A stretch of 39,309 nt of DNA, from the NCBI GenBank assembly GCA_016192425.1, contig JACPUE010000041.1:1-39309 (forward strand), in the 5' to 3' direction. Every line of letters starts with the position of its first letter. The first letter of the stretch is position 1. Below the pieces are notes generated by a model. The model saw only the letters and a program-made list of their open reading frames with translations, was not told the DNA's origin and searched no databases. This document shows positions 1 through 39,309 of the stretch, in pieces. This DNA is from Burkholderiales bacterium (lineage in GTDB: Bacteria; Pseudomonadota; Gammaproteobacteria; Burkholderiales; Burkholderiaceae_C). The position numbers and the translations under genes are program-made.

Positions 1-1898
1 ATGCGGTGGCCGTGCGCAAATTGGGCGCTGGCCAGTTGGCCGCTGGGTGTGTAGGTGTAGTGGCTGGCGATGCCGCCCACGCTGGCGCTGAGCATGCGCC
101 CGCGCGGGTCGTAGGTGTAGGTGCTGAGGGTGCCGTTGGGGGATTTGATGCTTGCCAAACGATTGGCGCCATCCCAACCATAGGTGGTGGCATGGCCCAG
201 GGCGTTGGTTATGGTAACGACGTTACCAAGGCTGTCATAGGCATAACGGGTGGTTCCGCCATTGGCTGCAGTGGCAGTCTCCACCAAACCTTGGCTGTTG
301 TAGGTCCAACTGGATGTGCGGCTTGTGCTTGGTGTAACCGTTTTGTCCAGGATAGTGCGACTGAGCGCACGCCCCTGGGAGTCGTAGGTGTAGGTGGTTG
401 TGCGCCCAGCTTTAGAGATTTCAACAGGCAGCCGCAGGCTCTCGTGCCAAGAGTAAGTGGTGGAGCGCTGATTCACCGTCCCAAATGCCTCGGTGACGTC
501 GGTTTGCAAGAATCGGGAAGGATCCCACGACGTAGTTGATTTGTTCCCGTTGAAGTCTGTGCTGTCCGTAACCAGTCCTTGCGCATTGATCGTGCGCCTG
601 GCAATCACTGAAGTGTTTGGGCCAGAGGCAGCGCTGGATGAGGCGACCTGGCTTATCCCTCCTGCCGAGCTGTAGGTGTAGCGGCGGATGACGCCAAGTG
701 GATCTGTGATGGTGCTTTGTTGCGCAGCCGGATAGCCCACCTCATAGCGACTGACGCCACCCGCCAGCTCGCTGCTGATCGCACGGCCGAGAGAGTCATA
801 ACTGAAGACGCCCCAACGCCTGTTGTTTTCATCAACGATGCCAGTCAGTGCATTCGGGAAGGTTGTGTTTTCATACACAAATTGGCGCCGTCCACCATCC
901 GGGTATGTGACAGAAATGAGTCGGCGCAACGAGTCGTAGCTGTAGAGAAAGCTACTGCCATTGGGCGTTTTCACGCTGACCAATTGGTTCTGGGCGTTGT
1001 AGCCAAGCGTCATTCGGCGCCCAAACGGATTAGTAATACCGGTCAGCAAGCCATCTGGAGCATAGGAGTAGGTTGTTATCCGGCCGTTGCGTTTTTTTGA
1101 TCTGATCAAAAGACCTGCAGTATCAAAAACCCATTGACTGTCGTCACTGGCACGCTGCCATGTCCATGTATGGTCAGGGTTTTGTGCGAGCTTGTCTACG
1201 CCATTGATAGCCGTCCAGCCAATAGCATCGCTGATTTTCTTGAATATATATTCGTTGCCCGATGGAAGTTTAACAATTGCGGCAAATGGCCCTGTTGCCG
1301 GATACAACGAAAGGCTGGCACCCCAGTTGTGATTCCATCCTTTGCCAAGACCGCGATCCGTATCTGACTTGCTGCGATAGTAGCGAGCAAAGCTTAGTGG
1401 AGATGGACCACCATCGACCCAATCCACTTCATTGCGGATTTTCTCTGCCTTCGCTGGGGCAATGGGATGCTTAGTGCAGGTGCCGGGCTCTGGCGGAGGT
1501 GGTGGGGAGTCCTCGGGCGGAGCTGGGGGATTATCAGCAGGAGGCAGATCGGGCGGCGAATCTTCTGGGGGAGGTGGCGAGTCTTCTGGCGGTGGCGGTG
1601 GCGGTGGAGAGTCTTCATTCGCAGCTTCATCAAGATCTATCCAGCAATACAGCTTGCCTCCTGCATTGTTCGTTATGATCCAGGCCCAATACTCTTTTTC
1701 AATATCTGTCAGGGTAAATACTGCATCACCATGACCAGGCCAAATTCTATGCCATATTTCAATATTTGATTCATTGCATGCTCCTGGGCTTGAAAATGTC
1801 ATTTCCCGGTAAAAATGCGAGTGCCACACAATCCCCGCATGCAAATTTCCCACCAGGAGTGCAGCGCCAAAAAGCGCCAATGCTTTAGATTTTTTCAT
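1..1898 (-). CDS. Rhs/YD-repeat surface protein, N-terminal part (runs off left edge)
   Basis: The frame is open from the ATG at 1896-1898 to the window edge (632 codons), so the gene is partial and its C-terminal polymorphic region is not visible. Residues 1-21 look like a Sec signal peptide (MKKSKALALFGAALLVGNLHA). Residues 22-95 form a Trp-rich segment I do not recognise, with Cys41 and Cys85. Residues 97-138 are a Pro-rich linker with repeated EDSPPPP units. About 150-200 resembles the DUF6531 region that opens many Rhs proteins (DGGPSPLSFARYYRS). From about 265 onward there are YD-type repeats such as YSYDSLRRLISVTYPDGG, TYTYDSQGRALSR and YAYDSLGNVVTITNALG. Family knowledge: the repeats build a shell around a variable C-terminal toxin. 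A signal peptide rather than a PAAR domain suggests Sec export instead of loading on a type VI spike. Lower GC than the neighbours suggests transfer. Confidence 0.88.
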   Translation of the reverse strand, partial: MKKSKALALFGAALLVGNLHAGIVWHSHFYREMTFSSPGACNESNIEIWHRIWPGHGDAVFTLTDIEKEYWAWIITNNAGGKLYCWIDLDEAANEDSPPPPPPPEDSPPPPEDSPPDLPPADNPPAPPEDSPPPPPEPGTCTKHPIAPAKAEKIRNEVDWVDGGPSPLSFARYYRSKSDTDRGLGKGWNHNWGASLSLYPATGPFAAIVKLPSGNEYIFKKISDAIGWTAINGVDKLAQNPDHTWTWQRASDDSQWVFDTAGLLIRSKKRNGRITTYSYAPDGLLTGITNPFGRRMTLGYNAQNQLVSVKTPNGSSFLYSYDSLRRLISVTYPDGGRRQFVYENTTFPNALTGIVDENNRRWGVFSYDSLGRAISSELAGGVSRYEVGYPAAQQSTITDPLGVIRRYTYSSAGGISQVASSSAASGPNTSVIARRTINAQGLVTDSTDFNGNKSTTSWDPSRFLQTDVTEAFGTVNQRSTTYSWHESLRLPVEISKAGRTTTYTYDSQGRALSRTILDKTVTPSTSRTSSWTYNSQGLVETATAANGGTTRYAYDSLGNVVTITNALGHATTYGWDGANRLASIKSPNGTLSTYTYDPRGRMLSASVGGIASHYTYTPSGQLASAQFAHGHR

Positions 1899-2344
1899 GA
1901 ATATACCCAACATGGATGTTCGAGGGTGCACCACAAAACTGACACCAGTTAATTTCAAGCCTTGGCGCCAATCGTCGCAGCTCAACCATCCACAATTTAC
2001 AGATATGCCAAACTTTACTTTCTTGGCAATCGCAAAGATGCACTTGAGGTGTAATTTTTCGTAAAAGATGGAACCCCTGCTCCGTCCGTTGCGACGGTGC
2101 ACCGATACGCTTCCGCCTCCCGGACACGTATGTTCTATACCTGGAGGCGAAAATCAAAGCATGGCATCGGGAGGGCGTGATTAGCCGCAAGCTCAAACAC
2201 AGCCAGTGCCGCTGCTGCAGGCAGGGGCTTCGCCCATGCCAAAGGGGAATTCTTGATACAGTCAAGCCCCTGCCGTGCGCGGCAAGGCGCCCGCTGCGCC
2301 TGCGCACGGCGCCCCACTTTCCCACAGAACTCCAGAGGTACCCC
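1899..2344. other. Unassigned junction between the Rhs gene and yggX
   Basis: I see no convincing complete gene here. The left half is AT-richer, like the Rhs gene; the right half has the base composition of the core genes. On the plus strand, in the yggX frame, the sequence is open from 2048 to 2344 without an ATG and reads [20 protein letters not shown] near 2105-2165; this may be a gene remnant. A minus-strand frame of 156 codons (1885-2355) overlaps the Rhs start and has no recognisable features. Confidence 0.5.
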
Positions 2345-2617
2345 ATGGCACGCATGGTTCAATGCATCAAGCTCGGCAAGGAAGCCGAAGGCTTGGACTT
2401 CCCCCCCTACCCCGGCGAACTCGGCAAGCGCATCTGGCAAAACGTGAGCAAGGAAGCCTGGGCCGCCTGGATCAAGCACCAGACCATGCTGGTGAACGAA
2501 AACCGCCTGAACCTGGCCGACGCACGCGCGCGCCAGTACCTCGCGCGCCAGATGGAGCAGCATTTCTTCGGCGGCGGCGCCGACGCCGTGCAAGGCTACG
2601 TGCCGCCCAGCGCCTGA
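2345..2617 (+). CDS. yggX: Probable Fe(2+)-trafficking protein YggX
   Basis: The 90-residue product matches the YggX family in length and along its whole sequence: Cys7 near the N-terminus, the conserved [10 protein letters not shown] block at about 22-31, then [18 protein letters not shown] and a C-terminal GYVPP. Family knowledge: YggX protects Fe-S clusters against oxidative damage and influences iron handling in the cytoplasm. The ATG at 2345 was chosen because the family starts M-(A/S)-R-x-(V/I) and an AGAGGT ribosome-binding site lies 5-10 bases upstream; the open frame further upstream bears no similarity to the family. A strong terminator follows (2640-2662), so it is probably monocistronic, although mnmC begins soon after. 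Confidence 0.93.
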
Positions 2618-2639
2618 ACATTCTTTGCCGACGCACACC

Positions 2640-2662
2640 GGCGCCCTCCGTGGCGCCTTTTT
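2640..2662 (+). terminator. Rho-independent terminator after yggX
   Basis: A perfect six-base inverted repeat GGCGCC (2640-2645 and 2652-2657) with a six-base loop is followed directly by a run of five T. This is the canonical intrinsic terminator form, 23 bases after the yggX stop. Confidence 0.85.
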
Positions 2663-2686
2663 CATTGGCTCTTGACGCACCCCACC

Positions 2687-4576
2687 ATGGCCGAAGGCAT
2701 TGACTGGCTGGACGACAGCACCCCCTTCAGCACGCGCTTTGGCGCGCGCTACCACGGCGCACACAGCGCGCTGGCACGCGCACGCACGGTGTTCCTGCAA
2801 GGCTGCGGCCTGCCCCAGGCCTGGGCCGGGGCGCCGCAGTGGCGCATTCTGGAAAGCTGCTTTGGCTTCGGCATCAACTTCCTGGCCACCTGGGCCGCCT
2901 GGCGGGCCGACCCGCAGCGCCCCCGCATACTCCATTTCATGGCAGTGCAAGCCCGGTCGGCAGCGGCCGCCGACCTGCTGCGCATGGCCGAGCGCGAGCC
3001 CGAACTGGCGCCCCTGGCCCGCGAACTGCACGCCCAGTACTGGGGCCTGCTGCCGGGCGTGCACCGGCTGGTGTTTGAAGGCGGGCGCGTGCTGCTGACC
3101 CTGGCCATTGGCGACACCTGCGCCCAACTGCGCGAACAAGGCTGGCAGGCCGACGCGGTGTTCCTGGACGGCTTGCCCCCCGCGCACCACCCCGGCCTGT
3201 GGAGCCCGCACACCCTGCAGGCCCTGGCGCGCTGCTGCCGCCGGGGCGCACGCCTGGCCACCTGCGCAGGGGCGCACGCGGCGGACGCGGCAGGCACCGT
3301 GCGCAAGGCCCTGGCACAGCGCGGTTTTCGCGTCGAAGAATCTACCGGCCCAGGCCTGCAGGCCTGGTACGAGCCCCCGTGGGACGCCCCCGCGCCAGCG
3401 CCCCGCAGCGCAGAGCCCGCATGCATCGTCATTGGCGCCGGGCTGGCCGGGGCGGCCTGCGCGGCCAGCCTGGCGCGGCGCGGCTGGCAGGTAGACGTGA
3501 TCGACGCCGCACCTACCCCGGCCGCTGGAGCCTCGGGCCTGCCAGTGGGCCTGTTCGGGCCCCACCTCTCCAGCGATGACAACGTGTTCACCCGCGTCTC
3601 GCGCGCCGGGGTACGCGCCATGCTGCAACAGTCGCAAGTCCTGCTGCAAGGCGGTGTGGACTGGAACCCCGGCGGCGTGCTGGAGCGCCGCCCCCCAGGC
3701 AAACCGGGCCTGCCCCCCGGTTGGTCGGACGGCCCCGGCGCCGACTGGAACCATGCCGCCCCCGCCGCCACGCTACGAGCAGCAGGCTTGCCCGAGGACA
3801 GCACCGCCTGCTGGCATGCGCGCGCAGGCTGGGTGCGCCCAGCCCGCCTGGTCGAGCGCCTGCTGGCGCAACCCGGCATCCACCTGCGGCTGGGCCACTG
3901 CGTGGCCGCGCTGCAGCGCAACGCATCAGGCGACTGGCAGGTGCTGGATGCCCAGGGCACCCTGCTGGCCCAGGCGCCGCTGCTGGTGCTGGCCACTGGC
4001 CCCGCCACCAACGCGCTGCTGGATTTGGCGCAGGCCCCGCACCTGCCCCTGCAGCCCGTGCGCGGGCAACTGAGCTGGGGGCCGCAGACGGCGGCCATGG
4101 CCGTGCTGCCTCCCTTTCCCATCAACGGCAATGGCGCGCTGATTGCGCATGTGCCGAACGGCCGGGGGACGGCCTGGCACCTGGGCGCCACCTTCGACCG
4201 CGACGAAGAGCACCTGCCGCTGCGTCCCGAAGAACAGGCCGCCGCCCATGCCACCAACCAGGGCCGCCTGCCCGGCCTGGCGCCCGGCGCCGAGCCGCTG
4301 CTGCGTCCGGCCTTTGAAGCCGCAGCCCCCGGCGCCCTGCACGCCTGGGCCAGCGTGCGCTGCACTGCGCCCGACCGCCTGCCCTGCGTGGGGCCGGTGG
4401 CGGCCCATCTGCCCGGCCTGTGGGTGAGCACGGCCATGGGCGCACGCGGGCTCACGCGCGCCGTGCTGTGCGGCGAGCTGCTGGCCGCGTGGCTGCAGGA
4501 CGAACCCTTGCCGCTGGACGCCAGGCTCGCCCGCGCCCTGCGTGCCGAGCGTCTCATCGCACGCGCCACGGAATAA
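2687..4576 (+). CDS. mnmC: tRNA 5-methylaminomethyl-2-thiouridine biosynthesis bifunctional protein MnmC
   Basis: The 629-residue protein has the two-domain MnmC layout (E. coli about 670). Residues 1-240 are a SAM-dependent methyltransferase (DUF752 type) with a glycine-rich loop near 56-65 and the VFLDGLPPAHHPGLW segment. From 245 there is a FAD-dependent DAO-type oxidoreductase with IGAGLAG at 249-255 and the following GASGLPVGLFGP. Role: the oxidase removes the carboxymethyl group from cmnm5(s2)U at the tRNA wobble position and the methyltransferase converts nm5(s2)U to mnm5(s2)U. Oddity: the methyltransferase loop is ESCFGFGINF where the family usually has a ETGFGxGLNF-like form, so the first glycine is Cys58. 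ATG 2687 (MAEGIDWLDD) is preferred; a TTG five codons upstream (2672) is the alternative. Confidence 0.9.
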   Translation: MAEGIDWLDDSTPFSTRFGARYHGAHSALARARTVFLQGCGLPQAWAGAPQWRILESCFGFGINFLATWAAWRADPQRPRILHFMAVQARSAAAADLLRMAEREPELAPLARELHAQYWGLLPGVHRLVFEGGRVLLTLAIGDTCAQLREQGWQADAVFLDGLPPAHHPGLWSPHTLQALARCCRRGARLATCAGAHAADAAGTVRKALAQRGFRVEESTGPGLQAWYEPPWDAPAPAPRSAEPACIVIGAGLAGAACAASLARRGWQVDVIDAAPTPAAGASGLPVGLFGPHLSSDDNVFTRVSRAGVRAMLQQSQVLLQGGVDWNPGGVLERRPPGKPGLPPGWSDGPGADWNHAAPAATLRAAGLPEDSTACWHARAGWVRPARLVERLLAQPGIHLRLGHCVAALQRNASGDWQVLDAQGTLLAQAPLLVLATGPATNALLDLAQAPHLPLQPVRGQLSWGPQTAAMAVLPPFPINGNGALIAHVPNGRGTAWHLGATFDRDEEHLPLRPEEQAAAHATNQGRLPGLAPGAEPLLRPAFEAAAPGALHAWASVRCTAPDRLPCVGPVAAHLPGLWVSTAMGARGLTRAVLCGELLAAWLQDEPLPLDARLARALRAERLIARATE

Positions 4577-4645
4577 GCTTATTCGCATATAAGAAGTACT
4601 AAAAATTAGTTCCAATGCATATAAAGACCGCCTACAGTCGCGGCC
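4571..4645 (+). promoter_or_regulatory. Candidate control region of the sulfur-assimilation operon
   Basis: This AT-rich stretch stands out in GC-rich surroundings. It has a perfect 14-base palindrome (4571-4584, overlapping the mnmC stop), two direct copies of GCATATAA starting at 4585 and 4617, and a promoter-like pair TTCCAA (4610-4615) and TACAGT (4633-4638) spaced 17 bases; TATAAA at 4619-4624 is another possible -10. Inference: a LysR-type regulator such as CysB could bind here, as for cys operons elsewhere, but no specific consensus is proven. Confidence 0.4.
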
Positions 4646-5449
4646 ATGCCTGATATTGCTTTCATCGTTGCTGGTTTTGCCGTGGGTTTGATCGTGGGAT
4701 TGACGGGAGTGGGCGGCGGCTCGCTCATGACGCCCGTGCTGATCTTCTTCTTTGGCGTCAAGCCGCACCTGGCCATCGGCACCGACCTGCTGTTTGCCGC
4801 CTTCACCAAGCTGGGCGGCACGGTGAGCATGGCGCGCCAGCGCCTGGTGCCCTGGCGTGTGGTGGGCCTGCTGAGTGCGGGCAGCATTCCAGCGTCGCTG
4901 GGTTCGCTGTGGCTGCTGCACCACCTGGGCCCCGCCAGCGACCGCGTGCAACACCTCATGACCACCACCCTGGGCCTGGCGCTGCTGCTGACGGCGGCTG
5001 CCACGCTGTACAAGGTGCTGGCCTTCTCGGCCCAGCACCAGGCGGCCGAACTGGCAGCCCGCCGCGCCAACGCAGCCAATGCTGCCGAACCGCGCCACTG
5101 GAGCCTGCCGGTGCTGCTGGGTGCGGTGATTGGCGCGCTGGTCACCTTCACCTCGGTGGGTGCCGGCGCCATTGGCGTGACGGTGCTGCTGCTGGTGTTT
5201 CCGCACCTGCCGCTGCCGCGCATCATTGCTGCCGACATTGCTTACGCCGTGCCGCTGACGCTGGTGGCCGGCATGGGCCATGCCTCGCTGGGTTCTGTGG
5301 ACTGGGCGCTGCTGGCGCAGTTGCTGGCGGGTTCTCTGCCGGGCATCTGGCTGGGTTCGCGCCTGGTGTCGCGCACGCCCGAGCGGCTCATTCGCTCGGC
5401 CCTTTCCGTGCTGCTCGCCTGGGCGGGCGCCAAACTGGTTTTTATCTGA
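4646..5449 (+). CDS. TauE/SafE-family sulfite/sulfonate transporter
   Basis: The 267-residue protein is almost entirely hydrophobic with seven to eight predicted membrane spans. It opens with the family's typical first helix and glycine-rich loop (VGLIVGLTGVGGGSLMTPVL), repeated in diverged form in the second half (FTSVGAGAIGVTVLLLVFP). Family knowledge: TauE/SafE (COG0730) proteins export or import sulfite, sulfoacetate or related anions, and members next to assimilatory cys genes are thought to move sulfate or sulfite. It is the first gene of the operon, with cysI starting nine bases after its stop. The ATG at 4646 lacks a clear Shine-Dalgarno sequence. Substrate and direction cannot be read from the sequence. 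Confidence 0.82.
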   Translation: MPDIAFIVAGFAVGLIVGLTGVGGGSLMTPVLIFFFGVKPHLAIGTDLLFAAFTKLGGTVSMARQRLVPWRVVGLLSAGSIPASLGSLWLLHHLGPASDRVQHLMTTTLGLALLLTAAATLYKVLAFSAQHQAAELAARRANAANAAEPRHWSLPVLLGAVIGALVTFTSVGAGAIGVTVLLLVFPHLPLPRIIAADIAYAVPLTLVAGMGHASLGSVDWALLAQLLAGSLPGIWLGSRLVSRTPERLIRSALSVLLAWAGAKLVFI

Positions 5450-5457
5450 GTTGCCCC

Positions 5458-7248
5458 ATGTACCAATACACCGATTTCGACAAGCAGTTCATCCGCCTGC
5501 GCGCACAGCAGTTCCGCGACCAGCTGGAGCGCTGGCAGCGTGGCGAACTCAGCGACGAGCAGCTGCTGCCGCTGCGCCTGCAAAACGGCTGGTACATCCA
5601 GCGCTATGCGCCCATGGCGCGCATCGCCGTGCCCTACGGCGAAATCAGCAGCGCGCAGTTGCGCATGCTGGCGCACATTGCGCGCGACTATGACCGCCCC
5701 ACGCCCGAGCTGCTGGCCCATGCGCAGGCCACGCAAGACCAGTTGCAGGCTGCACAGCCGGGCCTGACGCTGGCCGCGCCGCCGCTGCGCTATGGCTATG
5801 GCCACTTCACCACACGCACCAACGTGCAGTTCAACTGGATCCCCATCACCAAGGCCGCCGACGTGATGGACCTGCTGGCCAGCGTGTGCATGCACGGCAT
5901 CCAGACCAGCGGCAACGACATCCGCAACATCACCTGCGAGGCCTACGCGGGCATTGCAGAAGATGAGATCGTGGACACGCGCGCCTTTGCCGAAATTGCA
6001 CGCCAGTGGAGTTCGCTGCACCCCGAGTTCTCGTTCCTGCCGCGCAAGTTCAAAATCGCCTTCAACGGCGCCGCCGAAGACCGCGCCGCCACCGGCTGGT
6101 ACGACATCGGCCTGCAGGCCCGCCGCGCTGAAGACGGCAGCGTGGGATTCACCGTGAAGGTGGGGGGCGGCATGGGCCGCACGCCCGTCATCGGCAGCGT
6201 GGTGCGCGAGTTCCTGCCCTGGGACCAGCTGCTCAACTACATCGAAGCCATCGTGCGCGTGTACAACAGCTACGGCCGCCGCGACAACAAGTGGAAGGCA
6301 CGCATCAAGATCCTGGTCAAGAGCGAAGGCCAGTCCTTCATCGACGCGGTCGAAAAAGAGTACCGCGCCATTCTTGAGCAAGACGGTGCGCCGCACACCA
6401 TCACCCCCGAAGAACTGGCCCGCGTGCAGGCCAGCTTCGTGGTGCCCCCGCTCAAGCCGTCGGACCGCACGCACAGCGTGAACACTGCAGGCCAGCTGTA
6501 CCGGCGCTGGCTGCAGCAAAACGTGCGCGGCCACAAGCTGGCAGGCATGAAGGCAGTGACGCTGTCCTTCAAGCGCGTGGGCTTTGCCCCCGGCGACGCC
6601 GATGCCGACACGCTGGACGCCCTGGCGCAACTGGCCGATCAGTTCAGCGCGGGCGAAGCGCGCCTGACGCACGAGCAGAACCTGCTGCTGCCCTGGGTGT
6701 TTGAAAGCGACCTGCCCGCGCTGTACGAAGCCGCGCGCGCGCTGGGCCTGGCCCAGCCCAACATCGGCCTGCTGACCGACATGATCGCCTGCCCCGGCGG
6801 CGACTTCTGCTCGCTGGCCAACGCACGCTCGCTGCCGATTGCGGCCGCCATCACCGAGCGCTACCAGGACCTGGACGAACTGTTCGACCTGGGCCCCATC
6901 GACCTGCACATGAGCGGCTGCATCAACAGCTGCGGCCACCACCACAGCGGCCACATCGGCATCCTGGGCGTGGACAAGGACGGCATGGAGTGGTACCAGA
7001 TCACCCTGGGCGGTGCCGACGGCAGCGCGCTGTCCGGCCCGGCCCTGGGCGGCAAGGTGGTGGGCCCTGCGTTCTCGGCAGCCGAAGTGCCCGACGTGAT
7101 CGAGGCCCTGCTGGGCACCTACCGTGCGCTGCGCAAGAATGGCGAGTTCTTCATCGACACGCTGCGCCGTGTGGGGCACGACCCCTTCAAGGCGGCCGCC
7201 AACGGCGCCCGCCACCCCAAGGCCACCGAAGAAGCCCTGGCCGAGTGA
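5458..7248 (+). CDS. cysI: Sulfite (or nitrite) reductase, siroheme/4Fe-4S hemoprotein
   Basis: The 596-residue protein has the duplicated ferredoxin-like and siroheme-binding halves of the CysI/NirA family. The cluster and siroheme cysteines fit the family pattern: Cys445-x5-Cys451 and Cys488-x3-Cys492 (GCINSCGHHHSGHIG). It carries out six-electron reduction of sulfite to sulfide for cysteine synthesis in the cytoplasm. Its place between a TauE transporter and DUF934-cysH-cysDN favours sulfite over nitrite. The ATG at 5458 matches the Comamonadaceae-type N-terminus (MYQYTDFDKQF); the frame is open much further upstream but there it only shadows the transporter gene. There is no cysJ flavoprotein subunit in the window, so another electron donor such as ferredoxin is needed. 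Confidence 0.9.
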   Translation: MYQYTDFDKQFIRLRAQQFRDQLERWQRGELSDEQLLPLRLQNGWYIQRYAPMARIAVPYGEISSAQLRMLAHIARDYDRPTPELLAHAQATQDQLQAAQPGLTLAAPPLRYGYGHFTTRTNVQFNWIPITKAADVMDLLASVCMHGIQTSGNDIRNITCEAYAGIAEDEIVDTRAFAEIARQWSSLHPEFSFLPRKFKIAFNGAAEDRAATGWYDIGLQARRAEDGSVGFTVKVGGGMGRTPVIGSVVREFLPWDQLLNYIEAIVRVYNSYGRRDNKWKARIKILVKSEGQSFIDAVEKEYRAILEQDGAPHTITPEELARVQASFVVPPLKPSDRTHSVNTAGQLYRRWLQQNVRGHKLAGMKAVTLSFKRVGFAPGDADADTLDALAQLADQFSAGEARLTHEQNLLLPWVFESDLPALYEAARALGLAQPNIGLLTDMIACPGGDFCSLANARSLPIAAAITERYQDLDELFDLGPIDLHMSGCINSCGHHHSGHIGILGVDKDGMEWYQITLGGADGSALSGPALGGKVVGPAFSAAEVPDVIEALLGTYRALRKNGEFFIDTLRRVGHDPFKAAANGARHPKATEEALAE

Positions 7249-7274
7249 GCCCCCGAACCCACGAGACGATATCA

Positions 7275-7326
7275 CTATGAAAATAATAGCTGCCAACGCA
7301 GTACCTACGGACGCTGAAGGCCAAAA
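7275..7326 (+). repeat. Palindromic dispersed repeat, copy A (forms the start of the DUF934 gene)
   Basis: It begins CTAT, has seven variable bases, then ATAGCTGC, then a GC-rich arm ending GGCC-AAAA. The DUF934 start codon (7277-7279) is made from the CTAT plus the next G, so the whole element is translated in frame. It aligns without gaps to copies at 9351, 25731, 21092 (reverse) and 37368 (reverse). Confidence 0.8.
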
Positions 7327-7672
7327 AGTACTGCAAATTTCCAACGACGCCGACCTGGCCTCGCTGGCGCAGGAAGGCGCCCTTGCCGGGGCTGAGCGCA
7401 TCGAGCTGCACTTTCCCAAGTTCACCGACGGCCGCGCCTACACCCAGGCGCTGCTGCTGCGCCGCCGCTACCGCTTTGCAGGCGACATCCGCGCCACGGG
7501 CGACGTGCTGATCGACCAGCTGGTGCACATGCAGCGCAGCGGCTTCAGCAGCGCCGTGCTGGCCCAAGGGGTGGATCCCGCCGCCGCCGAGCGCCAGTTT
7601 GCGCGCTTTGCCGCCTTCTACCAGGGCGACGTGCTGGAGCCGCGCCCCCTGTTTGCCCGGGAGGCCGCATGA
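7277..7672 (+). CDS. DUF934 protein of the sulfite-reduction operon
   Basis: The 131-residue soluble protein belongs to the DUF934 family, which is commonly found between cysI and cysH in proteobacteria; its biochemical role is not established (an accessory role in sulfite reduction is usual speculation). Recognisable family segments are LHFPKFTDGRAYTQALLLRRRY (about 47-68) and DVLIDQLVHMQRSGF (about 78-92). The start at ATG 7277 follows cysI by 28 bases. Its first 17 residues (MKIIAANAVPTDAEGQK) are encoded by a dispersed palindromic repeat and resemble the CysN N-terminus for that reason only. The stop at 7670-7672 overlaps an out-of-frame ATG; cysH starts 61 bases later. Confidence 0.85.
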   Translation: MKIIAANAVPTDAEGQKVLQISNDADLASLAQEGALAGAERIELHFPKFTDGRAYTQALLLRRRYRFAGDIRATGDVLIDQLVHMQRSGFSSAVLAQGVDPAAAERQFARFAAFYQGDVLEPRPLFAREAA

Positions 7673-7733
7673 GCGCGCGCCGGGCCGTTCCCAAGCAAGC
7701 TCGCACCGCAGTGCGCAGCACGGAGGTAACCCG

Positions 7734-8366
7734 ATGAGCACCGTCACCACCGCCGAAATCGCCCGCGTCAACGCCGAACTGGGCCGCGACGCCGCTGGCC
7801 TCACAGCCTGGGCCCTGGGCCTGGGCCAGCGCTCCATCGTGACCACCAACTTCCGCCCGTTCGAGGCCGTGATCCTGCACCTGGTCACCCGCGTGCAGCC
7901 GGACGTCCCCGTGGTCTGGATGGACAACGGCTACAACACCGAGGCCACCTACCGCTATGCCGACGAAGTGACCCGGCTGCTGAACCTGAACCTGCGCATC
8001 TACCTGCCGCGCCGCTCGCGCGCGCACCGCGAGGCGCTGGAGGGGCCGGCGCCCGCCCTGGACGACCCGCGCCATGCCGCCTTCACCGAGGAGGTCAAGC
8101 TCGAACCCTTTGCCCGCGCGCTGCGCGAGACGGCGCCCCAGGTCTGGTTCACCGCACTGCGCGCCACCGACAGCGCCGTGCGCGCCCAGATGGAGCCCGT
8201 GAGCATCAACCCCGACGGCCTCATCAAGGTAGCGCCGCTGCTGCACTGGACGGCCAAGGACCTGCACGAATACTGCAAGGCGCACAGCCTGCCCAATAAT
8301 TTCGACTACGTGGACCCGACCAAGGGCGAAGACCACCGCGAATGCGGTCTTCATCTCGCCCACTGA
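7734..8366 (+). CDS. cysH: Phosphoadenylyl/adenylyl-sulfate reductase, short form without Fe-S cysteines
   Basis: The 210-residue protein has the PP-loop-derived PAPS/APS reductase fold: VTTNFRPFEAVILHLV, VVWMDNGYNTEATYRYAD, VKLEPFARALRE and QVWFTALRATDSAVRAQ, with the catalytic tail ECGLH holding the active-site Cys. It reduces PAPS or APS to sulfite with thioredoxin or glutaredoxin. It has only two cysteines and neither the CC pair nor the CxxC of 4Fe-4S APS reductases; where those have CCxxRKxEP this reads FTEEVKLEP. It is also shorter than E. coli CysH (244) by a trimmed loop before ECGLH. The ATG at 7734 has a strong GGAGGT seven bases upstream. Substrate preference (PAPS or APS) is left open because no APS kinase is encoded nearby. 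Confidence 0.87.
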   Translation: MSTVTTAEIARVNAELGRDAAGLTAWALGLGQRSIVTTNFRPFEAVILHLVTRVQPDVPVVWMDNGYNTEATYRYADEVTRLLNLNLRIYLPRRSRAHREALEGPAPALDDPRHAAFTEEVKLEPFARALRETAPQVWFTALRATDSAVRAQMEPVSINPDGLIKVAPLLHWTAKDLHEYCKAHSLPNNFDYVDPTKGEDHRECGLHLAH

Positions 8367-8384
8367 CCCCGACCGAATCCGACC

Positions 8385-9341
8385 ATGAACGCCCGCATAG
8401 ACAACTCCGCGCTGAGCCACCTCAGCAATCGCCACCTCGACGCGCTGGAGGAAGAAACCATCTTCATCCTGCGCGAAGTGGCCGCCGCCTTCGAGCGCCC
8501 CACCCTGCTGTTCTCGGGCGGCAAGGATTCGCTGGTCATGCTCCGTTGCGCCGAAAAAGCCTTTATGGATTCGAATGGCCCCTCCGGTAGCCGGGGCCGC
8601 ATCCCCTACCCGCTCTTGATGATCGACACCGGCCACAACTTCCCCGAGGTGACCGACTTCCGCGACTTCCGTGCCAAGGAACTGGGCGCCGAACTCATCG
8701 TGCGCAGCGTCGAAGATTCGATGGCGCGCGGCACCGTGCGCCTGGCGCATCCCGGCGAGAGCCGCAACGTGCACCAGTCGGTCACGCTGCTGGAGGCCAT
8801 TGACGAATTCCGCTTCGACGCGCTGATCGGCGGCGCCCGCCGCGACGAGGAAAAGGCGCGCGCCAAGGAACGCATCTTCAGCCACCGCGACAGCTTCGGC
8901 CAATGGCAGCCCAAGGCGCAGCGCCCCGAACTGTGGACGCTGTTCAACACCCGCCTGGCACCCGGCGAGCACTTCCGTGTATTCCCCATCAGCAACTGGA
9001 CCGAGCTGGACGTGTGGCAGTACATCGAGCGTGAGCAAATCGCCCTGCCCGCGCTGTACTACGCGCACCAGCGCCAGGTGGTCGAGCGCCGGGGCCTGCT
9101 GGTGCCCGTCACACCGCTCACGCCCGCCAAAGAGGGCGAAACCATCGAGACGCGCACCGTGCGCTTTCGCACCGTGGGCGACATCACCTGCACCTGCCCG
9201 GTGGAAAGCCCGGCCGCCACGGCGGGCGAGATCGTGATCGAGACCCTGGCCGCCGAAGTCAGCGAACGCGGTGCCACGCGCATGGACGACAAGACTTCCG
9301 ATGCTTCCATGGAGAAGCGCAAGAAAGACGGGTATTTCTGA
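8385..9341 (+). CDS. cysD: Sulfate adenylyltransferase subunit 2 (small subunit)
   Basis: The 318-residue ATP-sulfurylase catalytic subunit has the N-type ATP pyrophosphatase P-loop SGGKDS at 44-49, the LMIDTGHNFPEVTDFRD block, GGARRDEEKARAKER, and the C-terminal KKDGYF tail typical of CysD. With CysN it makes adenosine 5'-phosphosulfate from sulfate and ATP in the cytoplasm, driven by GTP hydrolysis. It starts 18 bases after cysH, and its TGA overlaps the cysN ATG by one base (TGATG), which indicates translational coupling and matched subunit synthesis. A short insert after the P-loop (SNGPSGSRGRI, about 63-73) is a little longer than in E. coli CysD (302 residues). Confidence 0.95.
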   Translation: MNARIDNSALSHLSNRHLDALEEETIFILREVAAAFERPTLLFSGGKDSLVMLRCAEKAFMDSNGPSGSRGRIPYPLLMIDTGHNFPEVTDFRDFRAKELGAELIVRSVEDSMARGTVRLAHPGESRNVHQSVTLLEAIDEFRFDALIGGARRDEEKARAKERIFSHRDSFGQWQPKAQRPELWTLFNTRLAPGEHFRVFPISNWTELDVWQYIEREQIALPALYYAHQRQVVERRGLLVPVTPLTPAKEGETIETRTVRFRTVGDITCTCPVESPAATAGEIVIETLAAEVSERGATRMDDKTSDASMEKRKKDGYF

Positions 9342-10708
9342 TGAGCAATACTATCAATTCAATAGCTGCCAGCGCAGTAAATACGGGCGCTGCAGGCCAA
9401 AATGACCATATTTCCGCGCTCAAGTTCATCACCTGCGGCAGCGTGGACGACGGCAAGAGCACGCTGATCGGCCGCCTGCTGGTGGACAGCCGCGCCGTGC
9501 TGCAGGACCACCTGGCCGGTGTGCAGCGCGGCGGCGAGGTGGACCTGGCCCTGCTGACCGACGGCCTGTCCGCCGAGCGCGAGCAAGGCATCACCATCGA
9601 CGTGGCCTACCGCTACTTCGCCACCGAAGAGCGCAAGTTCATCATCGGCGACGCGCCGGGCCACGAGCAGTACACGCGCAACATGGTCACCGCCGCCTCG
9701 CAGGCCGACGCCGCCGTGGTGCTGGTGGACGCCACCAAGCTCGACTGGAGCAACCCGCAACTCGCCCTGCTGCCGCAAACGCGCCGCCACAGCCTGCTGG
9801 TGCACCTGCTGCGCGTGCACTCGCTGGTGTTTGCCGTCAACAAGCTCGACGCCGTGCAAGACCCGCAAACCGCCTTTGCCCACATCAGCGCCGCACTGGC
9901 AAAGTTTGCGCAAGAGGCGGGCATCGCCGTGGCTGCCACCGTGCCCGTCTCGGCCCTCAAGGGCTGGAACGTGGTGGATCGCCACAGCGGCTGGTGCGGC
10001 TACGAAGGCCCGAGCCTGCTGCAGATCCTCGAACTGCTGCCCAACACCCCGGCCGACACCGGCCTGCCGCTGGCCTTCCCGGTGCAGTGGGTGGAAAAGT
10101 TCTCGTCCTCGTCCGACACCAGCCAGGGCCGCCGCGTGTTCTGGGGCCGTGTGGCCGCAGGCAGCGTGCAACCAGGTAGCGCGGTGCAGGTCTTCCCCAG
10201 CGGACAACTGGCCACCGTGGCCCAGGTGCTGGACCACGCACGCCGCCCCACCGCCGTGGGCGCGGGCGAGAGCGCGGGCATCATCCTCGACCGTGAGGTG
10301 GACGTCTCGCGCGGCGACTGGATCGTCGCCGCGCCCACGCAGGCCGCCGTGGCCGAAGACGACTTTGACGCCCCCGCCGCCGTACCCGCCTGGCCCGGCC
10401 AGCGCGAGCTCAACGCCACCGTCGCCTGGATGGACAACGAGCCCCTGGTCGCAGGCCGCGTGTACTGGGCACTGCACGGCCACCGCTGGGTCAAGGCCAA
10501 GGTGCGCCGCGTGGTGCACCGGCTGGACATCAACACCCTGGCCGAGGAAGACGCCCAGCAGCTCGACCCCAACGCCATCGGCCATGTGGAGCTGCTGCTG
10601 CAGGAACCCCTGCCCGCCGCCCCCTTCAGCCAGGCGCGCGTGCTGGGCTCGCTCATCCTGGTGGACACCGCCAGCAACGCCACTGCGGGCGCCGTACTGG
10701 TGAACTGA
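9341..10708 (+). CDS. cysN: Sulfate adenylyltransferase subunit 1 (GTPase)
   Basis: The 455-residue EF-Tu-like GTPase regulates CysD. Visible motifs are the P-loop GSVDDGKS (33-40), DAPGH (104-108) and NKLD (167-170), followed by two beta-barrel domains. The length matches a CysN without a fused C-terminal APS kinase (CysNC is about 620 or more). The start is the TGATG overlap with cysD. Residues about 4-20 (TINSIAASAVNTGAAGQ) come from palindromic repeat copy B; the conserved part starts near residue 24 (ISALKFITCGSVDDGKS), so the repeat forms a dispensable-looking extension. A hairpin at 10748-10769 lies after the stop, without a T run. Confidence 0.94.
   Translation: MSNTINSIAASAVNTGAAGQNDHISALKFITCGSVDDGKSTLIGRLLVDSRAVLQDHLAGVQRGGEVDLALLTDGLSAEREQGITIDVAYRYFATEERKFIIGDAPGHEQYTRNMVTAASQADAAVVLVDATKLDWSNPQLALLPQTRRHSLLVHLLRVHSLVFAVNKLDAVQDPQTAFAHISAALAKFAQEAGIAVAATVPVSALKGWNVVDRHSGWCGYEGPSLLQILELLPNTPADTGLPLAFPVQWVEKFSSSSDTSQGRRVFWGRVAAGSVQPGSAVQVFPSGQLATVAQVLDHARRPTAVGAGESAGIILDREVDVSRGDWIVAAPTQAAVAEDDFDAPAAVPAWPGQRELNATVAWMDNEPLVAGRVYWALHGHRWVKAKVRRVVHRLDINTLAEEDAQQLDPNAIGHVELLLQEPLPAAPFSQARVLGSLILVDTASNATAGAVLVN
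9351..9402 (+). repeat. Palindromic dispersed repeat, copy B (inside the cysN 5' end)
   Basis: Same geometry as copy A: CTAT, seven bases, ATAGCTGC, then an arm ending in GCAGGCC-AAAA. It lies in the same frame relative to translation as copy A, starting at codon 4-5 of cysN, and is much less GC-rich than the codons that follow. Confidence 0.8.
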
Positions 10709-10747
10709 GCCAGCGCAAGCAAGGCCCTGTTTTCCCCTGCACCGGCA

Positions 10748-10769
10748 GGGCTGCCCCCAGGGGCAGCCC
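10748..10769 (+). terminator. Hairpin between cysN and fdxA, possible terminator
   Basis: An eight-base inverted repeat GGGCTGCC/GGCAGCCC with a six-base loop lies 40 bases after the cysN stop. There is no T run, so it may be a Rho-dependent end or only an mRNA 3' stabiliser. A possible -10 (TAAAAT, 10780-10785) for fdxA lies just downstream. Confidence 0.4.
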
Positions 10770-10818
10770 GCCACCGACTTAAAATCCGGGGTTCTCCCGA
10801 TTACAAATTCACACTGCC

Positions 10819-11148
10819 ATGACCCACGTCGTCTCCGAAAACTGCATCAAGTGCAAATACACCGATTGTGTGGACGTGTGCCCCGTTGACTGCTTCGTCG
10901 AAGGCCCGAACATGCTGGTCATCAACCCGGACGAGTGCATCGACTGCGCCGTCTGCGTACCAGAGTGCCCGGCCAACGCCATCTTTGCCGAAGAAGACCT
11001 GCCCCCCACCGAACTGGCCTTCATCAAGATCAACGCCGAACTGACCAACGCCCCCGGCTGGAAGCCCATCACCAAGCGCAAGGCTGCCCTGCCCGACGCC
11101 GACGAGTTCAACGGCCAGCCCGGCAAAGTCAAAGACCTGCAGAGGTAA
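10819..11148 (+). CDS. fdxA: 7Fe ferredoxin, FdxA type
   Basis: The 109-residue protein is closely similar to Azotobacter-type ferredoxin I. By family rules Cys9, Cys17 and Cys50 bind the 3Fe-4S cluster and Cys21, Cys40, Cys43 and Cys46 the 4Fe-4S cluster ([18 protein letters not shown], then [13 protein letters not shown]); Cys12 and Cys25 are extra. The C-terminal tail (about 60-109) is typical of proteobacterial FdxA. It is a low-potential electron carrier in the cytoplasm. The matching NADP reductase gene follows, separated by a repeat, and the cys operon precedes it, which suggests a role in feeding electrons to sulfite reductase (inference). A possible -10 TAAAAT is at 10780-10785. Confidence 0.94.
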
Positions 11149-11163
11149 TGCACAACCCCCTGT

Positions 11164-11282
11164 GGCGCTGCGCGCCTTCCCCCATCTCTCGCAAAGCTGC
11201 GGTTTGCGGGAAGGGGGACGCCGCTGGTGCTGCGGGGCGGCCCTTGCACGGCGGCCCTGGCCTGGGCCGCGCCGGTTGCATG
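11164..11282 (+). repeat. GC-rich intergenic repeat, copy 1
   Basis: A stretch of about 120 bases between fdxA and the ferredoxin reductase contains an inverted repeat (CTTCCCCC ... GGGGGA) and ends with CCCTGGCCTGGG-CCGCGCCGGTTGCATG. The same string, in reverse, occurs at 39205-39309, and its last third occurs at 20967-20997. Confidence 0.7.
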
Positions 11283-11308
11283 GGCCGCTGGAATCGTTGA
11301 GTTCTGGA

Positions 11309-12355
11309 ATGTTCAGCGCCGACGCCATCGTCATCGGCACGGGGCCGGTCGGCCTGTTCCAAGTCTTTCAGCTGGGCCTGCACGGTCTGCGCGCCCACGT
11401 CATCGACGCACTGCCCCACCCCGGCGGCCAGTGCGCCGAGCTGTACGGCGACAAACCCATCTACGACATCCCCGCCGTCCAGGCCTGCACCGGGCACGAA
11501 CTGGTGCAGCGCCTGCTGGCGCAAATCCAGCCCTTCGCCCCCCAGTTCCACCTTGGCCAACAGGTGGACAGCGTGCAGGCGCAACCCGGCGGCGGCTTTC
11601 TTGTCGGCACCGCGCAGGGCACGCAACTGCAGGCCCGCGCCGTGTTCATCGCCACCGGCGTAGGCGCCTTCGTGCCACGCACCCTCAAACTGCCGGGCCT
11701 GGAAGCCTTTGAGGGCCGCCAACTGCGCTACCGCCTGGACGAAGGCACCAGTCTTGTCGGCCAGCGCGTGGTGGTGCACGGCGGCGACGAGCCTGCCGTG
11801 CAGCAGGCCATCGCCTGCGCCACCGCCCCCGAGGCCCAGCGCCCCGCCCACACCACCCTGCAGCACCGCCGCGACGTGTTCGATGCCCCGCCCGCCCTGC
11901 TGCAGCAACTGCAGTCCCTGCGCGCCGCAGGCCGCATCGAAGTCGCCATCGGCATGGCCAGCAGCATCATCGAAGAACAAGGGCGCCTGACCGCCCTGGA
12001 ACTGACCACGCCCGAGGGCACGCAGCTGCGCCTGCCGCTGGACCTGCTGCTCGTGCGCCTGGGCCTGGTGCCGCGCCTGGGCCCCATTGCAGACTGGGGC
12101 CTGGCGCTGGAGCGCAAGCAGCTCGTGGTGGACACCGCCACCTTCGCCACCAGCACCCCCGGCATCCACGCCGTGGGCGACGCCATCACCTACCCCGGCA
12201 AGCGCAAGCTCATCCTGAGCGGCTTCCACGAAGCCACGCTGGCCGCCTTTGGCGCCGCCGAGTGGCTGGCGGGGCACAAGCTGCCGCTGGAGTACACGAC
12301 CAGCAGCGAGAGGTTGCAGGGGTTGCTGGGAGTGACTTCACACACGCAAGGTTAA
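11309..12355 (+). CDS. Ferredoxin/flavodoxin-NADP+ reductase, thioredoxin-reductase-like type
   Basis: The 348-residue flavoprotein has the FAD-binding GTGPVG at 10-15, the GGQCAELYGDKPIYDIPA block (about 39-56) typical of the YumC/FNR2 group, an NADP-binding region around 145-165, and a C-terminal GDAITYPGKRKLIL-type FAD motif followed by GFHEA. It lacks the CxxC redox pair of true thioredoxin reductases, as expected for this group. It passes electrons between NADPH and ferredoxin, here most likely the FdxA encoded just upstream. ATG 11309 is chosen because the family starts directly at the dinucleotide-binding strand; the frame is open upstream only through the intergenic repeat. Confidence 0.88.
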   Translation: MFSADAIVIGTGPVGLFQVFQLGLHGLRAHVIDALPHPGGQCAELYGDKPIYDIPAVQACTGHELVQRLLAQIQPFAPQFHLGQQVDSVQAQPGGGFLVGTAQGTQLQARAVFIATGVGAFVPRTLKLPGLEAFEGRQLRYRLDEGTSLVGQRVVVHGGDEPAVQQAIACATAPEAQRPAHTTLQHRRDVFDAPPALLQQLQSLRAAGRIEVAIGMASSIIEEQGRLTALELTTPEGTQLRLPLDLLLVRLGLVPRLGPIADWGLALERKQLVVDTATFATSTPGIHAVGDAITYPGKRKLILSGFHEATLAAFGAAEWLAGHKLPLEYTTSSERLQGLLGVTSHTQG

Positions 12356-12409
12356 GGAATAGCGAGGGCAGTACAAAACTGACTTCGCAGCGCTTGCAAC
12401 CGAACACGA

Positions 12410-12622
12410 ATGATCCGCCTTCTCCGAATTGCTCGAGTCGTCTTCGCTTTGCTCTCACTCGCCTTGCTGCCGTCAGCATGCGGCCTCACTTCCATCAATT
12501 ACACACTTGCTGAGCGGGGTGGGCAGAAAATTGGCTTTGCCCTCTTCCTCTTACTATTTGGCATATCCCACATGCTTGTTGTACTTATCAGCCGTAGAAG
12601 ACGGGATCGTCGGCAAGAATAG
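12410..12622 (+). CDS. Small hypothetical membrane protein
   Basis: A 70-residue frame with two hydrophobic stretches (about 8-24 and 41-60), a Cys after LLPSA at position 24, and a basic C-terminus (SRRRRDRRQE). The region is less GC-rich than both neighbours. There is no recognised family and no clear ribosome-binding site, so it may be a small inner-membrane protein or a non-coding gap between the reductase and the CytX-like permease. Confidence 0.35.
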   Translation: MIRLLRIARVVFALLSLALLPSACGLTSINYTLAERGGQKIGFALFLLLFGISHMLVVLISRRRRDRRQE

Positions 12623-12649
12623 TTCCGTCGCTATCAAGCAATCCCACGC

Positions 12650-13921
12650 ATGAGCACCCGCACCCCTTCCACCAACGAGGCGCTGACGCCCATTGCCAGC
12701 GAGCAGCGCGTGTTCCGCTGGCACGACCATGCCTCGCTGTGGTTCAGCCTGGGTGTGGGCCTGCTGGTGATGCAGGTGGGCGCCTACCTGATGCCTGCGC
12801 TGGGCACGCAGGAGGCGCTGCTGGCCATTGTGGCGGGCTCCATCCTGGGGGCGGGGCTGCTGGGCTGGGTGGCCAAGATGGGCTGCGACAGCGGGCTGGC
12901 CAGCGCGGGGCTGATGCATGCGGTGTATGGCCGCCAGTTCGCGCGCCTGCCCATCGTGCTCAACATCATCCAACTCATTGGCTGGGGCACGTTCGAGCTG
13001 GTGGTGATGCGCGACGCCAGCGTGGCCATTGGCCGCCAGGGCGGCGCGCTGGAGGGCGCGCACTGGCCGGTGCTGGCCACGCTGCTGTGGGGCGGCGTGG
13101 TGGTGGCGCTCATCAGCGGCTCCATGGTGCAGCTGGTGCGCCGCATGATTGCGCGGGTGGCGCTGCCGCTGGTGGTGCTGTCGCTGCTGTGGCTGTCGTG
13201 GCAGTTTCTGGGGCTGGCGCAAGAGTTGGGGTTTGACGCGATCTGGCAGCGCCGTGGCGATGGCGGCATGGGCGTGATGCCCGCGCTGGATCTGGTGATT
13301 GCAATGCCGATTTCGTGGCTGCCGCTGGTGGCCGACTATGCGCGCCATGGGCGCGATGGCGGCTCGGCGCTGCGCGGCGCCTGGGCGGGCTATGCGCTGG
13401 CCAACATGTGGTGCTATGCGCTGGGCGTGCTCGTCGCCCTGACGCTGCCCAGCCAGGACCTGGTGACCGCGCTGCTGCTGGCACAGGGCGGGCTGGTGGC
13501 GCTGTCGCTCATCCTCATCGACGAGGTGGACAACGCCTATGGCGACGCGTATTCGGGCGCCGTGTCCGCCCATAGCCTGCTGCCGCGCTGGAGCGTGCGC
13601 CAGTGGGGCGTGCTGGTGGCCGTGGTGTGCACGCTGCTGGCACTGGTGCTGCCCATGCACAGCCTGGAGCCGTTTTTGCTGATGCTCAGTTCGGTGTTCG
13701 TGCCGCTGTTTGGCGTGGTGCTGGGGCGCCTGGCCTTTGGCGCCAATGCAGGCGCACTGCTGGCCCAGGCCGGCAAGGCGCATGCCGCGCCCATTGCCAT
13801 CTGGCTGGCGGGCGTGGCGCTGTACCACCTGCTGCCCAAGGTGGCCCCGGCGCTGGGCTCGGCCCTGCCCACGCTGGCACTGAGCTTTGCGCTGGCCTGG
13901 GCTTCGCGGCCAAGGGGCTGA
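12650..13921 (+). CDS. cytX: NCS1-family permease, probable hydroxymethylpyrimidine transporter CytX
   Basis: The 423-residue protein has about twelve hydrophobic segments and resembles the nucleobase:cation symporter-1 family. Features include WHDHASLWFSLGVGLLVMQVGAYL near the N-terminus, GWGTFELVVM (about 110), MPISWLPLVADYARH (about 221-235) and ILIDEVDNAYGDAYSGAVS (about 286-304). The CytX branch of NCS1 is assigned to uptake of the thiamin pyrimidine HMP. The thiD and thiO-S-G-E genes a few kilobases downstream support that over cytosine transport. I see no TPP riboswitch directly before it. The ATG at 12650 gives a short cytoplasmic N-terminus of about 27 residues. Substrate remains inference. 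Confidence 0.72.
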   Translation: MSTRTPSTNEALTPIASEQRVFRWHDHASLWFSLGVGLLVMQVGAYLMPALGTQEALLAIVAGSILGAGLLGWVAKMGCDSGLASAGLMHAVYGRQFARLPIVLNIIQLIGWGTFELVVMRDASVAIGRQGGALEGAHWPVLATLLWGGVVVALISGSMVQLVRRMIARVALPLVVLSLLWLSWQFLGLAQELGFDAIWQRRGDGGMGVMPALDLVIAMPISWLPLVADYARHGRDGGSALRGAWAGYALANMWCYALGVLVALTLPSQDLVTALLLAQGGLVALSLILIDEVDNAYGDAYSGAVSAHSLLPRWSVRQWGVLVAVVCTLLALVLPMHSLEPFLLMLSSVFVPLFGVVLGRLAFGANAGALLAQAGKAHAAPIAIWLAGVALYHLLPKVAPALGSALPTLALSFALAWASRPRG

Positions 13922-13958
13922 GGGCTGGAGGTATGGGCGGGCTCGCGCTATCTGCGGG

Positions 13959-16679
13959 CTACTGCCAGCCCCAACGTCTGCAGTAGTAGCCTTTCATGGC
14001 CTGCGTCAGCCCCATGTAGCCCAACAGCAGCAGGGGCAGAAGGGCGAAGTACAGCGCAGGCAGCGGCTGCAGCCTGAAGGCGCTCGCCAGCGGCCCCATG
14101 GGCAGGAAAACGCCTACGGCCATGATCAGGCCCGTCATCACCAGCAGCGGCGCGGCAGCACGGCTTTGGAAGAAGGGCCACCGGGGCGTGCGGATCATGT
14201 GCACGATCAGCGTCTGCGTGAGCAGCCCCACCGTGAACCAGCCGGACTGGAACAGCGTTTGCTGCGCCACCGTCTGCGCGCCAAAGACGAACCACATGAG
14301 CGCAAAGGCCACCATGTCGAACACCGAGCTGATGGGGCCGAAGTACAGCATGAAGCGGCCTATGTCGCCCGGCCGCCAGCGTTGGGGGGCGCGCAGCAGT
14401 TCCTCGTCCACGCTATCGAAGGGAATGGCGATCTGCGAGATGTCGTACAGCAGGTTCTGCACCAGCAGGTGCATGGGCAGCATGGGCAGGAAGGGGATGA
14501 GTACCGAAGCCACCAGCACCGAGAGCACGTTGCCGAAGTTGGAGCTGGCCGTCATCTTGATGTACTTGAGCATGTTGACGAAGGTGCGCCGCCCTTCGAC
14601 CACGCCCTCGTCCAGCACCATGAGGCTTTTTTCCAGCAGGATGAGGTCGGCCGCCTCCTTGGCGATGTCCACGGCCGAATCGACCGAGATGCCGATGTCG
14701 GCGGCATGCAGGGCCGGTGCGTCGTTGATGCCGTCGCCCAGGAAGCCGACCACGTGGCCGTTGGCCTTGAGCTGGCGCACGATGCGCTCCTTGTGCGCGG
14801 GCGTGAGCCGGGCAAAGACGTTGTGGCGCTCCACTGCCGCTGCCAGCGCCGGGCCGTCCATCTGCTCGACCTCGCCGCCCAGCAGCACGCCCTTTTGCTC
14901 CAGGCCGACCTCGCGGCAGATCTTGGCCGTCACGCGTTCGTTGTCGCCGGTCAGCACCTTCACGGCCACGCCGTGTCCGGCCAGCGCCTGCAGCGCAGGG
15001 GCCGTGGTCTCCTTCGGCGGATCGAGGAAGGCCACGTAGCCGATCAGGGTGAGGCCGCATTCATCGGCCAGGCCGTAGGTGTGCTGCACGGGCGCCTCGT
15101 CCTTGGCGGCCACGGCCACCACGCGCAGGCCCTCTGCGTTGAGCGCGGCGGCCACGCTGCGTATGCGTTCGAGCACGGCGGGCGCCAGCGGCTCGGTGGC
15201 GGTGCCGCGGCGCACCTGGGTGCACACGGCCAGCACTTCGTCCAGCGCACCCTTGGTGATGAGCCGGTGGCTGGCATCGCGCTCGGCAACGATGACGGAC
15301 ATGCGGCGGCGCGTGAAGTCGAAGGGGATTTCATCCACCTTGTGGAAGTTGTCCACCGGCTCAAGTTCGCGGTGCACTTCGGCATGCTCCAGCACAGCCA
15401 CGTCGAGCAGGTTTTTCAATCCCGTCTGGTAGTAGCTGTTGAGGTAGGCCAGCTCCAGCACTTCGCCGGACTCCACGCCCCAGGCATCAATGTGGCGCGC
15501 CAGGAAAACCTTGTCCTGCGTCAGCGTGCCGGTCTTGTCCGTGCACAGCACGTCCATGGCGCCGAAATTCTGGATCGCATCCAGGCGCTTGACGATGACC
15601 TTCTTGCGCGAGAGGAACACCGCCCCCTTGGCCAGCGTGGAGGTCACGATCATGGGCAGCATCTCGGGCGTCAGGCCCACGGCGACGGACAGGGCAAACA
15701 GCAGCGCCTGCAGCCAGTCGCCCTTGGTAAAGCCGTTGAGAAAAAACACCAGCGGCACCATCACCAGCATGAAGCGGATGAGCAGCCAGCTCACCTGGTT
15801 GACGCCCGCCTGGAAAGCCGTGGGGGCATGATCGGCCACTGCCACGGATTCGGCCAAGGCCCCCAGGCAGGAACCATTGCCGGTGGCAAGCACCACCGCC
15901 GTGGCCGCGCCCGAAACGACATTGGTGCCCATGAAGAGAATGTTCTCCAGCTCCAATGGACTCGCCGACAGGGCATCGCGCTGGGTGGCGAACTTTTCTA
16001 CCGGCAGGGATTCGCCTGTCATGGCGGCCTGCGCCAGGAACAAGTCCTTGGCCATGAGCACCCGGCAATCTGCAGGCACCATATCGCCTGCCGAGAGGGC
16101 GATCACATCGCCCGGCACCAGCAGCCGGATCGGCAGTTCCGCACGCTCGGTCTGGCCGTCCGCAGTGCGGTAGCGCAGCACCGTGGCCGTGCTGCTGACC
16201 ATGTGCTTGAGCGCGTCGGCCGCCCGGTTGGATTTGCCCTCCTGCCAAAAGCGCAGCAGGGTGGAGAGCAGCACCATGGCGCCAATGGTGATGGCGCCGG
16301 TCAGGTCGTCGGTGAGCAGGGAAACGGCCGCCAGCAGGCTCAGGAGCAGACTGAAGGGGTTGCGGTAGCAATGCCACAGGTGCACCCACCAGGACAGGGG
16401 CTTTTCATGCCCAACCTCGTTGAGGCCCACGCGCTCACGCAAGGTGCGCGCCTCGTCCTCGGTAAGTCCTTCGGCGCGGCTGCCCAGGCGGGCCAGAACG
16501 GCCTCGGGCGCGCTGGCAGCGGCGGCTTCCAGGGCCTTGCCTTGGGTTGCGGGAAGTTCGCGGCGGCCCCTGCCTGCGTCCGGCAATGACTCCGGTAGCA
16601 GTCGGCGGCGGAAATGGCGGGCCATGCGCCGCGCCCGCAGAAAACCCGCAAAAACATCCCTGAACCGTCTGTCGTGCAT
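13959..16679 (-). CDS. mgtA: Magnesium-translocating P-type ATPase (MgtA/MgtB type, IIIB)
   Basis: The 906-residue protein aligns with E. coli MgtA (898) over its length. Motifs: TGES (221-224), the PEML helix (GLTPEMLPMIVTSTLA, about 336-350), the phosphorylation site DKTGTLTQ with Asp381, the KGA nucleotide-binding motif, TGDN (577-580) and GDGINDAP (648-655), with membrane pairs before and after the cytoplasmic loops. It imports Mg2+ across the inner membrane at the cost of ATP. ATG 16679 (MHDRRFRDVF) is preferred over a start 37 codons upstream because it gives the usual family length. It lies downstream of thiD on the same strand with a 114-base gap. A Mg2+ sensing leader cannot be recognised in that gap. 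Confidence 0.92.
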   Translation of the reverse strand: MHDRRFRDVFAGFLRARRMARHFRRRLLPESLPDAGRGRRELPATQGKALEAAAASAPEAVLARLGSRAEGLTEDEARTLRERVGLNEVGHEKPLSWWVHLWHCYRNPFSLLLSLLAAVSLLTDDLTGAITIGAMVLLSTLLRFWQEGKSNRAADALKHMVSSTATVLRYRTADGQTERAELPIRLLVPGDVIALSAGDMVPADCRVLMAKDLFLAQAAMTGESLPVEKFATQRDALSASPLELENILFMGTNVVSGAATAVVLATGNGSCLGALAESVAVADHAPTAFQAGVNQVSWLLIRFMLVMVPLVFFLNGFTKGDWLQALLFALSVAVGLTPEMLPMIVTSTLAKGAVFLSRKKVIVKRLDAIQNFGAMDVLCTDKTGTLTQDKVFLARHIDAWGVESGEVLELAYLNSYYQTGLKNLLDVAVLEHAEVHRELEPVDNFHKVDEIPFDFTRRRMSVIVAERDASHRLITKGALDEVLAVCTQVRRGTATEPLAPAVLERIRSVAAALNAEGLRVVAVAAKDEAPVQHTYGLADECGLTLIGYVAFLDPPKETTAPALQALAGHGVAVKVLTGDNERVTAKICREVGLEQKGVLLGGEVEQMDGPALAAAVERHNVFARLTPAHKERIVRQLKANGHVVGFLGDGINDAPALHAADIGISVDSAVDIAKEAADLILLEKSLMVLDEGVVEGRRTFVNMLKYIKMTASSNFGNVLSVLVASVLIPFLPMLPMHLLVQNLLYDISQIAIPFDSVDEELLRAPQRWRPGDIGRFMLYFGPISSVFDMVAFALMWFVFGAQTVAQQTLFQSGWFTVGLLTQTLIVHMIRTPRWPFFQSRAAAPLLVMTGLIMAVGVFLPMGPLASAFRLQPLPALYFALLPLLLLGYMGLTQAMKGYYCRRWGWQ

Positions 16680-16793
16680 GGCTCTTCCCCAACCTGCAAC
16701 AAATGCAACCGCCAGCATACTGCCCGTGCACGTACCCATGGAGACAAGCATCCCAGGCCGCACCGCAGCCACGCGCCAGCCGCGCACCAAAAC

Positions 16794-17648
16794 TCAAGCC
16801 GTCATGATGCGTTGCGCCACCGGCGCATAGCCATGGTTCAGCGGCCCATGGCCCTGGCCGGTGCGCACGGCGGCGCCGGCCTGGATGGCGCCCAGGATGT
16901 AGGCGCGGGCCTGCGCCACGGCGCTGGGCAGGGTGTGGCCCAGGGCCAGGTGGGCGGCAATGGCGGATGAAAGCGTACAGCCCGTGCCGTGGCCGTTGGG
17001 TGTGGCAATGCGTGCCGAGCGCAGGGGCATGAGGCTGCCATCCGGCAGGGCCAGCACGTCCACCACCTCGTCGCCAGGCAGGTGCCCGCCCTTGAGCAAG
17101 GCGGCAGGTGCGCCCAGAGCGCGCAGGGCCTGGGCGGCGGCGTCCAGCGCATCGATACCGGCAATGGGGCGGCCCAGCAGCAGCGCGGCTTCGTCGAGGT
17201 TGGGGGTGACCACTTGCGCCAGCGGAAAGAGCTCGCGCACCAGCACGTCCACGGTTTCGGCGGCAATGAGGCGGTCGCCGCTGGTGGCCACCATCACGGG
17301 GTCGAGCACCACCTGCGGCAGGCGGTAGCGGCGGATGGCATCGGCCACCACGCGCACCACTTCCGGCGCGTGGAGCATGCCGATCTTGACAGCATCGACG
17401 CCGATGTCCTCGACCACGGCCTCGATCTGGGCGCGCAGGATGTCGGGCGGCACGCCGTGGATGGCGCGCACACCCTGCGTGTTTTGCGCGGTGATGGCGG
17501 TGATGGCCGTCATGCCGTAGCAGCCCAGGGCGCTGAAGGTCTTGAGGTCGGCCTGGATGCCCGCGCCGCCGCCGCTGTCGGAGCCTGCAATGGAGAGCAC
17601 GCGCGCATAGCGCTGCGCGGGGGCGGAAGTCGTAGGGCTGAGCGTCAT
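16794..17648 (-). CDS. thiD: Hydroxymethylpyrimidine/phosphomethylpyrimidine kinase ThiD
   Basis: The 284-residue ribokinase-family enzyme phosphorylates HMP and then HMP-P to HMP-PP for thiamin synthesis. Family marks: SIAGSDSGGGAGIQADLKT (19-37), DPVMVATSG (about 119), TPNLDEAALLLGRPI (about 151), LLKGGHLPGDEVVD, and the C-terminal NGHGTGCTLSSAIAA with the catalytic Cys. The start at ATG 17648 removes a nine-codon upstream stretch with no conservation. It is divergent from the TPP riboswitch and thiO operon, so this riboswitch does not control it directly. Confidence 0.94.
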   Translation of the reverse strand: MTLSPTTSAPAQRYARVLSIAGSDSGGGAGIQADLKTFSALGCYGMTAITAITAQNTQGVRAIHGVPPDILRAQIEAVVEDIGVDAVKIGMLHAPEVVRVVADAIRRYRLPQVVLDPVMVATSGDRLIAAETVDVLVRELFPLAQVVTPNLDEAALLLGRPIAGIDALDAAAQALRALGAPAALLKGGHLPGDEVVDVLALPDGSLMPLRSARIATPNGHGTGCTLSSAIAAHLALGHTLPSAVAQARAYILGAIQAGAAVRTGQGHGPLNHGYAPVAQRIMTA

Positions 17649-17716
17649 GGTGAAAAAATTATGCCTGTGTCCCAAGCGGAAGGCCGCTTGTGCTGTAATC
17701 CGTGATTACGGACGAA

Positions 17717-17834
17717 ACAGGGGTGTCCCGCCATTGCGGTGGCTGCGGACTGAGAAACACCCTGGGGCACTACCAGCGGCACCTGCGCGCGCTGCGCCCC
17801 GTTACCCGATCCAGGTCATGCTGGCGTGGGGAGT
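17717..17834 (+). promoter_or_regulatory. TPP (THI-box) riboswitch upstream of thiO
   Basis: The leader has the conserved pieces in order: AGGGGTGTCCC (from 17719), CTGAGA (17749-17754) followed by AACACCC, a variable GC-rich arm, then ACCCGATCCAGGTCATGCTGG and CGTGGGGAG ending near 17832. These correspond to P2/J3-2 and the P4/P5 pyrophosphate-binding side of the class. The thiO start codon lies about 60 bases downstream, so control is probably by hiding the ribosome-binding site or by termination when TPP is bound. Confidence 0.93.
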
Positions 17835-17892
17835 TTCAAGTCGCTGGCGCCAGCCCGTTTTGTCCCTAGGCCCTTTCTCCATCGGACTCAAC

Positions 17893-18972
17893 ATGACGCT
17901 CGCACACACCTCCTTCACCATCCTGGGCGCTGGCCTGCTGGGCCGCCTGCTGGCCGTCACCCTGGCGCGCCAGGGCCATGCCGTCAGCCTGTACGACAAG
18001 GGCGGCCCGCTGGCCGAGCACTCTGCCGCGCGCGTGGCGGGCGGCATGATTGCGCCGCTGGCCGAATCGGCCGTGGCCGAGCACGGCGTGGTGCGCATGG
18101 GTCGCCATTCGCTCACACGCTGGCCCGAGCTGATCGCGCCGCTGTCGCAGCCGGTGTTTTTCCAGCAGGAAGGCACGCTGCTGGTGTGGCACCGCCAGGA
18201 CGCGCAGGAAGCCACGCGCATGCGCCAGCAGTTTGACGCCACGCGCGCCCTGGTGACCGAGCTGCCCGCCGTGCAGTCGCTGGATGCGCAAGGCATGGCC
18301 CAGGTCGAGCCCATGCTGGCCTCGCGCTTTGCCCAGGGCATGTACCTGCCGGGCGAAGGCCAGCTCGACAACCGCCAGCTGCTGGCCGCGCAGGCCCACG
18401 AGCTGGAGCGCCTGGGCGTGCAACTGCACTGGAACACGCCGCGCGAGCTGGCCGACTTTGGCCCCGAGCACCCCGGCTGGGTGCTCGACTGCCGGGGCCT
18501 GGGCGCACGCGGCGAATGGCAGCAACTGCGCGGCGTGCGCGGCGAAGTGATCCGCGTGCACGCGCCCGAAGTCACGCTGCAGCGCCCCACGCGCCTGCTG
18601 CACCCGCGCTACCCGGCCTACATTGCGCCCAAGGAGGGCAACGTGTTCGTGATTGGCGCGACCGAGATCGAGTCCGAAGACCTCTCGAGCGCCAGCGTGC
18701 GATCCACGCTGGAGCTGCTGAGCGCCGCCTACGCCGTGCACCCCGGCTTTGCCGAGGCGCGCATCCTGGAGCTGTCGGTGCAGTGCCGCCCCGCCCTGCC
18801 CGACAACCTGCCCGCCGTGCGCCAGCTTGCGCCGCGCACGCTGCAGGTCAACGGCATGTACCGCCACGGCTGGATGATTGCCCCGGCCCTGCACGACGTA
18901 GTGCTGCAAATCTTGGACGGTGGCGACTCGGCACTGGCCCAACAGTTCGACCTCACCATGGAACTGCTCTGA
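17893..18972 (+). CDS. thiO: Glycine oxidase ThiO (FAD-dependent)
   Basis: The 359-residue DAO-family flavoprotein has the FAD-binding ILGAGLLGRLLAVTLARQGH (9-28), HSAARVAGGMIAPLAE (about 41-56), the substrate-side QVEPML region, and the C-terminal NGMYRHGWMIAPALH block typical of ThiO. It oxidises glycine to iminoglycine, needed by ThiG for the thiazole ring. It is first in the riboswitch-led operon, 18 bases before thiS. The ATG at 17893 is the first that begins directly at the FAD-binding strand; the frame open upstream runs through the riboswitch and is not coding. Confidence 0.9.
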   Translation: MTLAHTSFTILGAGLLGRLLAVTLARQGHAVSLYDKGGPLAEHSAARVAGGMIAPLAESAVAEHGVVRMGRHSLTRWPELIAPLSQPVFFQQEGTLLVWHRQDAQEATRMRQQFDATRALVTELPAVQSLDAQGMAQVEPMLASRFAQGMYLPGEGQLDNRQLLAAQAHELERLGVQLHWNTPRELADFGPEHPGWVLDCRGLGARGEWQQLRGVRGEVIRVHAPEVTLQRPTRLLHPRYPAYIAPKEGNVFVIGATEIESEDLSSASVRSTLELLSAAYAVHPGFAEARILELSVQCRPALPDNLPAVRQLAPRTLQVNGMYRHGWMIAPALHDVVLQILDGGDSALAQQFDLTMELL

Positions 18973-18989
18973 CACCACAGCAGCCCACC

Positions 18990-19187
18990 ATGCAGGTACT
19001 CATCAACGCCCAACCCGTCGAACTGCCCGAGGGCGCCACCGTGGCCGATGCGCTGGCCGCACTGCAGGCGCGGCCGCCTTACGCCGTGGCCGTGAACACG
19101 CAATTCATCCCTGCCACCGAACACCTGCGCCACCCGCTGCATGCGGGTGACCGGGTAGAAGTCATCTCCCCCGTCACCGGGGGCTAA
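18990..19187 (+). CDS. thiS: Sulfur carrier protein ThiS
   Basis: The 65-residue ubiquitin-like protein ends in the obligatory Gly-Gly (VISPVTGG). ThiF-type enzymes adenylate this tail and it becomes a thiocarboxylate that donates sulfur to ThiG. Start ATG 18990 gives [20 protein letters not shown], the standard family N-terminus. It sits between thiO and thiG in the operon. No thiF is in the window. Confidence 0.95.
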
Positions 19188-19228
19188 TACGGTTTTGCCT
19201 TCAACCGCACAAGAGCCTGCCCAAAACC

Positions 19229-20038
19229 ATGTCCACCATGCACACCACTACCGACGACGCCCTGGTCCTGTACGGCCAGCGCTTCTCCAGCCGCCTGCTG
19301 CTGGGCACGGCGCGCTACCCCTCGCCCGCGGCGCTCAAGGCTGCCGTGGAGCGCGCCCGTCCGGCCATGGTCACCGCATCGCTGCGGCGCCAGGGCAGCA
19401 ACCCGGCCGAAAGCGGCCAGGGTTTCTGGGAGCTGCTGTCCAGCCTGAACGTGCCCGTGCTGCCCAACACCGCCCACTGCCACAGCGTGCAAGAGGCCAT
19501 CACCACCGCACACATGGCGCGCGAGGTGTTCAACACGCCGTGGATCAAGCTCGAAGTGATTGGCGACGACTACACGCTGCAGCCCGACACGCTCAACCTC
19601 GTGTCCGCCGCCGAAACACTGGTGCGCGAGGGCTTTTACGTGCTGCCCTACACCACCTACGACCTGGTGCTGTGCAAGCGCCTGGTGGACGTGGGCTGCC
19701 AGGCCGTGATGCCCTGGGCCGCGCCCATAGGCACCGGCCGCGGGCCCATGAACCCCTACGCCCTGCAGGTGCTGCGCGAGCGGCTGGACGTGCCGCTGCT
19801 GGTGGACGCCGGGCTGGGCCTGCCCTCGCACGCCTGCCAGGTCATGGAATGGGGCTACGACGGCGTGCTGCTCAACACCGCCGTGGCCCTGGCGCAAGAC
19901 CCCGTGGCCATGGCCGGGGCCTTTGCCGACGCGGTGCAGGCCGGGCGCACTGCGCGCCTGGCGGGCGCCATCGAGCCGCAACAGGCCGCACAGCCCAGCA
20001 CCCCGCTGGTGGGCACGCCGTTCTGGCACCAGGCATGA
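19229..20038 (+). CDS. thiG: Thiazole synthase ThiG
   Basis: The 269-residue TIM-barrel enzyme condenses DXP, iminoglycine and ThiS-thiocarboxylate into the thiazole phosphate. The Schiff-base lysine is in IKLEVIGDD (Lys107). Other marks are the [11 protein letters not shown] opening, [27 protein letters not shown] (phosphate-binding region) and [13 protein letters not shown]. It starts 41 bases after thiS, and thiE starts ten bases after its stop. A second in-frame ATG (codon 4) is an alternative start with little effect. Confidence 0.95.
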
Positions 20039-20048
20039 GCAGCGCAGC

Positions 20049-20954
20049 ATGAACCTCACCACCATGGCCCAAGCCATTGTGCAGGCGCACGCCGAACGCT
20101 TTGCGCCCTATACCGCGCAGCCCGTGCCCGCCAGTGGCGAAGCCCACCCCGTGTTCCAGGCCGCGCTGCAGGCCTGCAGCGCGCTGGGCTTCATCGCCGC
20201 CGACGCGCTGGTGCTGGCCCGCGCCTGGCAGGCGCAAACGCTGCGCACCGGCCAGTTCGACGCCCTGCACTGGCCCGGCGATGCGCGCGACTTCGGCCTG
20301 CAGGCCGTGCCGCACCCGCCGGCCTTTGCCCCCTGCCCGCGCCACCTGGGCCTGTACGCCGTGCTGCCCGACGCCGCCTGGGTGGGCCGCATGGCGCGTG
20401 CCGGGGTGCCCACGGTGCAACTGCGTTTCAAGTCGGACGACCCTGCCGCCATTGCCCACGAGGTACGCGCTGCCGTGCAGGCCGTGCAAGGTACGGGCGC
20501 ACTGCTGTTCATCAACGACCATTGGCGCGAGGCCATTGCCGCCGGGGCCTACGGCGTGCACCTGGGCCAGGAAGACCTCGACGCCCTGCCCGCCCCCGCG
20601 CTGCAGGCGCTGCGCGCCAGCGGCCTGCGCCTGGGCGTGAGCACGCATGGCTACGCCGAAATGCTGCGCGCCGACGCCGTGGGCCCCAGCTACCTGGCGC
20701 TGGGTGCGGTGTTCCCCACCACGCTCAAGCGCATGGCCACCGCGCCGCAGGGCGTGGCGCGGCTGGCGGCCTATGCGCAGCTGATGCAGGGTGCGTACCC
20801 GCTGGTAGCCATTGGCGGCATTGCACTGGAGCAGTTTGCCCCGGTGCTGGCCACGGGCGTGGGGTCGATTGCCGTGGTGCGCGCCCTGGTGGCAGCGCCC
20901 GATCCTGAGGCTGCGGCAGCGCAGTTGCTGCGTGCCATTGGAACACCCCCCTGA
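20049..20954 (+). CDS. thiE: Thiamine-phosphate synthase ThiE with N-terminal extension
   Basis: The 301-residue protein has a normal ThiE barrel at about 99-301: QLRFK (124-128), IND of the pyrophosphate site (155-157), GVHLGQEDL (169-177), GVSTH (196-200), LGAVFPTTLK (218-227) and IGGI (255-258). It joins HMP-PP and thiazole phosphate into thiamin phosphate. The first 98 residues have no counterpart in the about 210-residue E. coli enzyme. They contain GFIAADALVLARAWQAQ and a run DALHWPGDARDFGL. I think similar extensions exist in other betaproteobacteria but cannot assign a fold. ATG 20049 lies ten bases after the thiG stop and fits the operon; an internal start near residue 99 is not visible. 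Confidence 0.9.
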   Translation: MNLTTMAQAIVQAHAERFAPYTAQPVPASGEAHPVFQAALQACSALGFIAADALVLARAWQAQTLRTGQFDALHWPGDARDFGLQAVPHPPAFAPCPRHLGLYAVLPDAAWVGRMARAGVPTVQLRFKSDDPAAIAHEVRAAVQAVQGTGALLFINDHWREAIAAGAYGVHLGQEDLDALPAPALQALRASGLRLGVSTHGYAEMLRADAVGPSYLALGAVFPTTLKRMATAPQGVARLAAYAQLMQGAYPLVAIGGIALEQFAPVLATGVGSIAVVRALVAAPDPEAAAAQLLRAIGTPP

Positions 20955-20998
20955 GCCGCCTGCGGCGCCCTGGCCTGGGGCGCGCCTGTTTCATGCAA
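20951..20998 (+). repeat. GC-rich intergenic repeat, copy 2 (shortened)
   Basis: Directly at the thiE stop, the sequence has CTGAGCCGCC-TGCGGCG and then CCCTGGCCTGGGG-CGCGCCTGTTTCATGC, the same end as the copies at 11164-11282 and 39205-39309. The middle of the element is missing, which points to an internal deletion. Confidence 0.65.
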
Positions 20999-21039
20999 CG
21001 CGGACGGTGAAAACGCCATGAAAACTAAGAAATTTAAGC

Positions 21040-21092
21040 AAAACCAGCTCTGGCGCTTGCTGGACAAGCGCCAGCAGCTATCAAATCAATAG
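21040..21092 (-). repeat. Palindromic dispersed repeat, copy D (intergenic)
   Basis: Read on the minus strand it begins CTAT, seven bases, ATAGCTGC, then a perfect ten-base inverted repeat (21050-21059 with 21065-21074) around a five-base loop. It lies between the convergent thiE and fimV-like genes, so a role as a bidirectional transcript end is possible. Confidence 0.8.
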
Positions 21093-21100
21093 CAAACAAA

Positions 21101-21116
21101 CCCTGGATTATCAGGG
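21101..21116 (-). terminator. Terminator of the fimV-like gene
   Basis: On the minus strand a hairpin CCCTG/CAGGG with a six-base loop overlaps the stop codon and is followed by TTTGTTTG. The stem is short, so the call is moderate. Confidence 0.45.
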
Positions 21117-23300
21117 CTTCTTGTGCAGCTCGGGGTCGTGCCGCGCCTCGAACAGCTCGTTGTGCGTACCAAATCCCACCACCTGGCCCTGGCCCGGCGC
21201 TGCAGTGGGGGGCACCGGTGGCAGCTCGCTTTGCGTGATGGGCGGCAGGTCGTTCTCGGGCATGGGTGCGGGTTCCGAGAGCACAAAATCGATCAGCATG
21301 TGCGGCTCCACATGGCTTTCGGGCGGCACCTCGGTCAGCGGGTCTTGCTGCGAGGGGGGCTCGCGCAGCCAGGCCGAGTCGAAATCCAGCATGCTGTCGT
21401 CAAAGTCGTTCTTGCGTTCCACCGCCTGTGGTGCAGCGGCAGGGGCTGCTGCAGCGGCCTGGGGCGTGGCAGCATCTGGCGCCTGCGGCGTGGTGCGCTG
21501 GCGTGGAGGCGGTGCGCCACGCGATGCCGGCGAAGTAGTGCGGGCAATGGCGTAGAGCAGCAAAAGGTCATCGTAGGCTTCAAGGTCAAAGCGCTCATGC
21601 GGAGTGCTGCCATGGCGGAACAGCAGGCGGTCGAGCAGGGGCAGCACGGATTCATTGCTCCACACAGCCTCGATCTGCGCCAATTCTTCGGTATAGCTCC
21701 ATAGCGCCCGGCCAGGGCGGTTGAAGGCAGCAAACTCCGGCACCTTGGCGTTGAAATGCTGGTGGAACTGGGCGCGCAGCTGGTTGAAATCGTCCACGCG
21801 GCTCAGCGAACGGTACAGGCGCAGCAGATCCAGGTAGGCCGCAGGGGCAGTGGTCGCGTTGGCAGCGATGTACTGCTTCATCACGCCGATGGCCTGGCCG
21901 TGCTCGCCCACCGAGACAAAAAACTCTGCCTGCTGCTGCAGGTCGAACAGTTCTTCGGGGTTGATGCGCAGCTGGGGCTCCGGCGCTGCTGCTGCAGCTT
22001 TGCCGCCCGCAGGCGCGGCAAAAGCCTCTGCACCGCCGAACTCCGACGGTTCAAGCTCCACACTGGCGCCGCCCTGCACATGGTCTGCCGCATAGGCCGG
22101 GGCCAGGGCCGACGCGCCAGTCAGCTCGGCAAACAGCGAGGGGGTGGGATGGATTTCTTCCGACACCGGCACGGCCGCAGGCCCATGCGCCGCCGGGGCG
22201 TGCGCCAAGGGTGCCAAGGGTGCCAATGAGGCCGGAGCGGACTGCGAGGCAGGCGCAGCGCTGGCTTCGCGCGCAAGGGCCGCCTCCCAGTCGCTGCGGG
22301 CCTGCTGCGCCAGTTGGCGCATGCGCCACAGCATCCAGGCGGCACCAGCCAGGGCTGCCAGCACCAGGGCGGCCAGCGCATAGACCACGCTGGCCGGGAA
22401 GCGCTCGCTCATGGCCTGCTGCAGTTGCACGGCGGTTTCGCGCTCCTGCGCGGCCTGGCCGCGCGCCAGGGCAAGCTCCTGGTCCTGCGCAGCGCTGCGC
22501 GCGCTCTCCTGGAGGACTTCCTCCGGCGTCATGTTCAAAGCCTTCCACTGCGCCTGGGCCTGGGCCCGCTGCTGCGCCGTGGTGGATTCTTGCGGCAGCG
22601 ACAGGTCGGGACTCAGGCGCAGCGGCAAGGGCTGCGCTGCGTCGTCGGCCAGCCAGTCTTCCAGCGGCTCCATCACCAGGCGCGAACGCGGCTCGGGGGC
22701 GGCGGCAAGGACAGGCTTGGTGCGCGGCTGGGCTTTGCGCGGTGCTTTGGGGGCGGCCTGATCGGCATCGCCCTGCGCGGACGCACTGGGGGCCGCAGCA
22801 CGGCGGGGAGGTTTGGCCGCAGAGGTGGAAGCTGCTGTCCGCGGCACTGGCGCCTGTACGCCGACAGGTGCAGAAGCGGCTACAGCGGGCGCCGCAGGCA
22901 GCGCAGCGACCAGGGTACGGCCTGGGGCAGCATAGTCGGGCGGATCGGCCAGCAGGGTGAAGCTGCGCGTGGTCTTGCCCGCACAACCAGCCGACAGCGT
23001 GATGGTGACCACCGGTTCATCGACGATGGCCGCCGTCTGGATGCGCACCAGCGGTGTGCGGCCCGGAACATCGGGCAGCGGCAGCACCCGCACGCGGCTC
23101 AGGGGCCGGTCGCCTGTCAGCACATCAGCAGCAATGCACGAGTCCGCGAGCGCCTTGCCTGGGTCGGGCGTCACCTCCACGGCGACGTCCACCGGGCGCC
23201 CCAGCACCACGCCGCCACGGGCAGCGCCAACCGTGAGCGCCGACGCAGAACCGACGGCAGCACCCAGCCAAAGAGGGATCAGGACATAGCGGACAATCAC
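21111..23300 (-). CDS. FimV-like inner-membrane/periplasmic protein
   Basis: The 729-residue protein has the FimV/HubP layout: signal peptide (IVRYVLIPLWLGAAVGSASA) ending before LTVG, a beta-rich periplasmic region to about 130, a long Ala/Pro linker, a coiled-coil stretch (about 240-300), one membrane span at 304-326 (VVYALAALVLAALAGAAWML), and an acidic cytoplasmic part with a TPR-like segment (LFDLQQQAEFFVSVGEHGQAIGVMKQYI). Family knowledge: FimV organises type IV pilus/type II secretion assembly and cell-pole factors. No LysM motif is evident, unlike Pseudomonas FimV. GTG 23300 is preferred because it starts right at the signal peptide; TTG 23342 would add 14 residues. It is divergent from the paaH-like gene. 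Confidence 0.72.
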   Translation of the reverse strand: MIVRYVLIPLWLGAAVGSASALTVGAARGGVVLGRPVDVAVEVTPDPGKALADSCIAADVLTGDRPLSRVRVLPLPDVPGRTPLVRIQTAAIVDEPVVTITLSAGCAGKTTRSFTLLADPPDYAAPGRTLVAALPAAPAVAASAPVGVQAPVPRTAASTSAAKPPRRAAAPSASAQGDADQAAPKAPRKAQPRTKPVLAAAPEPRSRLVMEPLEDWLADDAAQPLPLRLSPDLSLPQESTTAQQRAQAQAQWKALNMTPEEVLQESARSAAQDQELALARGQAAQERETAVQLQQAMSERFPASVVYALAALVLAALAGAAWMLWRMRQLAQQARSDWEAALAREASAAPASQSAPASLAPLAPLAHAPAAHGPAAVPVSEEIHPTPSLFAELTGASALAPAYAADHVQGGASVELEPSEFGGAEAFAAPAGGKAAAAAPEPQLRINPEELFDLQQQAEFFVSVGEHGQAIGVMKQYIAANATTAPAAYLDLLRLYRSLSRVDDFNQLRAQFHQHFNAKVPEFAAFNRPGRALWSYTEELAQIEAVWSNESVLPLLDRLLFRHGSTPHERFDLEAYDDLLLLYAIARTTSPASRGAPPPRQRTTPQAPDAATPQAAAAAPAAAPQAVERKNDFDDSMLDFDSAWLREPPSQQDPLTEVPPESHVEPHMLIDFVLSEPAPMPENDLPPITQSELPPVPPTAAPGQGQVVGFGTHNELFEARHDPELHKKP

Positions 23301-23373
23301 GCTTACATTCTTTTGCAAAAGTAGTCGCCGATTCTTGCACAAAATCTATCGAAACCGGGATAGTGATAACCGC

Positions 23374-24897
23374 ATGTTGAACCACTCTTTTTCCACCGTT
23401 GGCATTGCAGGCGCTGGCGCCATGGGCCGGGGCATTGCGCAACTGGCTGCACAGGCGGGTTGCCGCGTGCTGCTGCTGGATGCGCAGCCCGGCGCCGCAG
23501 AAGGCGCGCGCAGCGCAGTTGTCGCGCATTGGCAACAATCCCAGGCGCGCGAGCGCATCAGCGCAGAACAGGCCAGCGCATGGGCAGCACAGTTGCAGGC
23601 CGTGGACAGCCTGGCTGCGCTGGCGGGCTGCGATCTGGTCATAGAGGCCATCGTCGAGCGCCCGGACGCCAAGCAGGCCCTGTTTACCGAACTTGAAGCC
23701 CTGCTGCCTGCCCAGACAGTGCTGGCCAGCAACACCTCATCGCTGTCGGTCACCGCGCTGGCAGCCAGCCTGCAGCGGCCCGAGCGCTTTGCCGGGCTGC
23801 ATTTCTTCAACCCGGCGCCGCTGATGAAGGTGGTGGAAATCGTGCCCGGCCTGCGCACCGACCTGGCGGTGTGCGAGCGCCTCGATGCGCTGGTGCGGGC
23901 CATGGGCCACACGCCGGTGCGCGCGCAGGACACGCCGGGCTTCATCGTCAACCACGCGGGACGGGGGTACACCACCGAGGCCCTGCGCATCGTCGAGGAA
24001 GGCGTGGCCGACTGCGCCACCGTGGACCGCATCCTGCGCGAACAGGCCGGGTTCAAGCTCGGGCCTTTCGAGCTGATGGACCTGACGGGGCTGGACGTGT
24101 CGCACCCGGTGATGGAGTCGATCTACCACCAGTTCTACGAGGAACCCCGCTTTCGCCCCAGCGTGACCACGGCGCAGCGCCTGGCCGGTGGCCTGCTGGG
24201 GCGCAAGAGCGGCGAGGGCTTTTACCGCTATACCGATGGCACCGCACAGCAGCCCGCCGAGGCCCCGGCGCCGCAGGTGGACTCGATTCCGCCCGTGTGG
24301 GTGTCGCCCCGCGCAGCGCGGCGTGCCGAGATCTACCAGTTGCTCAAAAACCTGGGCGCAGACATCGAAACCGGTGCTGCGCCGTCCGCTGGCGCCCTGA
24401 TCCTGGTGGCACCGCTGGGCTTTGACGTGACCACCGTGGCCGTGGTCGAGCGCCTGGACCCGGCCCGCACCATCGGCATCGACATGCTGATCGACGAGGC
24501 CTTCACCCAGCGCCGCGTGCTGGCCACCAACCCCACCACGCGCAGCGACATCCGCGCCGCGGCCCATGCGCTGATGGCGCGCGACGGCAAGCCCGTGAGC
24601 GTGGTGCGCGACAGCGGCGGCTTCGTCACGCAGCGCGTGGTGGCCTGCATCGTCAACATCGCCGCCGACATCTGCCAGCGCCGCATCTGCACCCCGCGCG
24701 ACCTGGAAGCTGCCGTCACCCTGGGCCTGGGCTACCCGCTGGGGCCACTGGCCATGGGCGACCGCTGGGGCCCCACCAATGTGCTGGAAGTGCTGTTCAA
24801 CCTGCAAACGGTGTATGGCGACCCACGCTACCGCCCCAGCCCCTGGCTGCGCCGCCGCGGTGCGCTGGGCCTGAGCCTGCAGCACGTGGAAGAATGA
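23374..24897 (+). CDS. paaH: 3-hydroxyacyl-CoA dehydrogenase, PaaH/PaaC type
   Basis: The 507-residue protein has an NAD-binding GIAGAGAMGRG (10-20), the catalytic His143 in GLHFFNPAPLMKVVEIV, and two consecutive 3HCDH C-terminal domains (DTPGFIVNHAGRGY at about 188, and SGGFVTQRVVACIVN at about 413), the arrangement of PaaH-like 3-hydroxyadipyl- or 3-hydroxybutyryl-CoA dehydrogenases rather than FadB, which has a fused hydratase. It oxidises 3-hydroxyacyl-CoA to 3-ketoacyl-CoA with NAD+. The crotonase gene starts 26 bases after its stop and probably shares the operon. The substrate (phenylacetate pathway or a general short-chain one) cannot be settled, since no other paa genes are present. 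Confidence 0.82.
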   Translation: MLNHSFSTVGIAGAGAMGRGIAQLAAQAGCRVLLLDAQPGAAEGARSAVVAHWQQSQARERISAEQASAWAAQLQAVDSLAALAGCDLVIEAIVERPDAKQALFTELEALLPAQTVLASNTSSLSVTALAASLQRPERFAGLHFFNPAPLMKVVEIVPGLRTDLAVCERLDALVRAMGHTPVRAQDTPGFIVNHAGRGYTTEALRIVEEGVADCATVDRILREQAGFKLGPFELMDLTGLDVSHPVMESIYHQFYEEPRFRPSVTTAQRLAGGLLGRKSGEGFYRYTDGTAQQPAEAPAPQVDSIPPVWVSPRAARRAEIYQLLKNLGADIETGAAPSAGALILVAPLGFDVTTVAVVERLDPARTIGIDMLIDEAFTQRRVLATNPTTRSDIRAAAHALMARDGKPVSVVRDSGGFVTQRVVACIVNIAADICQRRICTPRDLEAAVTLGLGYPLGPLAMGDRWGPTNVLEVLFNLQTVYGDPRYRPSPWLRRRGALGLSLQHVEE

Positions 24898-24922
24898 ACC
24901 ACCCCGATTGAACCGCCCGCCC

Positions 24923-25702
24923 ATGCCCGCAGAACTCCGCAGCACCAGCCACGGCCAGACCCTGGTCCTGGCCCTCTCGAACCCCGGCTTGCGCAATGCA
25001 CTGGACCCGGCCATCTATGCCGCAGGCATCGAGGCCCTGGGCAGCGCCGAGCGCAATGCCGAGGTGCGCAGCGTGGTGCTCACGGGCGAAGGCGGCGTGT
25101 TCAGCGCGGGCGGCAACCTGCAGCGGCTGCAAGTGCAGCGCCAGCAAGACCTGCCCGCGCAGGAAGCCAGCCTCACCGCGCTGCACGACTGGATCGAAGC
25201 CATCCGCACCTACCCCAAGCCGGTGATTGCAGCCGTCGAAGGCAGCGCCGCCGGGGCGGGCTTTGCGCTGGTGCTGGCCTGCGACCTGGTGGTGGCCGCA
25301 CGCAGCGCGCGCTTTGCCACGGCCTATGCGCGCGTGGGCCTGTCGCCCGACGGCGGCACGAGCTGGCACCTGGCCCGCGCCCTGCCCCGCGCACTGGCCG
25401 CCGAGCTGCTGATGTGCGGCGACCTGGTGGACGCCGAGCGCCTGCATGCGCTGGGCCTGGTCAACCGCCTGGCCGACACGGGGCAAGCGCTGCAGGCGGC
25501 ACTGGACCTTGCCGAAACCCTGCACGGCAGCGCACCCAACGCGCTGGCCAGCTGCAAGGAGCTGCTGGACGAAGCCGCGCACCAGCCGCTGAGCACCCAG
25601 CTCGACCTGGAGCGCACGCATTTCCTGCGCAACCTGGCGCACGCCAACGCGGGCGAAGGCATCGCCGCGTTTCTGGACAAGCGCACACCCCACTGGCGCT
25701 GA
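24923..25702 (+). CDS. Enoyl-CoA hydratase/isomerase family protein (PaaG-like)
   Basis: The 259-residue crotonase-fold protein has the oxyanion-hole segment GEGGVFSAGGNLQRL (about 55-69) and the second one EGSAAGAGFALVLACDLVVAA (about 106-126). The active-site region reads GLSPDGGTSWHLAR with Asp143 at the place where true hydratases carry a Glu; PaaG-type isomerases also keep an Asp here, so double-bond or epoxide isomerisation is more likely than hydration. The ATG at 24923 is preferred over a TTG five codons upstream. It probably works with the dehydrogenase encoded just before it. Confidence 0.8.
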   Translation: MPAELRSTSHGQTLVLALSNPGLRNALDPAIYAAGIEALGSAERNAEVRSVVLTGEGGVFSAGGNLQRLQVQRQQDLPAQEASLTALHDWIEAIRTYPKPVIAAVEGSAAGAGFALVLACDLVVAARSARFATAYARVGLSPDGGTSWHLARALPRALAAELLMCGDLVDAERLHALGLVNRLADTGQALQAALDLAETLHGSAPNALASCKELLDEAAHQPLSTQLDLERTHFLRNLAHANAGEGIAAFLDKRTPHWR

Positions 25703-25730
25703 CGCACGCTGCGGCGACGCGCCGCACTTG

Positions 25731-25783
25731 CTATATTTTTTATAGCTGCTAACGCTTGTATTACGGGCGCTGCAGCCCATTTT
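25731..25783 (+). repeat. Palindromic dispersed repeat, copy C (intergenic)
   Basis: CTAT, seven bases (six of them T), ATAGCTGC, an arm with GGGCGCTGCAGCCC (itself nearly palindromic), then CATTTT. It lies 28 bases after the crotonase stop in the 218-base gap before the Crp/Fnr-type gene; the rest of that gap (25784-25920) shows no other clear feature. Confidence 0.8.
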
Positions 25784-25920
25784 CTTTCAAAACCCAGCCT
25801 CGCCATGCACCACGGCGGGCGCCGCTGCGCCTGCGCAGACACGCAGGTGACAACCCCCATGCGCAACGCCGGTCCCGCACGCGACAATGAAAGCGTTTCC
25901 AGTCACCCAAAAGACAGACC

Positions 25921-26640
25921 ATGGACGATCCGATTCTTACCATCGACGAACGCGCTGCAATCAATGCAGGCCGCTGGTTCTCTTCCCTGTCACCTTCACT
26001 TCGACACGACATCCTGCGATGCGCCTACGTCAAACGCTTCAAGGACGGCGACCTGATCGCCGCACGCGGCGAGCCGCCGGAGGAGTGGATCGCCTGCGCC
26101 AAAGGTGCGGTGCGGGTGAGCTCGACCTCCATCTCGGGCAAGCAGATCACGCTGACCTATGTGGAGCCGGGCATCTGGTTCGGCGACGTGGCGATCTTCG
26201 ACGGAGACCGGCGCACACACGATGCCTATGCCCATGGGGACACCACCATCCTGGGCGTGGCCAAGGCGGATTTCAAAAAGATCCTGGCCCAGCATGGGGA
26301 GCTGTACGAAGCCCTGCTGCGCCTGCACGCGCGGCGCATCCGCCAGCTCTACGGCCTGGTGGAAGACCTCAACACCCTGCCCTTGCGCGCACGCCTGGCC
26401 AAGCAGTTGCTGCACCTGGTGCGCAGCTACGGCGTGCCCAGCCTGTCGGACGGCAACGAGACCCGCATCGGCCTGCAGCTTGCACAGGAAGAACTGGCGC
26501 AGCTGCTCGGCGCGTCGCGCCAGCGCGTGAACCAGGAGCTCAAGGCCATGGAACGTGAGGACATCATCCGCATTGAACCCGGCGGCCTGGTCGTGCGCGA
26601 TCGCGACGCCCTCATGCACATCATCGATACCGACCACTGA
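25921..26640 (+). CDS. Crp/Fnr-family transcriptional regulator
   Basis: The 239-residue protein has an N-terminal cyclic-nucleotide-binding beta-barrel (about 18-135: DGDLIAARGEPPEEWIACAKG, then PGIWFGDVAIFDGDRRTHDAYA), a dimer helix (about 140-155), and a C-terminal winged helix-turn-helix (LAQEELAQLLGASRQRVNQELKAME, about 183-207). No N-terminal Cys cluster of FNR type is present; the few Cys residues do not fit an Fe-S site. The phosphate-pocket motif of CRP (GExA/RS) is altered to WFGDVAIFDGDRRTH, so cAMP binding is doubtful. It lies directly before the kinase/acyl-CoA dehydrogenase pair and probably controls them (inference). Confidence 0.88.
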   Translation: MDDPILTIDERAAINAGRWFSSLSPSLRHDILRCAYVKRFKDGDLIAARGEPPEEWIACAKGAVRVSSTSISGKQITLTYVEPGIWFGDVAIFDGDRRTHDAYAHGDTTILGVAKADFKKILAQHGELYEALLRLHARRIRQLYGLVEDLNTLPLRARLAKQLLHLVRSYGVPSLSDGNETRIGLQLAQEELAQLLGASRQRVNQELKAMEREDIIRIEPGGLVVRDRDALMHIIDTDH

Positions 26641-26649
26641 CACCCATCC

Positions 26650-27735
26650 ATGAGCAATTTCGACCACTTCATCGGCACGCGCGCTGTCTCGGAACAGCAC
26701 GCCTTCGACACCGCCGCACTCAGCGCCTGGCTGCAGCAAAACCTCGACGGCTTCGAAGGCCCCTTGAGCGTCGAGATGTTCAAGGGCGGGCAGTCCAACC
26801 CCACCTACAAGCTCATCACCCCGCACCAAAGCTATGTGATGCGCGCCAAGCCTGGCCCGGTGGCCAGGCTGCTGCCCTCGGCCCACGCCATCGAGCGTGA
26901 GTTTGCCGTGATGAGCGGTCTGGCTGCTACCTCCGTGCCCGTGCCGCGCATGTACGCGCTGTGCGAGGACGAGTCCATCATCGGCCGCGCCTTCTACATC
27001 ATGGAGTGCATGCAGGGCCGCGTGCTGTGGGACCAGTCCCTGCCCGGCATGCAGCCCGCCGAGCGCGCCGCCATCTACGACGAAACCAACCGGGTCATCT
27101 CTGCGCTGCACAGCGTGAAATTTGCGCAGCAGGGCCTGGCCAACTACGGCAAGCCGGGCAACTACTTCGAACGCCAGATCGGCCGCTGGAGCAAGCAGTA
27201 CCAGGCCTCCATCACCCAACCCATCCCCGAGATGGACCAGCTCATGGCCTGGCTGCCCGCCCACATGCCCGCCAGTGCGCGCGACGAAAGCCGCGTGTCC
27301 ATCGTGCACGGCGACTTCCGGCTGGACAACCTGATGTTCCACCCCACCGAGCCCCGCGTGGTTGCCGTGCTGGACTGGGAGCTGTCCACCCTGGGCCACC
27401 CGCTGGCCGATTTCAGCTACCACTGCATGGCCTGGCACATCCCGCCGGGGCATTTCCGTGGCATTGGCGGGCTGGACCTGGTGGCACTGGGTATCCCGTC
27501 GGAGCAGGAATACATCCGCAAGTACTGCGAACGCACCGGCCTGGCCACTCCGCAAGAGCTGGCCAGCGACTGGAACTTTTATCTGGCCTACAACCTGTTC
27601 CGCCTAGCCGCCATCCTGCAAGGCATTGCCAAGCGCGTGGAGGCAGGCACCGCCTCCAGCGCCCAGGCCAAGGCTTCCGGCGACGGCGCCCGGCCCCTGG
27701 CCCAGATGGCCTGGGCCTTTGCCCAACGCGCGTAA
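26650..27735 (+). CDS. APH-fold phosphotransferase, ACAD10/11 kinase-domain type
   Basis: The 361-residue protein has the aminoglycoside-phosphotransferase fold: a lysine strand YVMRAKPGP (about 62-70), the catalytic loop HGDFRLDN (220-227) and the metal-binding LDWELSTLGHPLAD with Asp242. It matches the kinase half of eukaryotic ACAD10/ACAD11, which in those proteins is fused to an acyl-CoA dehydrogenase; here the dehydrogenase is the next gene. Such kinases phosphorylate 4-hydroxyacyl-CoA for further breakdown (known for LvaA of Pseudomonas putida and for ACAD10/11). It is therefore unlikely to be an antibiotic-resistance enzyme. It starts nine bases after the Crp/Fnr-type gene. Confidence 0.86.
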   Translation: MSNFDHFIGTRAVSEQHAFDTAALSAWLQQNLDGFEGPLSVEMFKGGQSNPTYKLITPHQSYVMRAKPGPVARLLPSAHAIEREFAVMSGLAATSVPVPRMYALCEDESIIGRAFYIMECMQGRVLWDQSLPGMQPAERAAIYDETNRVISALHSVKFAQQGLANYGKPGNYFERQIGRWSKQYQASITQPIPEMDQLMAWLPAHMPASARDESRVSIVHGDFRLDNLMFHPTEPRVVAVLDWELSTLGHPLADFSYHCMAWHIPPGHFRGIGGLDLVALGIPSEQEYIRKYCERTGLATPQELASDWNFYLAYNLFRLAAILQGIAKRVEAGTASSAQAKASGDGARPLAQMAWAFAQRA

Positions 27736-27771
27736 GCGGCACGCTCATCCCCCCTTTTTCTAGGAGAACCC

Positions 27772-29028
27772 ATGGACTTTGACTATTCCCCCAAAACCAA
27801 AGAACTGCGCGAACGCCTGCTCAAGTTCATGGACGAGCACATCTACCCGGCCGAGGGCCAGTACGCCGCCGAACTGGCCGCCAACACGGCAGCCGGCAAG
27901 CGCTGGACGCCGCTGCAGACCATCGAGAACCTCAAGCCCAAGGCGCAGGCCGCCGGGCTGTGGAACCTGTTCCTGCCCGTGGACACGGCCGAAGCCTCGG
28001 GCTACCACGGCGCGGGTCTGACCAACGCTGAATACGCCCCCCTGGCCGAGATCATGGGCCGCGTGCTGTGGTCCAGCGAAGTGTTCAACTGCTCGGCCCC
28101 CGACACCGGCAATATGGAAACCATTGCCCGCTACGGCTCCGAGCCCATCAAGGCAGCCTGGCTCAAGCCCTTGCTCGAAGGCAAGTTCCGCTCCGCGTTT
28201 GCCATGACCGAGCCCGACGTAGCGTCGAGCGACGCGACCAACATCGAAACGCGCATCGAACGCCAGGGCGACGACTACGTCATCAATGGCCGCAAGTGGT
28301 GGACGTCCGGGGCCATGGACCCACGCTGCAAGGTGCTGGTGACCATGGGCAAGACCGACCCCGAAGCGCCCAAGCATTCGCAGCAAAGCATGATCGTGGT
28401 GCCCGCCGACACCCCCGGCGTCAAAATTGTGCGGCCGCTCAACGTGTTCGGCTACGACGATGCACCGCACGGCCATGCCGAGGTGCTGTTCGAGAACGTG
28501 CGCGTGCCCGCCTCCAACATCCTGCTGGGCGAAGGCCGCGGTTTCGAGATCGCCCAGGGGCGCCTGGGCCCTGGCCGCATCCACCACTGCATGCGCCTGA
28601 TCGGCCTGGCCGAACGCTCGCTGGAACTGATGTGCAAGCGCGCCATCTCGCGCGTGGCCTTCGGCAAGCCGCTGGCCCAGCAGACCGTGACGCAGGAGCG
28701 CATTGCCGAGGCGCGCTGCAAGATCGACATGGCGCGCCTGCTCACGCTCAAGGCCGCCTGGATGATGGACGTGGCCGGCAACAAGGTCGCCAAGACCGAG
28801 ATCGCCATGATCAAGGTCGTGGCGCCCAGCATGGCCTGCCAGGTCATCGATTGGGCCATCCAGGCGCACGGCGGCGGCGGCATGTGCGACGACTTCCCGC
28901 TCGCCTTCAACTACGCCCAGGCGCGCACGCTGCGCTTTGCCGATGGCCCCGACGAAGTGCACCGCAACGCCATCGCCAAGTGGGAGCTGGGCAAGTACAT
29001 GGCCCCCAAGCCCAAGGCTGCGCACTGA
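27772..29028 (+). CDS. Acyl-CoA dehydrogenase, ACAD11-like
   Basis: The 418-residue FAD enzyme has the acyl-CoA dehydrogenase signature blocks [19 protein letters not shown] (about 143-161), [41 protein letters not shown] (about 264-286), [11 protein letters not shown] and the C-terminal [16 protein letters not shown] with the FAD-side glycines. It is slightly longer than typical short-chain members (about 380), as usual for the ACAD10/11 group. A clear TAGGAG ribosome-binding site lies 5-10 bases before ATG 27772. With the upstream kinase it forms a split version of ACAD11, predicted to eliminate phosphate from 4-phosphoacyl-CoA and desaturate it. It ends convergent with the orphan minus-strand gene, 41 bases apart. 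Confidence 0.92.
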
Positions 29029-29069
29029 GAGGGGAGGAAACAGCGCAGCGGCTCAGGGGAGTGTGGGCG

Positions 29070-29786
29070 TCATGTCACTGGCAAGGTAGACGGCCCGTGG
29101 TCGTCCACCGTGGGCGGCAGCTGGTGCGCGGCCACCACGCAAGACGCCAGGAATGCGCCCATGGCGTATTCCAGGTCGGGCAGGTAGCATGCGCTGCTTT
29201 GCATGCGCAGCGAAACGCTGGCGTCGCTCACCATCAGCACCAGCGGCGCCTGGCCCGGCTGCGCCTGTGGCCGGTCCCGCATCAACTGCGACACCAGGGC
29301 CGCGTTCACCCAGTGGCGCGCAGTGTCAAGATCCTCGCCCACCACGGCAAAAGCACGCACAAAGGACGCAGGCAACTGCGGCCAGCGCAGTTCTTCGTAA
29401 ATAGACAGCCAGCGCATTTCCTGCGGCAGGCGCTGGTCTACGGTGGTTTGCAGGCTATCGGTGATGGCGCCATACACCCTGCCCTCCAGCTCCTCCTTGA
29501 GCGCACGGCTGATCACCATCACATGGGCATCGGGGCTGAGGGGCAGTTCAGCACGCACGCGCAGCTCGGTGCCTTGCATGTAGTCGCGCGTGGGGGTGCC
29601 GCTCTCCAGGCGCCAGGGGTGTTCCACCACCTGCCCCTGCAGCACAAAGCGGTCGGGCTCACCGTCAAAGGAAAAGGCCCAGCGCTGCGCACCAGCCCAC
29701 AAGGCCAATTGGCCGGGGGTGGCAACGCCCTGGCTGGCCGCAGGTCGTGAATTCAGGCCCAAGGCCTTGCGCAGTTGTTCGAACAT
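29070..29786 (-). CDS. Conserved-looking hypothetical protein next to the FHA cyclase
   Basis: The 238-residue protein is soluble by appearance with no signal peptide or membrane span. It opens with a basic segment (MFEQLRKALGLNSRPAA), then GQLALWAGAQRWAFSFDGEPDRFVLQGQV and RDYMQGTELRVRAELPLSPDAHVMVISRALKEELEG; I do not recognise a family. ATG 29786 is chosen over an in-frame start ten codons upstream. It lies 84 bases downstream of the FHA-cyclase on the same strand and is probably its operon partner; the codon use is normal for the genome. Confidence 0.7.
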   Translation of the reverse strand: MFEQLRKALGLNSRPAASQGVATPGQLALWAGAQRWAFSFDGEPDRFVLQGQVVEHPWRLESGTPTRDYMQGTELRVRAELPLSPDAHVMVISRALKEELEGRVYGAITDSLQTTVDQRLPQEMRWLSIYEELRWPQLPASFVRAFAVVGEDLDTARHWVNAALVSQLMRDRPQAQPGQAPLVLMVSDASVSLRMQSSACYLPDLEYAMGAFLASCVVAAHQLPPTVDDHGPSTLPVT

Positions 29787-29870
29787 GGCGATCCTTTCGC
29801 GGCCGGAGCAGGCCACACGCCCAGGCCACAGGCCCCGGCGGCGGACAGCACGGAATCCGCCCGAAGGTGG

Positions 29871-30800
29871 TCAGCGCTGTAAGCGCATGTTACTTCCAGA
29901 AACCAGAAAACTGAGCACCGGCGCACCCGCACCAAAGGGCATGCCCAGCGCAATCTTGCCCGAGCCATGCAGCAGGCAGGAGTCGCGGCGCAGCGGGACG
30001 GCGGTTTCGCCCCCTTCAAAAAGCACCCAGGTGCCATAGCTGCTCTGGTCGGTGAGCGTGAACGAGCCCTGGTGCCAGTCAATGCGTGCATGCATGCGCG
30101 AGACACGGGGGTCGGACACGCACAACTGCATGTCGCTGGCGCGGCCGATCTGCACGGGCACTTCGCCGGAGGAAAACTCCAGCGTTGCACCATTCCAGCT
30201 GATGCGGATACTGCCCAACTGCGAGTCGTTCAGCGGCGCCGCTGCGCTCAGGCTGGCCTGCATGGTCAGTATGTCGGTAGCGTCTATGTCCCGCCATTCA
30301 GCCAGAAAGACCATTTGCGGTTCGGCCTTCCCTCGGATGTCAAACTCACCCAGCCGCCGAAAACGGATGCCCGGCACCACGCCTGCATCCACAGCGGTCA
30401 CATCGTTGACCCAGATTTCGCTGGGCCCCGCTTTCTCGGACAGGCGCGAGGCCACGTTCACGGCGTCGCCATAGGTGTCGCCATCGACCTGCAGCACCTC
30501 CCCGCTGGCCACGCCCATGCGGATTTCCATGCGCACGGATTCGGGCCAGCGCTGCAGGTGCGACTGGTGGCTGCGCAGCATCTCGCCCGCCATGAAGACG
30601 GCCTGGTTGGCGCTTTCAAAAACCCCCAGCACCCCGTCGCCCAGCTTCTTGACCACCCGGCCTTCATGGGCCTGGATGATTTCCCCGATCCACTGCGTGA
30701 GGCGCGACACCACCGCTGCGGCACGCTCGTTGCCCAGGGTTTCGTAAAGGCTGGTACTGCCCGTGAGGTCAACAAAGACCACCGTCGAGATGGTGCTCAT
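29871..30800 (-). CDS. Class III adenylate/guanylate cyclase with C-terminal FHA domain
   Basis: Residues 1-180 form a class III cyclase domain: VVFVDLTGST with metal-binding Asp11, KKLGDGVLGVF with Asp55, and GDAVNVASRL (111-120) with the transition-state Asn115 and Arg119. Residues 198-295 form an FHA domain with the phosphothreonine-binding GR (219-220), S234, R235 and H237, and the SYGTWV loop. It makes a cyclic nucleotide, likely cAMP, and the FHA domain suggests control by binding a phosphothreonine partner. It has no membrane segment. Ser/Thr kinases or receptors are not encoded in the window. The gene precedes the orphan gene at 29070-29786, and is downstream of the HI0933-like gene on the same strand. 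Confidence 0.88.
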   Translation of the reverse strand: MSTISTVVFVDLTGSTSLYETLGNERAAAVVSRLTQWIGEIIQAHEGRVVKKLGDGVLGVFESANQAVFMAGEMLRSHQSHLQRWPESVRMEIRMGVASGEVLQVDGDTYGDAVNVASRLSEKAGPSEIWVNDVTAVDAGVVPGIRFRRLGEFDIRGKAEPQMVFLAEWRDIDATDILTMQASLSAAAPLNDSQLGSIRISWNGATLEFSSGEVPVQIGRASDMQLCVSDPRVSRMHARIDWHQGSFTLTDQSSYGTWVLFEGGETAVPLRRDSCLLHGSGKIALGMPFGAGAPVLSFLVSGSNMRLQR

Positions 30801-30884
30801 GGGCTCGTTGCATTGGCAGCGATGGACATAGGAGGCCAGTTTAGACCAATTGCCCCTTTTCCCCGAAGGCTTGGCGAAAGGACT

Positions 30885-32162
30885 TCAGGCCGGGCCTGTG
30901 TTTTGTTGTAGCCAACGCACGGCGCCCCGCCCCGCCTGCACGCCGGTGGCCATGCTGGCAGTCAGCAAGTAGCCACCGGTAGGGGCCTCCCAGTCCAGCA
31001 TTTCCCCGGCGCAAAACACCCCAGGCAGGGCATGCAGCATCAACTGTTCGTCCAGTGAGGCAAAGTCCACACCTCCGGCGGTGCTGATGGCCTCGTCCAG
31101 GGGCCGGGGGGCCGCCACGGTCAGAGGCAGTGCCTTGATGCACTGCGCCAGCATGCGGACGTCATGCATCTGTTCCTTGGTCAACAGTTCGTACAGCAGG
31201 GCGAGCTTGATGCCCTCCAGCCCCAGGCGGCTCTTGAGGTGGCTGGACAATGAACGCGAGCCCCTCGGGTGGGCCACCGCTGCAGCCACGCGCTCGGCAG
31301 ACCAGTCGGGCAGCAGGTCCAGCGTGAAGGTGGCGCGGCCTGCGGCCTCGATCTCGTCGCGCAGCAAAGCCGATACGGCATAGACCAGGCTGCCTTCAAT
31401 GCCCGTGCCAGTGGCCACGAACTCCCCCTTGCGCGCAAACTGGCGGCCTTGGCTGTCGACGAACTGCAGGGCCACCGACTTGAACGGCTGGCCCGCATGT
31501 GCCTGCACGAAGTGGTGTGACCAGCCCGACGCCTGCGCTGGCGCCGCAGGGCTGCGCACATCGAAACCACAATTGGCCGGGCGCAGCGGCTGCAGCGCAA
31601 TCTGCCGCTGCTGCAGAGGCTGCACCCATGCGCCGTCAGACCCCAGACGCGGCCAGCTTGCGCCCCCCAGGGCCAGCACCACGGCGCGCGCTGACAGCGC
31701 CACGTCGCCCTGGGGCGCGGCAAAGCGCCAGCGGCCCTGCCCATCCCAGCCCAGCCAGCGGTGGCGCATGTGAAACCGCACCCCCAGCCCGCGCAACCGG
31801 TGCAGCCACGCACGCAGCAAGGGCGCGGCTTTCATGTCCACCGGAAACACGCGGCCCGAGGTTCCGACAAAGGTTTCCACGCCCATGCCCTGCGCCCAGG
31901 CCCGCACCTGATCCTGCCCGAAAGCCTGCAGCATGGGGGCCAGCAGTGCCTGGCGCTGGCCATAGCGCTGGACGAAGCGGTCCAGGGGCTCGGAATGGGT
32001 CAGGTTCATGCCCCCCTTGCCCGCGAGCAGGAACTTGCGCCCCACCGAGGGCATGGCATCGAACAGGTGCACCTCCCTTCCGGCCAGGGCCAGCTCCTGC
32101 GCTGCCATCAAACCTGCGGGGCCCGCGCCCACCACGGCAACGTCGGTTGTCATTTCATGCAT
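30885..32162 (-). CDS. HI0933/YhiN-family FAD-dependent flavoprotein
   Basis: The 425-residue flavoprotein has an N-terminal FAD motif VAVVGAGPAGLMAAQELA (about 8-25), the family's GRKFLLAGKGGMNLTHSEP (about 44-62), GTSGRVFPVDMKAAPLLRAW (about 99-118), and a C-terminal TAGGVDFASLDEQLM followed by CAGEMLDWEAPTGGYLLTAS (second FAD contact). The family is widespread but its substrate is unknown; some members act as oxidoreductases for unknown metabolites. ATG 32162 has an AGGAAAG 9-15 bases upstream; an in-frame ATG three codons later is possible. It is divergent from trxA. Confidence 0.82.
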   Translation of the reverse strand: MHEMTTDVAVVGAGPAGLMAAQELALAGREVHLFDAMPSVGRKFLLAGKGGMNLTHSEPLDRFVQRYGQRQALLAPMLQAFGQDQVRAWAQGMGVETFVGTSGRVFPVDMKAAPLLRAWLHRLRGLGVRFHMRHRWLGWDGQGRWRFAAPQGDVALSARAVVLALGGASWPRLGSDGAWVQPLQQRQIALQPLRPANCGFDVRSPAAPAQASGWSHHFVQAHAGQPFKSVALQFVDSQGRQFARKGEFVATGTGIEGSLVYAVSALLRDEIEAAGRATFTLDLLPDWSAERVAAAVAHPRGSRSLSSHLKSRLGLEGIKLALLYELLTKEQMHDVRMLAQCIKALPLTVAAPRPLDEAISTAGGVDFASLDEQLMLHALPGVFCAGEMLDWEAPTGGYLLTASMATGVQAGRGAVRWLQQNTGPA

Positions 32163-32232
32163 TGCGCTTTTCTTTCCTTGCCACCATTGAGCCGCCGATT
32201 GTCGCCCGCCGCCCCGTTGCAGATCGTTTTGC

Positions 32233-32249
32233 GCTATGGCAGCCATAGC
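32233..32249. promoter_or_regulatory. Inverted repeat between the HI0933-like gene and trxA
   Basis: A perfect dyad GCTATGGC-A-GCCATAGC is followed by a smaller one, TGTCCC-TGCG-GGGACA (32264-32279). It is in the 188-base divergent gap. The shape is typical of a repressor or activator site, but I cannot name the regulator. Confidence 0.35.
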
Positions 32250-32289
32250 AGCAGGCCAGCCACTGTCCCTGCGGGGACATGGGGGTTTC

Positions 32290-32298
32290 TGTCACAAT
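32290..32298 (+). promoter_or_regulatory. trxA: Probable trxA promoter (extended -10)
   Basis: TGT-CACAAT is an extended -10 element 53 bases before the trxA ATG. Very similar TG-n elements precede rho (TGT-CATAAT, 32798-32806) and rpmE (TGC-GATAAT, 34222-34230), which supports the pattern. No clear -35 is seen. Confidence 0.45.
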
Positions 32299-32350
32299 GC
32301 AAGCATTCAAAAAAAACCTGACCCGCACACATTTTCGAGAAGGAAAACGC

Positions 32351-32683
32351 ATGGCAAGCGAACTCATCAAGCACGTCTCCGACGCCAGTTTCGAAGGCGA
32401 TGTCCTGAAATCGACCACCCCGGTTCTGGTGGACTACTGGGCCGAGTGGTGCGGCCCCTGCAAGATGATCGCGCCCATCCTCGATGAAGTGGCCGGTACC
32501 TACCAGGGCAAGCTCACCGTCGCCAAGATGAACGTCGATGAAAACCGCGAAGTACCCGCCCGCTTCGGCATCCGCGGCATCCCCACGCTCATGCTGTTCA
32601 AGGACGGCCAGCTTGCCGCCACCAAGGTTGGCGCCATGAGCAAGGCGCAGCTCACCGCCTTCATCGACCAGCAGCTGGCCTGA
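32351..32683 (+). CDS. trxA: Thioredoxin 1
   Basis: The 110-residue protein is a standard thioredoxin with the active site WCGPCK (Cys34 and Cys37), VDYWAEW before it, and the cis-Pro in [14 protein letters not shown]. It reduces disulfides in the cytoplasm, including the donor role for CysH-type reductases. The start at ATG 32351 has the GAGAAGGA ribosome-binding site; an upstream in-frame ATG at 32279 falls before the promoter and is not used. A weak hairpin lies just after the stop. Confidence 0.96.
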
Positions 32684-32940
32684 TCCCCCAGGCCCCTATG
32701 GCCTCTTGCACGCCCTGACCACGCGCGCCGCAGGGGGCCCCATCCTCCCCCGCTCTCAGCTTCGTTCCACAGCCATCCCGGATGCAGGTGCATTTCCTGT
32801 CATAATCGGCGCTGTTCACCGGCACGCAGGCACACGCTGCTGGTTCGAGACCCCCAGGCAAGCCAGCCTGCCCACCGCAGGCGCACCGGCAAGCCCCACT
32901 CCCCCAGAGACTTTCACAGCTCCTTTCCCGGAGTCCATTC
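32684..32940 (+). promoter_or_regulatory. rho: rho leader region with probable promoter
   Basis: This 257-base gap has a small hairpin after trxA (AGGCC/GGCCT, 32690-32704, no T run) and an extended -10 TGT-CATAAT at 32798-32806, leaving a leader of about 130 bases that is rich in C and poor in G near the 3' end. C-rich leaders fit Rho autoregulation by loading on its own transcript. The Shine-Dalgarno of rho is CCCGGAG just before ATG 32941. No leader peptide is evident. Confidence 0.45.
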
Positions 32941-34203
32941 ATGCATCTCAACGAACTCAAGGCACTGCATGTGTCTGAAGTCCTCAAGCAGGCTGAGGAA
33001 CTCGACATCGAAAACACCGGCCGCATGCGCAAGCAGGAGCTGATGTTTGCGATCATCAAAAAGCGCGCCAAAGCGGGCGAGCAGGTGTTTGCCGACGGCG
33101 TGCTCGAAATCCTGCCCGACGGCTTTGGCTTCCTGCGCAGCCCCGACACCAGCTACACGGCCAGCACGGACGACATCTACATCAGCCCCAGCCAGGTGCG
33201 CCGCTTCAACCTGCACACCGGCGACATGATCGAAGGCGAGGTGCGCACGCCCAAGGATGGCGAACGCTACTTCGCACTGACCAAGCTGGACAAGGTCAAC
33301 GGCGGCCCGCCAGAGCAGAACAAGCACAAGGTGATGTTCGAAAACCTCACGCCGCTGTTCCCCAAGGAACACATGCGGCTGGAGCGTGACATCAAGAGCG
33401 AGGAGAACATCACCGGCCGCATCATCGACATCATTGCCCCCATCGGGCGCGGCCAGCGTGCGCTGATCGTCGCGCCCCCCAAGAGCGGCAAGACGGTGAT
33501 GATGCAGCACATCGCCCACGCCATCACGGCCAACAACCCCGACGTGCACCTGATGGTGCTGCTGGTGGACGAGCGCCCCGAGGAAGTGACCGAAATGCAG
33601 CGGTCGGTCAAGGGCGAGATCATCGCCTCGACCTTCGACGAACCCGCCGCACGCCACGTGCACGTGGCCGAGATGGTCATCGAGCGCGCCAAGCGCCTGG
33701 TCGAGCTGAAAAAGGACGTGGTGATCCTGCTGGACTCCATCACCCGCCTGGCCCGCGCCTACAACAACGTCGTGCCCAGCTCGGGCAAGGTGCTGTCGGG
33801 CGGTGTCGATTCAAACGCACTGCAGCGCCCCAAGCGCTTCTTCGGCGCCGCGCGCAAGGTCGAAGAAGGCGGTTCGCTCACCATCATCGCCACGGCGCTG
33901 GTCGATACCGGCAGCCGCATGGACGAAGTGATCTTTGAAGAATTCAAGGGCACCGGCAACTGTGAAATCCACCTGAACCGCCGCCTGTACGAAAAGCGCG
34001 TGTTCCCCGCCATCGAACTCAACAAGAGCGGCACGCGCCGCGAAGAACTGCTGCTGCCCCCGGAAATCCTGCAGAAGACCCGCATCCTGCGCCAGTTCAT
34101 GTACAACATGGACGAGATCGAATCCATGGAGCTCATGATCAAGAAGATGAAGGAAACCAAGACCAACGTGGAGTTCTTCGAGGCCATGCGCCGCGGCGGC
34201 TGA
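32941..34203 (+). CDS. rho: Transcription termination factor Rho
   Basis: The 420-residue protein has E. coli Rho length and motif numbering: N-terminal RNA-binding domain ([20 protein letters not shown], then [22 protein letters not shown]), the Walker A site APPKSGKT at 178-185, Walker [17 protein letters not shown] (about 260-275), the Q-loop [21 protein letters not shown] and the R-loop GTGNCEIHL. It is the hexameric RNA helicase that ends transcription. Gene order trxA-rho-rpmE is typical of betaproteobacteria. Nothing unusual is seen. Confidence 0.98.
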
Positions 34204-34221
34204 TGGCGCAATGCGCGTTTA

Positions 34222-34230
34222 TGCGATAAT
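34222..34230 (+). promoter_or_regulatory. Probable rpmE promoter (extended -10)
   Basis: TGC-GATAAT lies 68 bases before the rpmE ATG. A hairpin CACCAG/CTGGTG (34254-34270) sits in the leader; ribosomal protein leaders often carry such structures, but no known one is recognised. Confidence 0.4.
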
Positions 34231-34297
34231 GGAAGGCTTAGTGCGGAAAGTACACCAGATGGGCTGGTGCGGCTCCCGCTGACTTGAGAGAGTAATC

Positions 34298-34552
34298 ATG
34301 AAGCAAGGCATTCACCCCAACTACCGCGAAGTGCTTTTCGTGGACCTGTCCAACGGTTTCAAGTTCGTGACGCGCTCCTGCGTGAACACCAAGGAAAACG
34401 AAACCTTCGAGGGCAAGGAATACCCTCTGTTCAAGCTTGATACCTCCAGCGAGTCGCACCCCTTCTACACCGGCACCCAGAAGTCGGTGGACAACATGGG
34501 CGGCCGCGTGGAGCGTTTCCGCAACCGCTTCGGCAAGACGGCTGCCAAGTAA
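34298..34552 (+). CDS. rpmE2: 50S ribosomal protein L31 type B
   Basis: The 84-residue protein matches the zinc-free type B L31 (YkgM/RpmE2): [49 protein letters not shown] and a basic C-terminus ([15 protein letters not shown]). Only Cys28 is present, so the CxxC zinc site of type A L31 is absent. In many bacteria type B is used under zinc shortage, but here it sits directly after rho, a location usual for the sole L31 in this group. A strong terminator follows. Confidence 0.96.
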
Positions 34553-34580
34553 TCACGCTTCCTGCGCCGTTTTCGCCCCA

Positions 34581-34612
34581 AGGCAGCCCGGGAAACCGCG
34601 CTGCCTTTTTTT
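34581..34612 (+). terminator. Rho-independent terminator after rpmE2
   Basis: A seven-base stem AGGCAGC/GCTGCCT (34581-34587 and 34600-34606) with a 12-base loop is followed by a run of seven or more T. This is the clearest intrinsic terminator in this half of the window. Confidence 0.88.
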
Positions 34613-34654
34613 CTTTCCTAGTATCCTGCGACGAACCCCTCAGCGAGCCGCCGC

Positions 34655-36373
34655 GTGAACCAACCCAGTCCCGCCATCGTTCCCCAGAGTGCCGTGCGGC
34701 GGCTGCCCCGCTGGGCCCTGTTCCTGCTGTGCACCGCGTACATCCTGCCCGGTTTTGTGGGGCGCAATCCCTGGCGTGGCGCAGACATGGCCGCGCTGGG
34801 CTACATGCTGGAGCTGGCCGGCGGCCACACCCCCTGGATGGCGCCGCTGCTGGGCGGCCTGGCCCCCGAGACCGACGGAATGCTGCCCTATTGGCTGGGC
34901 GCCTGGGCCATACAACTGGCCGATCCCTGGCTTGCCCCGGAGCTGGCCGCGCGCATCCCCTTCGTGCTGCTGATGGCGCTGACCCTGCTGTCTGCCTGGT
35001 ACGGCATCTACGCCCTCGCGCGCAACCCTGGCGCACAGCCCGTGGCCTTTGCCTTTGGCGGCGAAGCCCAGCCTGCAGACTACGCCCGCGCCATGGCCGA
35101 CGGCGGCCTGCTGGCCTTGCTGGCCTGCCTGGGCCTGGCCCAACCGACCCACGAAACCACGTCCTACCTCGTGCAACTGTGCTGTACGGCGCTGGTGTTT
35201 TATGGACTGGCCACCGGGCCACAGCAAAAGACTCTTCCGGCAATGGCATTGGCCGCAGGATTGGCCGGGCTGGTGCTCAGCGGCGCCCCGGCACTCGCCG
35301 TGTTCTACACCCTGGGCGTGGCTGTGCTGTACTGGTTCGACGCATCCGAGAATCCCGGCGACAGGGCCTTGTCCCGCCGATGGAGCACCCTGGCCCTGGC
35401 CATGGCGCTGGCCTCGGGCGCACTGGCATGGTGGCTGGACGCCTGGCGCTGGAAGCTGGCTTGGCCGCAAGACCTGGGCAAGGACTGGCTGGGCCTGGCA
35501 CGCCTGTTCGTGTGGTTTACCTGGCCCGCCTGGCCGCTGGCGCTGTGGACGGTCTGGCGCTGGCGCAGGCAGATCCTGCATCGCCACCCGCACCGCCACT
35601 TGCTGTTGCCGCTGTGGTTCGTGCTGATGGCGATGGTCTGCGCTGCGGGCACCCTGCCCTCAGACCGCGCCTTGCTGCTGGGCCTGCCTGCGCTGGCGGC
35701 ACTGGCGGCTTTTGCGCTGCCGACGCTCAGGCGCAGCATGTCGGCCTTGGTGGACTGGTTCACCCTGCTGTTCTTCAGCGCCTCGGTGATTGCCATCTGG
35801 GTGATCTGGATCTCGACCCAAACCGGCTTTCCTGCCAAGCCTGCAGCCAATGTGGCCAAGCTGGTGCGGGGCTTCGAGCCCCAGTTCTCGGCCATCGCCT
35901 TTGCCGTGGCACTGGCTGGCACCCTGGCCTGGTGCGCGCTGGTATGGTGGCGCGCCGGCCGCCACCGCAGTGCCATCTGGAAAACCCTGGTGCTGCCAGC
36001 CGCAGGCACCACGCTGTGCTGGCTGCTGCTGACCACGCTGTGGATGCCCATGCTGGACTATGCGCGCAGCGACGTGCCCCAGATGCGTACCCTGGCACAG
36101 CTGGCCGGGCAGCCCGCCTGCATGCACATGTACGGGCTGGAACGCACACAGATTGCGGCACTGCAGTTCCATGGACGGGTTCGCCTCGTTCCGCTGGAGG
36201 AGCCGCCGCGCTGCGACTGGCTGGTGAATTCGCCGCAAGCCAGCAGTCCGACCGCACAAAATCCTTTGCCCGAGCCAGATCTGCATGGCTGGACCTTGCA
36301 GCACAGCGTGGACCGGCCCCGTGAACGCAGTGAAGTGCTGGAGTTGTACCTTCGCGATGCGCCGCACGACTAA
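34655..36373 (+). CDS. ArnT-like membrane glycosyltransferase
   Basis: The 572-residue protein has about eleven to twelve hydrophobic segments with the GT-C layout. In the first periplasmic loop NPWRGADMAALGYMLEL is followed by WMAPLLGGLAPETDGMLPYWLGAW, the usual place for the catalytic acid in GT39/GT83 enzymes. The C-terminal about 110 residues form a small soluble domain (GQPACMHMYGLERTQIAALQF). Family knowledge: such enzymes use polyprenyl-phosphate sugars at the outer face of the inner membrane to modify lipid A, lipids or proteins. It starts with GTG 34655; the last 17 bases overlap the MATE gene start, which suggests coupled translation. Substrate is unknown. Confidence 0.75.
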   Translation: MNQPSPAIVPQSAVRRLPRWALFLLCTAYILPGFVGRNPWRGADMAALGYMLELAGGHTPWMAPLLGGLAPETDGMLPYWLGAWAIQLADPWLAPELAARIPFVLLMALTLLSAWYGIYALARNPGAQPVAFAFGGEAQPADYARAMADGGLLALLACLGLAQPTHETTSYLVQLCCTALVFYGLATGPQQKTLPAMALAAGLAGLVLSGAPALAVFYTLGVAVLYWFDASENPGDRALSRRWSTLALAMALASGALAWWLDAWRWKLAWPQDLGKDWLGLARLFVWFTWPAWPLALWTVWRWRRQILHRHPHRHLLLPLWFVLMAMVCAAGTLPSDRALLLGLPALAALAAFALPTLRRSMSALVDWFTLLFFSASVIAIWVIWISTQTGFPAKPAANVAKLVRGFEPQFSAIAFAVALAGTLAWCALVWWRAGRHRSAIWKTLVLPAAGTTLCWLLLTTLWMPMLDYARSDVPQMRTLAQLAGQPACMHMYGLERTQIAALQFHGRVRLVPLEEPPRCDWLVNSPQASSPTAQNPLPEPDLHGWTLQHSVDRPRERSEVLELYLRDAPHD

Positions 36374-37742
36374 GAACTTGTCCGACACCTCGCTCATCGC
36401 GCGCCACGCTGCAACCGTGCTCGCCGGCCAATTGGCGGTCATGGCTTTTGGCGTGACCGACACCATCGTTGCCGGCCGCCATGCGCAGGAATCGCTGGCC
36501 GCATTGGCGATCAGCTCGGCCCTGTACATCAGCGTGTACGTCGCCCTGCTCGGCATGCTCAGCGCACTGCTGCCCATCTGGGCTGAGCTGCGCGGTGCAC
36601 GCAACCCACAGGCCATCGGCGGCTCTCTGCGCCAGTCGCTGTACCTCTGCGCCCTGGCCTGCCTGCCAGGCATGGCCCTGCTGCTGCACCCTGGCCCGGT
36701 GCTGGACTGGACCAAAGTGCCGATGGCACTGCGCCCCAGCGTGGAGCATTACCTGGCCGTGCTGGCGCTGGCTTTGCCGCCGGCACTGCTGTTCCGTCTC
36801 TTCAGCACCCTGAACCAGGCGCTGGGCCATCCCCGCATGGTCACCTGGCTGCAGATGGCGTCGCTGCTGGTGAAGATTCCGCTGTCCATCTGGTGGACGT
36901 TTGGCGGCGCAGGCGTGCCAGCGCTGGGGGTGGTGGGCTGCGGCTGGGCGACCCTGGCGGTCAACTGCGGCATGTTGGCGCTGGCGCTGTGGCTGCTGCG
37001 CACGCAAGACATCTACACCCCGCTGCAGCTCTGGAAACGCATGGAGCCGCCCGACGGCAAACAGCTTGCAGGCTTCGCACGGCTGGGCATCCCATCGGCT
37101 CTGGCCGTCACCGTGGAGGTGACCTCCTTCACCCTGATGGCCTTGTTCATCGCGCGCCAAGGCACGCTGGCATCGGCCGCACACCAGATTGCCGCCAACA
37201 TGGCCGCCGTGCTGTACATGGTGCCGCTGTCGCTGGCCATTGCCACCAGCGCCCGCGTAAGCTACTGGCGCGGCGCAGGCCAGCCAGTGCATGCACAGCA
37301 AGCGGTATTGATAGGTTTCAGGCTTCTAGGGATTATGTGTATTGCGCTAGCAGCTATAGTTTTTATAGCAAACCGCCACATTGCATCGGTGTATTCAAAC
37401 GACCCCCAGGTTGTACTGACCGCAGCAGGCTTGCTGGGCTGGGTGGCGCTGTACCACCTGGCCGATGCGGTGCAGGCCCTGAGCATCTTCTTGCTGCGCT
37501 GCTACCGCATCACGCTGGCGCCCCTGGTGGTGTATGGCGTGCTGCTGTGGGGCGTGGGCCTGGGCGGCGGCTACCGGTGGGCCTACCTTGGCCTCGGGCC
37601 GCTGGAGCCGCTGGCTTCCCCCATGCCCTTTTGGGCGGCCAGCGCGGCAGCGCTGATGCTCACGGCCACGGTGTTTGTGGCCATGCTGTGCCGCGCCGTG
37701 CTCAAGGAGTGCGCAAGCGGGTCGCAGGAATGTGCACGCTGA
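36357..37742 (+). CDS. MATE-family multidrug/metabolite transporter
   Basis: The 461-residue protein has twelve hydrophobic segments in two MatE halves: FGVTDTIVAGRHAQESLAALAISSALY (about 28-54) and LMALFIARQGTLASAAHQIAANMAAVLYMVPLSLAIATSARVSYWRGAG (about 260-308) are the family's typical first-helix and eighth-helix regions. It is likely a Na+- or H+-coupled exporter in the inner membrane. ATG 36357 overlaps the preceding gene by 17 bases. Codons about 321-337 (37317-37368) are encoded by palindromic repeat copy E and have AT-rich codons unlike the rest. The 3' end overlaps phoR on the other strand by 41 bases. Confidence 0.85.
   Translation: MRRTTKNLSDTSLIARHAATVLAGQLAVMAFGVTDTIVAGRHAQESLAALAISSALYISVYVALLGMLSALLPIWAELRGARNPQAIGGSLRQSLYLCALACLPGMALLLHPGPVLDWTKVPMALRPSVEHYLAVLALALPPALLFRLFSTLNQALGHPRMVTWLQMASLLVKIPLSIWWTFGGAGVPALGVVGCGWATLAVNCGMLALALWLLRTQDIYTPLQLWKRMEPPDGKQLAGFARLGIPSALAVTVEVTSFTLMALFIARQGTLASAAHQIAANMAAVLYMVPLSLAIATSARVSYWRGAGQPVHAQQAVLIGFRLLGIMCIALAAIVFIANRHIASVYSNDPQVVLTAAGLLGWVALYHLADAVQALSIFLLRCYRITLAPLVVYGVLLWGVGLGGGYRWAYLGLGPLEPLASPMPFWAASAAALMLTATVFVAMLCRAVLKECASGSQECAR
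37317..37368 (-). repeat. Palindromic dispersed repeat, copy E (inside the MATE gene)
   Basis: Read on the minus strand: CTAT, seven bases, ATAGCTGC, then TAGCGC and the arm to CCTGAAA, matching copies A-D without gaps. On the MATE strand it is translated as a hydrophobic stretch (about FRLLGIMCIALAAIVFIA). The codons include ATA, CTA, AGG, GGG and GTT, which are rare in the flanking gene. Confidence 0.78.
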
Positions 37743-39027
37743 AGGTCGAACCCTTGCCCAAGGCGCTGCGGATATCCAGGCTCGCGCCGTGGCGCTGCAG
37801 CACATGCTTGACGATGGCCAGGCCCAGCCCGGTGCCCCCGGTCTCGCGCGAGCGGCTGCGGTCCACGCGGTAAAAGCGCTCGGTCAGGCGGGGGAGGTGT
37901 TCGGGGGCAATGCCCGGCCCGGTGTCCTGCACTGAAAACACCGCACCGCCATCGGCTGAGCGTTCCCAGCGCACCACAATGCGCCCCCCGCCCGGCGTGT
38001 AGCGCACCGCGTTGCTGATCAGGTTGGACAGTGCGCTTTGCAGCTCGGCCGGGTTGCCCGCAATGTCCTGCCACTGTGCGGGGCTGGTGTCGAACTCCAG
38101 CACATGGCTCTGGGGCTGGTTCTGCGTGAGCAGGGCTGACAGCGCCCGGCCTTCCTCCTCGCATCGGTGCAACAGGCTGGAGACCGGCGTCCACTCACCC
38201 ATGCCCGGCAAGGGGCTGCCCTCCAGGCGCGACAGGGTCAGCAAATCCTGCACCACGCTCTGCATGCGCGCCGCCTGCTGCGCCATCATGGCGAGGTAGC
38301 GCGTGCGATCGGTTGCATCCAGATCCAGCGTCTGCAAGGTTTCGACAAAACCGGTCAGCACCGTGAGCGGCGTGCGGATCTCGTGCGACACATTCGCCAC
38401 AAAGTCGCGCCGCATGGCCTCGGCCTGCTCCATCGCCGTCACGTCGCGCGACAGCAGCAAAGCCCGGCCTTCGCCGTAGGTGTGCAGATGCACCGAAATA
38501 CGCACCGGCCGCGAAGGCGTGCTGCCCCGCCCTTCCAGCACCACGTCATGGGCGTAGTCGTGCTGGGCCAGATAGGCGCTGAACTCCGGGTCGCGCACCA
38601 GGTTGCGGATGGACTGCAGGGCATCGCGCTGAGGGTCGAAGCCAAAATGCTCGGCCGCCATATCGTTGCACCATTCGATGCGCCCTTCCTCATCGAGCAG
38701 CACCACGCCGTTGGGCGATGCCTGCAAGGCACCAAGCATGTCCTGCAAGCGCTTGTCGCTCTCGTTCACCAGCTTCTGCTGCTGGCGCACCAGGCGCCGC
38801 ACACGATCAACGGCCTCGCCCCACAGTCCATGGAGCTCCAGCGTCTGCTGCACATCCCCTTGGCGCAGCCAGCGCAGCATGCGCCCGCCACGCCACATGT
38901 CCAGCACGAACCACGCCCACGCAGCCACCGCCGCACCCAGCGCAGCCCCCCAGGCTGCGCCCTGCCACCAGCCAAGGGCGCCCCCCAGCAACTGCCAGAA
39001 GAGAAAAAACACAAAACGCAAAACCAT
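37702..39027 (-). CDS. phoR: Phosphate regulon sensor histidine kinase PhoR
   Basis: The 441-residue membrane kinase has two membrane segments (about 5-25 and 28-45), a linker and a PAS domain (about 95-195: LGALQASPNGVVLLDEEGRIEWCN), the HisKA H-box NVSHEIRTPLTVLTGF with His215, and the HATPase motifs N-box SNLISNAVRYTPGG (Asn339), G1 DTGPGI (about 368), F-box RFYRVD and G2 GGTGLGLAIV. It senses phosphate status through the Pst-PhoU system and phosphorylates PhoB. ATG 39027 is chosen; a GTG two codons upstream is the only longer start. phoB is expected just outside the window, but only repeat sequence follows here. It overlaps the MATE gene by 41 bases at its 3' end. Confidence 0.85.
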   Translation of the reverse strand: MVLRFVFFLFWQLLGGALGWWQGAAWGAALGAAVAAWAWFVLDMWRGGRMLRWLRQGDVQQTLELHGLWGEAVDRVRRLVRQQQKLVNESDKRLQDMLGALQASPNGVVLLDEEGRIEWCNDMAAEHFGFDPQRDALQSIRNLVRDPEFSAYLAQHDYAHDVVLEGRGSTPSRPVRISVHLHTYGEGRALLLSRDVTAMEQAEAMRRDFVANVSHEIRTPLTVLTGFVETLQTLDLDATDRTRYLAMMAQQAARMQSVVQDLLTLSRLEGSPLPGMGEWTPVSSLLHRCEEEGRALSALLTQNQPQSHVLEFDTSPAQWQDIAGNPAELQSALSNLISNAVRYTPGGGRIVVRWERSADGGAVFSVQDTGPGIAPEHLPRLTERFYRVDRSRSRETGGTGLGLAIVKHVLQRHGASLDIRSALGKGSTFSVHIPATRLRTP

Positions 39028-39204
39028 GCGCACGCTGCCTTATGTACCGCGCGACATGGGCGCGGTCGGTTGTTGTCTATGGCCGTGGCACCGCAAACCC
39101 CAAAAGGCCGGGCTGCCGAACCACTGCTGCGCAGAAGTGTGCCCCTGCCCGGCAGGGGGGTGTTTCACTTCAGTTACCCATTCCGCGAACGCGGCACCCG
39201 CGAC
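39028..39204. other. Gap between phoR and the right-edge repeat
   Basis: No gene is evident. A near-perfect inverted repeat CCCCTGCC/GGCAGGGG lies at about 39137-39154. Confidence 0.4.
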
Positions 39205-39309
39205 GCATGAAACCGGCGCGCCCCAGGCCAGGGCTCCCGCGCAAGGGCCGCCCCGCCGCGCTGGGAGCGTCCCCCTGCCCGCGGCGCGCAGCGCTGCGAG
39301 AGCGGGGGG
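39205..39309 (-). repeat. GC-rich intergenic repeat, copy 3 (cut by the window end)
   Basis: Read in reverse it gives CTCTCGCAGCG, then CAGGGGGACGC, GGGGCGGCCCTTGCGCGGG, CCCTGGCCTGGGG-CGCGCCGGTTTCATGC, which follows copy 1 (11164-11282) over its whole visible length. It lies upstream of phoR and in the opposite orientation to copy 1. Confidence 0.7.

Follow-up and report, generated by a model that had tools for sequence, protein, structure and literature searches.

Probable capture of a dispersed repeat at two starts of a cys operon

The N-termini of two genes of a cys operon, the DUF934 gene and cysN, probably go back to two ancient captures of a repeat found throughout the genome, and these have been inherited vertically while their DNA stayed repeat-like. 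The window, i.e. the whole stretch of DNA analysed (39,309 nucleotides of contig JACPUE010000041.1 of a Burkholderiales bacterium), holds five copies of this repeat (A-E) and not just the A and B pair of the preliminary description. The genes of the operon and the copies, with their profile HMM scores, are the following:

5458..7248, plus strand, cysI-like sulfite/nitrite reductase gene, ending 28 nt ahead of the DUF934 ATG
7277..7672, plus strand, DUF934 gene (PF06073, 1.2e-34; domain match from residue 20)
7734..8366, plus strand, cysH-like PAPS/APS reductase gene
8385..9341, plus strand, cysD, the query for orthologous loci
9341..10708, plus strand, cysN, sulfate adenylyltransferase large subunit (TIGR02034 from residue 27)
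7274..7328, plus strand, copy A, 29.6 bits; hairpin 1 at about 7274-7290 and hairpin 2 at about 7293-7317 in the consensus register
9350..9404, plus strand, copy B, 36.8 bits; codons 4-21 of cysN
25730..25784, plus strand, copy C, 46.0 bits; intergenic, 27 nt downstream of an enoyl-CoA hydratase gene
21039..21093, minus strand, copy D, 43.9 bits; intergenic, the 3' end of a minus-strand gene at 21111 being 17 nt away
37315..37369, minus strand, copy E, 28.5 bits; within a MatE-family gene (PF01554), antisense

Copy A had been described as supplying the start codon and the first 17 codons of the DUF934 gene, and copy B as lying in the N-terminus of cysN, the two being read in one frame with respect to the core of the repeat; both statements were confirmed, copy B covering codons 4-21 instead of about 4-20. 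The ATG at 7277 is inside the repeat, where it straddles the stem and the loop of hairpin 1, and it is the sole in-frame ATG, GTG or TTG from 30 codons before to 15 codons after the repeat end; the earlier in-frame starts fall within cysI. In the case of cysN, the upstream stop is followed by the ATG at 9341 as the first start; this ATG overlaps the cysD stop, and no other start comes before the GTG of SVDDGKS. Thus, judging from the positions of the in-frame start codons, both repeats are predicted to be translated. The conserved family sequence begins only after the repeat, as had been noted: PF06073 matches from residue 20, and TIGR02034 from residue 27 of cysN, in which the repeat ends at about residue 21.

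Size and detection of the repeat family

The conserved unit of the repeat is about 55 nt long with 46% GC and forms two small hairpins. Its exact core was matched 193 times genome-wide and once in the reversed control, the total being about 200 copies, while in 24 genomes from other families the exact-core search found the repeat at the control level. Copies A and B, the host genes of which are unrelated, could be aligned without gaps with 83% DNA identity over 53 nt (7274-7326 and 9350-9402); copy C, at 25730-25782, fell into the same repeat family in that comparison. Both were excluded from the training of the profile HMM, which was made from 65 intergenic copies of the same genome, and both scored far above the best match in 623 kb of reversed sequence (6.4 bits). 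The 20-residue repeat peptide had no match among the PDB sequences, and no description of this repeat was found in the open-licence papers searched.

Ordinary protein homology, or convergence of Ala-rich N-termini with no DNA repeat involved, is an extremely improbable source of this resemblance. MKIIA-like peptides do persist in spite of drifted DNA (genome G014), LIAA is native in E. coli SrkA and a similar motif is native in EPSP synthase; however, the DNA identity between unrelated genes, the recognition by an HMM derived purely from intergenic copies, the intergenic copies themselves and a third-position bias opposite to that found downstream all speak against it.

Location and reading frames of the copies

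The 105 distinct copies examined comprised 66 intergenic ones, 20 wholly within called genes and 19 touching gene ends; copy B is among the 66 only because the gene caller had set the cysN start too late. Genes are avoided: coding sequence makes up 0.863 of the stretches sampled, but 20/105 copies lie inside genes (p 3e-54). For 42 intergenic copies a gene end is no more than 15 nt away, and in 33 of these it is a 3' end. Among the 19 inside copies scoring above 9 bits, all eight sense copies use frame 0 (IAASA..GAGGQ) and 9 of the 11 antisense copies use frame 1 (QAQAAIK), which is also the frame of copy E. The preference is modestly above the expectation from the openness of the frames (p 0.015 and 0.036, respectively). 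Since A and B both use the sense frame of the in-gene copies genome-wide, their match is accounted for by this general usage, and a special pairing of the two operon ends was not upheld.

Further in-gene copies were found in thiL, metG, srkA and a carboxylase gene, of which the copy-less genomes have shorter versions (for thiL and srkA the solved homologues are shorter too), as well as inside the genes of topoisomerase III and DNA polymerase III gamma/tau. The net gain in length was about 10 aa in srkA, 8 in thiL, 13 in cysN (compared with G004) and none in DUF934, although the element corresponds to 18 codons. The coding sites are thus not clean insertions, and native sequence was partly replaced or lost. 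When MITE-type terminal inverted repeats and target-site duplications were checked, the hairpins were internal by register and, the length gains being smaller than the element, no clean empty site was seen. The copy in the EPSP synthase gene coincides with a motif that is natively conserved, so some in-gene copies may not be insertions at all; E. coli SrkA already carries LIAA where the srkA copy begins.

Age and distribution of the cys copies

The HMM scored at least 9 bits at 38 of 109 DUF934 loci and at 41 of 101 cysN loci. The register was the same in 35 of the 38 and in 32 of the 41, respectively, and in 33 of the 38 DUF934 loci an ATG occupies the position corresponding to CTATx of the repeat. 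The same repeat N-termini occur across several genera, so the captures appear to be old, and a separate exaptation in this lineage is disfavoured. The cultured Acidovorax delafieldii and A. temperans are among the bacteria bearing the repeat. The refuting situation named in the preliminary description, an element present in all relatives as an old conserved N-terminus, was found in part: many relatives carry it, but not all of them, and it tends to be absent from genomes having few copies of the family. The repeat is mostly missing from the cys sites of repeat-poor genomes (Fisher p 0.0095 and 0.0019, ignoring phylogeny and with G009 counted by its covariance-model result instead of exact cores). 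Decayed or missing copies were also observed in repeat-rich genomes, namely in DUF934 of G014 (2.7 bits) and G001 (0 bits), in srkA of G005, G013 and G028, and in metG of G029 and G035.

Hairpins and folding of the start regions

Both loop orientations occur in both hairpins (41/96 exact vs 9 expected). In cysN the inversion of the loop swaps NS for EL, and the orientation varies among the orthologues. Covariation of the helices was weak in an alignment of 52 of the 65 intergenic copies. Copy D folded better than its shuffled versions (z -3.27), whereas the two start regions did not (z -0.85 and +0.16).

These data bear on the suggestion that the repeats are a lineage-specific exaptation, the mRNA structure of which ties together translation at either end of the operon. 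The 83% identity and the common frame of A and B would fit it, but the same N-termini exist in several genera, every sense copy that lies within a gene and scores above 9 bits shares the common frame, and neither the folding of the starts nor the differing loop orientation in the cysN orthologues indicates a structure linking them. As copy B is placed behind a start overlapping the cysD stop, coupling with cysD would be the simpler link. We consider the suggestion as a whole very unlikely.

Conservation at the DNA level

The genomes for codon bias were chosen without selection on HMM score; the copy classes, as in the metG comparison, were taken from exact-pattern counts. In 20 genomes having at least 50 exact cores, ATA accounted for 37 of 43 N-terminal Ile codons of DUF934 vs 1 of 57 downstream; the corresponding values for cysN in 19 genomes were 20/32 and 2/49. 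ATA makes up 2.7% of the Ile codons in the genome studied here. The GC3 of the repeat N-termini was 0.46 vs 0.87 downstream in DUF934 and cysN alike. Among orthologues chosen by their HMM score and register, the core codons ATA and GCT were near-invariant (33/35 and 35/35 in DUF934, 32/32 and 31/32 in cysN). The repeat DNA at the cys starts is therefore kept beyond what the protein requires. The use of the same codon for the same residue was 0.72 in the repeat vs 0.68 downstream and 0.74 vs 0.72, respectively, i.e. barely higher, so that a small number of core codons carries the signal at the DNA level. ATA was common in eight repeat-poor genomes of the family as well (2/5 N-terminal Ile codons in DUF934, 5/5 in cysN).

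The cys copies might be kept for a DNA or RNA role at the starts, as a protein-binding site or in translation control, the peptide being a by-product. The near-invariant ATA GCT core of the selected orthologues, the rarity of ATA in the genome and the DUF934 start codon spanning the stem and loop of hairpin 1 are in favour of such a role. On the other hand, the start regions fold no better than shuffled sequence, decay is tolerated in the repeat-rich genomes G014 and G001, HMM-recognisable copies persist in thiL and srkA with no start codon involved, and the window contains no match to any structured RNA family of Rfam at the gathering scores. This explanation is regarded as unlikely.

Proposed origin and upkeep

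According to the capture model, a two-hairpin element of about 55 nt, residing in some 200 copies mostly against gene ends, would have turned coding at some places. The stop-free surroundings of its core, ATAGCT, would yield a soft Ala/Gly/Gln peptide that may be tolerated in linkers, loops and N-termini, presumably as a neutral spacer. In DUF934 the start codon would derive from the CTATG of the repeat, while in cysN the element would have been placed just behind the native start. The cys copies would then have been passed on by vertical descent through a large part of the family, the encoded residues drifting and the DNA remaining repeat-like, with rare ATA and GCT codons and with loops in both orientations. 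The upkeep of the sequence may occur by renewal at the DNA level, through conversion or through hairpin-templated copying by some factor.

A further step would be a trans-acting system that rewrites the repeat copies, even in conserved genes (thiL, metG, cysN and those of topoisomerase III and DNA polymerase III gamma/tau), by hairpin-templated conversion. The hints cited for it are the two-way loops, the core variants of G009 and the near-vanished family in G002 and G004; we find it rather unlikely. If it were true, segments of many unrelated proteins would evolve in concert, governed by a DNA repeat and not by selection on the proteins.

Search for a mobiliser

REP elements are linked to RAYT transposases. 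Y1_Tnp (PF01797) had no match in the genome studied here, and it was present in 22 of the 22 other genomes searched, including ones with few or no repeat copies. Repeat matches above 8 bits were located within RAYT stretches in 6 of 18 genomes, the enrichment not being clear. Neither the PF01797 search nor the scan of the RAYT stretches revealed a transposase tied to the repeat, and a RAYT as mobiliser is not supported.

An apparent replichore strand bias in G029 was confined to the matches listed and was rejected. Loss of the repeat from G009 was rejected as well, this genome having 7 exact cores but at least 134 covariance-model matches. Four G009 copies were sampled; ATAGCTAC was present in two of them, GTGC in a third and the common core in the fourth. 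The variants may reflect a shift or plain erosion. The nested pair G002 and G004 is depleted: out of 150 candidates scored per genome, 2 and 6, respectively, were matches.

Comparison with known repeats

Rickettsia offers the best-known case of palindromic repeats lying in frame within genes, and the family described here is by its description a different one. The Rickettsia palindromic elements are about 150 bp long. According to the available text of PMC10969869, they lie in frame inside unrelated coding genes and also outside of genes; their frequency is called unusual there, and it is deemed conceivable that proteins of other prokaryotes evolve along a similar route. The likeness to these elements pointed out in the preliminary description is borne out by a short palindromic repeat found in frame in unrelated genes and outside them, with 20 of the 105 copies studied falling entirely within called genes. 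By description rather than by sequence, our repeat differs in its length (about 55 nt), in the bacterial group, in its position mostly beside gene 3' ends, in the old shared sites and in the two-way loops.

REP elements, which measure 14-40 nt, are described in the portions consulted of PMC12306157 as small palindromes, high in copy number and mostly extragenic near gene ends. GTAG and CGTC tags are given in the title of PMC3733652, the text of which contains none of six genus names looked for. Our repeat resembles them in its many small palindromes, mostly extragenic (66/105) and near gene ends, but it is longer and its genome has no PF01797 match; neither tag was seen, by eye, at either end of the 55-nt consensus. 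The BRE of Hot et al. (2011), as far as characterised in the text available of PMC3110155, is about 90 bp long with 69% GC in Bordetella, often tandem, with at most 29 copies. It is likewise dispersed, reported in Comamonadaceae and partly located in coding sequences, but its description sets it apart from a repeat of about 55 nt, 46% GC and 193 exact cores that stands at the control level in 24 genomes from other families. The Coxiella QMITEs supply C-termini, stop codons or in-frame protein pieces (PMC5896051, from the part available); they are similarly small repeats contributing to proteins, but QMITE1, compared by description, measures 300-400 bp and belongs to another bacterial group.

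In-frame use of palindromic repeats occurs with a different family in Comamonadaceae-type bacteria, where the shared sites can be compared across genera. This makes it testable here how non-coding repeats become protein, whether the tolerated peptide sets the frame, and whether repeat DNA overrides codon usage within conserved genes. As regards annotation, the repeat translated in the antisense direction seems to be included in the Pfam family DUF1010.

The repeat family and its two copies in the cys operon

The core of the repeat, ATAGCTGCNNNCGC, was matched 193 times in the 3.67-Mb genome, against a single match for the same pattern read backwards. The first 100 of these matches were listed, and the stretches around most of them, together with the window and additional search matches, gave 105 distinct copies, all of which contain ATAGCTGC by construction. 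The consensus of the approx. 55-nt repeat is about GCTATAAATTTGATAGCTGCTAGCGCTTGATGGACAAGCGCTAGAGGCCAATTTT, with hairpin 1 as GCTAT-7-ATAGC and hairpin 2 around GCGC-11-GCGC. In the window, an HMM built from 65 intergenic copies picked out five copies of the repeat, A to E; its scores over 623 kb of reversed sequence did not exceed 6.4 bits. Two of the five lie in the cys operon:

7274-7328 (+): copy A, at the start of the DUF934 gene
9350-9404 (+): copy B, at the start of cysN

The preliminary description had claimed these two copies, and the claim was borne out, since 7274-7326 and 9350-9402 align without gaps at 83% identity. Its assignment of both to translated N-termini was likewise supported: copy A provides the ATG at 7277 and codons 1-17 of the DUF934 protein, where the Pfam match begins only at residue 20, and copy B provides codons 4-21 of cysN, where the family match begins only at residue 27. 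No in-frame start other than ATG 7277 was found from 30 codons before to 15 after the end of copy A, and ATG 9341 is the earliest start in the cysN frame past the upstream stop. Therefore, both copies would be translated, provided that DUF934 and CysN are produced complete with their conserved domains. The mRNA structure suggested for the two starts was not supported, the folding of these regions being unremarkable.

Placement of the copies and reading frame

Genes were called with a simple codon-usage gene caller made for this analysis. The 105 copies comprised 66 intergenic ones (copy B among them only because the caller set the cysN start too late), 20 wholly in genes, 15 over a 3' end, 2 over a 5' end and 2 touching two genes. 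A share of 0.863 of the sampled stretches, which centre on the copies and partly overlap, was coding; with 20 of 105 copies wholly in genes, the repeat thus avoids genes. A gene 3' end adjoins 33 of the 42 intergenic copies having a gene end within 15 nt (copy B included), and in five called genes (at loci L006, L022, L025, L056 and L109) the ATAG of the repeat supplies the stop codon and the last residues.

All but one of the 20 in-gene copies scored above 9 bits, the exception being L082 (3.0 bits, antisense frame 0). Above this score the core was read as ATA GCT in all 8 sense copies, and 9 of the 11 antisense copies had one common frame. The 66 intergenic copies were open in sense frames 0 (39) and 1 (27) and in antisense frames 1 (39), 2 (37) and 0 (1). 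Since many intergenic copies are open in the same frames, the frame preference beyond openness is modest (p 0.015 for sense, 0.036 for antisense). The favoured frames give Ala-, Gly- and Gln-rich peptides. The in-gene hosts included the following:

Topoisomerase III: copy before the SWIB domain
Carboxylase: copy before the biotinyl domain
Methionyl-tRNA synthetase: copy before the tRNA-binding domain
DNA polymerase III gamma/tau
2-oxoacid dehydrogenase acyltransferase: copy in the linker
ThiL and an SrkA-like kinase

EPSP synthase (L041:1472-1526) calls for caution: its 26.7-bit copy covers the conserved ASYF motif, at which the native protein already resembles the repeat. The element is most likely an old selfish or structural repeat that is tolerated within genes wherever it encodes a soft spacer, and that was captured as the N-termini of DUF934 and cysN.

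Comparison of the cys starts and other coding sites in relatives

A cysD match was found in 47 of 60 genomes (relatives and own). The cysD loci of the own genome and 29 relatives (L115-L144) were compared, as were 80 named DUF934 loci, chosen as the best among 190 obtained with search words one of which lay in the repeat. The two sets share some genomes, and L126/L161 and L139/L156 have identical start sequences. The comparison of 5' ends called for in the preliminary description revealed the repeat, with a score of 9 bits or more, at 38 of 109 DUF934 and 41 of 101 cysN sites, in a single register at 35 and 32 of these, respectively. In 33 of the 38 repeat-bearing DUF934 loci an ATG takes the position of the repeat's CTATx. 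The 38 include Acidovorax, Paracidovorax, Comamonas, Ottowia, Curvibacter, Rhodoferax and Extensimonas loci and none from Variovorax or Ramlibacter; the picture for cysN was the same among the matches listed. The different offset of the DUF934 copy in genome G034 points to a separate event.

Codons were counted in repeat-rich genomes (at least 50 exact cores, a cut-off set in this analysis) chosen without regard to HMM score. In DUF934, ATA accounted for 37 of 43 Ile codons among codons 1-17 but for 1 of 57 downstream (20 genomes); in cysN it accounted for 20 of 32 N-terminal Ile codons but for 2 of 49 downstream (19 genomes). In the own genome, 2.7% of Ile codons are ATA. GC3 was 0.46 over the N-terminal codons and 0.87 downstream in both genes. 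However, ATA was also common in 8 repeat-poor genomes (2 of 5 N-terminal Ile codons in DUF934, 5 of 5 in cysN), which counts against a tight tie of ATA to repeat abundance. Overall synonymous identity between orthologues within the repeat was only slightly above the downstream level, so the DNA-level signal is located in the core.

In repeat-bearing genomes the loop encoded in thiL exceeds that of G030, G032 and G042 by 8 residues and, at this site, that of the solved ThiL 3mcq by 7. The srkA product of repeat-bearing genomes gains 10 residues over E. coli 1zyl and 6-10 over G026, G030, G031, G032, G034 and G042. Since these gains are below 18 codons, native residues were replaced or lost. The carboxylase copy was present in 6 of 9 aligned relatives and missing from G006, G017 and G034; 25 genomes were searched, those beyond the nine giving paralogues. 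The HMM score correlated with the exact-core count at thiL (rho 0.78, 25 genomes) and metG (0.60, 26 genomes), and metG of the repeat-rich G029 and G035 has no copy.

Distribution and probable loss of the family

Presence at the two cys starts went with abundance of the repeat: the DUF934 repeat was present in 18 of 21 rich versus 2 of 7 poor genomes and the cysN repeat in 16 of 20 versus 1 of 8, all counts being uncorrected for relatedness. G009 was reassigned to the rich class after a covariance search, having 7 exact cores and yet at least 134 covariance-model matches; four copies sampled there (L393, L400, L407, L413) carried ATAGCTAC in two cases, GTGC in one and the common core in one. 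Of the 150 candidates scored in each of the depleted genomes G002 and G004, 2 and 6, respectively, matched the covariance model. In a tree of 26 genomes based on four proteins they were nested in a repeat-rich genus, next to G009 (support 0.79) and G001 (0.63), thus the family was probably lost there. Their thiL retains the insert length, and its DNA no longer matches the repeat. In 24 genomes of other families the repeat pattern occurred at control level only, and a small number of plasmid and integron records were the only places outside the bacterial family where the repeat was encountered. Plasmids of the family also carry copies, as seen in Diaphorobacter sp. HDW4A (L358), where the copy at 1501-1555 shares 22 nt with the annotated 3' end of cobN and starts 2 nt away from the beginning of a TonB-dependent receptor gene.

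Orientation of the hairpin loops

In 41 of 96 copies the 7-nt loop of hairpin 1 was identical to the reverse complement of the loop in some other copy, compared with a mean of 9.1 and a maximum of 15 in 100 trials with column-shuffled loops; plain reversal or plain complement gave 0 matches. With up to one mismatch, 27 of 84 hairpin 2 loops matched in this way, versus 2.6 when shuffled (maximum 7). The cysN orthologues at L115 and L133 show the loop orientation as NSIA versus ELIA. Chloroplast DNA is known to undergo minute inversions at hairpins. Helix covariation of the hairpins was weak, and no RAYT was found in the own genome.

Literature and DUF1010

No description of the repeat was found in the open-licence literature searched, and a search of PMC3733652 for six genus names gave no match. 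The first approx. 25 positions of DUF1010 (PF06231) appear to be an antisense translation of the repeat, copies of which coincide with 12 of the 16 own-genome DUF1010 matches listed (of 23). Full-length DUF1010 genes occur in clusters in relatives. On the E. coli plasmid pP11b (L357:1052-1342) one such full-length gene lies between dfrA12 and aadA2, beside intI1, which hints that this cassette derives from the bacterial family of the repeat.
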